Shown: positions 1 through 64,000 of the stretch, in pieces | Layout: every line of letters starts with the position of its first letter | Position numbering within the stretch: the stretch's first letter is position 1 | NCBI RefSeq assembly: GCF_000021565.1 | Contig: NC_012440.1 | Span: 1,132,210 to 1,196,209, forward strand | Direction of reading: 5' to 3' | Length of the DNA: 64,000 bases | Origin: Persephonella marina EX-H1 | Lineage (GTDB): Bacteria > Aquificota > Aquificia > Aquificales > Hydrogenothermaceae | The notes under the pieces: model-generated | Database searches by the model: none | The model's input: only the letters and a program-made list of their open reading frames with translations | Told to the model about the DNA's origin: nothing | Made by a program: the position numbers and the translations under genes

Positions 1-3000
1 GAATGTCTCTGTGGAAAGTACAAGAAGAAGAAATACGAAGGAACTATATGTGATAGATGTGGTGTTGAGGTAACAAGATCGGATGTTAGAAGGGAGAGGT
101 TTGGGCATATTGAGCTTGCATCCCCGGTTGCTCATATCTGGTATCTTAAATCAACACCTTCAAAGATAGGAAATCTGCTTGGACTTACATCAAGGGATAT
201 AGAGAGGGTTATATACTTTGAGTCTTACCTTATTGTTGAGCATCCTGATGAGGAGGAAGAGGAAGCATTTGAGAATGATCCAAACACAATCCCCCTCATG
301 GACGGAGCTTTAACAAAGTACGTAAAACTTTTTGTTAAATCTGAAGAGGAGTTCAGAGAGGCTTACGAGTATGAGCACTCAGAGAAGTATGAGTACGGAA
401 TGGGTGCTGAGAAGGTAAAGGATATCCTCTCAAGACTTGATCTTGAGGCTTATGCCCACAAGCTCAGAAAGGAGATGAAATCCTATGCCGTAGGTTATGA
501 TGAGCTTGGGCCTGAGTTTAAAAATACACAGGAAAGACTGTATAAAAAGGTTATCTCCGAGATAGCAAGAAGACTTGCCGAGGTAGGTTTCAGATTTGGT
601 GAGGTTGTTCCTACAGATAAAGAGATAGATGCTATATTCACAAAAGAGTATTTTGTTGTTATAGATCCTAAAGATACTGAACTTCTGAAGGGACAGTTAA
701 TACACAGAGAAGAGGTTGAAAGACTCAGAGAGGAGCTTGGTGAGGAGGCTTTTGAGGTTGACAGCGGTCCAGGTGCTTTAGAGAAACTTTACAGAGATTA
801 CAGGGATAAAAATCCTGACATACCTGTTTTTGATATTATAAAGGAAAGTGTAAGACAGACAATACTTAAAGAAGTTGCTGAACAGAAACTTAAAAAGCTT
901 GTAAGAAGGCTCAGACTTATAGAAGGGTTTATAAAGTCAGGAAACAGACCTGAATGGATGATACTTGATGTTATACCTGTAATTCCACCTGATCTAAGAC
1001 CTTTAATACCTCTTGATGGTGGAAGGTTCGCAACATCCGACCTTAACGATCTTTACAGAAGAGTTATAAACAGAAATAACAGGCTTAAAAGACTTATAGA
1101 ACTTGATGCACCAGAGATCATTATCAGAAACGAAAAGAGAATGCTCCAGGAAGCTGTTGATACCCTTATTGATAACGGAAGAAGGGGAAGAATAGTAACA
1201 CAGAACAACAGACCTTTAAAATCACTTTCAGACTCTTTAAGAGGAAAACAGGGAAGATTCAGACAGAACCTTCTCGGAAAAAGGGTTGATTACTCAGGAC
1301 GTTCAGTTATCGTTGTTGGTCCAGATCTACAGATGCATGAGTGTGGTCTTCCAAAGATAATGGCTTTAGAGCTTTTCAAACCTTTCATATACAGAAGACT
1401 TGAGGAGAAAGGTTACGCAACATCTATAAAGAATGCCAAGAAAATGGTTGAAGAAAAGGCTCCAGAGGTATGGGAGTGTCTTGAAGAGGTTGTTAAGCAG
1501 CATCCGGTTCTTCTTAACAGAGCACCGACACTTCACAGAATGTCAGTTCAGGCGTTTGAGCCAAAACTTGTTGAAGGAAAAGCTATAAAACTCCATCCAC
1601 TTGTCTGTCCTCCATTTAATGCAGACTTTGATGGAGACCAGATGGCTGTTCACGTTCCACTTTCTGTGGAAGCACAGATAGAGTCTTACATACTCATGCT
1701 TTCAACACAGAACATTCTCTCTCCAGCTCACGGAAAACCTATAACAATGCCTTCTCAGGATATTATCCTCGGTGCTCACTATATGACACAGGCAATTGAA
1801 GGTGCTAAGGGAGAAGGAAAGTACTTTGCAGATGAGGATGAGGCAATACTTGCATATGAGCTTGGGAAGGTAGATCTTCTTGCTAAGATAAAGGTTAAGA
1901 AGGATGGAAAGGTTGTAGAAACAACAGTTGGAAGACTTATATTCAACAAAGTATTCCCTGAAGGTTACAGATTTATAAATGAGACTGTTGATAAGAAAAA
2001 GATCTCAAAGATAATCTCAGAGATATACGATCAGTTTGGAAATGAGATAGCCGTTGACACTCTTGATAGGCTGAAAGCACTCGGTTTTGAGTATGCTGCA
2101 AGAGCTGGAATATCAATAGCTATAGATGATCTTGTTGTTCCGTCTAAGAAATGGGAGATAGTGAGAAAGGCTGAAAAAGAAGCAGAAAGGGTATGGCAGC
2201 AGTATGTTGATGGAATCATCACAAAAGGGGAGAGACATAACAAGGTTATTGATATATGGTCACAGACAACAAATGAAGTTACTAAGATGATGTTTGATGA
2301 GATAGAGAACTCAAAAAGAGTAGAGAATGGTAAGGAGTACCCCGGAACATTCAATCCTATATATATGATGGCACTATCAGGTGCGAGAGGTAACAGGGAT
2401 CAGATAAGACAGCTTGCAGGTATGCGTGGTCTTATGGCAAAACACTCAGGTGAGTTTATTGAGACACCTATCAGATCAAACTTCAGAGAAGGTCTGACTG
2501 TAGTTGAGTACTTTATTTCAACTTACGGTGCAAGAAAAGGTCTTGCAGATACAGCTCTAAAAACAGCTGTTGCCGGATACCTTACAAGAAGACTTGTTGA
2601 TGTTGCCCAGGATGTTGTTATAACGAATGAGGACTGTGGAACACTTAACGGTCTTGTTGTTTCTGCTGTTATAGAAGGTGGTGAGATAGTAGTTCCTCTT
2701 AAAGAAAGAATACTTGGAAGATACGCAGCTGAGGATATTTACGATCCATACACAGAGGAGCTTATAGTCTCAGCAGGTGAGGAGATAGACGAGGAGAAGG
2801 CACAGGAGATAGAGAATGCAGGTATTGAGGAGGTCAAGATAAGATCAGTTCTCACATGTGAACAGAAGAGAGGAGTATGTGCTAAATGTTACGGAAGGGA
2901 TCTTTCACAGAAAAAGCTTGTTGATATAGGTGAGGCTGTTGGTATTATAGCTGCCCAGTCTATCGGTGAGCCTGGAACTCAGCTTACAATGAGAACATTC

Positions 3001-4569
3001 CATATAGGTGGTGCAGCAACTGCTAAAGCTGTTCAGACAAAACATGAAGCATCTGTTGAAGGAAAGGTTAAGTTACTTAATGTGAAAACCGTTACAGACA
3101 AAGAAGGTAAGGTTCTCGTTATTAACAGGGATGGAGCTATAAAGATAGTTGATGAGGAAGGAAAGATAAAAGAGAGATTCCCTGTTCCTTACGGTGGTGT
3201 TCTCAAAGTTAAGGATGGACAGGATGTTAAGCCTGGAGATACACTTGTTGAGTGGGATCCTTTCTCAATTCCTATAATTGCAGAAAAATCAGGAACTCTT
3301 GAGCTAAGAGATATCATACTTGATGTTACATTAAGGGAAGAAAGGGACAATATCACAGGAAAAACAATTATGGATATCAGCTTTATGAGACCTAAGGATG
3401 CTGTACTGCACACACCAAGGATGATAATTAAGGGAGATGACGGTAAGGAGTACGCTTACGACCTGCCTGTAAACACTATACTTATGCTCTCAAGGGATCA
3501 GCTTGAGACAAAATGGGATAAATGTCCTGCATGTTCAGAAGCTGAAAAAGCAGATGTTTACCACAACTACCTTGAGGTGAAAGCAGGATTCAAGGTGAAT
3601 GAAGGTGATATTATAGCCAAGATACCTAAGGAGACAGCTAAGGTTAGGGATATTGTTGGTGGTCTTCCAAGGGTTGAGGAGCTTCTTGAGGCAAGAGAAC
3701 CTAAGAACAGAGCTATTGTTTCTGAGATAGATGGCATCGTTAGAATATACGAGGATGCTGACGATATTATCGTTTACAACCCTATAACAGGACAGTCTGA
3801 AACTTACGATGTTCCTAAGGATGCCCTTGTTATAGTTAAGAACGGTCAGCATGTTCAGGAAGGACAGCATCTAACTGATGATGGATCTGTAAAGGCTGAG
3901 TTTGAAGGAATTGTAAGACTGAAATCAAAAGGTGTTAAGGTTATCGTGTTCAACAAAGAGACAGGTCTCCAGAGGGAGTACTCAATAGCAAAAGGTAAGT
4001 TCATAATCGTTAAGGATGGAGAGACTGTTAAGGCCGGTGATCCTCTTACAGACGGAACACCTAACCCTCACGACATACTGAAGATCATGGGACCTGAGGA
4101 GCTTGCTAAATTCCTTGTTAAAGAAGTCCAGATGGTTTACAGACTCCAGGGTGTTGATATTAACGACAAACATTTTGAGGTGATAATAAGACAGATACTG
4201 AGAAAGGTTAAGATAGTAGATCCGGGAGACAGCAGATTCCTGTTAAATGAGATCGTTGACAGAATAGATCTTGAGGAAGAGATACAGAGAATAGCTGAGG
4301 AAGGTGGAAAACCACCTAAGGCCGAACCTGTTTTAGTTGGTATAACAAAGGCTTCTCTATCAACAAGAAGCTGGATCTCTGCAGCCTCATTCCAGGAAAC
4401 AACAAGGGTTCTTGCTGATGCTGCCGTTGAAGGAAAAGAGGATAAGCTTGAAGGGCTGAAAGAGAACGTTATTATTGGAAATATCGTTCCAGCAGGTACA
4501 GGTATAAAACAGTATGCTGAGGTTGAGGCTATACTTCCAAGGGAAGAGATAGAAAGGTTATCAGAATGA
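1..4569 (+). CDS. rpoC: RNA polymerase beta' subunit, 5'-truncated by window edge
   Basis: Largest catalytic subunit of RNA polymerase. The frame is open from base 1, so the gene enters from outside; by alignment in memory with E. coli beta' (first residue matches about position 69) some 68 residues are missing. In the visible part, the first zinc ribbon has Cys at residues 2, 4, 17 and 20; the active-site NADFDGDQM lies at residues 540-548, with three Asp binding catalytic Mg; the second zinc site uses Cys 879, 953, 960 and 963. The 1522 visible residues make the full protein near 1590, as in Aquifex-type beta' subunits, which carry extra segments relative to E. coli. rpoB presumably lies just upstream. 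A terminator follows directly. Confidence 0.98.
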
Positions 4570-4572
4570 TCT

Positions 4573-4595
4573 AAAGGGGCTTTAAGCCCCTTTTT
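4573..4595 (+). terminator. Rho-independent terminator of the rpoBC unit
   Basis: A perfect stem, GGGGCT (4576-4581) with AGCCCC (4585-4590), loop TTA, is extended by A/T pairs and runs into five T residues (4591-4595), four bases after the rpoC stop. It separates rpoC transcription from the ribosomal protein operon. Confidence 0.93.
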
Positions 4596-4711
4596 CAAAT
4601 ATGGAAAAATTTTTTAGATTGGATATATTTCTTTATCCGATTTCCTGATTCTGTGATAAAATATTCATTCTTTGGGTAAAAACCCAGCTTAAAAATAGGA
4701 AGAAACGGTAT

Positions 4712-4740
4712 TTGACTTAAAAACCAATATTTATTATAAT
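4712..4740 (+). promoter_or_regulatory. Sigma70-type promoter of the rpsL ribosomal operon
   Basis: TTGACT at 4712-4717 and a perfect TATAAT at 4735-4740 are separated by exactly 17 bases. The predicted start near 4747 leaves a leader of about 30 bases before the rpsL GTG. It is placed as expected for the main promoter of the long str-S10-spc-alpha run. The strand and context leave little doubt, though the start has not been mapped. Confidence 0.88.
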
Positions 4741-4776
4741 TTTAGCTTGTCTTTATATTTTAGAGGAGGTATTAGT

Positions 4777-5154
4777 GTGCCAACGATAAACCAGCTTGTA
4801 AGAAAGGGAAGAGAGAAGGTTAAGAAGAAATCTAAAGCACCTGCTTTAGAGGGAAACCCTCAGAAGAGAGGTGTCTGTGTAAGGGTTTATACAACAACAC
4901 CTAAGAAGCCAAACTCTGCTCTTAGAAAGGTTGCCAGGGTTAGACTCTCTAACGGATACGAGGTTACATGCTACATTCCAGGTATAGGACACAACCTTCA
5001 GGAGCACTCAATTGTTCTTGTTAGAGGTGGAAGGGTTAAGGATCTACCTGGTGTTAGATACAAGATCATAAGAGGTGCCCTTGATGCTGCAGGTGTTAAG
5101 GATAGAAAACAGTCACGTTCAAAATATGGAACAAAAAGACCTAAGGAAAAATAA
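4777..5154 (+). CDS. rpsL: Ribosomal protein S12
   Basis: Small-subunit protein at the decoding centre. 125 residues, the usual length. The conserved [12 protein letters not shown] loop, where streptomycin-resistance changes occur in other bacteria, and [11 protein letters not shown] are intact. The start is GTG 4777: GAGGAGGT at 4763-4770 sits 6 bases ahead and the protein then begins VPTINQL, as in the family. A longer reading from TTG 4747 would put the ribosome site inside the gene. First gene of the str operon, followed by rpsG after 19 bases. Confidence 0.98.
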
Positions 5155-5173
5155 AGGATAAGAGGTAAGAAGT

Positions 5174-5653
5174 ATGCCAAGGAAAGGACCTGTACAACCA
5201 AGAGAGATAAGCCCAGATCCAGTTTATAAGGATGTTCTGGTTCATAAGCTTATAAATAAAGTGATGAAAGATGGGAAAAAATCAAAAGCTGAGAAGATAG
5301 TTTATACAGCAATGAAAAATTTAGCTGAAAAAACGGGAGATGATCCTTTAACAGCTCTTCATAAAGCTATAGAGAATATAAAACCTGTTCTTGAGGTTAG
5401 ACCAAGAAGGGTTGGTGGATCAACTTACCAGGTTCCTATGGAAGTTCCACCAAGAAGACAGATATCACTTGCACTCAGATGGCTTGTTGAGGCTGCAAGA
5501 AACAGAAGTGGTAAAGGAAACTACACAATGATTGAAAAGCTTACAAATGAGCTTTTTGATGCTTACAACAACAGAGGAGCAGCTGTTAAGAAGAAAGAGG
5601 ATACACACAGAATGGCTGAGGCAAATAAAGCGTTTGCCCACTACAGATGGTAA
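5174..5653 (+). CDS. rpsG: Ribosomal protein S7
   Basis: Primary 16S rRNA-binding protein of the 30S head, near the E site and mRNA exit. 159 residues (family about 156). The N-terminal MPRKG and the conserved [12 protein letters not shown] and [12 protein letters not shown] segments are present. ATG start with an AGAGGTAAG ribosome site. It lies in the standard str order between rpsL and fusA. In E. coli S7 represses this operon; no comparable site was identified here. Confidence 0.98.
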
Positions 5654-5720
5654 TTAAATAAAAAGTTTTTTAATAAAAATCCGGTAATAAAATCAAAAGA
5701 ATTTTGGAGGAAAAAAGAGA

Positions 5721-7805
5721 ATGGCAAGGCCAGTGCCAATTGAAAAGTTAAGAAACATAGGTATTGTTGCCCATATTGATGCGGGTAAGACTACAACAAC
5801 AGAAAGAATCCTGTTCTATACAGGTAAAACATATAAGATAGGTGAGGTGCACGAAGGTGCAGCCACTATGGACTGGATGGAACAGGAGAAAGAGAGAGGT
5901 ATCACTATAACATCCGCTACAACAGCGGCATACTGGAAGGGATACCAGCTTAACATCATTGACACACCAGGGCACGTTGACTTTGGTGTTGAAGTTGTAA
6001 GATCTATGAAAGCTCTTGACGGTATCGTTTTTGTTTTCTCTTCTGTTGAGGCTGTTCAGCCACAGTCTGAGGCAAACTGGAGATGGGCTGACAAGTTTGG
6101 TGTTCCAAGAATAGCATTTGTAAACAAGATGGACAGAACAGGAGCAGACTTTTTCAAGGTTTATGATGACATTATTGAAAAATTAGGTGCAAAGCCTGTT
6201 CCTATACAGGTTCCTATAGGTTCTGAGGAGAACTTTGAAGGTATTGTTGATCTCTTTGAGATGAAGGCATACATCTGGAGAGGAGATGAGCTCGGAGCTA
6301 AATACGATGTGACTGATGATATACCATCTGATGTTCTCCCGGTTGCTGAAGAGTGGCGTGAGAAGATGATAGAGGCTATCGTTGAGACAGATGAAGAGCT
6401 TATGGAAAAGTATCTTGAAGGTGAGGAACTTTCAGTTGAGGATCTTAAAAAGGCTTTAAGAAAGGCTACTATAAGTAGAGAGCTCGTTCCAATGCTCTGT
6501 GGATCAGCATTTAAAAACAAAGGTGTTCAGCCTTTACTTGATGCTGTTATAGATTTCCTTCCATCACCTGTTGATGTTCCACCTGTAAAAGGTGTTAACC
6601 CTGACACAGGTGAGGAAGAGGAGAGACACGCATCTGATAATGAGCCATTCTGTGCCCTTGCATTTAAGGTTATGGCAGATCCTTATGCAGGACAGCTCAC
6701 ATACTTCAGAGTTTACTCAGGTGTTATAAAGGCAGGGGACACAATTTTAATAGCGAATAAAAATAAGAAGGTCAGAGTTGGTAGAATACTGAGAATGCAC
6801 GCTAACCAGAGGGAAGAGATCACAGAGGTTCACGCAGGTGATATTGCAGCTGCTGTAGGACTTGATACTGTAACAGGTGATACACTTTCTGATCCAAACC
6901 ATCCTATAGTTCTTGAGTCTATGGAATTCCCAGAACCTGTTATAGCTATGGCTATTGAGCCAAAGACAAAATCAGACCAGGAAAAACTATCACAGGTTTT
7001 AAATAAATTTATGAAAGAAGACCCAACATTTAAGGTTACAGTTGATCCTGAAACGAACCAGACTCTCATACACGGAATGGGTGAGCTTCACCTTGAGATC
7101 ATGGTTGACAGAATGAAAAGGGAGTACGGAATTGAGGTTAATGTAGGTAAGCCACAGGTTGCTTATAAAGAGACTATCAAGAAGAAGGCTGTTGGTGAAG
7201 GTAAGTTTATCAGACAGTCTGGTGGTAGAGGTCAGTACGGTCATGCGATTATTGAGATAGAACCTTTAGCAGAAAAGGATTACGAGTTTGTTGATAAGAT
7301 CGTAGGTGGTGTTATTCCTAAGGAGTTTATACCTGCTGTTGATGCTGGTATACAGGAAGCAATGCAGAGCGGTGTTGTTGCAGGATATCCTATGATAGGT
7401 GTTAAAGCTACACTTTTTGATGGATCTTTCCACGAGGTTGACTCTTCTGAGATAGCATTTAAGATCGCTGGATCTATGGCATTCAGAGAGGCTGCCAAAA
7501 AGGCAAACCCTGTTCTCCTTGAGCCAATAATGCTTGTTGAGGTTGACACACCTGAGGAGTACATGGGAGATGTTATGGGTGACCTTTCTAAAAGAAGAGG
7601 AAAGATACTTGGCTCTGAGAAGAAAGGAACAACAATGACAATAAAGGCTGAAGTTCCACTTGCTGAGATGTTTGGATATGCTACAGATCTGAGATCTTTA
7701 ACACAGGGAAGAGCTACATTCTCAATGGTATTTGAAAAGTACGAAGAGGTTCCAAAAAATATCGCCGATGAGATAGCTGGCGCTAAAGCCAAAGCTGAAA
7801 GCTAA
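5721..7805 (+). CDS. fusA: Translation elongation factor G
   Basis: GTPase that drives ribosomal translocation. 694 residues, normal for EF-G. The P-loop AHIDAGKT is at residues 17-24, followed by switch I with [17 protein letters not shown] and the C-terminal domains IV-V ([16 protein letters not shown]). The segment [12 protein letters not shown]-type linker to domain IV is complete, so this is a full translocase, not a truncated paralogue. ATG start with GGAGGAAA ahead. Val codons are mainly GTT, the local style, which contrasts with the following tuf. Confidence 0.97.
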
Positions 7806-7837
7806 ATTTTAAGAAATCTAAGGAGGTAGATTAAAGA

Positions 7838-9028
7838 ATGGCAAGAGAGAAGTTTGAGAGGAAGAAAGAGCACGTAAACGTGGGAACGATAGGACACGTA
7901 GACCACGGAAAGACGACATTAACAGCTGCTATAACATACGTACTATCAAAGAAAGGGTTGGCAGAGTTCATAGGGTACGGAGAGATTGATAAGGCACCGG
8001 AAGAGAGAGACAGAGGAATTACGATCAACATCACACACGTAGAGTACGAGACAGAGAAGAGACACTACGCACACGTTGACTGTCCAGGTCACGCAGACTA
8101 CATCAAGAACATGATAACAGGTGCTGCACAGATGGACGGAGCGATACTTGTGGTATCAGCAGCGGACGGACCAATGCCACAGACAAGGGAGCACGTGTTA
8201 TTAGCAAGACAGGTTAACGTTCCATACATAGTAGTATTTTTAAACAAATGTGACATGGTAGATGACGAGGAGCTATTAGAGCTTGTAGAGCTAGAGGTAA
8301 GAGAGCTACTGAACAAGTACGAGTTTCCAGGTGATGATGTACCAGTGATCAGAGGTTCAGCGTTAGGGGCACTGAACGACGAAGAGAAATGGGTTAAATC
8401 AATAGAAGAGCTATTAGATGCTATGGACAACTACATACCGACACCAGAGAGAGCGACAGACAAACCATTCTTAATGGCGATAGAGGACGTATTTACGATA
8501 TCAGGAAGGGGGACAGTTGTTACAGGAAGAGTAGAGAGAGGAACATTAAAAGTAGGGGATGAGGTAGAGATAGTAGGGTTATCAGACGAGATCAGGAAGA
8601 CAGTAGTGACAGGTATAGAGATGTTCAGGAAGACACTTGATGAGGCAGTAGCAGGGGACAACGTAGGAGTGTTATTAAGAGGAATAGGAAAGGATGAGGT
8701 AGAGAGAGGGCAGGTATTAGCTGCACCGGGATCAATCACACCACACAAGAAGTTCAAAGCACAGGTATACATACTTTCAAAAGAGGAAGGAGGAAGACAC
8801 ACACCATTCTTCCTTGGATACAGACCACAGTTTTACATCAGGACAGCAGATATAACAGGAACGGTAGTAGAGTTACCAGAAGGGCAGGAGATGGTAATGC
8901 CAGGGGACAACGTAGAGTTAACAGTAGAGTTAATGGAGCCAGTAGCTATAGAGGAGCAGATGAGATTTGCCATCAGGGAAGGTGGTAGAACTGTTGGTGC
9001 TGGTGTTGTTACTCAAATAATTGAATAA
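7838..9028 (+). CDS. tuf: Translation elongation factor Tu
   Basis: GTPase that carries aminoacyl-tRNA to the ribosome. 396 residues. Motifs: GHVDHGKT at about 19-26, [17 protein letters not shown], and a full beta-barrel domain 2-3 pair ending with GGRTVGAG. Start ATG 7838 after AGGAGG. Odd feature: synonymous codon use differs from flanking genes. By hand count about 28 of 40 Val codons up to base 8980 are GTA, with many TTA, ACA, ACG, GAC and TAC. From 8981 to the stop all Val, Gly and Thr codons end in T, the style of fusA and rpsJ. This suggests exchange with another tuf copy or lineage. Confidence 0.97.
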
Positions 9029-9043
9029 TTGAGGTGGTAAGGA

Positions 9044-9355
9044 ATGGTTCAGGAAAAGATAAGAATTAAACTGAAAGCTTTTGATCATAAAGTTTTAGAC
9101 CAGTCTGTTAAGCAGATAATAGATACTGTTAAGAGAAGTGGTGGGGTCATAAAGGGCCCCATCCCACTTCCTACACAGAGAAAGGTGTGGTGTGTTCTCA
9201 GATCGCCACACAAGTTTGAGCAGTCAAGGGAACATTTTGAGATGAGAATACACAAGAGACTGATAGATATTGAGAATGCAACACCACAGACTATAGAAGC
9301 ACTGATGGATATCAGCCTGCCAGCAGGTGTTGATGTAGAAATAAAACTAAGTTAA
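9044..9355 (+). CDS. rpsJ: Ribosomal protein S10 (NusE)
   Basis: Part of the 30S head; also partners NusB in transcription antitermination as NusE. 103 residues, family length. The long beta-hairpin segment GPIPLPTQ and the [13 protein letters not shown] strand are conserved. ATG start with GAGGTGGTAAGG ahead, 15 bases after tuf. It opens the S10 group, with no visible break between str and S10 operons, unlike E. coli where they are separate. Confidence 0.98.
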
Positions 9356-9373
9356 TGAGAAGGAGTGAGAACC

Positions 9374-10057
9374 ATGCCAAAGGGCATTATCGGTAAAAAG
9401 ATAGGAATGACAAGGGTTTTCAAAGATGGAAAAGCAATACCTGTAACGGTTATACAGGTTGAGCCTAACTATGTTGTTAACATAAGAACTGAAGACAAGG
9501 ATGGATACTCTGCTGTTGTTTTAGGAACAGGAGAGAAGAAAGAGAAGAGAACACCAAAACCTATGCTTGCCATATTTAAAAAGGCTGGACTTAAGCCTTT
9601 AAGACATCTTGCTGAGTTCCCACTTAAAGAGGGTGAACAGCCTGAGCCGGGACAGGAAGTTAAGGTTGAGGATGTTTTTGAGAAGGGAGATCTTGTTGAT
9701 GTTACAGGAACCTCTAAGGGAAGAGGTTTTGCATCAGCGATGAAAAGATGGGATTTCTCAGGATTTAAAAAGTCTCACGGTTCAAGATACCACAGAGCTG
9801 TAGGTTCTATAGGTGCATGTTCAGATCCAGGTAGAGTATGGAAAACAAAGAGAATGGCAGGACATTACGGAAATGAAACAATAACAGTTCAGGGACTTGA
9901 GGTTGTTGATATAATCCCTGAGAAAAATATCATACTTGTTAAGGGCTCAGTTCCAGGAGCTCCAAAATCAGTAGTTAAATTAAAAGAGTCTGTGATCATT
10001 CACAGAAGAAAAGGAAAAAGAAAATTAGAAAGAGCTAAAGCTGTTTATGCTTCTTAA
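9374..10057 (+). CDS. rplC: Ribosomal protein L3
   Basis: Early-assembly 50S protein near the peptidyl-transferase centre. 227 residues. The N-terminus GIIGKKIGMTRVF and the extended loop with GTSKGRGF and HGSRYHR are typical. I place the start at ATG 9374: AAGGAG at 9360-9365 lies 8 bases ahead and the protein then begins MPKGI. The GTG at 9365 overlaps that ribosome site and is unlikely. Confidence 0.96.
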   Translation: MPKGIIGKKIGMTRVFKDGKAIPVTVIQVEPNYVVNIRTEDKDGYSAVVLGTGEKKEKRTPKPMLAIFKKAGLKPLRHLAEFPLKEGEQPEPGQEVKVEDVFEKGDLVDVTGTSKGRGFASAMKRWDFSGFKKSHGSRYHRAVGSIGACSDPGRVWKTKRMAGHYGNETITVQGLEVVDIIPEKNIILVKGSVPGAPKSVVKLKESVIIHRRKGKRKLERAKAVYAS

Positions 10058-10083
10058 ATCAAAATTCAAAGAGGTAAGAGTAA

Positions 10084-10707
10084 ATGGAAGCCAATGTAGT
10101 TAATATAAAGAAGGAGAATGTAGGAACTGTTCAGCTGAGTGATGCTGTATTCAATACTGAGGTTAAAGAACACACAGTATGGGAAGTTATAAAGTGGCAG
10201 CTTGCCTCAAGAAGGGCAGGAACTGCAAGCACAAAAACAAGAGCCGAAGTTAGAGGTTCAAGAAGGAAGATACTTCCTCAGAAAGGAACTGGTAACGCAA
10301 GACATGGAGACAGGAAGGCTAACATATTTGTAGGTGGTGGTGTTGTTCACGGACCACACCCAAGGGATTACTACTACGCTCTTCCTAAAAAGGTAAGAAA
10401 GAAGGCTCTTAAAGGAGTCCTCTCAATGAAGCTCAGAGATGGTGAGCTTACAGTGATTGAGGACTTTACATTTGATGAGCCTAAAACAAAGAAAGCTATA
10501 GAGGTTCTTAAGAATTTTGATCTTGATAAGGCGAAGGTTCTTCTCGTTTTAGCTGAAAAGGATATGAATGTTATAAAATCTTTCAGAAATCTTCCAAAGG
10601 CAAAAGTACTTCTTGTTGAAGGTCTGAACACATACGATATTCTTAACGCTGATCATGTTCTCGTAACAAAATCGGCAGTTGAAAAAATCAATGAGAGGTT
10701 AGGATGA
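10084..10707 (+). CDS. rplD: Ribosomal protein L4
   Basis: 50S protein lining the exit tunnel; in E. coli also the autogenous repressor of the S10 operon. 207 residues. The basic tunnel loop with RAGTASTKTRAEVRG and QKGTGNARHG is intact. ATG start with AGAGGTAAG ahead. Its stop overlaps the rplW start (ATGA), so translation is coupled. Confidence 0.96.
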   Translation: MEANVVNIKKENVGTVQLSDAVFNTEVKEHTVWEVIKWQLASRRAGTASTKTRAEVRGSRRKILPQKGTGNARHGDRKANIFVGGGVVHGPHPRDYYYALPKKVRKKALKGVLSMKLRDGELTVIEDFTFDEPKTKKAIEVLKNFDLDKAKVLLVLAEKDMNVIKSFRNLPKAKVLLVEGLNTYDILNADHVLVTKSAVEKINERLG

Positions 10708-11006
10708 TGAGCACAAGAACCCCATACGATATACTGATACGTCCTGTGCTTACTGAGAAGGCTGTTGCTCAGAATGAGAAGGAGAACAAGCTTGTTTTTG
10801 AGGTTCCACTTGATGCTAACAAGATAGAGATCAGAAAGGCTGTTGAAGAGGTTTTCGGCGTAAAGGTTAAAGAGGTAAGAACTGTTATAGTCAAGCCAAA
10901 ACCAAAAAGGGTAGGTTTTGGTAAGCCAGGATTTACAAAAAAATGGAAGAAAGCTATCGTGAAGATAGAATCAGAAAAACCAATAAATATAGCAGAATTA
11001 ATATAG
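10704..11006 (+). CDS. rplW: Ribosomal protein L23
   Basis: 50S protein at the tunnel exit that docks trigger factor and SRP. 100 residues. The conserved IRPVLTEKA near the N-terminus and the [12 protein letters not shown] basic tail are present. Two ATG codons lie in tandem (10704, 10707); either overlaps or abuts the rplD stop. Confidence 0.96.
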
Positions 11007-11019
11007 AGGTGAAATAAAA

Positions 11020-11844
11020 ATGGGTGTTAGAAAGTTAAAGCCTGTTACAAATGGAACAAGACATGCGATACTTTACGATTTTTCTGAGATAACAAAGAAA
11101 GAGCCTGAGAAATCACTTACAGAGCCTTTAAAGAAAAAGGCTGGAAGAAACAATCAGGGAAGAATAACTGTAAGACATAAAGGTGGCGGACACAAAAGAC
11201 TCTACAGAATTATAGATTTCAAAAGGGACAAATGGGGTGTTCCTGCGAAGGTAGCGGCAATAGAATACGATCCTAACAGATCAGCAAGAATAGCATTACT
11301 CCATTATGCTGATGGTGAGAAAAGGTACATAATATGGCCTGAGGGTCTTAAGGTTGGCGACACTGTTGTTGCTGGACCTGATGCAGAGATAAAGGTAGGA
11401 AACGCACTTCCACTTGAAAACATACCTGTTGGTACATTTATACACAATATTGAGCTCACACCTGGAAAAGGTGGACAGCTTGTTAGAGCAGCTGGTATGT
11501 CTGCACAGATACTTGGTAGACAGGGAGATTACGTTCAGGTAAGACTTCCATCAGGTGAGATAAGGCTGATCCATAAAAAATGTATGGCAACAGTTGGAAC
11601 TGTTGGTCTTGCAGAGCACGAGCTTATAAAACTCGGAAAGGCAGGTAGAGCAAGATGGCTCGGAATAAGACCAACGGTTAGAGGTACAGCTATGAACCCT
11701 GTTGATCACCCACACGGTGGTGGTGAAGGAAAAACATTTGGTAAACATCCAGTTTCACCATGGGGTCAGCCTACAAAAGGTTACAAAACAAGACGTGGTG
11801 CTAAATACTCTGATAAATTCATAATCAAACGTAGAGGTAAATAG
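11020..11844 (+). CDS. rplB: Ribosomal protein L2
   Basis: Core 50S protein at the peptidyl-transferase centre and inter-subunit bridge. 274 residues, normal. The [16 protein letters not shown] segment and the C-terminal [10 protein letters not shown] loop, which carries the conserved functional His, are intact. ATG start with AGAGGTGAA ahead. rpsS follows 2 bases later. Confidence 0.98.
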
Positions 11845-11846
11845 TA

Positions 11847-12146
11847 ATGGGATACAAAGGGAAGTGGAACGAAAGGTTTAAAAATCCTTACGTAAATGAG
11901 AAGCTTTTAAAGAAAATAAGAAAGATGAATGAAACAGGTGAAAGAAAGATTATAAAAACATGGGATAGAGCCTGCACAATAACGGAAGAGATGGTAGGAC
12001 ATACCATCGCTGTTTACAACGGTATGAAATTCATACCTGTTTATATCCAGCCTGAGATGGTTGGACATAAACTCGGTGAGTTTTCCCTCACAAGAACATT
12101 TAGAGGGCACCCTGACAAATCAGCAAAAGCAGTTAAGAAAAAATAA
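11847..12146 (+). CDS. rpsS: Ribosomal protein S19
   Basis: 30S head protein that contacts the A-site region and S13. 99 residues. The conserved [13 protein letters not shown]-like IAVYNGMKF and RTFRGHP C-terminal segments identify it. Start ATG 11847 directly after the rplB stop (TAGTAATG); AGAGGT lies inside the end of rplB. Confidence 0.97.
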
Positions 12147-12158
12147 GAGGTGAAAAAG

Positions 12159-12509
12159 ATGGCAGAAGCTACAAAGAAAGAGGCGAGAGCTGTTTTAAGA
12201 TATGCAAGAACTTCCCCAACAAAAGCGAGACAGGTTATTAACCTGATCAGAGGAAAGGATGTTGGAGTTGCCCTTGCTTTACTACAGGGGCTTAATAAGA
12301 GAGCTGCAAGGATGGTTGAGAAGCTTCTCAAAAGTGCTATCTCAAATGCTGAGCAGAAGGATATGGATATTGATAACCTTTACATTAAAGAGATCAGAGC
12401 TGAAGACGGACCTATACTCAAAAGGTATATCCCCAGAGCTTACGGTAGGGCAACAATGATCAAAAGACGTTTTTCACACATTTATATAACCTTAGCTGAA
12501 AGGGAATAA
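12159..12509 (+). CDS. rplV: Ribosomal protein L22
   Basis: 50S protein whose beta-hairpin lines the exit tunnel. 116 residues from ATG 12159. This start is chosen because AAGAGGTG sits 7 bases ahead; the in-frame GTG at 12150 lies within that ribosome site. ARTSPTKARQVINLIRGK and the C-terminal KRRFSHIYITLAE are characteristic. Confidence 0.95.
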   Translation: MAEATKKEARAVLRYARTSPTKARQVINLIRGKDVGVALALLQGLNKRAARMVEKLLKSAISNAEQKDMDIDNLYIKEIRAEDGPILKRYIPRAYGRATMIKRRFSHIYITLAERE

Positions 12510-12521
12510 GGAGGAATAAAA

Positions 12522-13205
12522 GTGGGTCAGAAAGTACATCCTATAGGATTTAGATTAGGTGTAACAAAAGACTGGAAATCAAAATGGTTTGCAGATAAGA
12601 AAAAATACGGTCAGCTTTTACATGAAGATGTAAAAATAAGAAAGTTTGTTGAAGAAAGGTACAAGCAGGCAGGGATAGCTGATGTAATAATAGAGAGACT
12701 TGGAGAGAAGGTAAGAATAAAGATATTGGCCTCAAAACCAGGTATTGTTATCGGAAGAAAAGGGGCTGAGGTTGAAGAGCTGAACAAGGTTCTCCAGGCT
12801 GTTACAAATGCAAAAGATGTTACAGTAAATGTTGATGAGGTTAAAAAGCCAGAACTTAATGCTAAGCTTGTTGCTGAAGATATAGCCCTTCAGCTTGAGA
12901 GAAGGGTTTCTCACAGAAGAGCGATGAAGAGAGCTATAGACAACGCTATGAAAGCCGGTGCAAAAGGTATAAAGGTTCAGGTCGGTGGAAGGATAGGTGG
13001 TGTTGATCTTGCCAGAAAGGAATGGTTTATGGCTGGAAGAATGCCACTTCAAACAATAAGAGCCGATATAGATTACGGAACAGCAAGAGCATCAACAAAA
13101 TACGGGATATTAGGTGTTAAGGTCTGGATATACAAAGGTGACAAGCTTGCTGAGCAGAAAGAGGAAGTTCTCAAGAAGATAGAAGAGGAACTTCATACAG
13201 TCTAA
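12522..13205 (+). CDS. rpsC: Ribosomal protein S3
   Basis: 30S protein of the mRNA entry tunnel. 227 residues. GTG start with AGGAGGAA ahead; the protein opens with [11 protein letters not shown]. The KH domain has its GRKG loop near residues 79-82 ([14 protein letters not shown]), and the C-terminal domain has [11 protein letters not shown]. Confidence 0.97.
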
Positions 13206-13227
13206 AAAATTAAAGGAGGATAAATAG

Positions 13228-13650
13228 ATGTCTCTCTTACAGCCAAAGAAGTTAAAATGGAGAAAACAGCAAAGGGGAAGAATGAAAGGTAAAGCTTCCC
13301 GTAGAAATTATGTTGCGTTTGGTGAGTACGGTCTTCAGGCACTTGAGCCGTGCTGGATGACATCAAGACAGATAGAGTCTGCCCGTATCGCTATAGTAAG
13401 GGAAGCTAAAAAAGGTGCGAAGGTATGGATAAGGGTTTTCCCTCATAAACCTGTTACAAGAAAACCTGCTGAAACAAGAATGGGTAAAGGGAAAGGTGAT
13501 CTTGACCATTTTGTAGCTGTTGTAAAACCAGGACATATACTTTTTGAGCTTTCAGGTGTTCCTGAAGAGGTTGCAGCTGAAGCATTCAGAAAAGCAGGAC
13601 ACAAACTTCCAATAAAAACAAGACTTGTAAAAGCAAGGGAAGAGGTGTAA
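13228..13650 (+). CDS. rplP: Ribosomal protein L16
   Basis: 50S protein in the A-site region that helps position the aminoacyl-tRNA. 140 residues. [14 protein letters not shown] at the start and [17 protein letters not shown] in the middle are family hallmarks. ATG start with AAAGGAGGA ahead. rpmC follows after 4 bases. Confidence 0.97.
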
Positions 13651-13654
13651 GCCG

Positions 13655-13861
13655 ATGAAAGCAGAAGAACTTAGAAAGTTAACAGATGATGAGCTAAAGG
13701 ATAAGCTTACAGAGCTAAAGAAAAAACTTATGAATCTAAGATTCCAGAATGCCGTTGGCGGACTTGAGAAGCCAAGTGAGATAAAGGCAACAAAAAGGGA
13801 TATAGCAAGAATATTAACTATCCTTAGAGAAAGAGAACTGTCAAAGGCTGGAGGTGAGTAA
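13655..13861 (+). CDS. rpmC: Ribosomal protein L29
   Basis: Small helical 50S protein near the tunnel exit, a neighbour of L23. 68 residues. [14 protein letters not shown] and the [13 protein letters not shown] motif with a conserved arginine-rich second helix. The final A of its TAA is the first base of the rpsQ ATG, a one-base overlap. Confidence 0.95.
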
Positions 13862-14121
13862 TGTCTCAGGAAGTAAAATCAAGAAGAAAAGAGTTTGTTG
13901 GAAAGGTTGTAAGCGATAAGATGGATAAAACCGTTGTTGTTGCTGTTGAGAGATACGTTCCACATCCACTTTACGGGAAAAGGGTTAAGAAAACTACAAA
14001 ATTCTATGCCCATGATGAAGAGAACAGATGTAAGATAGGTGATATTGTAAGAATCAGAGAGTCAAGACCTTTATCTAAATTAAAAAGATGGGTTGTTATT
14101 GAAATACTGCCACAGAAGTAA
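13861..14121 (+). CDS. rpsQ: Ribosomal protein S17
   Basis: 30S protein with an OB fold that binds 16S rRNA early. 86 residues. [14 protein letters not shown] and the [14 protein letters not shown] strand are conserved. It is followed by an 89-base gap, unusually long for this operon, which holds a candidate promoter and hairpin before rplN. Confidence 0.97.
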
Positions 14122-14125
14122 TATA

Positions 14126-14154
14126 TTGATTTTCCTTTCTAAAAATTATAAAAT
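14126..14154 (+). promoter_or_regulatory. Candidate internal promoter between rpsQ and rplN
   Basis: TTGATT (14126-14131) and TAAAAT (14149-14154) are spaced by 17 bases. The start would fall near 14161, exactly at the hairpin that follows. It would let the spc half of the operon be transcribed on its own. Sequence match only; AT-rich DNA makes chance matches common. Confidence 0.5.
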
Positions 14155-14160
14155 ATTGTT

Positions 14161-14182
14161 TTGTCCTCGCTTTCGGGGACAA
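14161..14182 (+). other. Leader hairpin ahead of rplN
   Basis: TTGTCC (14161-14166) pairs with GGACAA (14177-14182), and TCG with CGG inside (one wobble), around a CTTT loop: a 9-bp stem. No T-run follows, so it is not an ordinary terminator. It may be the 5' end of an internal transcript, a stability element or a binding site for a ribosomal protein. Confidence 0.55.
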
Positions 14183-14210
14183 CCTATCCAATCAAAAAGA
14201 GGTGTAGGAA

Positions 14211-14591
14211 ATGATACGTAGAGGAACATATTTAAATACAGCTGATAACTCAGGAGCGAAAAAGGTTCAGTGTATAGGTATACCAAAAAAGGTAAACTTT
14301 GGAAAACAGACTGACTTTGCAACACTTGGTGATGTTATCACTGTAACTGTTAAAGATGCTCTCCCAAATGGAGCTGCCAAAAAAGGAAAGGTTTACAAAG
14401 CTGTTGTTGTAAGAACAGCTAAGGAAGTAAGCAGAGAGGATGGAAGCTACATAAAGTTTGATGACAATGCTGTGGTTCTCTTAAATAACAACCTTGAGCC
14501 TATAGGAACCCGTATCTTAGGACCGGTTGCCCGTGAGATAAGGGCTAAAGGATTCTACAGAATAGTGTCTTTAGCACCGGAGGTAATATAA
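14211..14591 (+). CDS. rplN: Ribosomal protein L14
   Basis: 50S protein at the subunit interface, in bridge B8. 126 residues (family about 122). The start [22 protein letters not shown] and the end [10 protein letters not shown] are as expected, with the extra residues in the middle around [11 protein letters not shown] start after AAGAGGTG. First gene of the spc group here. Confidence 0.97.
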
Positions 14592-14594
14592 AAG

Positions 14595-14960
14595 ATGGTT
14601 AAAACAAAGCTGAAAAAAGGTGACACTGTAATAGTTATCGCAGGTAAGGAAAAGGGAAAGATAGGAAAGATAAAGCAGATATTAAGGGATGAAAACCCTA
14701 ATAAGATAAGGGTTATTGTTGAAGGTGTTAATGTTGGTAAGAAACATGTGAAGCATATTGAAGGTATAAGGGAAGGTGGAATCTTTGAGATAGAAAGACC
14801 TATCCATATATCTAATGTTGCTTACTACGATGAATCAAAAGGTGAAAAGGTAAAAATAGGAATAAGAATAAGAGAAGAAGGAAACAAAGTGATAAAAGAG
14901 AGATACAACAAAAAAACAGGTGAGACTATAGATATCATTTATGAGAAAGAAAAAAAGTAA
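14595..14960 (+). CDS. rplX: Ribosomal protein L24
   Basis: 50S assembly initiator near the tunnel exit. 121 residues, slightly longer than the usual 105. The N-terminal KOW motif (KKGDTVIVIAGKEKGKIGKI) and HIEGIREGGIFEIERPIHISNV identify it. The C-terminus is lysine-rich and extended. Start ATG 14595, 3 bases after rplN, with GGAGGTAA overlapping the rplN stop region. Confidence 0.95.
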   Translation: MVKTKLKKGDTVIVIAGKEKGKIGKIKQILRDENPNKIRVIVEGVNVGKKHVKHIEGIREGGIFEIERPIHISNVAYYDESKGEKVKIGIRIREEGNKVIKERYNKKTGETIDIIYEKEKK

Positions 14961-14973
14961 GAGGTAAAAGGTA

Positions 14974-15537
14974 ATGGCTGTTGCAGAAAGATATATACCA
15001 AGACTTAGAAAGAAGTACGAAGAAGAGGTTGCACCGAAACTGATGGAGAGATTTGGATATAAATCACCTATGCAGATACCAAGGATAAAAAAGATTGTTG
15101 TTAATATGGGTGTAGGTGAGGCTGTTCAGGATATAAAACAGCTTGACAGGGCTGTTGAAGATCTCACAGCTATAACAGGACAGAGACCTGAGATAAGAAG
15201 GGCTAAAAAGTCTGAAGCTGGTTTTAAGCTCAGAAAAGGACTCCCTGTTGGTGCAAGGGTGACACTCAGAAAGGAAAGGATGTGGGACTTTCTTGATAAA
15301 CTCATATCAGTTGCTCTTCCAAGGGTTAGGGATTTTAGAGGACTTAACCCTAAATCATTTGACGGAAGAGGAAACTATGCTTTTGGACTTTCAGAACAGA
15401 TAATATTCCCTGAGATAGATTACGACAAGGTTGATAGAATCAGAGGTATGGATATTATCATAGAAACAACAGCAGAGACAGACGAAGAGGCAAGATGGTT
15501 ACTTTCATTACTTGGATTACCTATAAGAGCTCAGTAA
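14974..15537 (+). CDS. rplE: Ribosomal protein L5
   Basis: 50S central protuberance protein that binds 5S rRNA and touches P-site tRNA. 187 residues. [32 protein letters not shown] and [17 protein letters not shown] are conserved family segments. ATG start with AGAGGTAAAAGG ahead. Confidence 0.98.
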
Positions 15538-15552
15538 GGAGGATTAATAAAT

Positions 15553-15741
15553 ATGGCACGTAAAGCACTTTGGGCAAAATCATTTTTAAAAGAGCCTAAA
15601 TTCAAAACAAGAAAACATGCAAGATGCCCTCTATGTGGAAGACCAAGGGGGTATTTAAGACAGTTTGATATGTGTAGAATATGCTTCAGGGAGAGAGCTT
15701 TAAGAGGTGAGATCCCTGGAGTTAAAAAAGCGAGCTGGTAA
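15553..15741 (+). CDS. rpsZ: Ribosomal protein S14, zinc-binding (type Z)
   Basis: 30S head assembly protein. 62 residues, the short zinc form. Cys 25, 28, 41 and 44 form the C-x2-C...C-x2-C zinc site. The long zinc-free form (about 100 residues) common in proteobacteria is absent from this locus. Start ATG 15553 after AAGGAGGATT; rpsH follows 11 bases on. Confidence 0.96.
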
Positions 15742-15752
15742 GGAGGCAAAAG

Positions 15753-16163
15753 ATGATAACTGATCCAATAGCAGATATGCTTGCAAGGATAAAAAATGCA
15801 CAGGCAGCAAGAAAAAGTGAGGTTTACATTCCACACTCAAAGATAAAGGAAAAGATAGCCCAGATACTTAAAAAAGAAGGATATATAGAGGATTACACAA
15901 TATCTGAGGAAAATAAAAAAGGAAATCAGGGAACATTAATAATAAAAATCAAATATCTTGATAACAGAAATACAAAACCTGCAATATCAGGATTGAGAAG
16001 GGTATCAAAACCAGGTTTAAGAAAGTATGTTGGTGCTGATGAGATCCCTTACGTTAGAAAAGGACTTGGTATAGCTATCCTCTCTACAAATAAAGGTATC
16101 CTTACAGATGCAGAAGCAAGAAAAGAGAAAGTAGGTGGAGAAGTTCTCTGCTATGTATGGTAA
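15753..16163 (+). CDS. rpsH: Ribosomal protein S8
   Basis: Central 16S rRNA-binding protein of the 30S platform; in E. coli it also represses the spc operon by binding the L24-L5 region. 136 residues. [14 protein letters not shown] opens the protein and [20 protein letters not shown] closes it, as in the family. ATG start after AAGGAGG. Confidence 0.98.
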
Positions 16164-16195
16164 TAAACATACTCACCATTAAGGAGGCAAATTAG

Positions 16196-16735
16196 ATGTC
16201 AAGGATCGGTAAAAAACCTATTGATATACCAAAAGGGGTTGAAGTTAAGGTAGGAGAAGGAAACTTTGTTACAGTTAAAGGACCAAAAGGAGAGCTATCC
16301 TACAAATTCAATCCTGAACTGAAGATAAATGTTGAAGAAAATCAGGTAAAAGTAGAAAGACCTAATGACAGCTCTTTTATGAGAGCTATTCATGGGACAA
16401 CAAGAGCTTTAATAGCAAATATGATAAAAGGTGTGACAGAAGGTTTCACAGTTGAGCTTGAGATTGTGGGTATAGGTTACAGAGCAAACATGAAAGGGAA
16501 AGCTATAGAGCTTCAGCTCGGTTACTCTCACCCGATACATTTTGAGCCACCTGAAGGTGTTCAGATCGCTGTTGAGGGGAACATCATAAAGGTTTCAGGT
16601 ATAGACAAGCAGAAGGTTGGACAGGTTGCAGCAAAGATAAGAGATTTCAGAAAACCTGACCCTTACAAAGGAAAGGGTATAAGATACAAGGGTGAAGTTA
16701 TAAAACTGAAAGCTGGAAAATCTGTTGGTAAATAA
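16196..16735 (+). CDS. rplF: Ribosomal protein L6
   Basis: 50S protein near the sarcin-ricin loop and L7/L12 stalk base. 179 residues, two tandem copies of one fold. [15 protein letters not shown] at the start and [14 protein letters not shown] near the end are signature segments. ATG start after AAGGAGGCAA. Confidence 0.98.
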
Positions 16736-16757
16736 AAATAGATGAGGTAGATGGAGA

Positions 16758-17129
16758 ATGGCTGTAAAAACAAGAAGGGAAAAAAGATTAATAAGACATA
16801 AAAGAATAAGAAAAAAGGTTTTTGGAACAGCTGAAAGACCAAGAATGGCATTTTTCAAAAGCTTAAATAACCTGTACGTACAGATAATTGATGATGAAGC
16901 AGGACATACACTCGTAAGTGCCTCAACGATTGATAAAGATTTTGTTGAGAAGTATGGTGTGAGAGGCGGAAAGAATATAGAGATGGCCAAAAAGTTAGGT
17001 GAGTTTATAGCTGAGAAGGCACTTGCTAAAGGTATTCAGAACGTTGTTTTTGATAGAGGTGGTTTTATATACCACGGTAAGGTTAAAGCTTTTGCAGATG
17101 CAGCAAGAGAAAAAGGACTGAAATTTTAA
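16758..17129 (+). CDS. rplR: Ribosomal protein L18
   Basis: 5S rRNA-binding protein of the central protuberance. 123 residues. A basic N-terminal tail is followed by [20 protein letters not shown] and [23 protein letters not shown]-type C-terminal segments. ATG start after TGAGGTAGATGGAG. rpsE follows after 11 bases. Confidence 0.96.
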
Positions 17130-17140
17130 AGGAGTGTCAG

Positions 17141-17725
17141 ATGGGAGTAAAAAATATAGAAAGGCTTATTGAAGAGAGACAGAAGATAGAACCTATAAAC
17201 CCTGCAGAACTTACACTTGAGGAAAAGGTTGTTGAGATCAGAAGGACTACACGTGTAGTTGAAGGTGGAAGAAGATTTTCATTCTCCACACTTGCTGTTG
17301 TTGGAGACAGGAACGGACATGTTGGATTTGGACACGGAAAAGCAAATGAGGTTCCACCTTCTATAGCTAAAGCTATAGCTGATGCAAAAAAACATCTTAT
17401 AAGGGTTCCTCTTATAGAGGGAACAATACCACATGATGTTATAGGTAAGTATGAGTCAGCTGTTGTTCTTTTAAAACCGGCAAGGAAAGGTACTGGGGTT
17501 GTTGCTGGAGGACCTGTAAGACCTGTTCTTGAACTTCTTGGTGTTACAGACATTCTCACAAAGATAATAGGAAGAACAACAAACCCAAATAACACTGTAA
17601 GAGCTGTATTTGATGCACTCCTTCAGATAAGATCTCCTGAACAGGTTGCTGCTATAAGAGGTGTTGATGAGGAGAAGATAAGAAAGAACTACAGAATTTA
17701 TGCTTCAGCTCCAATAGTAAAATAG
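17141..17725 (+). CDS. rpsE: Ribosomal protein S5
   Basis: 30S protein of the decoding and mRNA-helicase region. 194 residues, with a moderate N-terminal extension. The double-stranded RNA-binding domain has RRFSFSTLAVVGDRNGHVGFG and the C-terminal domain has GTGVVAGGPVRPVLE. ATG start after AAAGGAGTG. Confidence 0.97.
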   Translation: MGVKNIERLIEERQKIEPINPAELTLEEKVVEIRRTTRVVEGGRRFSFSTLAVVGDRNGHVGFGHGKANEVPPSIAKAIADAKKHLIRVPLIEGTIPHDVIGKYESAVVLLKPARKGTGVVAGGPVRPVLELLGVTDILTKIIGRTTNPNNTVRAVFDALLQIRSPEQVAAIRGVDEEKIRKNYRIYASAPIVK

Positions 17726-17736
17726 TGGAGGAAAAG

Positions 17737-17916
17737 ATGAGAATAAAGGTTAAACTTGTAAGAGGACTCGCTGGAAAGAGAAAGGATCAGATAAAGGCTG
17801 TCAGATCACTTGGGCTTAAGAAGGTTAATGATGAGAGAATCTTAGAGAAAAATCCTATGGTTCTTGGAAATATAAATAAAGTTAAACACCTGATACAAGT
17901 GGAGGAAGTAGAGTAA
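17737..17916 (+). CDS. rpmD: Ribosomal protein L30
   Basis: Small 50S protein. 59 residues from ATG 17737, chosen because GTGGAGGAA just ahead is the ribosome site; the in-frame GTG at 17725 is part of that site. [17 protein letters not shown] and the LKKVNDERI segment match the family. Its stop overlaps the rplO start by one base. Confidence 0.95.
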
Positions 17917-18368
17917 TGGGAATAAAACTGCACCAGTTAAAACCTTCTGAAGGGGCAACCCACAAGAAGAAAAGAGTTGGAAGGGGTATAGGATCAGGTC
18001 ACGGAAAGACATCAGGAAGAGGACATAAAGGACAGAAGTCAAGAAGAGGTTATGGTGAGCTTCCAGCATTCTTTGAAGGTGGACAGACACCATTTATTAT
18101 GAGAGTTCCTAAAAGAGGATTTAAGAATCCAAATAAAAAAGAGTATGAGATAGTAAATCTTAAAACACTTGACAGGGTTTTTGAGGCTAACGCTGAGATA
18201 ACACCTGAAGTTCTCAAGGAAAAGAGACTTGTACACTGCACATCTGCTGTGAAGATACTCGGAGAAGGAGAGCTTACAAAACCTTTAAATATAAAAGCTC
18301 ACAAATTCTCAAAATCTGCTGTAGAGAAGATAAAAGCTGCAGGTGGCAACTGTGAGATAATTGAATAA
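17916..18368 (+). CDS. rplO: Ribosomal protein L15
   Basis: 50S assembly protein. 150 residues. The glycine- and arginine-rich N-terminal tail with [19 protein letters not shown] and the [15 protein letters not shown] motif are diagnostic; the end [14 protein letters not shown] is also conserved. One-base overlap (TAATG) couples it to rpmD. Confidence 0.97.
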
Positions 18369-18393
18369 TCTACCTAATTAGAGAGGGCCTTTA

Positions 18394-20309
<1,916 letters not shown>

Positions 20310-20321
20310 TATTAGTTTGTA

Positions 20322-21083
20322 ATGATAGAGCTCAAAACAAAGGAAGAGATTGAAAAATTAAGATACAGCAACAGAATAGTTGCTGAGATCTTACAGTTTT
20401 TAAAGGAAGAAACAAAACCTGGAATGACAGGTGTTGATATAGACGAGATAGCCCGTAGAGAATGTGAGAGAAGAGGTGTTAAACCTGCTTTTTTAGGGCT
20501 TTATGGATTTCCAGCTGCTGTCTGTGTTTCTATAAATGAGGAGATAGTTCACGGCGTTCCAAAAAAGAATAGGGTTTTAAAAGAAGGAGATATAGTAAGC
20601 CTTGATTTTGGTGTTGTTGTTGATGGCTGGTACGGAGATGCTGCCATATCTTTTGTCTTAGGTGACAAGATAAGCGACAGAAAGAAGAGGCTACTTGAAG
20701 GTGTTGAGAAAGCCTTAATGGCTGGAATAGAAAAATGTGTTCCTGGAAATAATGTAAAAGATATTGCGGCTGCTATAGAAGGCACGTTGGAGGCCTACCG
20801 TCTAGCCCCTATATGTGATTACGGGGGACATGGAATAGGGCGTAAGCCACACGAGGAACCTCATGTTTCAAACTGTGTGGCTAATGCTGAAGATGTTTTG
20901 CTGAGGCCAGGGATGGTTCTGGCTATAGAACCTATGGCAACACTTGGTAGAAGAAAGAACTTCTACCGTAAATTGAAGGATGGCTGGACTGTTGTTTCTA
21001 AGGAGAAGGCGCTTGCTGCCCATTTTGAGCATTCTGTAGCTATTACGGAAAATGGTCCAGACATACTTTCAAAATTAGATTGA
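20322..21083 (+). CDS. map: Methionine aminopeptidase, type I
   Basis: Removes the initiator methionine from new proteins. 253 residues. The metal site is complete: Asp in SLDFG, Asp in YGDAA, His in [14 protein letters not shown], Glu in AIEPMA and Glu in [12 protein letters not shown] 20322 start; ribosome site weak (TTTGTA). From about base 20780 onward it uses CGT arginine, TTG leucine and GGG glycine codons more than its 5' half, a mild compositional shift. Confidence 0.96.
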
Positions 21084-21093
21084 AGGGTTTGTA

Positions 21094-21330
21094 ATGGGAA
21101 AGAAGAAGAAAAAGGAACAGAAGGAAAAGGGAATTGTAGTTGAAGGGACAGTTGAAGAGGCACTCCCTAATGCTATGTTCAAGGTGAAGCTTGATACTGG
21201 ACATGAGGTTCTTGCCCATGTTTCAGGTAAGATGAGGATGCACTTTATCAGGATACTTCCTGGAGACAGGGTTAAGGTGGAGCTCTCACCTTATGATTTA
21301 ACAAGAGGTAGAATAATCTTTAGAATGTGA
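21094..21330 (+). CDS. infA: Translation initiation factor IF-1
   Basis: OB-fold factor that occupies the 30S A site during initiation. 78 residues, a few more than the usual 72 because of a lysine-rich N-terminus ([11 protein letters not shown]). [28 protein letters not shown] and [15 protein letters not shown] are conserved. Start ATG 21094 with GAAGGGTTTG ahead. Confidence 0.96.
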
Positions 21331-21339
21331 GGTGGAAAG

Positions 21340-21453
21340 ATGAAGGTAAGATCTTCTGTTAAGAAAAGATGTGAGAAATGCAGAATTATTAAAAGAAACG
21401 GAAGAATTATGGTTATATGTGAAAACCCAAGACACAAACAAAAACAAGGCTAA
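21340..21453 (+). CDS. rpmJ: Ribosomal protein L36
   Basis: Smallest 50S protein, binding 23S rRNA. 37 residues: [14 protein letters not shown] at the start, ending in PRHKQKQG. Zinc ligands Cys 11, Cys 14, Cys 27 and His 32 are present, so it is the zinc-containing form. ATG 21340 follows the infA stop by 9 bases with GAGGTGGAAAG ahead; stop TAA 21451-21453. Its position between infA and rpsM is standard. Confidence 0.96.
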
Positions 21454-21466
21454 TTAGGAGGATAAG

Positions 21467-21817
21467 ATGGCTCGTATAGCTGGTGTTGACTTACCTGATA
21501 GAAAGAGACTTGAGATAGCTCTAACATACATATACGGTATTGGTAAAACAAGAGCTAAGGAGATTCTTGAGAAGACCGGAATAGATGGAATGAAAAGGGT
21601 TGGAGAGCTTACTCCAGATGAGCTTAACACTATAAGAAAGTTCATAGAACAGAACTACAAGGTGGAAGGTGATCTCAGAAGAGAAGTTGCTGTAAATATA
21701 AAGAGACTGATGGATATGGGATGTTACAGAGGAATCAGACACAGACTTGGCCTTCCTGTTAGAGGACAGAGAACAAAAACTAACGCAAAAACAAGACGTG
21801 GTAGAAAGAGAAGATAA
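21467..21817 (+). CDS. rpsM: Ribosomal protein S13
   Basis: 30S head protein forming inter-subunit bridges and touching P-site tRNA. 116 residues. [20 protein letters not shown], the YGIGKTRA helix-hairpin-helix and the C-terminal [17 protein letters not shown] tail are conserved. ATG start after AGGAGGATA. Confidence 0.98.
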
Positions 21818-21840
21818 CTTTTTAATTAGATGGAGGTATC

Positions 21841-22230
21841 ATGGCAAGAAGAAGAAGAACTACAAAAAAAGTTAAAAGAACGGTTCCATACGGAATTGCT
21901 CATATACAGGCTACATTCAACAATACGATCGTGACTATAACTGATAAAGAGGGTAATGTTCTTACCTGGGCTTCAGGTGGAACGGAAGGGTTTAAGGGAA
22001 CAAGAAAGTCCACACCTTACGCTGCTCAGAAGGCTGCTGAGAAGGCTGCAAAAAGAGCTATGGATGAGTTTGGTATGAAAGATATTGAGGTCTGGGTTAA
22101 AGGTCCAGGTGCAGGTAGAGAGACAGCTATAAAAACTATTCAGGCTGTAGGACTTAATATAAAGGTCATTAAGGATGTAACTCCTATACCTCACAACGGT
22201 TGTCGTCCACCAAGCAAAAGGAGGGTTTAA
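21841..22230 (+). CDS. rpsK: Ribosomal protein S11
   Basis: 30S platform protein at the mRNA exit. 129 residues. [37 protein letters not shown] and the C-terminal THNGCRPPKKRR-type end (here [12 protein letters not shown]) are diagnostic. ATG start with GATGGAGGTATC ahead. Confidence 0.98.
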
Positions 22231-22233
22231 TAT

Positions 22234-22851
22234 ATGGGTAGATATTTAGGTCCGTTAACAAAGGTAAGTAGAAGATTAGGTGTTTTTGTAGGTGGAAGCT
22301 TAAAGGCTTTCCAGAAGAGAAACTTTCCTCCTGGACAGCACGGAAGGGTTCAGGGAAGAAAAGTAAAGCTTTCAGATTATGCTATCAGATTACAGGAAAA
22401 ACAGAAATTAAGATATCTTTACGGCGGAATTAGAGAGAAGCAGTTTAAAAGGTACTTTGATGAGGCTGCAAGATCTGCAGGTAACACAGGTCAGATACTT
22501 CTCCAGCTTTTAGAGAGAAGACTTGATAATGTTGTTTACAGACTTGGTTTCGCAAAAACAAGAAGACAGGCAAGACAGCTTGTGAGACACGGTCATTTCC
22601 TTGTTAACGGTAGAAAGGTTGATATACCATCTTACAGGGTTGATCCTGGAGATATTATAGAGCTTAGAGAAAAGAGTAGAAATTCACCATTGTTTAAGGA
22701 AAACCTTGAAAGCAGGGATCCAAGAAGTATTCCTAACTGGCTTGAACTTGACAAGGAGAACTTCAGAGGTAAGGTGCTGGAGATACCTCAAGAGATAGAG
22801 CTTGAGATACCTGTTAACGTTCAGCTTATTATTGAGTTCTACTCAATGTAA
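22234..22851 (+). CDS. rpsD: Ribosomal protein S4
   Basis: Primary 16S rRNA-binding protein and initiator of 30S assembly; represses the alpha operon in E. coli. 205 residues. PPGQHG, LQEKQKLRYLYG and the S4 RNA-binding domain (LDNVVYRLGFAKTRRQARQLV...HFLVNGRKV, in pieces) are clear. The zinc-binding cysteines found in some S4 proteins are absent. ATG start after AGGAGGGTTT. Confidence 0.97.
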   Translation: MGRYLGPLTKVSRRLGVFVGGSLKAFQKRNFPPGQHGRVQGRKVKLSDYAIRLQEKQKLRYLYGGIREKQFKRYFDEAARSAGNTGQILLQLLERRLDNVVYRLGFAKTRRQARQLVRHGHFLVNGRKVDIPSYRVDPGDIIELREKSRNSPLFKENLESRDPRSIPNWLELDKENFRGKVLEIPQEIELEIPVNVQLIIEFYSM

Positions 22852-22892
22852 TAAACGGGAAAAATCCCAGATTTATGGAGGTAAAATAGCCT

Positions 22893-23867
22893 ATGCCTTT
22901 TTTAGAGTTTATAACACCAAGCAAGATATACTGGGATGAAAGTTCCAAAACGGAAAGTTTTGGAAGACTTTATGTTGAACCTCTTGAAAGAGGATACGGT
23001 ATAACACTTGGAAATGCGTTAAGAAGAGTTCTTCTCTCTTCACTTGAAGGTGGAGCTGTAACAGCTGTTAAGATACACGGTGTTGCACATGAATTCACAA
23101 CTATAGAAGGTGTGATAGAGGATGTATCTGAGATAATACTCAACCTAAAACAGATAAAGTTCAAGATGGATGAAGGAATTGATAGTGATTTTGCCATTCT
23201 TGAGTTTAAAGGAACAGGTGAGGTTACAGCAAAGGATATAAAAGTTCCTGCAGGGATAAAGATAGTAAATCCGGATGTTCATATAGCTACCGTTGATAAA
23301 GAGATAGAGCTTAGAATGGAGCTCAAGATAGAGAAAGGCCGTGGTTATGTGATGGTTGAGGAGATGGAACCTCCTACGGAGATAGGATGGATACCAATTG
23401 ATACAGCTTTCTCACCTATAAAGAAATGCACTTTTTATGTTGAACCTACAAGGGTTGGTGAAAAGACTAACTACGACAAACTTATACTTGAGGTTACAAC
23501 AGACGGAAGTATAACACCTGAAGAAGCATTAACAAAGGCTACAAATATTCTTATAGAACATTTCCAGCTTCTCCTTAACCCAACTGTAAGAAAGGTTGAG
23601 GTTATAAAGAAGGCTGAGCCTGAAAGTATAGCTGAGAAGATAGAGGCTGATAAGCTATCTCTTGCTATAGAGGAGCTTGAGATATCATCAAGGGCAACAA
23701 ATACTCTCAAGAAGCTTGGTATCCAGACAATAGGTGACCTCGTTAAGATGACTGAAGAGGATCTAAAAGAGGCAAAAAGTATAGGAAGAAAAGCACTTAA
23801 AGAGATAAAGGAAGCTCTTGCTGAGCTTGGACTTGAACTTGCTCCATCACCAACTAAAAAAGATTAA
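22893..23867 (+). CDS. rpoA: RNA polymerase alpha subunit
   Basis: Scaffold of RNA polymerase and contact for UP elements and activators. 324 residues. The N-terminal domain has ERGYGITLGNALRRVLLSS; the C-terminal domain (about 258-320) has the helix-hairpin-helix LKKLGIQTIGDL and KSIGRKALKEI. An intact C-terminal domain matters here because the Crp/Fnr regulator in this window would contact it. ATG 22893 after ATGGAGGTAAA. Confidence 0.97.
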   Translation: MPFLEFITPSKIYWDESSKTESFGRLYVEPLERGYGITLGNALRRVLLSSLEGGAVTAVKIHGVAHEFTTIEGVIEDVSEIILNLKQIKFKMDEGIDSDFAILEFKGTGEVTAKDIKVPAGIKIVNPDVHIATVDKEIELRMELKIEKGRGYVMVEEMEPPTEIGWIPIDTAFSPIKKCTFYVEPTRVGEKTNYDKLILEVTTDGSITPEEALTKATNILIEHFQLLLNPTVRKVEVIKKAEPESIAEKIEADKLSLAIEELEISSRATNTLKKLGIQTIGDLVKMTEEDLKEAKSIGRKALKEIKEALAELGLELAPSPTKKD

Positions 23868-23880
23868 GAGGTAGAGAGGA

Positions 23881-24255
23881 ATGAGACATAGAGTAAAAAC
23901 TAAAAGCTTTCATAGACCTAAGGAGCAGAGAGAAGCTCTTTTTGTTAACCTTGCTATTGCTTTAATAGAACACGGAAAGATAGAGACAACAGTTCAGAAG
24001 GCTAAAGCTTTAAGACCTTTTGTTGAAAAGCTTGTAACGCTTGCAAAGAAGGAGACAGTAGCAGCAAGAAGACTCCTTAACGCAAGACTTAGAAATAACA
24101 CAAAGGCAGCAACAAAGCTCTTTAAAGAGATAGCACCTCTTCTTAAGGAGAGAAACGGCGGTTACACAAGGATATACAAGCTTGACAAGAGAAGAAGAGG
24201 TGATGATGCCCAGATGGCTATAATTGAGTTTGTTGAACATCCAGACAAAGAGTAG
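23881..24255 (+). CDS. rplQ: Ribosomal protein L17
   Basis: 50S protein near the tunnel exit, last ribosomal gene of the alpha group. 124 residues. [52 protein letters not shown] (in pieces) and [15 protein letters not shown]-type ending are conserved. ATG start with AAGAGGTAGAGAGG ahead. Confidence 0.97.
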
Positions 24256-24257
24256 CC

Positions 24258-24560
24258 ATGTTTATAATCGCAAATTTCATAGAGGCGGTGGCCAGAATAC
24301 TGGACATCGCCCTTACTGTTTATATGTGGATCGTTATAATATCAGCACTTATCACATGGATAAATCCTGATCCGTACAATCCAATTGTAAGATTTTTAAG
24401 GGGAGCTACAGAACCTGTTTACAGAAAGATAAGAAAGTTTATACCAACATACTTTGGTGGTATAGATATAGCACCGTTAGTTGTGATAGCTGTTATCATA
24501 TTTCTCCAGTACTTCCTTGTTAACTCACTTCACGAGCTTGCTGTGAGGCTGAGATACTGA
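24258..24560 (+). CDS. YggT family membrane protein
   Basis: 100 residues with two membrane segments (about 8-33 and 70-92) separated by the family motif: ALITWINPDPYNPIVRFL and TEPVYRKIRKFIP. YggT proteins are small inner-membrane proteins with poorly defined roles, linked in various bacteria to osmotic tolerance and division-site positioning. It starts 2 bases after rplQ, so it rides on the ribosomal transcript. Its last 31 bases overlap the 3' end of the opposing gene. Confidence 0.85.
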   Translation: MFIIANFIEAVARILDIALTVYMWIVIISALITWINPDPYNPIVRFLRGATEPVYRKIRKFIPTYFGGIDIAPLVVIAVIIFLQYFLVNSLHELAVRLRY

Positions 24561-25453
24561 GATCTCTCCTTCAGGTAGCATCTGAGATAATCAAGTATCA
24601 CCCTGTAGATCTCTTCTCTTCTTTCGGTTTTAAATCTGTATGAGATTATAAGAACACCTGATATTGATTCACCATCTTCAATAAGAACGGTAACAACATA
24701 ATCAGATCCGAGAAGCTCATTTACAGGACTTTCCTCAAACTCCTGTATAGGATCTGTTACATATTTGAGGATCTCTTTCTCACACTTTATCTCACCTGTG
24801 CTTATACATTTTCTCTCATTAAAATCAAAAAATGCTACACCGTCAGCGGATAGTATCTCATTTATCTCGTAAAGCCATCCCTGAAAAACAAGCTTCCCGT
24901 CTTTAAGTTTCTGCAGACTTTCAATTATAGAAAAAAGCCTTGCATACTGATCTATCTTTTCCTCATAGGCTATATTTTTGAGATAAAGATTTTCCATCTC
25001 ATCTTTCTGCTGTCTGAAATATCTCTCTTTCTGGAAGAAATGCTGTCTCAGTTTTACCATTCCAGCCATACCACCTAGTATAAGTGGGATAAATAGAAAT
25101 TCTGAGAAGTTTGATATATAAAGTGATGTTCCAACAGGAACTGTTGCAAGGACTGTGTAAATGAACATATCCTTCTTTGAGTATAAGAAATCAGAGAATA
25201 CAGGGAGGATAAAAACCGCAAGGTATGAAAGACCTGTCATATATATCATAAATGTGAGGAATGATACATCTATAATCAGAGAGATATACCTTGATATCTC
25301 TTTATCCTCTGGAAAGTTTGTCAGGATATGCAGGAAAAGGTATATTACAGAAAGTATTGTTAAAGCTGTTTTGTACTCTATATTCCCTATGTATAGAGCA
25401 GCTATAACGCCTGTTGTAATAAAAAGCCTTACTAATATGTGGTATATTATCAA
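24530..25453 (-). CDS. Membrane protein with C-terminal GAF-like sensor region, unknown role
   Basis: 307 residues; not recognised as a named family. About six membrane segments fill residues 1-135, followed by a charged, probably coiled-coil stretch (about 137-172, with QKERYFRQQKDEMENLYLK) and a soluble C-terminal domain (about 175-300) whose predicted pattern (ADGVAFFDF, YVVTVLIEDGESISGVLII) resembles a GAF domain. No kinase, GGDEF or phosphatase output domain follows, so any signal would pass by contact. ATGA overlap with the upstream gene indicates an operon with it and ilvE. It converges on yggT with a 31-base overlap. Confidence 0.55.
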   Translation of the reverse strand: MIIYHILVRLFITTGVIAALYIGNIEYKTALTILSVIYLFLHILTNFPEDKEISRYISLIIDVSFLTFMIYMTGLSYLAVFILPVFSDFLYSKKDMFIYTVLATVPVGTSLYISNFSEFLFIPLILGGMAGMVKLRQHFFQKERYFRQQKDEMENLYLKNIAYEEKIDQYARLFSIIESLQKLKDGKLVFQGWLYEINEILSADGVAFFDFNERKCISTGEIKCEKEILKYVTDPIQEFEESPVNELLGSDYVVTVLIEDGESISGVLIISYRFKTERREEIYRVILDYLRCYLKERSQYLSLTASS

Positions 25454-26460
25454 CCTATTTCCTTGTAAAGATTATTCATTATATAAAACAGGTTTGATGC
25501 GAACCTATCAATAAGCTCCCTGTTTAAAAACTCCTTTTTAAGTGTATATATATTATTATTCGGCTGAGATGAGAACCAGACAACAGGAACTTTAAAGTCA
25601 GGGAAGTAAAAAGCCTCAAGTCTGTCTGTTTTTAACGGGAGATTTAGCTTTCCTAAAAGATGTTTTATCCTCTCAAAATGGAAACTGTCAATGATATTTC
25701 TGTCTGTTTTTATAATAAGTTTTTCATTTCCGAGCCCTGAATTTTCTGTATTTATGATGGAAAGAATTAGATCACTGTCTATCTTTTTTATATGTTCCTT
25801 TAAAGGTCTGTATCCTGTGTATTTGTGATCAGAAAATAAAACCCTTATCCTGTATCCTGAAGGTTTCTTAACCTCAAGAAGTCTCCTTATTATCTCCTTT
25901 GTTACCTGAAAGCTTCCGTAAAAATCAATACTGTCTTTTGTCTGGTATCTGCTGTCGTAAGGAAAGACCAGGAAAAGAAAGTAGGCACCGTAACCTATAT
26001 CAAAGTAGATATTTTTAACACTTTCCTCTGTCTTTTTTGTATTGAGCTGTATCTTTATCTCACCATCCCTGATTAAGCTGGGAATGTATATAACAGGAAA
26101 TTCTTCAATAAAGAGAGGTCTTTTAAACTCCCTGTTTATGATAACAGCTTCAGGTTTTAAAGGAAGGAGATATCTTAGCTTTTCAGGTTTTTCAACATTC
26201 TTTATGTATATTATCTTTCCTTTAAGATTTTCCTGGAAAATAACTGAAGGTGTCAGATTTTCTATACTGTAAACCCTCCCTTCAATGATACCCTTTCCAA
26301 TATAACCTGTAGAGACAGGTACGCCTTTTATCTTTTTATTTTCAAAGATTATCTCAGACCTTTTTATGTAGCTGTGACCTGCTTTTACACTCTCCTCTAT
26401 TATATCCAGGTTCTGGAACCTCTTTTTTATGCTGTTGTATATATACCTGTTTAGTTTCAA
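25450..26460 (-). CDS. Degenerate M28-peptidase-like protein
   Basis: 336 residues. An N-terminal part resembling a protease-associated domain (GIIEGRVYSIENL, KGKIIYIKN, PVIYIPS) is followed by a segment laid out like M28 zinc aminopeptidases: YDSRYQTKDSIDFYGSFQVTKE fits the 'H-x-D ... GA-x-DN-x-SG' metal-binding stretch in order and spacing but lacks the His, Asp and Asn ligands. The following IRVLFSDHKYTGY matches the strand that normally carries the catalytic Glu pair. I infer a non-catalytic M28 fold. No signal peptide is visible, so it is probably cytoplasmic. ATGA overlaps join it to ilvE and the membrane protein. Confidence 0.5.
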   Translation of the reverse strand: MKLNRYIYNSIKKRFQNLDIIEESVKAGHSYIKRSEIIFENKKIKGVPVSTGYIGKGIIEGRVYSIENLTPSVIFQENLKGKIIYIKNVEKPEKLRYLLPLKPEAVIINREFKRPLFIEEFPVIYIPSLIRDGEIKIQLNTKKTEESVKNIYFDIGYGAYFLFLVFPYDSRYQTKDSIDFYGSFQVTKEIIRRLLEVKKPSGYRIRVLFSDHKYTGYRPLKEHIKKIDSDLILSIINTENSGLGNEKLIIKTDRNIIDSFHFERIKHLLGKLNLPLKTDRLEAFYFPDFKVPVVWFSSQPNNNIYTLKKEFLNRELIDRFASNLFYIMNNLYKEIG

Positions 26461-27365
26461 TCTATAGGAATCACCCAGTGTCTGTATTTTTCTATCTTTC
26501 CTCTTACAGCATTAAAGTAAACTTCCTGTATCTCCTTTGTTATCTTTCCTGGAGATCCATCCCCTATCTTTCTGTGATCAACCTCAACGACAGGGGATAC
26601 CTGAGCACCTGTTCCACAGAAGAATATCTCATCGGCTATGTAAAGCTCTGTTCTTGATATATGTCTCTCTATAACCTGATATCCGAGATCTTTTGCTATG
26701 GTGATGATAGCATTTCTTGTTATTCCCTCAAGTATATCATCTGATACAGGAGGTGTTATCAGCTTTCCATCTCTAACGATAAATATGTTTTCAGCTGAAC
26801 CTTCCGATACATACCCGTTTTTGTTCAGAACTATAGCCTCATCTGCCCCTGCCAGTATAGCTTCTGTTTTTGAGAATGCACTGTTTACGTAAGATCCTGC
26901 AACCTTCAATCTTGGTGGTATCATATTATCGTTTATCCTTGTCCATGATGAGACAATAGCTTTTATCCCCTTGTTTATATCTATATAATCTCCAAGTGGA
27001 TATGTGTATATAGCTATCCTTGATTTGTATCCTACAAGTTTAGGACTTATTTTAAGATCCGAGAAATAAACTATAGGTCTTATGTATATATCATCCTTTA
27101 TATTGTTTTTTCTTATAAGCTCCTTTGTTATCTCAACAAGCTGGTCTATACTCTCCTCTATCTCCATATTCAGAACTTTCATATTCTGGAAAAGCCTTTC
27201 GTAATGCTCTTTAAAGAACAGTCCCCACATCCTGTCAGTATCTTTATCATAGTAAGCTCTTATACCTTCAAATATAGCTGTTCCGTAATGGAAAGAGTTT
27301 GTTTTTATGCTTATCTTTGCCTGATCTTCAGGGACTATCTTACCTTCAAAGTAGATATATTCCAT
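26457..27365 (-). CDS. ilvE: Branched-chain amino acid aminotransferase
   Basis: PLP enzyme for the last step of valine, leucine and isoleucine synthesis. 302 residues, class IV aminotransferase. FHYGTAIFEGIRAY near the start, the PLP lysine in LKVAGSYVNS, and NGYVSEGSAENIF with GITRNAII are diagnostic. ATG start preceded by GGAGGCTAAC. First gene of a three-gene minus operon; divergent from bioF across a 111-base AT-rich gap. Confidence 0.95.
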   Translation of the reverse strand: MEYIYFEGKIVPEDQAKISIKTNSFHYGTAIFEGIRAYYDKDTDRMWGLFFKEHYERLFQNMKVLNMEIEESIDQLVEITKELIRKNNIKDDIYIRPIVYFSDLKISPKLVGYKSRIAIYTYPLGDYIDINKGIKAIVSSWTRINDNMIPPRLKVAGSYVNSAFSKTEAILAGADEAIVLNKNGYVSEGSAENIFIVRDGKLITPPVSDDILEGITRNAIITIAKDLGYQVIERHISRTELYIADEIFFCGTGAQVSPVVEVDHRKIGDGSPGKITKEIQEVYFNAVRGKIEKYRHWVIPID

Positions 27366-27476
27366 TCAGTTAGCCTCCGGTGGTAAGAATTTAATTAAAA
27401 TATTTTAACATTAACTTTATACAGTTTTTCACATTAGTATATTATTTTAGTTGTTAACAAATATACGGAGTTTCTC

Positions 27477-28610
27477 ATGGATTTTAATGGTTATCTTGAA
27501 AGCAGGCTGGAAGATATAAAAAGAAAAGGACTTTACAGAAAAAGGTTTATAGTACCAGAAAATCTTATTGATTTTTCATCAAATGATTATCTTGGGCTTA
27601 AGGACTGTGAAGAGACAAAAAAGGTACTTTGTGAAAATATAGAAAAACTCTCACTTGGAAGCGGTGCATCACAGCTTGTATCAGGCTATAAGAGTATCCA
27701 GAAAGAGCTTGAGGATTTTTTATCTGAATTTAAAGAGTCAGAGGACTGTATAGTTTTGGGAAGTGGATATCTCGCAAATACAGGTCTTATTCAGGCGTTG
27801 ACAGAGGAAGGTGATATCGTATTCAGCGACCAGTTTAACCATGCTTCCATTATTGACGGTATAAGACTGTCAAGAGCAGAAAAGGTTATTTACAGACATA
27901 ACGATATGAATGATCTTGAGGATAAGCTTAAAAAGAGTTCCGGTAGGGGAAAAAGATTTATAGTTACAGATGGTGTTTTCAGTATGGAAGGTGATACAGT
28001 TAACTTTCCTGATCTCAAATTCTTAGCTGACAGATATGGCGCTGTTGTCATACTGGATGACGCCCATTCTACAGGAATTTTAGGAAATGGAAAGGGAACA
28101 ATATTTCATTACGGTATGAAACCTGATGAGAACATTATTCAGATGGGGACACTATCTAAAGCTGTGGGAAGTTACGGTGCTTTTGTCTGTGGAAGCAGAA
28201 CTGTTATTGATTTTCTTATAAACAGAATGAGAACTGTTATATTCTCAACAGCACTATCACCTATCCAGAATTTTATATCATTGAATAATCTCAAAATCAT
28301 GGTATCACAGCCATTTAGAAGGGAGTATATCTTAAAACAGTCTGAATATTTAGCCGAAAATTTGAAAAAACTTGGGTATAATATTGAGTATAGAGGAACG
28401 CCTATTCTTTCACTTATGATTGGAAAGGAAGATAAGGCTGTCCGCCTTAGGGATCTGCTTGTAGAAAAAGGTATATTCATACAGGCAATAAGACCTCCTA
28501 CCGTTCCTGAGGGCAGCTCAAGGTTGAGAATTACTATTTCTTACAGACATTCTAAGGAAGATATAGATTATTTGATAGATACACTCAAAGAGTTGAGGGA
28601 TAAATTATGA
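27477..28610 (+). CDS. bioF: 8-amino-7-oxononanoate synthase
   Basis: PLP enzyme joining pimeloyl thioester and alanine in biotin synthesis. 377 residues, alpha-oxoamine synthase family: SSNDYLGL at 34-41, DDAHSTG at 194-200 and the PLP lysine K228 in GTLSKAVG. Close relatives make 2-amino-3-ketobutyrate, but length and motifs favour BioF; the substrate is inferred. Starts at ATG 27477 with ACGGAG ahead. The stop overlaps the next small gene (ATGA). Confidence 0.85.
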   Translation: MDFNGYLESRLEDIKRKGLYRKRFIVPENLIDFSSNDYLGLKDCEETKKVLCENIEKLSLGSGASQLVSGYKSIQKELEDFLSEFKESEDCIVLGSGYLANTGLIQALTEEGDIVFSDQFNHASIIDGIRLSRAEKVIYRHNDMNDLEDKLKKSSGRGKRFIVTDGVFSMEGDTVNFPDLKFLADRYGAVVILDDAHSTGILGNGKGTIFHYGMKPDENIIQMGTLSKAVGSYGAFVCGSRTVIDFLINRMRTVIFSTALSPIQNFISLNNLKIMVSQPFRREYILKQSEYLAENLKKLGYNIEYRGTPILSLMIGKEDKAVRLRDLLVEKGIFIQAIRPPTVPEGSSRLRITISYRHSKEDIDYLIDTLKELRDKL

Positions 28611-28840
28611 GGGAGCTTATTGAAGAGTTCAGTTCAGGTAAAGGTATAAAGGCTATACTGGAATATGACAGGGAGAAGGATATATACGTTATGACTGTTT
28701 ATAAAGGTGATGAGAAGATAGTATTTTCCGGAAAGATGGATGAGATCCAGAAACAGGCTGAAAGATATTTTGTAAAATCATTAAAATCTTTAAAAAACAA
28801 GATAGAAATAGCTCTTTTAGAGGATCTTTACAACAGGTGA
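28607..28840 (+). CDS. Small uncharacterised protein
   Basis: 77 residues, not recognised. Predicted as two or three beta strands (IKAILEYDREKDIYVMTVYKG, then KIVFSGKMD) followed by a long charged helix (EIQKQAERYFVKSL to the end). No Cys, no membrane segment. It overlaps the bioF stop by 4 bases and is followed within 4 bases by a dehydrogenase, so it is translated with both. It could be a small partner or regulatory subunit; nothing in the sequence decides this. Confidence 0.7.
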   Translation: MRELIEEFSSGKGIKAILEYDREKDIYVMTVYKGDEKIVFSGKMDEIQKQAERYFVKSLKSLKNKIEIALLEDLYNR

Positions 28841-28844
28841 TGGT

Positions 28845-29810
28845 ATGAAGATAGTTTTCCTTGATGCAAAGACAGTTGGAGATGATATAGATCTTTCGGT
28901 TTTTGAAGCTTTTGGGGATTTTATAGCCTATCCTACAACGAAAGGTTCTGAGGTTTTTGACAGGGTTTATGATGCCGATATTATCATCACAAACAAGGTT
29001 ATTATTGACAGAGAAGTTATAGATTACGCAAGGGATCTTAAGCTTATATGTGTTGCTGCAACAGGAACAAACAATGTTGATATCCTTTATGCAAAGGAGA
29101 AGGGTATAGCTGTAACCAATGTTGCAGGTTATTCAACGGAGAGTGTTGTTCAGCACACATTTGCTATGCTTTTTTATATACTTGAACAGCTAAGATATTA
29201 TGATGATTATGTAAAATCCGGTCAGTATGCTGAGAGTGATATATTTACACATCTTGGGAGACCTTTTTCAGAGATAAATGGAAAGAGATGGGGGATTATA
29301 GGGCTTGGGACTATAGGAAGAAGGGTTGGTCAGGTTGCTGAATCTTTCGGGTGTGATGTTATATACCACTCAACATCAGGTGTTAAAAGGGAAGAAAGGT
29401 ACAGAGAGTATCCCCTTGATGAACTCCTAAAAACTTCAGATATAGTCTCAATACACGCCCCTTTAAATGAGAAGACTAGGAATCTTATAACCTATGATAA
29501 GATCAGTCTTATGAAGCCGTCCGCTATCCTCCTTAATTTAGGGAGAGGGGGGATAGTGAACGAGGAAGATCTTGCCAGGGCTTTAGATGAAGGTCTTATA
29601 TCAGGTGCTGGTCTTGATGTTCTTGAAAAGGAACCTATTGATCCTTACAGTCCTCTTCTCTCGATTAAAAACAGGGACAGGCTTCTAATAACACCTCATA
29701 TAGCATGGACAAGTATTGAGGCAAGGAAAAGGCTTATTCAGGAGATAGCTGAAAATATAAGGGCATTTTTGAATGGGAAGGAGAGAAACAGGGTTGATCT
29801 TGTTTTTTAA
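28845..29810 (+). CDS. D-2-hydroxyacid dehydrogenase (NAD-dependent)
   Basis: 321 residues. The Rossmann motif GLGTIGRRVG lies at about 151-160; the catalytic set is Arg in NLGRGGIVNEEDL, Glu in VLEKEP and His in TPHIAW. The substrate loop AATGTNNVD matches glycerate/hydroxypyruvate reductase-type members, and PLNEKT and LNLGRGG are standard. Likely reduces a 2-keto acid such as hydroxypyruvate; the substrate is not fixed by sequence. Cotranscribed with bioF. It ends 4 bases inside the opposing PP2C gene. Confidence 0.87.
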   Translation: MKIVFLDAKTVGDDIDLSVFEAFGDFIAYPTTKGSEVFDRVYDADIIITNKVIIDREVIDYARDLKLICVAATGTNNVDILYAKEKGIAVTNVAGYSTESVVQHTFAMLFYILEQLRYYDDYVKSGQYAESDIFTHLGRPFSEINGKRWGIIGLGTIGRRVGQVAESFGCDVIYHSTSGVKREERYREYPLDELLKTSDIVSIHAPLNEKTRNLITYDKISLMKPSAILLNLGRGGIVNEEDLARALDEGLISGAGLDVLEKEPIDPYSPLLSIKNRDRLLITPHIAWTSIEARKRLIQEIAENIRAFLNGKERNRVDLVF

Positions 29811-30553
29811 GAGTAACTGAGTATTATGAAGGAGTAGTTATCCTCTTTTCTTCTGTCAAGCTCTTTTATGAGATCTTCTGCATTTTTGAAAGGATCAGGA
29901 TGAAGGATCTGAAATATCTCCTCATCTTTTAATGTATCATTCACACCGTCTGTGCAGATAAAATAGAACTGATCCTTCTCAAGATAGTCATTTTTTATGT
30001 AGGGTTTTACACCTCTTTCCCAGTCTTCCATAAAAATATCCCCAATACCAAACTCAACATAATGTCTGTAAGGACTGTAAAATGCTTCTCTGTAGCTTAT
30101 AATCCCTTTATCAACAAGCTGCTGGACATAACTGTGGTCGTGTGAGAGATATATTATCTCCCTGTCTGTTATCTTATAAACCCTACTGTCACCTGCGTTG
30201 AATATGATACTTTTACTTCCATTCATATAAACACCTGCTACGGTTGTTCCACTATTGAAAATATTAAGTTTCATAAAATCTAACTGTATTCTGTAAAGTG
30301 CTTTATAAACCCCTTCTACACTGAATGGTATTTTTAATTTACCTAAACTCTCGCACACAGATCTGCTCGCTATATCCCCGCTGGAGAGGCCTCCCATACC
30401 ATCACAGATGGCAACAAGAATATCATCTTTATCTTTTTCTGTGTATTCAGGAGATCCCATACTTTCAGACTGAACTACCTTACCATCAATATAAAGGCAG
30501 TCCTGCTGGTAGTTTCTCAAGCCTCTGTCTGTATAGTAAAGTATCCTGTACAT
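29807..30553 (-). CDS. PP2C-family serine/threonine phosphatase
   Basis: 248 residues, cytoplasmic. Motifs in order: RGLRNYQQD (Arg and metal Asp), CDGMGGLSSGDIAS at about 69-82, FNAGDSRVYKI, the HDHSYVQQLVDKGIIS segment, CTDGVND and the terminal DNYSFI. All metal-binding Asp of the PPM family are present, so it should be an active Mn/Mg phosphatase. No partner kinase is adjacent. ATG start with AAAGGAAA ahead. Divergent from a 58-residue gene. Confidence 0.9.
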   Translation of the reverse strand: MYRILYYTDRGLRNYQQDCLYIDGKVVQSESMGSPEYTEKDKDDILVAICDGMGGLSSGDIASRSVCESLGKLKIPFSVEGVYKALYRIQLDFMKLNIFNSGTTVAGVYMNGSKSIIFNAGDSRVYKITDREIIYLSHDHSYVQQLVDKGIISYREAFYSPYRHYVEFGIGDIFMEDWERGVKPYIKNDYLEKDQFYFICTDGVNDTLKDEEIFQILHPDPFKNAEDLIKELDRRKEDNYSFIILSYS

Positions 30554-30578
30554 TTTCCTTTGCCTGTCAGGTAATTTG

Positions 30579-30597
30579 CCTTATATTAAATATAAGG
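30579..30597 (+). promoter_or_regulatory. Inverted repeat over promoter and ribosome site of small gene
   Basis: CCTTATAT (30579-30586) and ATATAAGG (30590-30597) are perfect inverted repeats with a TAA centre. A possible promoter, TTGCCT (30560-30565) with TATATT (30582-30587) at 16-base spacing, overlaps it. The right arm runs into the AAGGAGG ribosome site. It could be a repressor operator or a hairpin masking the ribosome site. Confidence 0.4.
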
Positions 30598-30606
30598 AGG
30601 ATCAAT

Positions 30607-30783
30607 ATGAAAGTGGAAAATGGACTACAGGCTTATAAGAGTATTTTAGAGCTGCAGAAACAGCTTGTTGATATGCTTGTTCAGCAGAATCTCCAGACAA
30701 ACAGACAGGATAATACTCAGACACAGCAGTCTCAAACAGAAAAACCTGTTATAGAAGGAAAAAAGGTTTCAATATACGCCTGA
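30607..30783 (+). CDS. Small glutamine-rich protein, unknown
   Basis: 58 residues from ATG 30607, chosen because AAGGAGG lies 7 bases ahead. The first half is an amphipathic helix (YKSILELQKQLVDMLVQQN); the second half is polar and Gln/Thr-rich (QTNRQDNTQTQQSQTEK). The layout recalls small motility-associated proteins of the YjfB type but the match is weak. It lies between the divergent PP2C gene and the convergent GGDEF-EAL gene, so it forms its own transcript. Confidence 0.6.
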   Translation: MKVENGLQAYKSILELQKQLVDMLVQQNLQTNRQDNTQTQQSQTEKPVIEGKKVSIYA

Positions 30784-30784
30784 T

Positions 30785-32848
30785 TTACAGCTGATTTTTG
30801 AGTAAACCTTCCAGCTCATCGGCAGGTAAAGGTCTGCAGAAATAAAAACCCTGAACCATATCACACTTAATCTCTTTCAGGTATATAAGCTGTTCTTCAG
30901 TCTCAACACCTTCGGCTATAACTTTATATCCAAAATTTTTAGACAGTTCTACTATAGCTTTTGTTAATATTCTGTCGTCTTTGTCTTCAGGAAGGTCTTT
31001 GATAAAAGATCTATCTATCTTTATGTATGCAACAGGCATTGTTTTAAGATAACTTAATGATGAGTATCCTGTTCCAAAATCGTCAATAGATATCTCTATT
31101 CCGATACTGTTTAAATTTTTCAGGGTCTGAATAACCGTCTCAGGAAATTTCATAGCCTCACTTTCAGTTATCTCAAATTTTAGTGATGAAAAGGTTTTAC
31201 ATTCCTTTGAGATTATACTCTCAACAGTTTTTACAAAATTCTCTTCAAGTATCTGCTGTATATCTATATTCACTGAGATAGTTATATCTTTTATTCCTAA
31301 ACTGTTCCATCTCTTTAACTGTTTACAGACCTCCTCTATCACCCATCTTCCCACTTCTTTTATAAGACCTGTCTCTTCTAAAATAGGTATGAAATCAGAA
31401 GGTGGTATATGTTCACCTTCGGCATTTTTCCATCTAAGAAGTGCTTCAACAGATACAATCTTTTCTGTATTTATGTCGTATATAGGCTGGTATACAAGAT
31501 AGAACTCTTTCTTTTCCAGTGCATGTTTCATAAGATTTGTAAGTTTGATTCTCTTTTCTTCTTTGATCTTGATCTGGTCGTTAAAGATGATAAACATATT
31601 CTTTCCCTGCTTTTTACCGTAGTAAAGGGCGATATCACTCTCTTTTAGAAGTTTGTAAAAATCACCTCTTTTACCTTCATGGATAGAAACACCGGCTGTG
31701 ACAGATATATCAATAATATTGTTTTTCAGTTTGTATGATGAGCTTAAAACTCTCATCCATTTATCTAAAAGGCTATTAATATCTAACCTGCCTCTATCCT
31801 GTATAAATATGAGAAACTCATCTCCCCCCAGTCTCCCAACAATCCCTTCCTTTACGGTATTTTTTAATCTTTTTGCGAATATTCTCAGAACGAGATCACC
31901 AACATTATGACCGAAGGTGTCATTAATCTCCTTAAAGTTGTCTATATCCATGAATATCAGAATGTTTTTTGCATCTTCCGGTGAGTTTTTTAACATCTCC
32001 TTAATCTGGTTTTCAAGGGCAAATCTGTTGAAAATTCCTGTCAGATAATCATACCTTATAAATCTTTTTAATCTTTTCACAAGGTTGTCTATAACCCTTG
32101 CTATGACGGCGAACTCATCGTTCCCGTAAAGTCTTACATTAACATCTAAATTTCCTCTGCTTATCTCCTGGACAGAGTTAAACAGCCTTTCTATTCTTTC
32201 ACCTATAAGCTTGCTAAAGAAAAGGTATATAATTCCAAGAAGAATAAGCATTACACCAGATTCACTTAAAAGCTGGGAGATGATATCCTTCCTGTGTTCC
32301 TCTTTCATTCCTTTCAGATCGTAGATCATAAAGAGAAAACCGATATTTGATGGCCTTATCTTTTTTTCTTTTGGAAATAAAACTGGAGATATTGCTATTA
32401 TCTTATTTCTGTCAGGTGAGATAAAACATCTCATCTTAGGTTTTTTCCTGAGATGATCAATAAATGAGAGATCATTTAAGGATTTTCCTATAACTTTTTT
32501 AATAACAGATCTAAACTCCTCACCTCTGAACTTCTTTTTTGATGATACGAGTATCTTGCCTTCAGGATCTGATATAAATATCTCATCAAAAAACTGGTCT
32601 GCCGAGATATCTGCTATCCTTCTTTCTATAAAAGAGACATCTTTTTTATTTATGAAATACTCAGATAACTCCTGAAGTCTTCCTGCTAAATTACACACCC
32701 TCTTTTTGTGATCCTGTTCTATCTGTCTGTAGGCATGTTTTTTCTCAAAGTAACCTTCAAATAGAGAGACAACAAGAAAAACTAAAAAAAGAACAAGTGG
32801 AAAGGCGATTCTTATCGGAAATAAAACAAAAACCCTTTCTAAAAACAT
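30785..32848 (-). CDS. Membrane GGDEF-EAL cyclic-di-GMP protein
   Basis: 687 residues. Membrane segments at about 11-30 and 197-214 enclose a periplasmic sensor region (about 31-196); then HAMP (about 215-265), GGDEF (signature GGDEF at 341-345) and EAL (EALLRW at 468-473, DDFGTGYSSL further on). Both catalytic signatures are intact, so it could make and break cyclic-di-GMP; the RxxD inhibitory site is not seen ahead of GGDEF. Its ATG shares one base with the stop of the upstream substrate-binding lipoprotein (TAATG), so that protein is probably its periplasmic sensor. Confidence 0.93.
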   Translation of the reverse strand: MFLERVFVLFPIRIAFPLVLFLVFLVVSLFEGYFEKKHAYRQIEQDHKKRVCNLAGRLQELSEYFINKKDVSFIERRIADISADQFFDEIFISDPEGKILVSSKKKFRGEEFRSVIKKVIGKSLNDLSFIDHLRKKPKMRCFISPDRNKIIAISPVLFPKEKKIRPSNIGFLFMIYDLKGMKEEHRKDIISQLLSESGVMLILLGIIYLFFSKLIGERIERLFNSVQEISRGNLDVNVRLYGNDEFAVIARVIDNLVKRLKRFIRYDYLTGIFNRFALENQIKEMLKNSPEDAKNILIFMDIDNFKEINDTFGHNVGDLVLRIFAKRLKNTVKEGIVGRLGGDEFLIFIQDRGRLDINSLLDKWMRVLSSSYKLKNNIIDISVTAGVSIHEGKRGDFYKLLKESDIALYYGKKQGKNMFIIFNDQIKIKEEKRIKLTNLMKHALEKKEFYLVYQPIYDINTEKIVSVEALLRWKNAEGEHIPPSDFIPILEETGLIKEVGRWVIEEVCKQLKRWNSLGIKDITISVNIDIQQILEENFVKTVESIISKECKTFSSLKFEITESEAMKFPETVIQTLKNLNSIGIEISIDDFGTGYSSLSYLKTMPVAYIKIDRSFIKDLPEDKDDRILTKAIVELSKNFGYKVIAEGVETEEQLIYLKEIKCDMVQGFYFCRPLPADELEGLLKNQL

Positions 32849-33801
32849 TATTTATCCTCTATAAATCTGCCGTTGAAAAGGGAATCTATATTTATAAACC
32901 CTTCGCCTATAAGTTCGTTAGTTCTCATTACAGTCAATAATTTATAGGCAACCTGTCTGAGTTCAGGATTTTTTCTATCTATTAAAGTTAGATTTTCCTT
33001 AATATCCGGGATTTTTATCCCGTTAAAGGCATTTTTTAACTGTTCTGGTGTTAGACCTTCCCTTTTCGCCATAACAGTTATAGCTTTATCGGGATTTCCT
33101 TCCCAGAATTTAAGGGCCTTAAACCAGCCTTTCACAACTTCCTGAACAACATCAGGATATTTTTTAATATATACTTCCTCAACAACAAGAACATCAACTA
33201 TCTCGTTAGGTATCTGTGAACTGTCAAAGATAATTCTTCCACCTCTTCTCAGCAGTTTGCTTTTAACAGGTTCAAATGTGACTACAGCATCAACCTTGTT
33301 TTTAATAAAAGCTCTGTAATGTTCATCTATCTCTAAAGGAACTATTTTTATATCTCTGTATGTAAGACCTGCTCTTTCCAGTGCTCTTGATAGCATATAA
33401 GCACCTAAGGCAGAGTTTTCAACTCCTATCCTTTTTCCTTTCAGATCTTTCAACCCCCTTATATAGGGTTTTGCAATAATAACATCTGCACCATTTGAGA
33501 CATCAAGGACAAGAATTATCTCAGGGTTAAAACCATAGCTTCTCAGGAGTAAGACCTCATCAAGTGTCAGTGCTGCCCCGTTTATTATCCCGTTTCTGTA
33601 GGCTCTTAAAACCTGTGATGCAGATGAGTACTCAACAAGATGAATATTTTTATTACGGAAAAAACCTAACTCCCTTGCAAGGTATAAAGGCTCGTATCCG
33701 GGCCACAGGTTTGTACCTATTTTCAGGTATTCTGGATCTTCTTTACTGCATCCCTGAATTAGGATGAAAATAAAAATTATTGGAATTACAGCTCTTTTCA
33801 T
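32848..33801 (-). CDS. Substrate-binding lipoprotein (NMT1/SsuA type)
   Basis: 317 residues. Signal peptide with lipobox LIQGC, lipidated Cys 18. The mature part matches periplasmic binding proteins of the NMT1/thiamine-precursor and alkanesulfonate group: LKIGTNLWPGYEPLYLARELGFF, the LDVSNGADVIIAK and LKGKRIGVENSALGAYMLSRAL segments. No ABC ATPase or permease gene is near; the next gene, coupled by one base, is a membrane GGDEF-EAL protein. I infer a ligand-sensing role for cyclic-di-GMP signalling rather than transport. Ligand unknown. Confidence 0.83.
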   Translation of the reverse strand: MKRAVIPIIFIFILIQGCSKEDPEYLKIGTNLWPGYEPLYLARELGFFRNKNIHLVEYSSASQVLRAYRNGIINGAALTLDEVLLLRSYGFNPEIILVLDVSNGADVIIAKPYIRGLKDLKGKRIGVENSALGAYMLSRALERAGLTYRDIKIVPLEIDEHYRAFIKNKVDAVVTFEPVKSKLLRRGGRIIFDSSQIPNEIVDVLVVEEVYIKKYPDVVQEVVKGWFKALKFWEGNPDKAITVMAKREGLTPEQLKNAFNGIKIPDIKENLTLIDRKNPELRQVAYKLLTVMRTNELIGEGFINIDSLFNGRFIEDK

Positions 33802-33866
33802 AACAGTCCATTTTAATAATAAGTATGCTTTTATAATAAATATTATTATTATTTATTAGATATAAA

Positions 33867-34202
33867 TCAACTGAAGGTTTTTTTAACGATATTCAGTCTG
33901 TTTAACATCTTGTCTTTTTCCTTTTCCTCTTCAAAAAATTTAAGGATCTCCTCATCACTGACGTTTATACTATTTAAGCTCTGCCCTTTTATCTTTTCTG
34001 TCACAAAGTCTGCTATAGCCATAAGTTTTTTACATCTTTTAGATGAGCTGAACTTTGCATCTTTTATTTTTCCGTCTTCTTCCAGTATGTATATCTCAAC
34101 TCTGTGAGCTCCTTCTTTAGCCGATCCTAATATTTCATATCCTTCAGGCTTTTCCTCTGCAAAGTTCTTTAAACCCTTTTTGTGGTATTCAGATACTTTC
34201 AT
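33867..34202 (-). CDS. Cysteine-poor IscU/NifU-N-like protein
   Basis: 111 residues. GKIKDAKFSSSKRCKKLMAI and FVTEKIKGQSL follow the IscU pattern 'G-x-IxDakFk-x-x-GC-x-x-x-iA ... TE-x-ikGks'. Only the second of the three cluster-binding Cys is kept (in SKRCKKL); the first and third are absent, so it cannot be a standard iron-sulfur scaffold. The C-terminal third is lysine/glutamate-rich. Single gene, with AAGGAGAAG ahead of ATG 34202. The name rests on pattern similarity only. Confidence 0.55.
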   Translation of the reverse strand: MKVSEYHKKGLKNFAEEKPEGYEILGSAKEGAHRVEIYILEEDGKIKDAKFSSSKRCKKLMAIADFVTEKIKGQSLNSINVSDEEILKFFEEEKEKDKMLNRLNIVKKTFS

Positions 34203-34238
34203 CTTACTTCTCCTTTTTATTTTATTTTCGGACGGGAG

Positions 34239-34266
34239 TTGACGAACTGACAGTTAAATATTAGAT
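34239..34266 (+). promoter_or_regulatory. Candidate promoter for a structured RNA
   Basis: TTGACG (34239-34244) and TTAGAT (34261-34266) are 16 bases apart on the plus strand. The start would fall about 34273, the first base before the three-way junction. The -10 match is moderate; the coincidence with the RNA 5' end is the main support. Confidence 0.4.
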
Positions 34267-34273
34267 TTTTATC

Positions 34274-34335
34274 GCAGGTGCTGAGGGTGTACACCCGCGC
34301 TCCTGGACGGCATACCGTCCTTGTACAGCACCTGC
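34274..34335 (+). ncRNA. Candidate structured RNA: GC-rich three-way junction
   Basis: GCAGGTGCTG (34274-34283) pairs perfectly with CAGCACCTGC (34326-34335). Inside are two hairpins: GGGT-GTAC-ACCC (34285-34296) and GGACGG-CATA-CCGTCC (34305-34320), joined by A, GCGCTCCT and TTGTA. All three helices are perfect. By hand count 40 of 62 bases are G or C, in a neighbourhood near one third GC; in AT-rich thermophiles such islands typically mark structured RNA. Strand is uncertain: plus-strand has a promoter match; on the minus strand it would be the 3' end of birA or the leader of the IscU-like gene. It fits no riboswitch or ribozyme class I know. Confidence 0.5.
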
Positions 34336-34337
34336 AT

Positions 34338-35279
34338 TTATATCTTTCTTACAGATATATCTCCAGAGTATACCGTTAAAACTCCTTTTTCTGTCAGTAC
34401 TTTTAGCCCTCCAGACCTGTCAAGACCTATCAGTCTTCCTTCAATACCCTCATCTAATATACGGATGTTCTCTCCTTTCCATAAGAGATCTTTTTCTATC
34501 TCATCTGTAAGATCAAGACTGCTGAATTTATCAAGACTTTTTTCAATTGTTTCCAGTACTCTGCAAAATAACTCTTTTCTGCAGAATGTTTTACCTTCCT
34601 CAATCTTTAATGATGTTGCTGTATCTTTTATATCACCGAACTCTTCAGGCTCGTTGTTTATATTTATACCTATACCTGCTATGATCCTGTTTATCTCATT
34701 TCCTTCAATCTCTGTTTCAATAAGGAATCCTGCAAACTTCCTGTTATTTATGTAAAGATCGTTAGGCCATTTTATCTTTATCTGGTTTTCTAAATAATCT
34801 TTAATGGCTTCTTTTACAGCGTAGGGAAAAAGAAGTGAGAGCTTCATAAGATCATTCAGAGGGTAATTTCTTTTTATAACTATTGAGAAATACAGTCCCT
34901 TTCCTTTAGACGATATCCATCTTCTCCCTTTTCTTCCTTTTCCTTTTGTCTGATTCTCTGCAAGTACTACAGTTCCATCAGGAAGATCATTTGATTTTGC
35001 GTACATGTTTGTTGAGTCAATCTGGTCAAAAAATATGTAATTTTTTCCTATATACCCAGTTTTTAATGCTCTTTTTATCTCAACTGGGAGAAGATAGGGG
35101 GTTCTCTCAATCAGCCTGTAACCTTCGGAGCTGTGTTTTATTCTGTATCCAAGATCTTCCAGTTTTTTGATCCTTTTCCAGACGGCAACCCTTGAGATTC
35201 CCGTTAATTTTGAAAGTTTTTCTCCAGATACGGTTTTGTCTTCTATCTGTTCCAAAATTATCTGATCTGTTCTGTCCAT
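34338..35279 (-). CDS. birA: Biotin-protein ligase with N-terminal helix-turn-helix
   Basis: Attaches biotin to carboxylase carrier domains; the DNA-binding domain suggests it also represses biotin genes. 313 residues. Helix-turn-helix at about 15-60 (SGEKLSKLTGISRVAVWKRIKKL), then the ligase domain with DSTNMYAK, the biotin-binding GKGRKGRRW at about 113-121, KWPNDLY and GIGININN. C-terminal SH3-like domain is present. The stop lies 2 bases from the structured element. Divergent from trpD2. Confidence 0.94.
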   Translation of the reverse strand: MDRTDQIILEQIEDKTVSGEKLSKLTGISRVAVWKRIKKLEDLGYRIKHSSEGYRLIERTPYLLPVEIKRALKTGYIGKNYIFFDQIDSTNMYAKSNDLPDGTVVLAENQTKGKGRKGRRWISSKGKGLYFSIVIKRNYPLNDLMKLSLLFPYAVKEAIKDYLENQIKIKWPNDLYINNRKFAGFLIETEIEGNEINRIIAGIGININNEPEEFGDIKDTATSLKIEEGKTFCRKELFCRVLETIEKSLDKFSSLDLTDEIEKDLLWKGENIRILDEGIEGRLIGLDRSGGLKVLTEKGVLTVYSGDISVRKI

Positions 35280-35357
35280 AGGTATATTTTACCATCTGGT
35301 TATAATTTAATTGTTATAAAATATAAACCTGTAGAAAGCATACAAAAGGAGGTTTTA

Positions 35358-36359
35358 ATGATAGAGTATCTGAAGATAATCGGGATAGGAAAGAAAGGTG
35401 CGAAGGATCTTACTTTAAATCAGGCTTATGAAGCTGAAAAGATGATACTTGACGGCAGAGCTACAGACATCCAGACAGGAGCTTTCTGGTCTGTTATCAG
35501 ATATAAATATGCATCAATTGAGGAGCTTAAAGGTTTTTTAAAGGCGAATATGGAGAACAACGATTTTATAGAAACAGGAATAAAGCCACTGGATATAGCT
35601 ATAAATTATGATGGTAAAAACAGAACAGTCCATATACTTCCTGCTTCCATATTTATAGCTTCTGGGGCTGGTGCTTACATATCAGGACATGGATCTGAGG
35701 ATGTCCCTGCGAAATACGGTATCCCATACCACAAAATACTTGAGTTTATGGGGTGTAAAACCCCTGAAAATAAAGATACAGTACTAAAAACACTTGAAAA
35801 TGCAGGCTTTGGCTTTTACCATCAGAGATTATTCAATAAAAAGCTTTACAGTATCCTTCCAAAAAGAAGGGAGTTTGGACTTAGAACTTACCACAATACG
35901 ATAGAGAGGATGTTAAACCCATTCAGGACAGATAAGGTTATCACAGGTGTTTCACACCCACCTTACATATTCAAATATTTTGAGATTGGAAGGTTTGCAG
36001 GTTTTAAAAGGATTACTGCTTTCAAAAGTCTTGAAGGTGGTGTTGAACCATTCCCAAACCATGAGACAAAGATATCATTAAATGATAAAAGTATCGTTGT
36101 ATATCCTGAAGGTATAGTTAAAGAGTTTATACTGAGAAAGATACCACCTGAAGAGAACGCAAAGATATGTTTATCAATACTGAAAAATGAGGACAGAAAG
36201 TATACAAATTTTGCATTGCTGACCTCAGGTATACTGCTGATGGCTTACGGAATTACTGAAAATTTAGATGAGGCTGTATCATTATCTGAAGAGAGTTTAA
36301 GATCAGGAAAGGCTTACGAGAAATTTAAGATATACGCCCAGATAACAGGGGAAGGTTAA
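35358..36359 (+). CDS. TrpD2-like glycosyltransferase family 3 protein
   Basis: 333 residues. Fold pattern of anthranilate phosphoribosyltransferase: helical N-terminal domain (LTLNQAYEAEKMILDGRATDIQTGAFW) then the phosphoribosyl-binding part. The usual GTGGD motif is replaced (FIASGAGAYISGHGSED), and the NRAISS-GSADVLE stretch reads GHGSEDVPAKYGIPYHKILE. This matches the TrpD2/YbiB group, which lacks the synthetic activity and binds nucleic acid in studied members. So it is unlikely to be the tryptophan enzyme. ATG start after AAAGGAGG; promoter region shared with birA. Confidence 0.72.
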   Translation: MIEYLKIIGIGKKGAKDLTLNQAYEAEKMILDGRATDIQTGAFWSVIRYKYASIEELKGFLKANMENNDFIETGIKPLDIAINYDGKNRTVHILPASIFIASGAGAYISGHGSEDVPAKYGIPYHKILEFMGCKTPENKDTVLKTLENAGFGFYHQRLFNKKLYSILPKRREFGLRTYHNTIERMLNPFRTDKVITGVSHPPYIFKYFEIGRFAGFKRITAFKSLEGGVEPFPNHETKISLNDKSIVVYPEGIVKEFILRKIPPEENAKICLSILKNEDRKYTNFALLTSGILLMAYGITENLDEAVSLSEESLRSGKAYEKFKIYAQITGEG

Positions 36360-36370
36360 GACCTTCCCTT
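36349..36370. terminator. Shared bidirectional terminator hairpin
   Basis: GGGAAGGT (36349-36356) pairs with ACCTTCCC (36361-36368) around TAAG. It includes the trpD2 stop codon and touches the lepA stop, so the two convergent genes share it. T-tracts on either side are short. Confidence 0.6.
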
Positions 36371-38172
36371 TACTCTGCTTTTAGAATACTGAGAAATGCC
36401 TCCTGAGGAAGTTCCACCTTTCCAAGCTGTTTCATTCTCTTCTTACCCTTTTTCTGTTTCTCAAGAAGCTTTTTCTTCCTTGTTATATCTCCACCGTAAC
36501 ATTTTGCGAGAACATCTTTTCTCAGTGGTGCTACCCTCGCAGATGCTACAACCTTTGATCCTATAACAGCCTGAATCCTTACCTCAAAGAGCTGTCTTGG
36601 TATTACCTCTCTCATCTTGTCAACAATATTTCTTCCCACCCTGTAGGCTTTATCTCTGTGGACAATGAATGAGAGGGCATCAACGATCTCACCATTTATC
36701 TTTATATCCATCTTAACAAGATAACCGGGTCTGTAATCTTTAAACTCATAATCAAATGATGCATATCCCCTTGTTGCTGTTTTAAGCTTGTCGTGGAAAT
36801 CAAACAGAACTTCAGCCATTGGTATGTCGTATCTGAGGAGAACCGTTTTTTTGTCTATGTACTCAAAAGATCTCTGTATTCCTCTCTTATCCTGAACAAG
36901 CTGCATTATTGCCCCTACATAATCGTTAGGGGTGATAATGTTTGCTTCTATATAAGGCTCAAGTATCTTATCTATCTGTGAAGGATCTGGCATCTGTGAT
37001 GGGTTTCTTACCTCAAGCTCTTCTCCCTTCTTTGTGATCACTTTGTATATAACGTTTGGAGCTGTTGTTATAAGCTCTATATCGTACTCTCTCTCAAGTC
37101 TTTCCTGAACGATCTCCATATGGAGAAGTCCTAAAAATCCGCATCTGAAACCAAGACCAAGTGCTGGAGAGCTTTCCATCTCGTATGTTATGGCTGCATC
37201 ATTTATTGAGTATTTCTCAAGGGCATCCCTCAGATCCTCAAACAGAGTTGAACCTGTTGGGTAGAGCCCTGCATAGACCATAGGTTTTGCCGGTCTAAAA
37301 CCGGGAACAGGCTGATCTGTAGGATTTTTTGCATCTGTGATCGTATCACCTATCCTGATATCTCTAACATCTTTTATAGCAGCTGCAATATAGCCAACAT
37401 CACCGGCTCTCAGGCTATCAAGCTGTGTCATCTGAGGTGTCTGTGCACCAACCTCTGTAACCTCAAACTCTTTACCTGTTGACATAAGTTTTATCTTTGT
37501 ACCTTTTTTAACCTCTCCATCAAATATCCTTACAAAAGCAACGGCCCCTCTGTAAGGATCGTAGTAGGAATCAAATATTAAAGCTTTTAAAGGCTTATCT
37601 TCCTCACCTTCTGGTGGGGGAATTTTGTTTACTATAGCTTCAAGTATGTCCTGTATTCCTATACCGGCTTTTCCAGATGCGAGGATAGCCTCGTCGGGAT
37701 CAAGTCCGAGAACATCAGCTATCTGTTCCTTTATCCTCTCAACATCTGCAGATGGAAGATCTATCTTGTTTATTACAGGTATGATCTCAAGATCCTGCTC
37801 TAATGCCTGCCAGAATGTGGCTATCGTCTGGGCTTCAATACCCTGTGTCGCATCAATAAGCAGTAGAGCCCCCTCACATGCTGTTAATGATCTTGAAACC
37901 TCGTAACCAAAATCAACGTGTCCCGGTGTGTCTATCAGGTGGAGTGTGTACTCCTGTCCATCTTTTGCTTTGTAGTTAAGCCTTACAGCCTGAAGCTTTA
38001 TGGTGATTCCCCTTTCCCTTTCTATATCAAGTGTGTCTAAAAGCTGATCCTTCTTTTCCCTCTCCTCAACAGCTCCTGTAAACTCCATAAGTCTGTCTGC
38101 AAGTGTTGATTTTCCGTGGTCTACGTGTGCTATTATTGAGAAGTTCCTTATATGTTCCATTCTTCTGCTCAT
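36370..38172 (-). CDS. lepA: Elongation factor 4 (back-translocase)
   Basis: Ribosome-bound GTPase acting on stalled or mistranslocated ribosomes and in initiation. 600 residues, standard. P-loop AHVDHGKST at 15-23, [22 protein letters not shown], and the LepA-specific C-terminal domain ([22 protein letters not shown] split by short motifs) are all present. ATG 38172 after GAGGTAATGT. A TATAAT-like box lies about 40 bases ahead on the minus strand. Confidence 0.97.
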
Positions 38173-38233
38173 ACATTACCTCATAAAAAAGTTTTTAGAA
38201 GATAAAATTATAATATTTTTAGGGTTTTACATA

Positions 38234-38719
38234 CTAATTTAGGATCTTTTTAGATTTCTCAAGTGCTTCATCTAGATACTTTCTGAAGTTTTCCTCAGTT
38301 ACAGCTCCGTATATTGTTACAAGTTTTTTTCCTTCTGGAGTGATTATGTATGTTGTTGGTGTTCCCGGAACGGGAAATCTGACAAAGTTCTGTTTATGAT
38401 TTGGATATATCGGAAATACAGGATCTGAGAGATCTCCTTTATCAGAATCTATCACCATAGCGATTATCTGGAATCTGTCCCTGTACTTTTTTTCCTGAAT
38501 AACCTTTTTCATAACAGGTATCTCTTCCATACAGGCAGAACATGAGTAAGCCATAAAGTTAAGGACTATGAGTTTATCTTCAGGGAGTGGAACGGGATTT
38601 CCATCTTTATCAACAAGAGTATATCTGTGGAGATCCCTGTTATTTTCATGATCTTTCTTTTCACAGGAAAGTATAAAAAAAGGTAAAACTATCAGAAAGA
38701 AAAAGATTTTTCTCATCAT
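38234..38719 (-). CDS. TlpA/ResA-like thioredoxin-fold lipoprotein
   Basis: 161 residues. Lipobox FILSC with Cys 19; thioredoxin fold with redox motif CSAC in MAYSCSACMEE, and cis-proline region VPGTPTTYII. Proteins of this type reduce disulphides in the periplasm, often for cytochrome c maturation; here the active-site dipeptide Ser-Ala is unusual. Two tandem ATG codons (38719, 38716) overlap the stop of the upstream gene (TGATG). The partner is inferred, not shown. Confidence 0.82.
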   Translation of the reverse strand: MMRKIFFFLIVLPFFILSCEKKDHENNRDLHRYTLVDKDGNPVPLPEDKLIVLNFMAYSCSACMEEIPVMKKVIQEKKYRDRFQIIAMVIDSDKGDLSDPVFPIYPNHKQNFVRFPVPGTPTTYIITPEGKKLVTIYGAVTEENFRKYLDEALEKSKKILN

Positions 38720-39093
38720 ACCTTTTCCTGAACCCTGATGACCTTTCCAAAAAGTTCCAGAGATTCTATCACATCTTTTGGAACTCTTGTTGTTCTTTCA
38801 TCTCTCCCATCTCGCAGAACAACTCTGTCTTCCTCTTCACCAAGATATTTAAATAAACCCCACTGTCCTTTCTCCCTGAATAAGACTATATCTCCTTCAG
38901 ATGGTACCAGTGGTGGTATCTTCCCTATAAGGGTCCAGACATTTCTGATCTTAACCCAGAATGTGTTTTCCTTGAAATCCTCCACCATCTCAACGAGTAC
39001 AAGAGGGGTTTCAACATCAGGAAGTTTATCCATCGTGTTCTCATCAATAAGCTCATAAGCCTTTAAAAAAACTGTAGGCATAAGTCTTTCCAT
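38716..39093 (-). CDS. S24/LexA-fold-like protein without catalytic Ser
   Basis: 125 residues. The C-terminal half (VPSEGDIVLFREKGQWGLFKYL ... VVLRDGRDE ... LFGKVIRVQEK) follows the S24 peptidase layout: 'GD-x-V' strand, a Lys in the 'K-x-L' position, then a final strand ending G-x-V. The place of the catalytic GDSM reads IRNVW, so no serine nucleophile. I infer a non-proteolytic member. It lies in a tight operon between an 86-residue helical protein and a TlpA-like lipoprotein. The ribosome site GAGGAG is formed by the last codons of the upstream gene. Confidence 0.5.
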   Translation of the reverse strand: MERLMPTVFLKAYELIDENTMDKLPDVETPLVLVEMVEDFKENTFWVKIRNVWTLIGKIPPLVPSEGDIVLFREKGQWGLFKYLGEEEDRVVLRDGRDERTTRVPKDVIESLELFGKVIRVQEKV

Positions 39094-39354
39094 TTACTCC
39101 TCACACCTATGGGCTTTTTTTAATGGAAAAAGTGCATTTCTTGTCTGTTCCTTCAGGATATTTATGGACTGTGCTGTCATAAAAAATGCATGTTCCAGAT
39201 TTATTAATGCAGACTGAAGATCTTTGTTATCTGTAGAATATCTTAGTTCTCTAACCATTCTATGAAGCTCATCTAGATTAGTCCCAAGCTCATATGCTAA
39301 TGTAAAGGTTTTCATCACTATCTCATCAACCTTTTGTTTTTCTTCTTTTGTCAT
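39094..39354 (-). CDS. Small helical protein, unknown
   Basis: 86 residues, not recognised. Predicted as three amphipathic helices (EKQKVDEIVMKTFTLAYEL; DELHRMVRELRY; DLQSALINLEHAFFMTAQSI) with a basic, His/Cys-containing tail (KKAHRCEE). No membrane segment. The stop directly abuts the next ATG (TAAATG), and the cupin gene lies 9 bases downstream on the coding side of the run, so it belongs to the lolA-to-tlpA gene string. It may be a four-helix-type partner protein; no function assigned. Confidence 0.65.
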   Translation of the reverse strand: MTKEEKQKVDEIVMKTFTLAYELGTNLDELHRMVRELRYSTDNKDLQSALINLEHAFFMTAQSINILKEQTRNALFPLKKAHRCEE

Positions 39355-39363
39355 AACTTCCTC

Positions 39364-39654
39364 CTATTTTTTAGACCCACAAACGTATCTTACGCCTTTT
39401 TCTGTTTTGGCCCAGTGTCTTGTTCCTGCAGGTAGGTCTAATCTGTCTCCTGCCTGCAGGGTTATATCTCCATCCTCAGTTCCCATAACTATCTCACCTT
39501 CAATAACCCACCTGACTTCCTGATAGGGATGGGTATGCCAGTCATAAAACGATCCAGCTGGATCATACCATACAAAGATATCCTCATAACCTTCCTTTGT
39601 TAAAATTTCCTTAATTTTTTCCAGATCTTTTATACCTGTTTTTAAAACCTTCAT
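39364..39654 (-). CDS. Small cupin-domain protein
   Basis: 96 residues from ATG 39654, which overlaps the upstream stop as ATGA; an ATG at 39675 would add 7 residues but overlaps more and has no ribosome site. Single beta-barrel with the cupin metal motif DWHTHPYQEVRWVIEG (two His, one Glu) and the second motif with PAGTRHWA. Likely binds a metal. Substrate unknown. Confidence 0.8.
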   Translation of the reverse strand: MKVLKTGIKDLEKIKEILTKEGYEDIFVWYDPAGSFYDWHTHPYQEVRWVIEGEIVMGTEDGDITLQAGDRLDLPAGTRHWAKTEKGVRYVCGSKK

Positions 39655-40097
39655 TTCTGGCTCAGTATACTCCATGTTTCATGGTCTATATTGTGAAGTA
39701 TATACTCAGGTGCTCTAACCTCAATTATATACTTTCCGTCTATCTTTAACGGATTTCCATTTTCATCGGTCTTGAATCTTATCTCTCCAGCTTTTTCTTT
39801 ACCTCTGTAAAACTTTATAATATTATCCTCTTCAACAACTTCAGTTACACCGTGCATATTCATCTGACGGATGATCACATCTTTAATAAACTCTTTATCG
39901 GAGATTGAGAAGATCCTCTCATTTATCTGTTCATTAAAATGTTTGTCATTCAGCCATACTAAAAATGCAAATATGATTATTGATATATCTATAATGAGAA
40001 GCGATATACCATACTTTTTTGGAAGTGTGAAAAACATAATGATAGTAAACACTGTAAACAAGCCTATAGCTACCAGATAAAACCTGTTTGGACTCAT
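39651..40097 (-). CDS. Membrane-anchored protein of unknown function
   Basis: About 148 residues from ATG 40097, chosen because GAGGTT lies 6 bases ahead; a start at 40109, overlapping the lolA stop, would add four residues. Two membrane segments (about 5-22 and 27-46) are followed by a soluble domain with IKFYRGKEKAGEIRFKTDENG and YIIEVRAPEYILHNID. Not recognised. The topology suggests a cytoplasmic domain on a hairpin anchor. It lies between lolA and the cupin gene with 4-base overlaps. Confidence 0.65.
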   Translation of the reverse strand: MSPNRFYLVAIGLFTVFTIIMFFTLPKKYGISLLIIDISIIIFAFLVWLNDKHFNEQINERIFSISDKEFIKDVIIRQMNMHGVTEVVEEDNIIKFYRGKEKAGEIRFKTDENGNPLKIDGKYIIEVRAPEYILHNIDHETWSILSQK

Positions 40098-40108
40098 GTA
40101 CAACCTCA

Positions 40109-40711
40109 TCACTGTCTTATAATCTCAACATCCTCAGGAAGATCCAGTCTCAGGTCAAGCTTCTTATCCAGATACTCTATATCTGGAAACTGTAGTTCTA
40201 CCGTGCTGTCTTCACCGTATATCTTTATTTTATAGATTTTCAGATCTTTTTTTATGATAAGATCCACCTTTTTTATACCTTTTTCGTTTTTTGGTACAAG
40301 GGATATTAAAATTCCTTCATCTGTATTTTTTTCCTCATCTAAACTGAATATCTCCTTCAGAGATCTGTTCTCCATAAGAATTTTAAATATCTTCACTATG
40401 ATAAAATCCTCAGAAAGATCTGAGATAACAGCCTGTTTTTCCTCAGGGGTGTAAACTGTGCTTTTCCTACCTTCAACCAGTATTATCTGTCTGTATGGAT
40501 CTTTGTACACTATCTTCAGTCTGTCAGGTTTTGTTGCGTAAAGTTCACCTATAAATGTCTGGGGCTGATCAAAACCTTCTATAGTGTTTATCTGTAGAAA
40601 TTTTCCCCTTATTGAGGATATGTTTTTTATCTTATTTTCAAACTTATCAAGATAGGTAGAAGCGTAGGATAGAGAAAAAGTTAACAGTAAAAGAATAAGG
40701 ATTTTTCTCAT
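40109..40711 (-). CDS. lolA: Outer-membrane lipoprotein carrier LolA
   Basis: Periplasmic chaperone that ferries lipoproteins to the outer membrane. 200 residues from ATG 40711, selected for AGAGGA just ahead and because the protein then starts directly with a signal peptide (MRKILILLLLTFSLSYA). Conserved features: IRGKFLQIN, YATKPDRLKIVYKDPYRQII and the IVEGRKSTVYTPEEKQ segment. It fits the several lipoproteins and the outer-membrane receptor encoded in this window. Confidence 0.88.
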   Translation of the reverse strand: MRKILILLLLTFSLSYASTYLDKFENKIKNISSIRGKFLQINTIEGFDQPQTFIGELYATKPDRLKIVYKDPYRQIILVEGRKSTVYTPEEKQAVISDLSEDFIIVKIFKILMENRSLKEIFSLDEEKNTDEGILISLVPKNEKGIKKVDLIIKKDLKIYKIKIYGEDSTVELQFPDIEYLDKKLDLRLDLPEDVEIIRQ

Positions 40712-40722
40712 ATTTTTCCTCT

Positions 40723-41541
40723 TCAGTAAAGCCACATAGCGAGCTTTTTCCTGTATTCCCTTGTTAATGGGTCAGACTCTCCGAGTATGTTGAATATTGC
40801 TACCATAGCTTTTCTTCCGGCCTCATCTCTGTACTTCTTGTCTATCTGGACTATCTTTAAGAATTTTTCAAGTGCTGTTTTATAATCCTCATGTATCGCT
40901 GAACATGCTCCTTCCTTTAAGAGTCTGTCTAGCTCATTTTCAGCTGTGAGATTCTCACACCAGTTCTTAAAAGTGATAAGCTCCTTCAGAGCCTGAGCTT
41001 TTGGGAAGTACTCCTTTTCATACTCTTTTATCTCACTTAAAAGCCTTTCAGCCTCATCAAGTTTGTTCTCCTTTATATAAAACTTGGCGGCTTCAAGGAT
41101 GATCTTCTTATTTTCCGGATGTTCTCTCATAAGTTTTTCATATATCTTTTCAGCCTCTTCAAGATTTCCAGCCATATACTCCATGTACGCCTCTTCAAGA
41201 TACCTGTCTATCTCAGATTTCATATGTTTTGAAAGTATCTCCCTTATCTTTGGTTCAGGTAAAGCGCCAACAAATCTGTCAACCTCTTTTCCATCTATAA
41301 AGATTCTTACATCTGGTATTCCGCTTACACCAAACTGGTTTGCTGTCATACTGTTTTCATCTGTGTTTACCTTTGCAAGTATAAAGTCGTACTCCTTTGA
41401 CAGTTTTTCCAGAACAGGCTTTAACATCTGGCATGGACCACACCATGGTGCCCAGAAATCAACAACTACAGGCTTCTCATAAGATTTCTCTATAACAAGC
41501 TTTTCAAAGTTCTCATCAGTTACATCTATTGAATACCCCAT
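40723..41541 (-). CDS. Thioredoxin-TPR protein (YbbN/CnoX type)
   Basis: 272 residues. Thioredoxin domain (1-105) with an intact WCGPC (Cys 34, Cys 37), joined to TPR-like helices (about 110-260; EEAEKIYEKLMREHPEN, DEAERLLSEIKEYE). In E. coli the homologue acts as a chaperone-holdase that passes substrates to GroEL or DnaK, but lacks the second Cys; here the redox pair is intact, so real oxidoreductase activity is likely. ATG 41541 after AAGGAGGG. lolA follows 11 bases later. Confidence 0.9.
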   Translation of the reverse strand: MGYSIDVTDENFEKLVIEKSYEKPVVVDFWAPWCGPCQMLKPVLEKLSKEYDFILAKVNTDENSMTANQFGVSGIPDVRIFIDGKEVDRFVGALPEPKIREILSKHMKSEIDRYLEEAYMEYMAGNLEEAEKIYEKLMREHPENKKIILEAAKFYIKENKLDEAERLLSEIKEYEKEYFPKAQALKELITFKNWCENLTAENELDRLLKEGACSAIHEDYKTALEKFLKIVQIDKKYRDEAGRKAMVAIFNILGESDPLTREYRKKLAMWLY

Positions 41542-41631
41542 TTTAACCCTCCTTCAGATATAATATAATTATTAAGATATCCGAATTTAGTCTGTTTTTC
41601 AAATATTTTTTTAGTGTATCTGACTAATATA

Positions 41632-42579
41632 TCAGTTATGAACACCGCTTTTTTCAACAGCCTTTTTAAGCCTGCACATACCGCATATATCGCTGAAAGA
41701 AGGCTCTCCACATATCTTGCATATATTGATCTGTGATTCTTTCTCATAATGCTCCTTTATTATCGGATACATATTCTTTAGAAAGTTTGTGTAAAACTGT
41801 AGTTTTGTTCCTGGATGCTTCTCCTCAATTTTTGATAGTATCTCCTTATACTCAATAGATGAAGCTCCTTCAGAAAATGGACATTCATACTCTATATACT
41901 CTATATCATTAAAAAATGCATACATAGCACTTTCTTTTTCGGTAATTTTACAGAGAGGTTTTACCTTTCTTATAAATCCTCCTTCTTCTCTTAAAACAGG
42001 GTACTGTTTTTTCAGATATTTAATATCCCAGTGGAGAGTGTTTCCAAAAAGAACAGCAACCTCATCATCAAGGTTATGTCCTGTTGCTATTATGTTGTAT
42101 CCAAGCTGTTTGGCATATCTGTTCATATAGTACCTTTTGGCTGTTCCACATGCTGAGCATGCTGGTTTGTTTGTTGATTTATCAATTACGGGAATTGGTG
42201 CTATCTCATCCTTTAGAGAGATTATATGTAAAGGTCTTCCTATCCTTTCTGAGAATCTTAGGCTTAGATTCTTGGAGTCCTCTGAGTACTGGTCAATACC
42301 AAGATCAATATAAAAACCATCTGCTTCATATCCAAGTTTTGTTAGAACATTCCATAATGTAAGGCTGTCTTTTCCTCCTGAGACAGCTACAAGTATACGA
42401 TCTTTTTTTGAGAACATCCTGAACTCTTTTATCGTTTTTTCTACCCTCTTTTCAAACCACTGGATATAATGATCCCTGCACAGAGCTAGTCTGTGATGAG
42501 GCAGGAATACAACAGCCTTTTCCTTTCCACCTTTTGCCTTGCATATAGTACATCTGCTTCCTTTTTTCAGCTTTCCCAT
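41632..42579 (-). CDS. ttuA: tRNA 2-thiolation enzyme TtuA
   Basis: Replaces O2 by sulfur on ribothymidine 54 of tRNA, a modification that stabilises tRNA in thermophiles. About 315 residues from ATG 42579. Order: N-terminal zinc ribbon (SRCTICK ... LCRDHY), PP-loop VAVSGGKDSL, Fe-S cysteines in ACSACGTAK, TGHNLDD, and a C-terminal zinc ribbon (ICKICGEP ... ICGMC). Adjacent ttuB encodes its sulfur carrier, which separates it from TtcA. The likely ribosome site AGGAGGT is inside the last codons of ttuB. An ATG at 42609 would add 10 residues. Confidence 0.9.
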   Translation of the reverse strand: MGKLKKGSRCTICKAKGGKEKAVVFLPHHRLALCRDHYIQWFEKRVEKTIKEFRMFSKKDRILVAVSGGKDSLTLWNVLTKLGYEADGFYIDLGIDQYSEDSKNLSLRFSERIGRPLHIISLKDEIAPIPVIDKSTNKPACSACGTAKRYYMNRYAKQLGYNIIATGHNLDDEVAVLFGNTLHWDIKYLKKQYPVLREEGGFIRKVKPLCKITEKESAMYAFFNDIEYIEYECPFSEGASSIEYKEILSKIEEKHPGTKLQFYTNFLKNMYPIIKEHYEKESQINICKICGEPSFSDICGMCRLKKAVEKSGVHN

Positions 42580-42589
42580 TTCTGTTTTT

Positions 42590-42793
42590 TTAACCTCCTG
42601 ATATCGCATTTACAACTTTTATACTGTCCTCAGGACTTATGATCTCATCTTCAGATGCTATCTCACCATTTTTCGCAACAAAAGCATGTTCTGAAGATAG
42701 ACCAAGTGCTTTCAGTATGTCAGATGCCGTCACTTTTTCCTTATCAAACCTCAGTACCTGTTCCTTTCCCCTGTACTTTACCTTTATCTCCAT
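42590..42793 (-). CDS. ttuB: Ubiquitin-like sulfur carrier TtuB
   Basis: 67 residues, ThiS/MoaD fold, ending in the required Gly-Gly (NAISGG), which is thiocarboxylated by an E1-like enzyme and donates sulfur. The sequence SPEDSIKVVNAISGG is typical. Pairing with ttuA makes TtuB a better call than ThiS. Thermus TtuB can also be conjugated to proteins; nothing here tests that. ATG 42793 after GGTAAAGGT. Codons for the terminal GG serve as ribosome site for ttuA. Confidence 0.88.
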   Translation of the reverse strand: MEIKVKYRGKEQVLRFDKEKVTASDILKALGLSSEHAFVAKNGEIASEDEIISPEDSIKVVNAISGG

Positions 42794-42831
42794 ACCTTTA
42801 CCTCTGATGATTTTGACAGAATGAATATATT

Positions 42832-43581
42832 TTAACTGAAGAACAGTTCAAGGGTTTTTATAAACATATTTTTTAGCTGATCTAACCTCTCTTTTTTAAC
42901 CTTTAAACTTTCCCTATCAAACCATGGTTCTGAAAGGTAAAGCTTTCTGTTTAGCTCTATCTGTATCCACGGAACAGGCTTATTACCGTATCTTCTTGTT
43001 ATATATCCACCTGAGAAAGGTCTGTTAACTGTAACCTCATTTTCAGGAAGGTTAAACGCTTTAATAAAGGCTTCTCTCAGCTTCTCAGTTGTTTCATAAT
43101 CGCAGGACTGACCTTTAACATTACCCAGGCAGATCATAGGTCTTTCCATTCCTATATCAGGTGATATCTCAGGGGCAACAGATGCCATAGAGTGGCAGTC
43201 AAATGCTATTTTTATCTCCGGATTTTTTAAGGATTCCTGGATTTTTTTGTGATATGGAAAGTAATATCTATCAAGGAGTTTTTTTATCATTTCTTCATCA
43301 AGAGGTTCTCTGTATATCTGTACGCCATAACATGTTTTTGTTTTGACGACACCATCTGGATTTTTTGGTGGAAGATCGTCTGGTGCCCTATTAGGATCAA
43401 CAAATGCCCTTGCTATCTCTGTTTTTACAACACTTACAGCCATATCTCCTATATCGTATATATCAGCTGTAAAGGGATCAGAGTCATCAAAAAGATCTCT
43501 TTCTGACAGTACTACCAGATCTTTAACCTCAGGGGGAATCTTCCATCCCCCGTGAGGGATTGATATTAAAATGGGAAACAT
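42832..43581 (-). CDS. N-formylglutamate amidohydrolase-family protein
   Basis: 249 residues. Zinc-hydrolase motifs of the family: ISIPHGG near the start, DPNRAPDD in the middle, FDCHSM at about 126-131, and PFSGGYITRRYG. Family members hydrolyse N-formylglutamate in histidine breakdown, but no histidine-utilisation genes are near; the neighbours are a gamma-glutamyltransferase and an ATP-grasp ligase, so the true substrate is probably another acyl-glutamate or peptide. Start ATG 43581 shares one base with the upstream stop (TGATG); AGGAGGT 5 bases ahead. Confidence 0.82.
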   Translation of the reverse strand: MFPILISIPHGGWKIPPEVKDLVVLSERDLFDDSDPFTADIYDIGDMAVSVVKTEIARAFVDPNRAPDDLPPKNPDGVVKTKTCYGVQIYREPLDEEMIKKLLDRYYFPYHKKIQESLKNPEIKIAFDCHSMASVAPEISPDIGMERPMICLGNVKGQSCDYETTEKLREAFIKAFNLPENEVTVNRPFSGGYITRRYGNKPVPWIQIELNRKLYLSEPWFDRESLKVKKERLDQLKNMFIKTLELFFS

Positions 43582-45194
43582 CACAGACCTCCTGCTGTTC
43601 CATCTCTTCTGACATCAGAAGCACCCTGGAAACCTCCATCCATCTTTCTGAGTATGGCATGTATAGAGCCAAGATAGAATGAGAAAGCTTCCCTCCTGTC
43701 AAGTCTGTAACCTTCCCTTTTCAGGTACTCTATTATCTCCTTATCAAATCTATCCTCATAACTTATAAGTCCACCAAGTGAGCTGTGTATTCTTGGCTGG
43801 ACGATAGCCTTGTCTATGGACATATCCTGATCAACGATATGCATAAGAAACTGTGTTAAAACAGAGAATATTCTCTCACTTCCGGGGCTTCCCATCACAA
43901 GCCACGGTTCATCATTCATAAATACTATTGTAGGTGATACAGTTGCCCATGGAACTGAGTTTGGTCTCAGGTAATAAGGGTGATCAGGTTTTTTATACTC
44001 AAAATCCATAAGGTAGTTGTTATAAAGAAAACCAAGTCCTTCTGCGGCAGCTTTACTTCCATAAACCCTTTCTACAGACTGTGTAAGACTGACTGCCATA
44101 TTCTCATCCATAACAGACAGATGTGTTGTTTCCTCTGTGTACTCGTCGTATGTTTCATGAATTGGGAGATGAAAATCTATGGACTGTGCTATCTGTTTCA
44201 CCTTTTTTGAGGCATACCTTGGACTTAGCATCCTTTCAGGTGTTATCTGTGGGTAAAAGTTAGGGTCGTAAGGTCTTCCTGTTCTCTCAAGTAAGGCTTC
44301 CCTTATTATCTCTATAAGGAGATGTATCTTTTTGATCTTATCTGAATGAAGTTCTTTCTGTGATGTTGCATCAAGCATAAGAAGTGCATAAATAAGAGGT
44401 CTTCCCGCTCCAGGTGGTGGCATTGTGTATATCTTCAGTCCTCTGAATCTTCCAACAACAGGTTTTCTCTCAATAGGAAGTGGTATGAGTGCAAGGTCGT
44501 CATATCTTAAAAGTCCTCCATTCTCCCTCATGTCTGCGTCAATCATCTTTGCAGGCTTTCCCTGATAGAAATACTCAAAACCGTATCTTGCAATATCCTC
44601 CAGTAGTCTTGCAAGATCATGCTGTTTAAAGACATCACCGGGATTGTAAGGTTTACCATCTTTCAGAAAGTACCTTCCACCTGAGAAAGATGGAACTTTT
44701 TTGAAGTTTTCAAGCTCTCTTTTCTGGAGTCTATGCTGGAGCTGTGTTATTTTGTAACCCTCATAGGCTACCCTTATTGCAGGCTCAACCACCGTTGACC
44801 ATGGCAGTTTTCCGTACTTCCTGTGTACATAACCCAGAACAGCAAGTGTACTTGGAACAGTTGTTGCTCTATATCCTACTCCTCTATCCTCCTCATATAT
44901 GGCACTTACATGGGCAAGGGAAGGGGCCCTTGATGATCCATCTATAGCTATCACCTTTTTTCCTGTATATATGACCATCATAGTCTGACCGCCTATTCCA
45001 CTTCCCTGAGGTTCGCAGACAGCCAGAGCGAGGGCTGAAGCAACGGCAGCATCAACAGCGTTTCCACCCTGTCTGAACATCTCAATTCCTGCCTGTGTTG
45101 CATCTGGAAATGCTGTGGCAACCATACATCTTCCTGATTCTGAAAATTTAATCCCATCAGCTTCAAAACTATTTTCTATCTTTTTCAGATCCAT
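43581..45194 (-). CDS. Gamma-glutamyltransferase-family protein, no signal peptide
   Basis: 537 residues. Ntn-hydrolase of the GGT family: FRQGGNAVDAAVASALAL, EPQGSGIGGQ, the cleavage and nucleophile Thr in ETTHLSVMD, and GSPGSERI. Typical bacterial GGTs are exported, but the N-terminus (MDLKKIENSFEADGI) has no signal peptide, so this one appears cytoplasmic. Self-cleavage should give two subunits. Operon with an ATP-grasp ligase upstream (1-base gap) and an amidohydrolase downstream (1-base overlap). Substrate unknown; glutathione is unlikely to be the main one in this lineage. Confidence 0.87.
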   Translation of the reverse strand: MDLKKIENSFEADGIKFSESGRCMVATAFPDATQAGIEMFRQGGNAVDAAVASALALAVCEPQGSGIGGQTMMVIYTGKKVIAIDGSSRAPSLAHVSAIYEEDRGVGYRATTVPSTLAVLGYVHRKYGKLPWSTVVEPAIRVAYEGYKITQLQHRLQKRELENFKKVPSFSGGRYFLKDGKPYNPGDVFKQHDLARLLEDIARYGFEYFYQGKPAKMIDADMRENGGLLRYDDLALIPLPIERKPVVGRFRGLKIYTMPPPGAGRPLIYALLMLDATSQKELHSDKIKKIHLLIEIIREALLERTGRPYDPNFYPQITPERMLSPRYASKKVKQIAQSIDFHLPIHETYDEYTEETTHLSVMDENMAVSLTQSVERVYGSKAAAEGLGFLYNNYLMDFEYKKPDHPYYLRPNSVPWATVSPTIVFMNDEPWLVMGSPGSERIFSVLTQFLMHIVDQDMSIDKAIVQPRIHSSLGGLISYEDRFDKEIIEYLKREGYRLDRREAFSFYLGSIHAILRKMDGGFQGASDVRRDGTAGGL

Positions 45195-45195
45195 C

Positions 45196-46173
45196 TCACC
45201 CCTCCAGAAGATAAGGATATCTTTTTACAGCTGTATTTAGAATTTTTTCTATAAGATCCTCATATGTATATCCTGCAGTTTTTGCTGCTGTGACGAATGA
45301 GCCTGTTTCACCGAGACTTGCCTGTGAGTTTATCTCAAGTATGTATATATTCCCCTCAAGGTCCATTCTTATGTCAGTTCTTGCATAATCCCTCAGGCCA
45401 AGAACGTGGAAAACTTTTTTGCTCAGCTCCTGCATTCTTTTTGCTGTCTTTTCAGGTATATCAGCGGGACATATCTTCTCTATAGGTTTGTGTCTTTTCA
45501 GGTATGTTGTCTGTATCGCATCAGGATCTCCTCCAAAATCAAACTCTAAAACAGGTAATGTTTCCACATCCTCATCATTTCCTATAAGACCGACTGAGAA
45601 CTCTCTTCCCCTTATAAACTCCTCAACAATTGCATCCTGATGGAACTCTTCTGTTATTCTGGATACAGCCTTTTTCATCTGATCTGTATCTTTAACAACT
45701 GTTATACCAAGGGAAAGGGCTTCTTTAAGGGGTTTAACAATTGCAGGGAATCTTACATTGGAAAAATCGTGATCAGATGGGGAGAATACATGAAAATCAG
45801 GTGTTGGTATATCATAATACTTAAGGAGGATCTTTGTTACAGCCTTATCAAGAGCAAGTGTATGTCCTTCAGGGGATGATCCTGTATATGGAACACCAAG
45901 CATCTCTAAAAGGGATGGTATATGTGCGTACCTGTCCTCCCCCTGAATTCCATAAGAGAGATTGAAAACTATCCCTTTTCCTTTACTGAAAAACTCTTTC
46001 AGTCTGTCTATTATCTCTATATTTCCGTCAGCTATCTCAACATAATGCCCTTTTTTTCTTAGAGCATCTGCTATCTTATTTATAGTTTTAGGTGAGTATA
46101 TCTCCTTTGTCTGTTTAGGAAGTCTAAACAGAACCTTTGAAAAATCGCTGTTGTATATAATCAGAACTCTCAT
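45196..46173 (-). CDS. ATP-grasp ligase related to D-Ala-D-Ala ligase
   Basis: 325 residues. N-terminal domain with FNLSYGIQGEDRYAHIPSLLEMLGVP (in pieces), then TGSSPEGHTLALDKAVTK, the ATP-grasp core PAIVKPLKEALSLGI and the metal-binding EINSQASLGETGSF. The Ddl-type EVNTLPG is replaced by EINSQAS and the substrate loop differs, so it is a paralogue with another carboxylate-amine pair. Presumably a housekeeping ddl lies elsewhere. First gene of a three-gene operon with the GGT-like and amidohydrolase-like proteins. Confidence 0.83.
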   Translation of the reverse strand: MRVLIIYNSDFSKVLFRLPKQTKEIYSPKTINKIADALRKKGHYVEIADGNIEIIDRLKEFFSKGKGIVFNLSYGIQGEDRYAHIPSLLEMLGVPYTGSSPEGHTLALDKAVTKILLKYYDIPTPDFHVFSPSDHDFSNVRFPAIVKPLKEALSLGITVVKDTDQMKKAVSRITEEFHQDAIVEEFIRGREFSVGLIGNDEDVETLPVLEFDFGGDPDAIQTTYLKRHKPIEKICPADIPEKTAKRMQELSKKVFHVLGLRDYARTDIRMDLEGNIYILEINSQASLGETGSFVTAAKTAGYTYEDLIEKILNTAVKRYPYLLEG

Positions 46174-46236
46174 AACAGATCCATAAACTAAAAGTTATCA
46201 TAATTTTAAGTTACAGCAAATTTTATGAAATGAAAG

Positions 46237-46647
46237 CTATCTCAGAAGATAGTCCTTCAGAATTTTCGCATGATCAAAAACAAGTTTATCAAATGGAATA
46301 TCTTCAAGTCTGAAAATCTTTACATCCTTTGCATCACTCTGTGCTTTTGGTTCTCCATAGGCTTTACAAACATATGTTATAGAAACTGTATGGAATCTTG
46401 GATCTCTATCAGGATCTGAGTACACACCTAAAAGTCTGACAATCTCAACATCAAGATCTGTCTCTTCCTTCATCTCTCTTATAAGAGCATCTTCTACACG
46501 CTCTCCTACATCAACAAATCCTCCTGGTATAGCAAGTCCTAGAGGTGGATTTTTTCTCTCAATAAGGACGATCCCTCTAAACCTGTCCTCACTGTCAAAG
46601 AGCTGTATTATTCCGTCAACTGCAACAAAAGGTGTTTTTATACCCAT
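46237..46647 (-). CDS. Nudix hydrolase
   Basis: 136 residues. Complete Nudix box from [13 protein letters not shown] through REMKEETDL (about 42-64), so catalytically competent for a nucleoside-diphosphate-linked substrate. The protein starts with a strand typical of ADP-ribose pyrophosphatase-like and dGTP-type members ([13 protein letters not shown]). Substrate not fixed by sequence. ATG 46647 after AAGGAGAG. Its upstream region is shared with the divergent cytochrome gene. Confidence 0.88.
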
Positions 46648-46699
46648 TTTTACTCTCCTTATAGGAAATAATAGAAATTATCTTAATTATAATCAATTA

Positions 46700-46713
46700 T
46701 TGATTATGATCAG
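46700..46713. promoter_or_regulatory. FNR/DNR-type operator ahead of first cytochrome
   Basis: TTGAT-TATG-ATCAG, one mismatch from TTGAT-N4-ATCAA. Its centre lies 41.5 bases ahead of a predicted start near 46748, with TAAACT at 46736-46741 as -10: class II activator spacing. An overlapping palindrome, AATCAA-TTA-TTGATT (46691-46705), may be a second half-operator. Confidence 0.65.
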
Positions 46714-46782
46714 TGAAATAAAAACGGGATAAAACTAAACTTACTTTATGTAGTAATCCGCAGGAAATGGAGGGGAAGTGTC

Positions 46783-47172
46783 GTGAGGAAATTTTTAACT
46801 TTTGTTCTGGCTTTAGGGATGCTTTCTGTTGGCTTATCCTATGCTGGTGGTAAGGATGTAGAGAGAAAGCTTATGCAGTTAGCCAAAAAGAAAGGCTGTA
46901 CAACATGCCATGATCTTGACAAACCAAAAAACTCAGTTCCCTACAGAGTGATAGCTAAGGAGTACAAAGGGAAAAAGGATGCTGTTGAGACACTTGTAAA
47001 AAGTATCCTTTATGCGAGCTTTGGAAAGTGGCAGACTCTTGGACCTAAGAAATACGGTATGAAACCAAGGGCTATATACATGCCAAGACAGAGACAGGTT
47101 ACAGAAAGTGAAGCGAGGGAGATAGTTAAGCTGATACTTTCACTGGACACAAGTTCGGTTAAAACAAAGTAA
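46783..47172 (+). CDS. Monoheme c-type cytochrome
   Basis: 129 residues. Signal peptide (RKFLTFVLALGMLSVGLSYA) then a class I cytochrome with CTTCH heme site and a Met ligand in YMPRQ near the C-terminus. It closely resembles the second cytochrome at 47957-48307 (shared AKEYKGK and KLILSL segments) so the two are paralogues. Likely carries electrons in the periplasm to NosZ. GTG start at 46783 after GGAGGGG. Monocistronic: a terminator follows. Confidence 0.9.
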   Translation: MRKFLTFVLALGMLSVGLSYAGGKDVERKLMQLAKKKGCTTCHDLDKPKNSVPYRVIAKEYKGKKDAVETLVKSILYASFGKWQTLGPKKYGMKPRAIYMPRQRQVTESEAREIVKLILSLDTSSVKTK

Positions 47173-47179
47173 TTCTTTG

Positions 47180-47204
47180 AAAAGGGGGATTGTTTCCCCC
47201 TTTT
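47180..47204. terminator. Bidirectional terminator between cytochrome and regulator
   Basis: AAAAGGGGG (47180-47188) pairs with CCCCCTTTT (47196-47204) around a 7-base loop. T-runs exist on both strands, so it can end both the plus-strand cytochrome and the minus-strand regulator, whose stop overlaps its right arm. Confidence 0.88.
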
Positions 47205-47829
47205 AGTCATTTAAAAGACTTTCAAGTTTATTTTTATTTATCTTTACTATCTTTCTCTCTACGATCAGACCTTCATTTTTAAGCTCTCTCAAAGTTCTTG
47301 AGAGTGTTTCAGGGGTAATGTTCAGTATAGATGCTATCTTTGTATGTTTTAAACTGAAAAAGAGATCTTCATGTTCCTTTATAAATTTTGCCACTTTTTT
47401 CTTTGCGTTCTTTTCCATAAGATCTTCACAGTAGCTGTAATTTTTTTCTATCTTGTTTGCAAGATAGATGATTATCTCTCTCATAAAATTTTTGTTTTTC
47501 TCGATAAATTTTGTGAGACCTTTTGTTTCAAATACTATAAGCCTTCCATTAGATTCCATCTCAGCTGATATTGGATATTTCATACCTTTTATAACAGCAA
47601 ACTCTCCAATAAAAGACGGGGGCAGGATGTAATTTAAAGTTATATCATTTCCGTTATTTGATGTTTTGTATATCTTTACTACACCTTCAATAAGAAAGAA
47701 TGTGTATTTAGGATCGTCCCCTTCCCAGAAGATTATATCACCTTCCTTCTTTTCCTTAATCTTGGATATAGATTTAAGGTAAGAGATTTCCTTATCGGTC
47801 AACGACTTAAAAAAATTTGAATACTCCAT
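47203..47829 (-). CDS. Crp/Fnr-family regulator (DNR/NNR-like)
   Basis: 208 residues. Cyclic-nucleotide-binding-type sensor barrel (about 5-120), dimer helix, and a winged helix with recognition segment TPETLSRTLRELKNEGLI (about 172-190); Glu-x-x-Ser-Arg is the FNR-type specificity set for TTGAT half-sites. Only one Cys is present, so it cannot hold FNR's 4Fe-4S cluster; a heme-based NO sensor like DNR is the likely type. TTGAT-N4-ATCAA boxes flank the nearby cytochrome, nosZ and copper-receptor genes. ATG 47829 after AGAAGGTG. Confidence 0.9.
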   Translation of the reverse strand: MEYSNFFKSLTDKEISYLKSISKIKEKKEGDIIFWEGDDPKYTFFLIEGVVKIYKTSNNGNDITLNYILPPSFIGEFAVIKGMKYPISAEMESNGRLIVFETKGLTKFIEKNKNFMREIIIYLANKIEKNYSYCEDLMEKNAKKKVAKFIKEHEDLFFSLKHTKIASILNITPETLSRTLRELKNEGLIVERKIVKINKNKLESLLND

Positions 47830-47886
47830 GGCACCTTCTGGAAAAGAGATTTAATAAAAAGGTAATTTTTTAATACCTGTCAAGCC

Positions 47887-47900
47887 TTGATTCAGGTCAA
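47887..47900. promoter_or_regulatory. FNR/DNR-type operator of the nosZ operon
   Basis: TTGAT-TCAG-GTCAA, one mismatch from the consensus palindrome. Centred 41.5 bases ahead of a predicted start near 47935, between the divergent regulator and the cytochrome-nosZ operon. It could activate nos genes and also act on the regulator's own promoter. Confidence 0.7.
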
Positions 47901-47956
47901 TGTTTTTATGGTTTTATATCCATAACTTAAATACCAAAATATTTCGGAGGTGTAGT

Positions 47957-48307
47957 ATGAAAAAATATCTGACAGCGGTACTACTTGGTATAGGAATAAT
48001 ATCTTTACCATCGCTGGCTGGTGAGGATATGAAAGAGTTTATTAAGAAAAAAGGTTGTTTTGCCTGTCATGATATTTCAAGACAAAAGTCAGGACCACCT
48101 TTTAAGGCTGTTGCCAAGGAGTATAAGGGAAAACCAGATGCTGTAAAAACTCTTGTAACAAGTATTACTTCAGGAAGTATGGGTAAATGGCAGGGACTGT
48201 CTAAAAAGTATGGTTTTAAGGTCAATATGATGTATATGCCAAGACAGCATGTTACAAAGGAAGAAGCAGAAAAAATAGTGAAATATATACTTTCGTTAGA
48301 AAAATAG
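47957..48307 (+). CDS. Monoheme c-type cytochrome preceding nosZ
   Basis: 116 residues. Signal peptide (KKYLTAVLLGIGIISLPSLA), heme motif CFACH at about 34-38 and Met ligand in YMPRQ. ATG 47957 is preferred because CGGAGGTG lies ahead; a longer reading from 47900 would begin inside the operator. nosZ follows after 12 bases on the same transcript, so it is the best candidate for direct electron donor to NosZ. Confidence 0.92.
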   Translation: MKKYLTAVLLGIGIISLPSLAGEDMKEFIKKKGCFACHDISRQKSGPPFKAVAKEYKGKPDAVKTLVTSITSGSMGKWQGLSKKYGFKVNMMYMPRQHVTKEEAEKIVKYILSLEK

Positions 48308-48319
48308 GAGGTGTGAGAG

Positions 48320-50269
48320 ATGAAAAGGAAATGGAGGCTGGGAGTAATCTCAGCTTGTGCTATAGGCTTTATAGCCTCAACTGCACATGCACAGAGCCCA
48401 GCTGAGAAGGTTTATGTTCCACCGGGAAAACATGATGAGTTTTATGCATTTCTTTCAGGGGGATTTAGCGGTCAGCTGAGTGTCTACGGTCTTCCTTCAG
48501 GAAGATTAATTAAAGTTATACCTGTATTTTCCGTGAACCCTGAGAATGGGTATGGTTATTCAGAAGAAACTAAAGCCATGCTAATGACAAGCCATGGTTT
48601 CATTCCATGGGGTGATACTCACCACCCAGAACTTTCCCAGACAAATGGGGTTCCAGATGGTAGATGGATATTTATTAACGAAAATAACACTCCAAGAGTT
48701 GCAAGAATTGATCTGAGAACATTTGAGACTATAGAGATTCTGGAGATACCGAACTCTGGTGGTAACCACGCCTCAGCATTTGTTACACCAAATACTGAGT
48801 ATATAACTGCCGGTACAAGATTCTCTGTTCCTATACCACAGAAGGACGTTCCTATTGCAAGTTATGCTAAAAACTTTAAGGGAACACTAACATTTATAAG
48901 AGCTGATAAACCTGGAAAGATGGACATAGCATTCCAGATACTTGTTCCAGGTTACGACTATGACCTTGCACACTGTGGAAAAGGACCTTCTTACGGATGG
49001 TGTTTCTATACTTCGTACAACACGGAACAGGCTCATACATTACTGGAGATAAATGCTTCACAGAAGGATAAAGACTATATAGCTGCAGTAAACTGGAAAA
49101 GAGCTGAACAGTGTATAGCTGAAGGTAAGTACCATGTTATGAAAACAGAATACTATCACAACTACATACCTGATCCTGAAGGGGATAGAATAGCCGTTTC
49201 TGAAGTTAAAAAAGAGGTTAAGGTTATAATTCCTAAAGAGTGTAAGGGTGTTCTTTACTTCCTGCCAACACCAAAATCACCACACGGTGTTGATGTTGAT
49301 CCAACAGGTGAATACATAATTGCCGGTGGTAAGCTGTCTACAGTTCTTCCAATACACTCATTCTCTAAGATGATAAAAGCTATCAAAAACAAAGATTTTG
49401 TAGGAGAGGTTGACGGAATTCCTATACTCAGATACGAAGCTATAAGTTACTGTGAAGTTCCAAACCCGTGTCTTGGACCTCTGCATACAGAGTTTGATGG
49501 AAAAGGATACTCTTATACATCATGTTTCATAACATCAGAGGTTATAAAGGTTGATTACAAGAAATGTAAGGTTGTTGACAGGGCACCAACATATTACGCT
49601 GTTGGACACCTTATGATACCTGGAGGTGACTCTGCTAAACCTTGGGGTAAATATCTGCTTCCTATGAACAAGATAACAAAAGACAGATTTATACCTACAG
49701 GTCCAGAACTTTTCCACGTTGGACAGCTTTATGATATATCTGGTGGAAAGATGCAGCTTCTTCTTGATGTAGCTGAGATAGGTGAACCACACTACGCACA
49801 GGCGATACCTGCAAGCCTTGTTGCACCTAACACAATTAAGATCTATGAGCTTGAGAAGAACGACCACCCATACGTAACAAAATCTGAAGAAGAAGCCAAA
49901 GTTGTTAGAAAAGGAAATGAGGTTCATGTTTACATGACAACAATAAGATCACACTTCACACCTGATAATATAGAGGGTGTTAAAGTTGGTGATACAGTTT
50001 ACTTCCATGTTACAAATATTGAACAGGACTGGGACGTTCCACATGGATTCGCTATTTTTGGTGCAGAAAATGCTGAACTTCTTGTAATGCCAGGTGAGAC
50101 AAAAACACTTGTATGGAAGCCTAAAAAGCCAGGTGTTTATCCTTTCTACTGTACAGACTTCTGTTCTGCTCTCCACCAGGAAATGCAGGGATACGTAAGG
50201 GTATCTCCTAAAGGAGCTAATGTGACCATTAAGTACGGAACTGGCGAAGAAATGAAAACTGCTAAATAA
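48320..50269 (+). CDS. nosZ: Nitrous oxide reductase, clade II
   Basis: Periplasmic copper enzyme reducing N2O to N2. 649 residues. Sec-type signal peptide (KRKWRLGVISACAIGFIASTAHA) without twin arginines, the mark of clade II. CuZ propeller ligands include His 101-102 in DTHHPELSQ and the NSGGNHASA His. The C-terminal CuA cupredoxin has Cys 611, Cys 615, His 619 and Met 622 in CTDFCSALHQEM. ATG start with AGGAGGTG ahead. Followed by nosB after 14 bases. Confidence 0.97.
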   Translation: MKRKWRLGVISACAIGFIASTAHAQSPAEKVYVPPGKHDEFYAFLSGGFSGQLSVYGLPSGRLIKVIPVFSVNPENGYGYSEETKAMLMTSHGFIPWGDTHHPELSQTNGVPDGRWIFINENNTPRVARIDLRTFETIEILEIPNSGGNHASAFVTPNTEYITAGTRFSVPIPQKDVPIASYAKNFKGTLTFIRADKPGKMDIAFQILVPGYDYDLAHCGKGPSYGWCFYTSYNTEQAHTLLEINASQKDKDYIAAVNWKRAEQCIAEGKYHVMKTEYYHNYIPDPEGDRIAVSEVKKEVKVIIPKECKGVLYFLPTPKSPHGVDVDPTGEYIIAGGKLSTVLPIHSFSKMIKAIKNKDFVGEVDGIPILRYEAISYCEVPNPCLGPLHTEFDGKGYSYTSCFITSEVIKVDYKKCKVVDRAPTYYAVGHLMIPGGDSAKPWGKYLLPMNKITKDRFIPTGPELFHVGQLYDISGGKMQLLLDVAEIGEPHYAQAIPASLVAPNTIKIYELEKNDHPYVTKSEEEAKVVRKGNEVHVYMTTIRSHFTPDNIEGVKVGDTVYFHVTNIEQDWDVPHGFAIFGAENAELLVMPGETKTLVWKPKKPGVYPFYCTDFCSALHQEMQGYVRVSPKGANVTIKYGTGEEMKTAK

Positions 50270-50283
50270 GGGAGGTTTTTAAT

Positions 50284-50862
50284 ATGAGCGTCGTTTCAAG
50301 AGGGCTTCTTGCCCTCGCTTCTTTAGTTCTTATCGGTGTTTTCTTCTTCCCACTCTGGGAGATAACACTGATAGCCCCTCAGTATCCTGAAGGTTTAAAG
50401 ATGTTTATATGGGTTAACAACATAACAGGTGGTTCACCACACGATCTTTACAACATAAATCTTCTCAACCACTACATAGGAATGAAACCAATAAAACCCG
50501 AAGAGATTGTAGAACTTAAAATAATGCCTTTTATATTCGGCTTTTTAACTCTTCTTGGACTTTTAACTGCGATATTAGGAAACAGAAAGCTTCTTATTGC
50601 ATGGGTTGTACTCTTTGTTATTTTGGGGATAGCCGGTCTAGTTGATTTTTATATGTGGGAGTACGATTACGGACATAATCTTAATCCAAAAGCACCTATT
50701 AAGATTCCAGGAATGGCATATCAGCCTCCTCTTATAGGCTGTAAGATGCTTCTCAACATGAAAGCCTGTTCTTTTCCTTCAACAGGAACATATATAGCTG
50801 TTATCTCCATGGTAATAGGACTTATTTCTGCCGGTGTGGAAATATTCAGGAAGAGAGGTTAA
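50284..50862 (+). CDS. nosB: NosB-like membrane protein of clade II nos clusters
   Basis: 192 residues with about four membrane segments (7-25, 82-100, 104-122, 166-186). DYGHNLNPKAPI and MAYQPPLIGCK are conserved in membrane proteins that directly follow clade II nosZ genes. Exact role is unknown; it is thought to support NosZ maturation or electron supply. ATG 50284 after GGGAGG. Confidence 0.83.
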   Translation: MSVVSRGLLALASLVLIGVFFFPLWEITLIAPQYPEGLKMFIWVNNITGGSPHDLYNINLLNHYIGMKPIKPEEIVELKIMPFIFGFLTLLGLLTAILGNRKLLIAWVVLFVILGIAGLVDFYMWEYDYGHNLNPKAPIKIPGMAYQPPLIGCKMLLNMKACSFPSTGTYIAVISMVIGLISAGVEIFRKRG

Positions 50863-50863
50863 T

Positions 50864-51361
50864 ATGAACATTCTGAAGGGAGGTAGCTTTATCCTTTCCA
50901 TCTTTTTTATCATTTTTACACTTTCCTGTGAAAAGGTCAAAGCTCCTGTACCTATTGATTACGGTGTAGACAAATGTGATTACTGCCAGATGAAGATAAT
51001 GGATGACAGGTATGGGGCAGAGCTTGTAACATCAACAGGAAAGGTTTATAAGTTTGATAGTGTTGAGTGTCTTGCAGGTTTTTATTTAAAAAATAAAGAT
51101 AGATTAAAGATACACTCTCTATGGGTTACAGATTTTCAAAAGAAAAATCTTATACCTGCACAGAAAGCTTTCTATCTTCATTCCAAGGATCTTCCCAGTC
51201 CAATGGGTATGAATCTTTCAGCCTTTGCTTCAGAGGATGAACTAAAAATCGTCAAAGAGAAGTATGGCGGAGAGATTCTTAAGTGGGAAGATGTACTTAC
51301 ATTGGTTAAAGAAAAATGGTTAAATAAAAAGCATAATCACGAACACCACATGCATATGTGA
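50864..51361 (+). CDS. nosL: Copper-binding lipoprotein NosL
   Basis: Delivers Cu(I) for the CuZ site of NosZ. 165 residues from ATG 50864, preceded by AGAGAGG; a reading from upstream in nosB is rejected. Lipobox TLSC (Cys 22); copper motif CDYCQM at 38-43, and KFDSVECLAGF. The C-terminus is rich in His and Met (HNHEHHMHM), an extra likely copper-binding tail not found in all NosL. Ends within the nosD start region. Confidence 0.9.
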   Translation: MNILKGGSFILSIFFIIFTLSCEKVKAPVPIDYGVDKCDYCQMKIMDDRYGAELVTSTGKVYKFDSVECLAGFYLKNKDRLKIHSLWVTDFQKKNLIPAQKAFYLHSKDLPSPMGMNLSAFASEDELKIVKEKYGGEILKWEDVLTLVKEKWLNKKHNHEHHMHM

Positions 51362-52641
51362 AAATGATTAGATATATACAGATTGTGTTGATATTTTTGA
51401 CCTTTCAATTACTACACAGCTACGGAGAAACATTAACCGTCTGTAAAGAAGGCTGTAAATACTCTTCTATAAAAGAGGCTCTTTCATATGCTAAAGACGG
51501 AGATAGAATAGTTGTTAAAAAAGGTGTTTATAAAGAAGGAAATATAGTAGTTGGTAAATCCATCTCTCTGATTGGAGAAGATTACCCTGTTCTTGATGGA
51601 GAGGGTAAGTATGAGATACTTACCGTTAAAGCAAATAATGTAACCGTGGAAGGTTTTATCTTTAAAAATTCAGGAAAAAGTTATATTGAGGACATAGCAG
51701 CGCTCAAGGTTATAGCATCAAAGGGATGTGTTATAAGAAAAAATAAGTTTTTTAAAAACTTCTGGGCTATATATCTTGCAAAATCAAAAGAATGTTTAAT
51801 TGAGGAAAATTATATCAAAGGACCTGCAAAAAGAAGAAAGTTAGCAGAAAAAGGTGTAACGGAAACAGGTTTTGGAAATGGGATACATCTGTGGTACTGC
51901 AGGTATATAACTATAGACAACAACTACATATCAAACCACAGAGATGGAATTTATTTTGAGTTTGTCAAGGACAGCGTTATTATAGGAAATCTAAGTGAGG
52001 ATAACCTCCGTTACGGTCTTCATTTTATGTTCTCTCACAGAGATATATACATAAATAATGTTTTCAGACATAACGGTGCCGGTGTTGCCGTAATGTACAC
52101 AAAGAAAGTACATATGGAGGGGAACAGATTTGAGTACAACTGGGGCCCTGCAACATTTGGACTTCTCCTGAAGGATATAACAGACAGCTTTATAACGCAC
52201 AATATCTTTTACAAAAACACAACCGGCATATTTTCTGATAATACGATAAGAACACGTATTGAGGAGAATGATTTTATAGAGAACGGTCTTGCCCTTAAGA
52301 TATACTCTAACTCAACAGACAACATAATAAGGCATAACAATTTCATAGAGAACACATTTAATGTGGTCACAAACAGCTTTCACAATCCAAATAAATATAC
52401 AGAAAATTACTGGAGTGATTACAAAGGGTTTGATCTTAACAGGGATGGTATAGGAGATATACCCTACAGGCCTGTTTCACTGTTTGGATATTTTACAGAG
52501 AACTATCCTCAATCTATAATACTCACAAGGAGTTTTTTTATATATCTACTTGATCTTGTTGAGAGGATATTTCCCATGCTTATACCTGAATCACTTGTAG
52601 ATAATAAGCCTTTAATGAGGAAGTATGAATGGTTGAAGTAA
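51358..52641 (+). CDS. nosD: Periplasmic copper-processing protein NosD
   Basis: 427 residues. Signal peptide, then a right-handed parallel beta-helix of repeated motifs (for example NNVTVEGFIFKNSG, IDNNYISNHRDGIYF, RIEENDFIENG). In the NosDFY complex it collects copper from NosL and passes it to apo-NosZ. The start is GTG 51358, overlapping the nosL stop, or ATG 51364 two codons later; both leave the signal peptide intact. Overlaps nosF by 13 bases. Confidence 0.93.
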   Translation: MKMIRYIQIVLIFLTFQLLHSYGETLTVCKEGCKYSSIKEALSYAKDGDRIVVKKGVYKEGNIVVGKSISLIGEDYPVLDGEGKYEILTVKANNVTVEGFIFKNSGKSYIEDIAALKVIASKGCVIRKNKFFKNFWAIYLAKSKECLIEENYIKGPAKRRKLAEKGVTETGFGNGIHLWYCRYITIDNNYISNHRDGIYFEFVKDSVIIGNLSEDNLRYGLHFMFSHRDIYINNVFRHNGAGVAVMYTKKVHMEGNRFEYNWGPATFGLLLKDITDSFITHNIFYKNTTGIFSDNTIRTRIEENDFIENGLALKIYSNSTDNIIRHNNFIENTFNVVTNSFHNPNKYTENYWSDYKGFDLNRDGIGDIPYRPVSLFGYFTENYPQSIILTRSFFIYLLDLVERIFPMLIPESLVDNKPLMRKYEWLK

Positions 52642-53348
52642 AAGATCTTTTTAAAAGATTTGGGAAAAATGAGGTTTTAAAAGGTATATCTCTAACAATT
52701 AAAAAAGGAAAAGTTACTGCAATACTTGGGCCAAACGGGTCTGGAAAAACAACACTGATAAAATCAATCCTCGGGCTTGTGATACCAACATCCGGAAAGA
52801 TTCTTGTTAACGGGAAGGATATAAAAGGAAATTACACCTACAGAAAGGATATAGGTTATATGCCACAGCTTGCCGTTTTTCCTGAAAACCTGACTGTTAA
52901 AGAGCTGATAAGGATGCTTATAGATGTCAGAAAGGACGGTTACAATCCAAGGATTATGGAAAACTTTGTTGAAGGCCTTGGAATTGAGAAATACTACGAT
53001 AAAAAATTAAAAACGCTATCAGGAGGAACAAAACAGAAGATAAACGCACTGATAGCTTTTATGTTTGATCCACAGATATTCATACTTGATGAACCTACAG
53101 TAGGCCTTGATCCTGTATCAAGCAGTTTTTTAAAGGATAGAATAAATGAGGAGGTTGATAAAGGAAAGCTTGTAATACTGACCTCCCATATAATGAGTGA
53201 GGTTGAAGAGGTTGCTGATGAACTTGTTTTTCTACTTGAAGGGAAGGTTTATGTAAAAGGAACTGTAAAAGAGATTATAGATATGTCAGGAGAGAAGAAC
53301 CTTGAGAGAGCTATAGCAAAACTTATGGAGAAGGGATACGATGTTTAA
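52629..53348 (+). CDS. nosF: ABC transporter ATPase NosF
   Basis: 239 residues. Walker A GPNGSGKT at about 34-41, Q-loop YMPQL, signature LSGGTKQK at about 135, Walker B IFILDEPTVGLDP and the H-loop TSHIM. Powers the NosY-NosD machine. ATG 52629 lies inside the nosD end with GAGGAAG ahead; overlaps nosY by 8 bases, so translation is coupled. Confidence 0.95.
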   Translation: MVEVKDLFKRFGKNEVLKGISLTIKKGKVTAILGPNGSGKTTLIKSILGLVIPTSGKILVNGKDIKGNYTYRKDIGYMPQLAVFPENLTVKELIRMLIDVRKDGYNPRIMENFVEGLGIEKYYDKKLKTLSGGTKQKINALIAFMFDPQIFILDEPTVGLDPVSSSFLKDRINEEVDKGKLVILTSHIMSEVEEVADELVFLLEGKVYVKGTVKEIIDMSGEKNLERAIAKLMEKGYDV

Positions 53349-54123
53349 GCTTCTTAAGTATGAATTTTACAATATGTACAGAAATAAATGGATTATATTT
53401 TACTTTTTCTTTTTCCTTCTGATAACAACTGTTCTTTTTTATTTTACGAAAGATTCTGTTAAGGTGTGTGCAACACTTTTAAATCTTACTCTCCTTGTTA
53501 TACCTCTAATAAGCCTGATACTTGGAACTATTTTTCTGTACGACTCAAGGGCCTTTATAGAGCTTTTACTTTCACAGCCTATAAACAGGAGATCAATATA
53601 CGTGAGTAAGTTTATAGGTATAGCATTCTCTCTATCTTTCAGTTTTGCTGTAGGGGTGACATTTCCTATACTATTTTTCTTCAGGGAGATAACTATAGAT
53701 TACAGCCTTTATTTAAGTGTGGTTACATCAGGTATTATGATGACATTTATCTTTTTATCAATAGCCTTTTTGATAGGAACGGTTTTTGAGGATAAGGTGA
53801 AAGGATTTGGAGCATCAATTCTTACGTGGCTTTATGTAACTCTTGTTTACGACGGCATAATACTTTTTATCATTATATACTTTCAGGAATACCCACTTGA
53901 AAAACCTGTTCTCTTTCTTTCGCTTATAAACCCTGTTGATCTCGCAAGGATTTTTGTTGTTCTACAGCTGGATATATCAGCACTGCTAGGCTATACAGGT
54001 ATTATATTTAAGAGATTTTTTGAAACACAGCTTGGAATGGTAGTTTCACTTTTAAGTATGCTTTTGTGGGTTATTGTTCCTTTTTTAATTGGGCTTAAAA
54101 TATTTAATAAAAAGGATTTTTAA
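53341..54123 (+). CDS. nosY: ABC transporter permease NosY
   Basis: 260 residues with six predicted membrane segments. YEFYNMYRNKWIIFYF opens the protein, and the DSRAFIELLLSQPINRRSIYVSKFIG coupling region (split here) and SLINPVDLARIF match the NosY group of ABC-2 permeases. Forms the membrane dimer of NosDFY. ATG 53341 overlaps nosF. Next gene follows after 9 bases with AAGGAGGGG. Confidence 0.92.
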   Translation: MFKLLKYEFYNMYRNKWIIFYFFFFLLITTVLFYFTKDSVKVCATLLNLTLLVIPLISLILGTIFLYDSRAFIELLLSQPINRRSIYVSKFIGIAFSLSFSFAVGVTFPILFFFREITIDYSLYLSVVTSGIMMTFIFLSIAFLIGTVFEDKVKGFGASILTWLYVTLVYDGIILFIIIYFQEYPLEKPVLFLSLINPVDLARIFVVLQLDISALLGYTGIIFKRFFETQLGMVVSLLSMLLWVIVPFLIGLKIFNKKDF

Positions 54124-54132
54124 GGAGGGGTT

Positions 54133-54471
54133 ATGAAAAGAGTAGCGATCTTTACATTTATTATGTCAGGGTTTTTAATTTCAGCTTCAGCTGAGATTGA
54201 TGTTTTGAAAACCGGCAAGCAGCTTGCAAGACCGTGTACATGGTGTCACGACACAAAAAGGGAGCTTATTGCACCTTCATTTAAGGAGATAGCTGACAGA
54301 TACAGGGATATTCCTGATGCCAGGAAGATACTTTTTAACAGCATAAAGGAAGGAAGCAAAGGTAGATGGAAAAAATGGTTTGAGAAAGGTATGTATATGC
54401 CTCCTCAAAAACCTTACTACTCTGATAAGCAGATAGATATGATTGTTGAGTGGATACTCAGCCTGAAGTGA
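54133..54471 (+). CDS. Third monoheme c-type cytochrome of the nos operon
   Basis: 112 residues. Signal peptide (KRVAIFTFIMSGFLISASA), heme motif CTWCH and a Met ligand in YMPPQ. More distant from the other two cytochromes, but with the same plan (A-x-x-FKEIADRY ... VEWILSL). Ends the nos operon; its stop abuts the end of the opposing copper chaperone gene with no spacer. Confidence 0.9.
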   Translation: MKRVAIFTFIMSGFLISASAEIDVLKTGKQLARPCTWCHDTKRELIAPSFKEIADRYRDIPDARKILFNSIKEGSKGRWKKWFEKGMYMPPQKPYYSDKQIDMIVEWILSLK

Positions 54472-54894
54472 TCAGTTAGACATCTTTACTTCGGCTTCCA
54501 CAACCTTTTTGCCTGATTTCTCAAATATAAGTATGATTCTGGCTTTTTTTCCTGGGAGTAATTTTTTGTTAAGTTTCATAAACATTATGTGATATCCACC
54601 AGGCTTAAGTTCCACTTTAGATCTGGCAGGAATTTTTAGCTTTTTAATATGTTTCATCTTAACAACATTATTTTCTTCAACTGTAACGTGTAAATCTGCC
54701 ATCTTTGATATGTCAGACTCAATACCTATGAGGTAGTCATCCTGATCACCTTTATTTTCAATAACCATATATCCGGCTGTCATGTTCATCGTCGGAGGAA
54801 CAGCCCTTACCCATGGATCTTTGATAAGTATCTCAGGCTGTGAAAATGCGGGAATGAATAGGGATATTAAAAGTAAAACAGTTATTCTTACCAT
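54472..54894 (-). CDS. Periplasmic copper chaperone PCuAC
   Basis: 140 residues with signal peptide (VRITVLLLISLFIPAFS). The copper motif is exact: H-x10-M-x21-H-x-M (His 69, Met 80, His 102, Met 104). PCuAC proteins deliver Cu(I) to CuA sites of oxidases. Downstream of SCO1 with one base between, so the pair is one operon. In this setting it probably loads the NosZ CuA centre as well as terminal oxidase. Confidence 0.93.
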   Translation of the reverse strand: MVRITVLLLISLFIPAFSQPEILIKDPWVRAVPPTMNMTAGYMVIENKGDQDDYLIGIESDISKMADLHVTVEENNVVKMKHIKKLKIPARSKVELKPGGYHIMFMKLNKKLLPGKKARIILIFEKSGKKVVEAEVKMSN

Positions 54895-54895
54895 C

Positions 54896-55492
54896 TTATT
54901 TCTCCATTTTTAGTAATTTTACCATCTGTATTATATCTTCTGCTATCCTTTTTGGATTGTCCTTCCTTGGTGTGTATATAAGTTTCAGTATCCCTCTATT
55001 ATCTAAAAGGTATATAAATGCTGTGTGATCCATAAGATACTCAACATCAGGATTATCCTTTACAGGTACCTTTTCGTAAAATGCTCTAAAACTTTTCGCG
55101 ACCTTTTTTATCTCCTCGGGCTTTCCTGTCAGACCTATTATGGTTCCATCTTTATCATAAAATTTAACATACTCTTTAAGTTTCTCAGGGGTATCCCTTT
55201 CAGGATCCACGGATATGAACAGAACTTTCACATACTTTTTATAATCTCCAAGGTTATCAAGTGTTTCTTTAATTCGGAGCATTGTTGCAGGACATACATC
55301 CGGACAGAATGTATAACCAAAAAACACAAGGACAATCTTATCTTTAAAGTCGGAGAGCTTAACCTTCTTTCCATTATGATCCGTCAGTGTAAAATCCTTG
55401 ATCTTCTGAAGATAGGGGAGACCGTAAAACTGGTATGAAAGAGAAAGTGTTACAAAAATAAGTACAGATAAAAGAGTTATCAGTTTTTTCAT
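54896..55492 (-). CDS. SCO1/SenC copper-delivery protein
   Basis: 198 residues from ATG 55492, preferred over GTG 55498 because AAGGAGGG lies ahead. N-terminal membrane anchor, then a thioredoxin fold with copper ligands Cys-x3-Cys in FCPDVCPATM and His in LMDHTAF. Works with PCuAC in CuA assembly. The promoter lies in a 192-base gap with two TTGAT-type boxes, so it is probably co-regulated with the divergent copper receptor. Confidence 0.93.
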   Translation of the reverse strand: MKKLITLLSVLIFVTLSLSYQFYGLPYLQKIKDFTLTDHNGKKVKLSDFKDKIVLVFFGYTFCPDVCPATMLRIKETLDNLGDYKKYVKVLFISVDPERDTPEKLKEYVKFYDKDGTIIGLTGKPEEIKKVAKSFRAFYEKVPVKDNPDVEYLMDHTAFIYLLDNRGILKLIYTPRKDNPKRIAEDIIQMVKLLKMEK

Positions 55493-55541
55493 TTCCACCC
55501 TCCTTTAAATATAGATATTAACCTATTCTTTTTAAAATCCA

Positions 55542-55572
55542 TTGATTTCAGTCAAAATTTGACATTGATCAA
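55542..55572. promoter_or_regulatory. Tandem FNR/DNR-type boxes between SCO1 and copper receptor
   Basis: Two palindromes: TTGAT-TTCA-GTCAA (55542-55555) and TTGAC-ATTG-ATCAA (55559-55572), centres 17 bases apart. The second sits 41.5 bases ahead of a start predicted at about 55607, with -10 TATAAG at 55593-55598. The first is similarly placed for the divergent SCO1 gene with -10 TAATAT (complement of 55515-55520). One box per direction is a neat reading. Confidence 0.7.
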
Positions 55573-55690
55573 TGTTTATTTAGATTTATAACTATAAGTT
55601 AATACTGATATGTTTTTAAGTTGAATTAAAGATAAAATTATGTTAGTTTTAAATAAAAAATAACAAAATACAAGGAGATGGAGGTGCCTT

Positions 55691-57775
55691 ATGAAAAAAC
55701 TTCTCTACTCAGCTCTCGCAGTCCCTGTTATTTTCACAGTATCTGAAGCACAGGTCTTGAAGGTTAAAAAGATAACAGTAGCTGAAGAGGTAGTTGAGGC
55801 TGAAACAAAAGGTGAGACAAAGGAGGTTTTTGAGGAAGATATAAAAATAACAAGACAGATAGATATTGGAGAGATACTTTCCAACCTCTATCCGGAGATA
55901 AACCATATAAGAAAAGGTGGAACCGCCAATGATATAGTTATTAGAGGATTTGGAAAGGATAATATAAATGTTCTGATTGATGGAGCGAGGATTTACGGTG
56001 CATGTCCAAACAGAATGGATCCTCCTATCTTTCATATGTCAACACCACAGATAAAGGAAGTACAGATACTTGAAGGTCCTTTTGATGTTTCAAATCAGGG
56101 GTCGCTTGCAGGAACTGTAAATCTGGTATCAAAAGATCCAGAGTCTGGTTTAGGTGGATCCCTTGGTTTTACAGGAGGCTCCTTCTCCTATATGAGTGGT
56201 AATCTTCAGGTTTACGGTGGAAGCGATAAGATAAAAGCTCTTTTTGGTATTAGCAGGCAGTACTCAAAACCTTACAAATCTGGAGAAGGTAAGAGATTTA
56301 CTGAGTATCCAACAGGTAAATCAGCCTATAAAGACAGTGAAAAAAAACGTACAGCATTTGATATAACAAATGTGTGGGGTAAGCTCTCAATCTCACCAAA
56401 CCAGGAGAATGAGATAAAGATAGGATATGCGTACGATAACTTTGAGGATGTTCTGTATCCTTATCTTATGATGGATGCCGTTTATGACAGAACACACAGA
56501 GCCAATATTGAGTACATAAACAGATCTCTAGGGATAAAGGTCTCTACATACTGGAATAAAGTAAAACACGATATGCAGGATAAATGGAGAGTTAGCTCTA
56601 TAGAGTGGACTGATGGGACAAAATCTACACGTGGTTATATGATGAAAACCCTTGCTAAAACAAAGACTTACGGATTTAAAATAGAGAAGGAGTACAGACT
56701 TAAAACCGTCAGGATTAAAACAGGTATAGATGGATATCTTAGAAACTGGAAAGCTGATAATGAGCTTATGGCTCTTGATAACAGTGGTATGATACCTGAC
56801 GTGGATATAAAAAATATAGGTATATATCTAAAAGGTGATAAAAAGATAAATAAATGGGTTGTTTCGGCCGGACTCAGATATGATAAAACAAAGTCTGAAG
56901 CTAACAAAAACAGTTTAGGATCAGCAAACAGAGGTATATACGATCAGTACTACACAAGTTACGATCTTTCAAAGACTGACAGTTATATTTCTGGAAATGT
57001 GATAGCAAGATACAAACTGGATAAAAGATCAAGCGTTTATCTTGGTTTTGGACATACTGTAAGAGTTCCTGATCCTGCAGAGAGATATATAGCTCTCAAA
57101 AAACCTGATCCATCAGCGATGACACCAGATGACGTTCCGGACTGGGTTGGTAACCCTAATCTTAAGCCTGTTAAGAATAATGAGATAGATGCAGGATTTG
57201 AGTTTTACAAAGGCACAATTGGATTAAAAGGAAATATATTTTACAGCAAGCTCAAGGATTACATATATTTAGACAGAATAAAGGATAACACAGGAACACT
57301 TAACGCCGTATCTTACCAGAATATAGATGCACACATATACGGTGGTGATTTTTCACTGCTTGGAATACTTACAGAAACTGTATCTTTAGAAGTAGGAGTT
57401 GCCTACCAGAAAGGAAAAAAGGATAAGGGTAATTACACGGATAGTAACTTAGCTGAGATACCGCCTTTGAAATCAAGGGTTGCAGTAAAGTATGATAATG
57501 GGGCTTTTTACGGTCTTGTTGAGACTATATACTCTGCAAAACAGGAGTATGTAGATTCAGATCTTGGAGAGAAGACAACAAAATCATATTTTGTGGTTAA
57601 TCTGAAAGGTGGATTTAATCTTGGTGAGAGAATATTTGTAGGTGGTGGGATTGACAACCTTTTTGATAAAAATTACTACACACACCTTTCATACCTGAGA
57701 AATCCTTTTATGGCTGGAACAAAGATACCTGAACCTGGAAGATTCTATTACGTGAACTTTAACTGGGTGTTTTAG
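55691..57775 (+). CDS. TonB-dependent copper receptor (NosA/OprC-like)
   Basis: 694 residues. Signal peptide, plug domain with DIVIRGFGKDNINVLIDGARIYG and a 22-strand barrel ending in aromatic F (FNWVF). The plug holds ACPNRMDPP followed by FHMS; this CxxxM plus MDPP pattern is the copper-binding signature of NosA and OprC. Brings copper across the outer membrane for NosZ. ATG 55691 after GGAGATGGAGGTG. Preceded by FNR/DNR boxes. Confidence 0.9.
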   Translation: MKKLLYSALAVPVIFTVSEAQVLKVKKITVAEEVVEAETKGETKEVFEEDIKITRQIDIGEILSNLYPEINHIRKGGTANDIVIRGFGKDNINVLIDGARIYGACPNRMDPPIFHMSTPQIKEVQILEGPFDVSNQGSLAGTVNLVSKDPESGLGGSLGFTGGSFSYMSGNLQVYGGSDKIKALFGISRQYSKPYKSGEGKRFTEYPTGKSAYKDSEKKRTAFDITNVWGKLSISPNQENEIKIGYAYDNFEDVLYPYLMMDAVYDRTHRANIEYINRSLGIKVSTYWNKVKHDMQDKWRVSSIEWTDGTKSTRGYMMKTLAKTKTYGFKIEKEYRLKTVRIKTGIDGYLRNWKADNELMALDNSGMIPDVDIKNIGIYLKGDKKINKWVVSAGLRYDKTKSEANKNSLGSANRGIYDQYYTSYDLSKTDSYISGNVIARYKLDKRSSVYLGFGHTVRVPDPAERYIALKKPDPSAMTPDDVPDWVGNPNLKPVKNNEIDAGFEFYKGTIGLKGNIFYSKLKDYIYLDRIKDNTGTLNAVSYQNIDAHIYGGDFSLLGILTETVSLEVGVAYQKGKKDKGNYTDSNLAEIPPLKSRVAVKYDNGAFYGLVETIYSAKQEYVDSDLGEKTTKSYFVVNLKGGFNLGERIFVGGGIDNLFDKNYYTHLSYLRNPFMAGTKIPEPGRFYYVNFNWVF

Positions 57776-57807
57776 ATAAATTCTTGCAACTTTTGGAGTG
57801 TTATTCT

Positions 57808-57832
57808 GACCTGCCTCAAGGCAGGTCTTTTA
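57808..57832 (+). terminator. Rho-independent terminator of the copper receptor gene
   Basis: Perfect 8-bp stem GACCTGCC (57808-57815) with GGCAGGTC (57820-57827), TCAA loop, then a T-rich tail (57828-57832). Confidence 0.93.
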
Positions 57833-57834
57833 TT

Positions 57835-58914
57835 TTATGCCAGCTGTTTTTCTTTTCTAACAGGAATTAAACATACATTTTCTGAGCTGTAAATCTCAAC
57901 TCTGTTTTTACCCTTTTTCTTGGCTGAGTATAGAGCTATGTCAGCCTTCTTTATAAAATCTGTTATACTTTCATCAGGAAAATATTCAGCCACACCAACA
58001 CTTATGGTTATCTCTGGAATACCCTCCACTTTTATATCTTTAACGAGCTTTCTTATTTTTTCAGCAATATTTCTTGCCCCTTCGTCGTTAATACCGGGAC
58101 AGATTATCATAAACTCCTCTCCACCGAATCTTCCAAGTGTATCAGTTTTTCTGATATGGTTTTTTATCGTATCAATGGTTATCTTTAAAACCTGATCTCC
58201 TATATTATGGCCGTAGGTATCATTTATACTTTTAAAGTTGTCTATATCAAACATTATTAAAGATAAATGATTCCCATATCTCTTTGATCTCTCAATCTCC
58301 TCTTCTAACTTTTTAAAAAGCTGGTATCTGTTAAAAGCTCCTGTAAGTGGATCTGTTGTGGCAAGTTTTTTGATCTTTTCGTAGGAGGAAAGGAGAGCTG
58401 ACTCAAAAACGTAAGCAAGAACCATTATAACCACGTACGCAGATAAGGCCTGCCTTATCTCATCAGGACTGTATGGGATTGGAACTATATTGAGTTTGTT
58501 CAGTACAGCCAGTATAACTATCACAACTATCAAAGTTATATTCCAGAAGAGACCTACTCTGTTCCCTTTCAGGAAAAATGACAGTAAAGGGTATGTGTAT
58601 ATCCAGTAGATAGCTGTATTGGCAATTCCACCATGTATTATTATTCCAGTGAGAAGTATTATCATCCCGATAAGAATAAAGTTTTCGGCAACCCTTATAA
58701 GTTTTCCATCGGATACTTTAAGTAGTATTAAATTAAGAACTGCACCTGTTGCCACTATAAACTCAAAGAGAGCTATTGAGTACTCTTTACCTATAAAATG
58801 TATGAAAGAAAATGTATATAGTGCTATCGTTCCTAATATTGTAAATGAGTAGATAAGTCTGATCTTATCAATATCAGTTTCTTCTATCAGGTTCTTACCG
58901 TTTGTGTTAATCAC
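57835..58914 (-). CDS. Membrane diguanylate cyclase
   Basis: 359 residues. About six membrane segments (20-180) and a C-terminal GGDEF domain: DPLTGAFNRYQLF, then GRFGGEEFMII. The GGEEF form is active, and an RxxD (RKTD) product-inhibition site lies at the right distance ahead. The sensor is the membrane domain alone. GTG start at 58914 after CCAGGTG. Its stop is just past the receptor terminator; divergent from lpxK. Confidence 0.92.
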   Translation of the reverse strand: MINTNGKNLIEETDIDKIRLIYSFTILGTIALYTFSFIHFIGKEYSIALFEFIVATGAVLNLILLKVSDGKLIRVAENFILIGMIILLTGIIIHGGIANTAIYWIYTYPLLSFFLKGNRVGLFWNITLIVVIVILAVLNKLNIVPIPYSPDEIRQALSAYVVIMVLAYVFESALLSSYEKIKKLATTDPLTGAFNRYQLFKKLEEEIERSKRYGNHLSLIMFDIDNFKSINDTYGHNIGDQVLKITIDTIKNHIRKTDTLGRFGGEEFMIICPGINDEGARNIAEKIRKLVKDIKVEGIPEITISVGVAEYFPDESITDFIKKADIALYSAKKKGKNRVEIYSSENVCLIPVRKEKQLA

Positions 58915-59050
58915 TTTTTCACCTGGAAAAGGAGATTGTTCTCAACCAAACACCTGTCATATTTTTTCTTATTATCAATTACATACAATTACTAAATATT
59001 GTAAAGGTAAAAGTACCTATTTTCAAAAAAGATGCTGTATAATTTCCTTT

Positions 59051-60028
59051 ATGCTTTTGAGAATTCTGTCGTATGTTTACGGAGCCGGTGCTTACCTCAG
59101 GAGAGAACTGTATGAAAAGGGAGTTTTAAAAACAAAAAAACTTCCCCGTCCTGTTATCTCTATCGGAAATCTGTCTGTTGGTGGAACGGGAAAGACTCCT
59201 CTTACAATATACACAGCCAGAAAGCTTATCGAAAAGGGGTTTAATGTCTGTGTTCTTTCAAGGGGCTACAAAAGAGAGTCAAAGGGAACAGTAGTTGTAT
59301 CGGATGGTAATAATATCTTTGTAAACTGGAGGGAGTCTGGGGATGAGGCATTCCTGATAGCCAGAAACGGTATTCCTGTTGTTGTCTCATCATCAAGGTA
59401 TGAAGCCGGTATGAAGGCTTTAAACTCAATGGATGTTGATGTATTTTTGCTTGATGATGGGTTTCAACATTTTCAGCTCCACAGGGATATAGACATCATC
59501 ACTGTGGATGCTACAAAACCTTTCTGGGAGGACAGGCTACTACCTGAGGGAAGACTGAGAGAGCCACCGGAGTTCTACAGATATGCAGATATTATAGTTG
59601 TGAGCAAGATCTTCTCTATTGATGAGATAAAGAAGAAAAAAATCATTGAAAAACTTGACAGTTTTGGAAAGCCATATTTTTTATCAACTGAAAAGATGAA
59701 CTCTCTCACAGACGGTAAGAGAATATACAGTCTTGAGTTTCTAAAAGGTAAAAAAGTTGGTATTTTTTCAGGACTTGGCAACAACAGGCAGTTTTTTGAT
59801 GCTATAAAGGATCTGTCTGAAAGGTACAGCTTTGAGATTGTAGAGTTTATATCCTTTCCTGACCATTACGATTACACTGATCTGAGACTTGATAAAAAGG
59901 CTGATATATGGCTTACAACTGAGAAGGATCTTATAAAGATAGAAAAAAACGAGAGTATATTTGCTTTAAAGTACAGTATTGATCTGAGACCGGACTATAT
60001 GGATATGATAATCGGTAGATTGAAGTAA
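59051..60028 (+). CDS. lpxK: Tetraacyldisaccharide 4'-kinase
   Basis: Phosphorylates the lipid A precursor at the inner membrane. 325 residues from ATG 59051, where the protein takes its usual start (LLRILSYVYGAGAYLRR). P-loop VGGTGKTPLT at about 40-49, LSRGYKR, DEAFLIAR and DDGFQH are diagnostic. There is no ribosome site (TTTCCTTT ahead) and a perfect TATAAT ends 7 bases before the ATG, so the mRNA may be leaderless. Confidence 0.94.
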   Translation: MLLRILSYVYGAGAYLRRELYEKGVLKTKKLPRPVISIGNLSVGGTGKTPLTIYTARKLIEKGFNVCVLSRGYKRESKGTVVVSDGNNIFVNWRESGDEAFLIARNGIPVVVSSSRYEAGMKALNSMDVDVFLLDDGFQHFQLHRDIDIITVDATKPFWEDRLLPEGRLREPPEFYRYADIIVVSKIFSIDEIKKKKIIEKLDSFGKPYFLSTEKMNSLTDGKRIYSLEFLKGKKVGIFSGLGNNRQFFDAIKDLSERYSFEIVEFISFPDHYDYTDLRLDKKADIWLTTEKDLIKIEKNESIFALKYSIDLRPDYMDMIIGRLK

Positions 60029-60079
60029 AATATTTATCTGCCGAAATATTTTTTAAATACAACATCTGGAGTTGTTGAG

Positions 60080-60703
60080 ATGGAATACAGGGAGAAACAC
60101 CCATTTGATATAGTTCTGAAACTTATGATTAATGGTGAGATAGATCCCTGGAATGTTGATATTGTAGAACTTGCAGATAAGTACCTTAATGAGATTAAGA
60201 ATATGCATATACCTGATCTCAGACTTGCGTCAAAGGCTTTAGCTGCTGCAGCCCTTCTGTTAAAGATGAAAGCTGATGCCCTTGATATTGGAGATGAACA
60301 GGATGAAGGGGAGAAGATAAGCAGAAAAAGGGTGTTTGGTATTAAGAGATTTTACACAATTGATGAGATAGCCCATGTTCTTAAGAAGTATATTGCCCCT
60401 GTGATTGAGTTTAAACCTAAAAGAAAGTATGTAAGAAGAAAGCCTTACACAAGGAAACCGAAAACGATTGATATACCTCTTTTCCACGCGACACTTGAAG
60501 AAACTATTGAGATGCTGGAAAAGGAGTTTCAGAATCTTGAAGGTGTTATAACGCTTTCCCAGCTTGATCATCCAAACAAAGCCCAGGCTTTCGTTGCGCT
60601 TCTTTTCCTTAACTATGAGGAGGTTATAAATATCTACCAGGATGAACATTTTGGTGAGATATACATAGAGAAAAATCAGCAGAAGATCAAGAAGATCGCA
60701 TGA
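60080..60703 (+). CDS. scpA: Segregation and condensation protein A
   Basis: Kleisin subunit that bridges SMC heads in chromosome condensation. 207 residues. FDIVLKLMINGEIDPWNVDIVELADKYL (in pieces) and RLASKALAAAALLLKMKADAL are the family hallmarks of the N-terminal SMC-binding helices; a basic linker (KRKYVRRKPYTRKPK) and a C-terminal winged helix follow. ATG 60080 after GGAGTTG. scpB is not in the window. Confidence 0.9.
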   Translation: MEYREKHPFDIVLKLMINGEIDPWNVDIVELADKYLNEIKNMHIPDLRLASKALAAAALLLKMKADALDIGDEQDEGEKISRKRVFGIKRFYTIDEIAHVLKKYIAPVIEFKPKRKYVRRKPYTRKPKTIDIPLFHATLEETIEMLEKEFQNLEGVITLSQLDHPNKAQAFVALLFLNYEEVINIYQDEHFGEIYIEKNQQKIKKIA

Positions 60704-62464
60704 TCATTTTATAGGTGAACTTCCTGTTAGAACCTTTCCAATATCAAAATCTGAGATTATACCTATAAGTTTCTTATTTTCCAATGAATCAACAACGGGA
60801 GCTATACCTATATTGTTCTCAATAAATATACTGAGTGTGTTAAAAAGTGAAAGATCAGGAGTAACACATATAGGATTTGGATTCATAATATCTTTAACCT
60901 TCAGCTGTCTCATATCCTGATTGCAGGCTTTAATAAGATCAGAGTCTGATATGACACCTATAACCACATCATTTTCAACAACAGGTAAAAGTGATATTCC
61001 GTAATTCTGGAGTATAAGTCCAACCTCAACAACAGGTGTTTCCTTGTTCACGGTAATAACTGTTGATGTCATAACATCCTCAACTCTGTACTGCTGGAGT
61101 ATTAGGAACTTAAACTCATCCTGATGAACAGGAGAGTTGATCTTATAATCAACCTGACTCTTGAATATACTCTTCTCTCCTGATAGGAAATGGGATATAG
61201 CAACAGCTATTATCGCAGGTACTAAAAGCTGGTACCCACCTGTTATCTCAGCCACAAGAATAAGTGTTGATAATGGAGCCTTTGCAGCTGCAGCAAATGT
61301 TGATACCATCCCAACAACAGTTAGGGCCGTTATATTAAAAGAAGAACTCTCCTGAAAACCTATGGCTGATAGAAGATAGTAAACGGAAGCTCCTGTCAGT
61401 CCCCCAATCACAAGTGAAGGACCAAAAACACCACCTGATCCACCAGACCCGAGTGTAAATGAAAATGCAAGTATCACAACAAATATACTCACAACAATAA
61501 GTAAAGGTGAGAGGTAAACAAGATTCCCTGACATTATCATCTGGAGCCAGCCGTATCCAGTTCCGATAGCGACAGGTGTAAACATACCCATAAGACCAAC
61601 AAAAAAGCCACCAACAGCAGGCTTGAATACGGGGTGTATCCCTAATGAGTTGAAGATCTCCCTGGATTTATCAAGTGAAAATATCATCAGTCTTGCGATC
61701 ATCGCTGTTGATATTCCAAGGAATATATACGCAGCAGCATCATTTACAGAAAGGCCGTTAAACTGTGGAAGTTCTATATGGAATAGAGGTGAGAAGCCTA
61801 AAAATGATCCAACAACAATAAAGGCTATAAAAGAGGCTATAAAGCTTGGTATAAGTGTCTCCGTCTCAAAATCTTTCTTATAGAAAACCTCAGAACTTAT
61901 TATAGCTCCTGCGAATGGAGCTTTGAATACACCGGCTATACCAGCACCCATCCCAACAGCGAGTGCTATATCCTTCTCCCTGTCAGAAAGCTTAAATATC
62001 CTTCCCAGGAATGATCCTATACCTGCTCCTATAAGTGCTATAGGTCCTTCCTTTCCTGACACACCTCCACTTCCTATTGTCACTGCAGCTGTTATAAGTT
62101 TCATAATTGATGTTTTAAGTCCAAGATACTTTCTGTGGTGGAATGCCCTTATAGCCGCATCTGTACCTACACCTGCCGATTCAGGTGAAAAGAGATATAC
62201 CAGAATCCCTACAATGAGACCTCCAAGAGCTGTAGATATAGGGAGAAGGTATGCCCTTTCCATCTCAAAACTGAAAAAATGGGAACCACCTTCGCCAAAA
62301 GGAGATGGAGGCTGGTATGATACTATCCCGCCAAGAAAGAAATCAGAGGATATCTTTATAGCTTTTAAGAATATTATGGCAAAAAGACCTGCAAACAGAC
62401 CAATAAGAACGGGGAGGAGAAAACTTTGGTAGTTAAATCTGTAGCCGAATAAGTTTTTCAGCAA
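60704..62464 (-). CDS. ClC-family chloride channel/transporter with CBS pair
   Basis: 586 residues. ClC core with GSGGVSGKEGPIALIGAG (the gating Glu of GKEGP present) and GSGGSGGVFGPSLVIGG; the Glu suggests either a proton-coupled exchanger or gated channel. Two CBS domains fill about 455-580 (VEDVMTSTVITV, VKDIMNPNPICV), which usually sense adenine nucleotides. TTG start at 62464 with no clear ribosome site. The stop abuts scpA. Confidence 0.92.
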   Translation of the reverse strand: MLKNLFGYRFNYQSFLLPVLIGLFAGLFAIIFLKAIKISSDFFLGGIVSYQPPSPFGEGGSHFFSFEMERAYLLPISTALGGLIVGILVYLFSPESAGVGTDAAIRAFHHRKYLGLKTSIMKLITAAVTIGSGGVSGKEGPIALIGAGIGSFLGRIFKLSDREKDIALAVGMGAGIAGVFKAPFAGAIISSEVFYKKDFETETLIPSFIASFIAFIVVGSFLGFSPLFHIELPQFNGLSVNDAAAYIFLGISTAMIARLMIFSLDKSREIFNSLGIHPVFKPAVGGFFVGLMGMFTPVAIGTGYGWLQMIMSGNLVYLSPLLIVVSIFVVILAFSFTLGSGGSGGVFGPSLVIGGLTGASVYYLLSAIGFQESSSFNITALTVVGMVSTFAAAAKAPLSTLILVAEITGGYQLLVPAIIAVAISHFLSGEKSIFKSQVDYKINSPVHQDEFKFLILQQYRVEDVMTSTVITVNKETPVVEVGLILQNYGISLLPVVENDVVIGVISDSDLIKACNQDMRQLKVKDIMNPNPICVTPDLSLFNTLSIFIENNIGIAPVVDSLENKKLIGIISDFDIGKVLTGSSPIK

Positions 62465-62512
62465 TTTTTCACATTAAAAATTTTATTTGGTAATAAAATT
62501 ATAATCTAAATC

Positions 62513-63961
62513 TCATATATTTTTTATAAAAAGCATACTTATTACAGGAATTATCTCAAGTCTTCCAAAGATCATCTCAAACGATAAAGCTAACTTCTCA
62601 AAATCGTTAAAAGCGGAAAAGTTGGAAGCGGGACCAACATCCCCAAGACCTGGACCTAAACTTGTTATACATGCTATAGAGGCTGAAAATGATGTTACAA
62701 GATCATGACCGCTCAGCGTCAGTAGAAAACCGAAAAACACAGTTGTTGCAACATAAAGTGATAGGAAAGCCCAGAACATACTGATAGTTGATACATCAAG
62801 CGGTTTTCCTTTTATTGTTATTCTGTAAACAGCTTTTGGATGGGCTATCTTTTTAAGCTCTGCCTTTACAGTTTTGTAAACCAGTATAGCTCTGAATATC
62901 TTGATCCCACCACCAGTAGATCCTCCAACAGCTCCTATAAGGGAAAGTATCATCATTAAAGATAAAACAGAAGGATGCCAGTCTGAGTAATCTGTTGAGG
63001 AGAATCCTGTTGTAGTTGCTGTAGAAACTATCTGAAAGAGAGCATACCTGAAGCTCTCATACATATCCGGATAAAACCCCGAGAGATATAAAACAGCTGT
63101 GGCAAACATTACAGATCCACAGATAATAGCTAAAAACACTATAACTTCCTGATCGCTGAAGAACCTGATAACGGATCTTTTTTTATAAGCTACATAGTAT
63201 AGCTGGAGATTTATAGCACCCATTATCATAAATAGTGATATTATGATCTCAACAGCAAAGCTGTTAAAAGCTCCTACACTCTCATTTTCAGGTGCAAATC
63301 CGCCTGTTGCAACTGTTGAGAATGTGTATGTTATTGAGTTATACCAGCTCAGACCCGAGATTTTAAGGAGAATTATCTCAATAACCGTTAAGGTGATATA
63401 AACAAGGAATACGATCTTTGTTACCTCTTTAACGCGAGGTTCTATCTTTTCCTCAACTATCTTTGATGACTCAAACTTTACTATAGCTCTCCCTATAGGA
63501 AGTCTTGTTGAAAGGAAAGAGACCGCAAAAACAGCAAAACCAAGACCACCTATCCAGTTTGTTATACTTCTTAGAAGAAGTACACTTTCAGGGAGTTTCT
63601 CTATATCCTCAAGTATTGATGCACCTGTTGTTGTAAATCCGGATACAGACTCAAAGTAAGCGTCAATAGGATCATGTATATAACCGCTCAGTATATAACC
63701 TAAAGCTGTAAAAACGGGAAATATGAACCATATAGATACAGCTATAAAAAGGGCTTCCTTCTCAGAGAGTTTGTGTGATTTTATAGGAACTGATAGGGAG
63801 TATAGGAATAATGCGAGTAAAACAGGTATGAGAAAAGTAAGTATCTCCTCATCCTCAAGGTAAAGTGAGTATACAAGTGGCGGTATAAATGTTACCAGAG
63901 AGAGGATAAATAAAATGAATGTCTCAAATTTATAAATGATGCTGAATCTTAAATTACTCAT
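62513..63961 (-). CDS. trkH: TrkH/KtrB-type potassium transporter membrane subunit
   Basis: 482 residues, about ten membrane segments. The four selectivity-filter regions are visible: SVSGFTTTGAS, FSTVATGGFA, STATTTGFSS and TSLGPGLGDVG, with GGSTGGGIK between. Takes up K+ with gating by a TrkA/KtrA partner, whose gene ends 8 bases inside this one. Confidence 0.93.
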   Translation of the reverse strand: MSNLRFSIIYKFETFILFILSLVTFIPPLVYSLYLEDEEILTFLIPVLLALFLYSLSVPIKSHKLSEKEALFIAVSIWFIFPVFTALGYILSGYIHDPIDAYFESVSGFTTTGASILEDIEKLPESVLLLRSITNWIGGLGFAVFAVSFLSTRLPIGRAIVKFESSKIVEEKIEPRVKEVTKIVFLVYITLTVIEIILLKISGLSWYNSITYTFSTVATGGFAPENESVGAFNSFAVEIIISLFMIMGAINLQLYYVAYKKRSVIRFFSDQEVIVFLAIICGSVMFATAVLYLSGFYPDMYESFRYALFQIVSTATTTGFSSTDYSDWHPSVLSLMMILSLIGAVGGSTGGGIKIFRAILVYKTVKAELKKIAHPKAVYRITIKGKPLDVSTISMFWAFLSLYVATTVFFGFLLTLSGHDLVTSFSASIACITSLGPGLGDVGPASNFSAFNDFEKLALSFEMIFGRLEIIPVISMLFIKNI

Positions 63962-64000
63962 AATCCTCTTTCTCTAAGACTATAAGAGTATCCCCTTTAA
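63954..64000 (-). CDS. trkA: TrkA-type potassium regulator, C-terminal end only
   Basis: Only the last 15 codons are in the window: KGDTLIVLEKEDYE then TAA at 63956-63954. GDTLIVL is the usual end of the TrkA C-terminal (RCK_C) domain, and the gene overlaps trkH by 8 bases in the classic trkA-trkH order. The rest lies beyond the right edge. Confidence 0.7.
   Translation of the reverse strand, partial: KGDTLIVLEKEDYE

Follow-up and report, generated by a model that had tools for sequence, protein, structure and literature searches.

An insertion between birA and an iscU-like gene of Persephonella marina EX-H1 carries a GC-rich three-way junction that, as judged by sequence comparison, is conserved, dispersed and structurally maintained as a family in the Hydrogenothermaceae. 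The junction is located at positions 34274-34335 of the 64,000-nucleotide stretch analyzed here (the window; G000:C2:1132210-1196209, from a genome of 1.98 Mb in two contigs, of which C2 has 1,930,284 bases). We read the locus as a free-standing small RNA gene on the plus strand, and we favor, with modest confidence, the view that the family is one of horizontally mobile small noncoding RNA genes that have a sigma-70-type promoter. In this scheme, a promoter at 34239-34267 would start a transcript at or near 34274, the transcript of approximately 62-70 nt would fold into the junction, and the outer helix with its T-rich tail would close and probably end the transcript, which would then act in trans. 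The family would move as self-contained promoter-RNA units to plasmid-type contigs and unrelated chromosomal sites. It is apparently undescribed, and ordinary in kind, namely a small RNA gene.

The outer helix comprises 10 bp (34274-34283/34326-34335); its 5′-strand is GCAGGTGCTG (34274-34283) and its 3′-strand is CAGCACCTGC (34326-34335), a terminator-like stem that is directly followed by the T-rich tail ATTTATAT (34336-34343), which overlaps the birA stop codon of the opposite strand. Enclosed within it are hairpin 1 (GGGT-GTAC-ACCC, 34285-34296), a perfect palindrome with a 4-bp stem (34285-34288/34293-34296) and a GTAC loop, and hairpin 2 (GGACGG-CATA-CCGTCC, 34305-34320), with a 6-bp stem (34305-34310/34315-34320) and a CATA loop. 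The helices are joined by the strands A (34284), GCGCTCCT (34297-34304) and TTGTA (34321-34325). The initial annotation had described these three perfect helices, their junction strands, the length of 62 nt and the GC content of 65%, all of which proved correct. The GC content of the window is 37.7%, and the junction is the highest of five GC islands, the others being located at 8117-8198, 20766-20842, 30350-30413 and 44973-45083 (0.58-0.63 in 62-nt windows). Folding energies are −36.2 kcal/mol (z −4.95; none of 200 shuffles as good) for the plus strand and −32.4 kcal/mol (z −3.73) for the minus strand. In the window copy, the minimum-energy plus-strand fold replaces the 4-bp GTAC hairpin with one based on AGG/CCU, whereas for each of the other copies the optimum is the three-helix form. 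Junctions of equal or greater perfection (stems of 10, 6 and 4 bp) occurred 14 times in 100 dinucleotide-shuffled windows vs. once in the real window; perfection alone is thus approximately a 1-in-7 event per 64 kb and constitutes weak evidence. It is conservation, not perfection, that makes the junction real.

A family-wide BLAST search identified three relatives, 76-78% identical, in three other Hydrogenothermaceae genomes (G063:C16:233-299, G023:C292:910-972 and G006:C17:68007-68077). The same four copies, and no more, were retrieved when 136 genomes of the phylum were searched with a pattern and with a covariance model, and when the latter was applied to 391 relatives from 261 genera; the window copy scores 87.6 bits with this model. 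The carriers are therefore four of the 136 phylum genomes, all from one family, and the Aquificota as a whole, from which the initial annotation proposed to build a model, were far too broad a base. Its other concern, a mobile-element end present in many copies, was also addressed: the junction is a single copy in G000, and the other carriers likewise have one copy per genome. A weak covariance-model match in G027 falls within a gene of the penicillin-binding-protein type and no longer has the helices, and the remaining weak matches (G083, G049 and others) have many broken pairs and were judged to be chance. Similarly, 5 and 51 pattern matches in viral contigs were all chance when judged by fold or model, and the window and G063 versions, used as BLAST queries against phages and plasmids, returned chance matches only. 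A tRNA scan found nothing at the junction locus. Rfam (release 15) gave no match at the gathering threshold for the junction or for a second element, X (see below), in agreement with the initial view that the candidate fits no familiar riboswitch or ribozyme class.

The aligned copies share the core GCAGGTG-(T)-CTGAGGG....CCCGCGCTCCTG-hairpin-CTTGTACAGCACCTGC. All helices are retained in all four copies, with standard pairs in 98.8% of 84 pair cells; the 5′-strand of the outer helix is invariant save for one additional T in the three relatives, and both long junction strands are identical throughout. Compensatory changes, which the initial annotation had asked for, are present in the related genomes: four of 21 pairs are changed on both sides, a number reached by none of 500 shuffles and absent from slid controls, on a basis of four copies, two of which have an identical core, and hence few events. 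In the relatives, hairpin 1 is GGGG-ATAT-CCCC, in which a T-A pair is replaced by G-C and the palindromic loop is retained. In hairpin 2, three of the six pairs are altered on both sides, and one further pair is G-U in G006. The palindromes run into the loops, where three of four loop “pairs” remain palindromic through two-sided changes. According to one study (PMC8794818), template-switch mutation can both generate hairpins and keep them paired through compensatory changes, and so can mimic covariation. The annotation had also noted that GGACGG recurs at 34230-34235 and might pair alternatively; the repeat is present, but the three relatives have no equivalent upstream, and such a switch is not conserved.

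The promoter-like sequence consists of a −35-like hexamer, TTGACG (34239-34244, plus strand), and a −10-like hexamer, TTAGAT or TAGATT (34261-34267; TTAGAT at 34261-34266), separated by 16 nt (17 nt to TAGATT); both were recovered by a consensus scan as well as read from the sequence. TTAGAT ends 7 nt upstream of the junction, in keeping with the proposed start at its first base; in the sister copies, the −10 position is taken by TATATT or TACATT. A start-positioned promoter test was applied to four junction and three X copies, using the E. coli consensus in these AT-rich flanks. The plus-strand scores summed to 63 vs. a null of 24.8 (none of 500 shuffles), with three of the seven flanks being kin to one another, whereas the minus strand gave no signal (17 vs. 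18.9 in shuffles). The G063 junction promoter is homologous to the G006 X promoter over approximately 40 nt (none of 300 shuffles); these two flanks are thus not independent. Taken singly, the promoters of the G023 and G006 junction copies are weak. The first eight bases 3′ of the junction contain five (window), five, five and six Ts on the plus strand and one, two, six and three on the minus strand. A consensus terminator scan calls no terminator at the outer helix, though all four copies have T-rich tails. The lone wobble of the junction and those of X are all G-U on the plus strand; on the minus strand, the wobble-bearing copy has an A-C mismatch and folds worse. The strand had been left open initially. 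Promoter, T-tails and G-U pairs give better support to the plus-strand small RNA, while the suggested alternatives, a birA 3′-end or an iscU leader, find no other copy tied to either gene.

In the window, birA (biotin ligase; BPL and HTH_11 domains; 34338-35279, minus strand) is separated from the iscU-like gene (NifU_N-type; 33867-34202, minus strand). Six relatives have no such gap: their birA either overlaps the iscU-like gene or runs straight up against it, which implies that the window carries an insertion of approximately 120-130 bp (roughly 34218-34337). Over 34200-34341, the insertion uncouples two genes that are coupled in the relatives; a birA search of genome contigs identified only distant birA genes. 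The other copies reside at unrelated loci, namely two contigs with plasmid-type replication genes (G023:C292, with a Rep_3 initiator and iteron-like 22-bp repeats, and G063:C16, with a primase-helicase and iteron-like repeats) and one chromosomal gap, flanked in G006 by surE and by a nucleotidyltransferase gene of the RlaP type. In G014 and G024, which share 95% SurE identity with G006, CRISPR-array-like repeats are found downstream of surE instead of the junction. The region after surE, which holds such repeats in G014 and G024, both X and CRISPR-like repeats in G000, and the junction in G006, appears to be insertion-prone. Furthermore, G063:C162, a plasmid relative of G023:C292 (Rep 86% identical), does not contain the approximately 874-bp segment that includes the junction. 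One end of this segment resembles a separate MITE-type insert, so that the difference is not one event. An 87-bp unit (L138:1323-1409), with inverted ends GAGAGTG...CACTCTC and the look of an IS256-type MITE, also occurs in G016, G022, G008, G023:C307 and C224. Two further GC-rich hairpin units are located near X and the junction (L138:1095-1260); their minus-strand loops, TTCCATT and TTCAATT, are similar to those of tRNA T-arms.

The element X was first met in the 874-bp segment of G023:C292. It spans approximately 83 nt and comprises an outer stem and two hairpins with complementary loops, CCCTGC and GCAGGG, which would be able to kiss according to the predicted structure. Copies are located at G063:C16:1296-1377 (L137:1296-1377), at G006:C2:10115-10189 (L290:3616-3690), in partly degenerate form in G023:C292 (L138:1008-1089), and in diverged form on the minus strand of G000 (C2:1307149-1307230), downstream of surE and beside the CRISPR-like repeats. 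X therefore occurs in all four junction genomes, as judged by BLAST outside G000, and BLAST identified it in no further genome of the family, a search that a diverged X could escape. In the diverged G000 copy, both loops are preserved and the 10-bp hairpin stem is altered on both sides at several pairs; taken by itself, the full-length fold of this copy shows no unusual stability (z −0.79). Five pairs of X are changed on both sides, which is reached by five of 500 shuffles. The G006 copy of X is embedded in frame within a 1448-aa phage-type ORF, just past a PBECR2 nuclease domain; this ORF runs antisense to the proposed RNA. The G023 homolog of the ORF has a different sequence at the X region, and no relatives of the ORF were found in viral contigs.

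The nearest contender to the small RNA gene, which we consider rather unlikely but worth weighing, is an untranscribed palindromic DNA element of the RPE or MITE kind, mobilized in trans by a recombinase or transposase, whose palindromes would serve DNA recognition or single-stranded folding. The presence at unrelated sites of discrete units bounded by inverted ends (GGCAGGTG...CACCTGCC), the site empty in relatives at birA, and hairpins that are palindromic to the center and mostly kept so are all expected of such an element. The minus strand, which contains no stop codon in any frame as read from the sequence, and X in frame in the phage-type ORF recall the Rickettsia palindromic elements within genes (PMC3733652), and these elements and the CGTC- or GTAG-tagged REPs are likewise short, palindromic, GC-rich units in genes and gaps. 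By contrast, the junction is present once per genome, its unpaired strands are invariant yet non-palindromic within a three-way junction, and a promoter signal positioned for a start on one strand would be unexpected. One end of REPs and RPEs bears a GTAG or CGTC tag (PMC3733652), which is not present at the ends of the four junction copies as read directly. MITEs are also small, with terminal inverted repeats, and occupy unrelated sites; the junction differs from them in its internal covariation, no parent transposon was found, and the flanks of the four copies show no consistent target-site duplication. A further, improbable reading is a folded single-stranded DNA site of mobile replicons (an initiation, oriT-like or attC-like site) that remains in chromosomes after integration. 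Two of the four copies share their contig with a Rep_3 or primase-helicase gene, and the loops are palindromic, but the birA and surE copies have no mobile-replicon genes beside them, and the promoter signal would be left unexplained. Integron attC sites have the core sequences RYYYAAC/GTTRRRY, whereas the junction ends in GGCAGG/CCTGCC.

Two further readings concern the minus strand, and we regard both as very improbable. A cis element of a birA-iscU operon, whether a 3′-UTR structure, an attenuator or a riboswitch-like iscU leader, would suit the position between two co-directional genes and a minus strand that also folds. It hardly accounts for the other three copies, which are beside unrelated genes, none near birA or iscU, and which do not occupy a conserved position upstream of homologous genes; moreover, no leader separates birA from the iscU-like gene in the relatives, the G-U pair becomes a mismatch on that strand, and no minus-strand promoter signal is found. 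The chances are similarly slim for a short coding module that reads QVLYKNAAAFRSAGISPQTPA, the remnant of a phage protein. The frame is open in all copies, and the G063 flank resembles by eye the flank of the phage ORF (NNISP.PKPE); on the other hand, in the window copy both the core of the peptide and the end of its reading frame differ, with all pairs kept, and peptide readings of the junction and X have no relatives in plasmids or phages.

A plus-strand small RNA gene agrees best with the general plan of bacterial trans-encoded small RNAs, including those on plasmids and phages, which likewise have a promoter-like sequence at the 5′-end, a short structured body, a closing helix with a T-rich tail, an intergenic location and conserved unpaired segments. 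The junction has such a promoter-like sequence by the sequence test, with some of the flanks being related, as well as a conserved secondary structure. It differs in that its 5′- and 3′-ends are paired in one outer helix and in its absence from Rfam. The one study of noncoding RNAs in the Aquificales found in the literature searched, with P. marina among the compared genomes, predicted novel candidates from Aquifex aeolicus only (Lechner et al., 2014; PMC4227106). Those candidates belong to the same group and display similar signals (GC-rich, stable and intergenic), whereas the junction family is absent from the searched Aquificota genomes outside the Hydrogenothermaceae.

With regard to function, the invariant strands GCGCUCCU and UUGUA might provide a surface for protein binding or pairing on a heat-stable scaffold, an idea that we hold only weakly. 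The self-complementary hairpin loops may also permit dimerization; a simple dimer calculation favors self-pairing by 12 to 18 kcal/mol, as palindromes would give. A search for mRNA start sites with extended complementarity to GCGCUCCU found none. As seed targets, we rejected the sole other AGGAGCGC in the genome, which is antisense inside an antiporter-like gene, and a matching 8-nt stretch at position 14251 of the window, which by eye is coding sequence of ribosomal protein L14. AGGAGCGC occurs only twice in the 2 Mb of G000, below a rough estimate from base composition, and avoidance of GCGC is possible. It is tempting to speculate, albeit as a doubtful proposition, that the junction and X form a mobile two-RNA system with a common promoter type, which travels on plasmids and phages of hot-vent bacteria and acts as a pair, e.g., as an RNA-based regulator or a defence/counter-defence module with a protein partner. 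A pairing calculation between X and the junction showed no energy gain.

The junction was noticed by eye in an ordinary operon, and comparative evidence was able to confirm it. If transcribed, it would represent a new structured RNA family on the mobile DNA of deep-branching thermophiles, a group in which small RNAs have been little studied outside A. aeolicus, and its invariant unpaired strands, together with the co-occurrence of X, offer concrete handles toward a partner or target.
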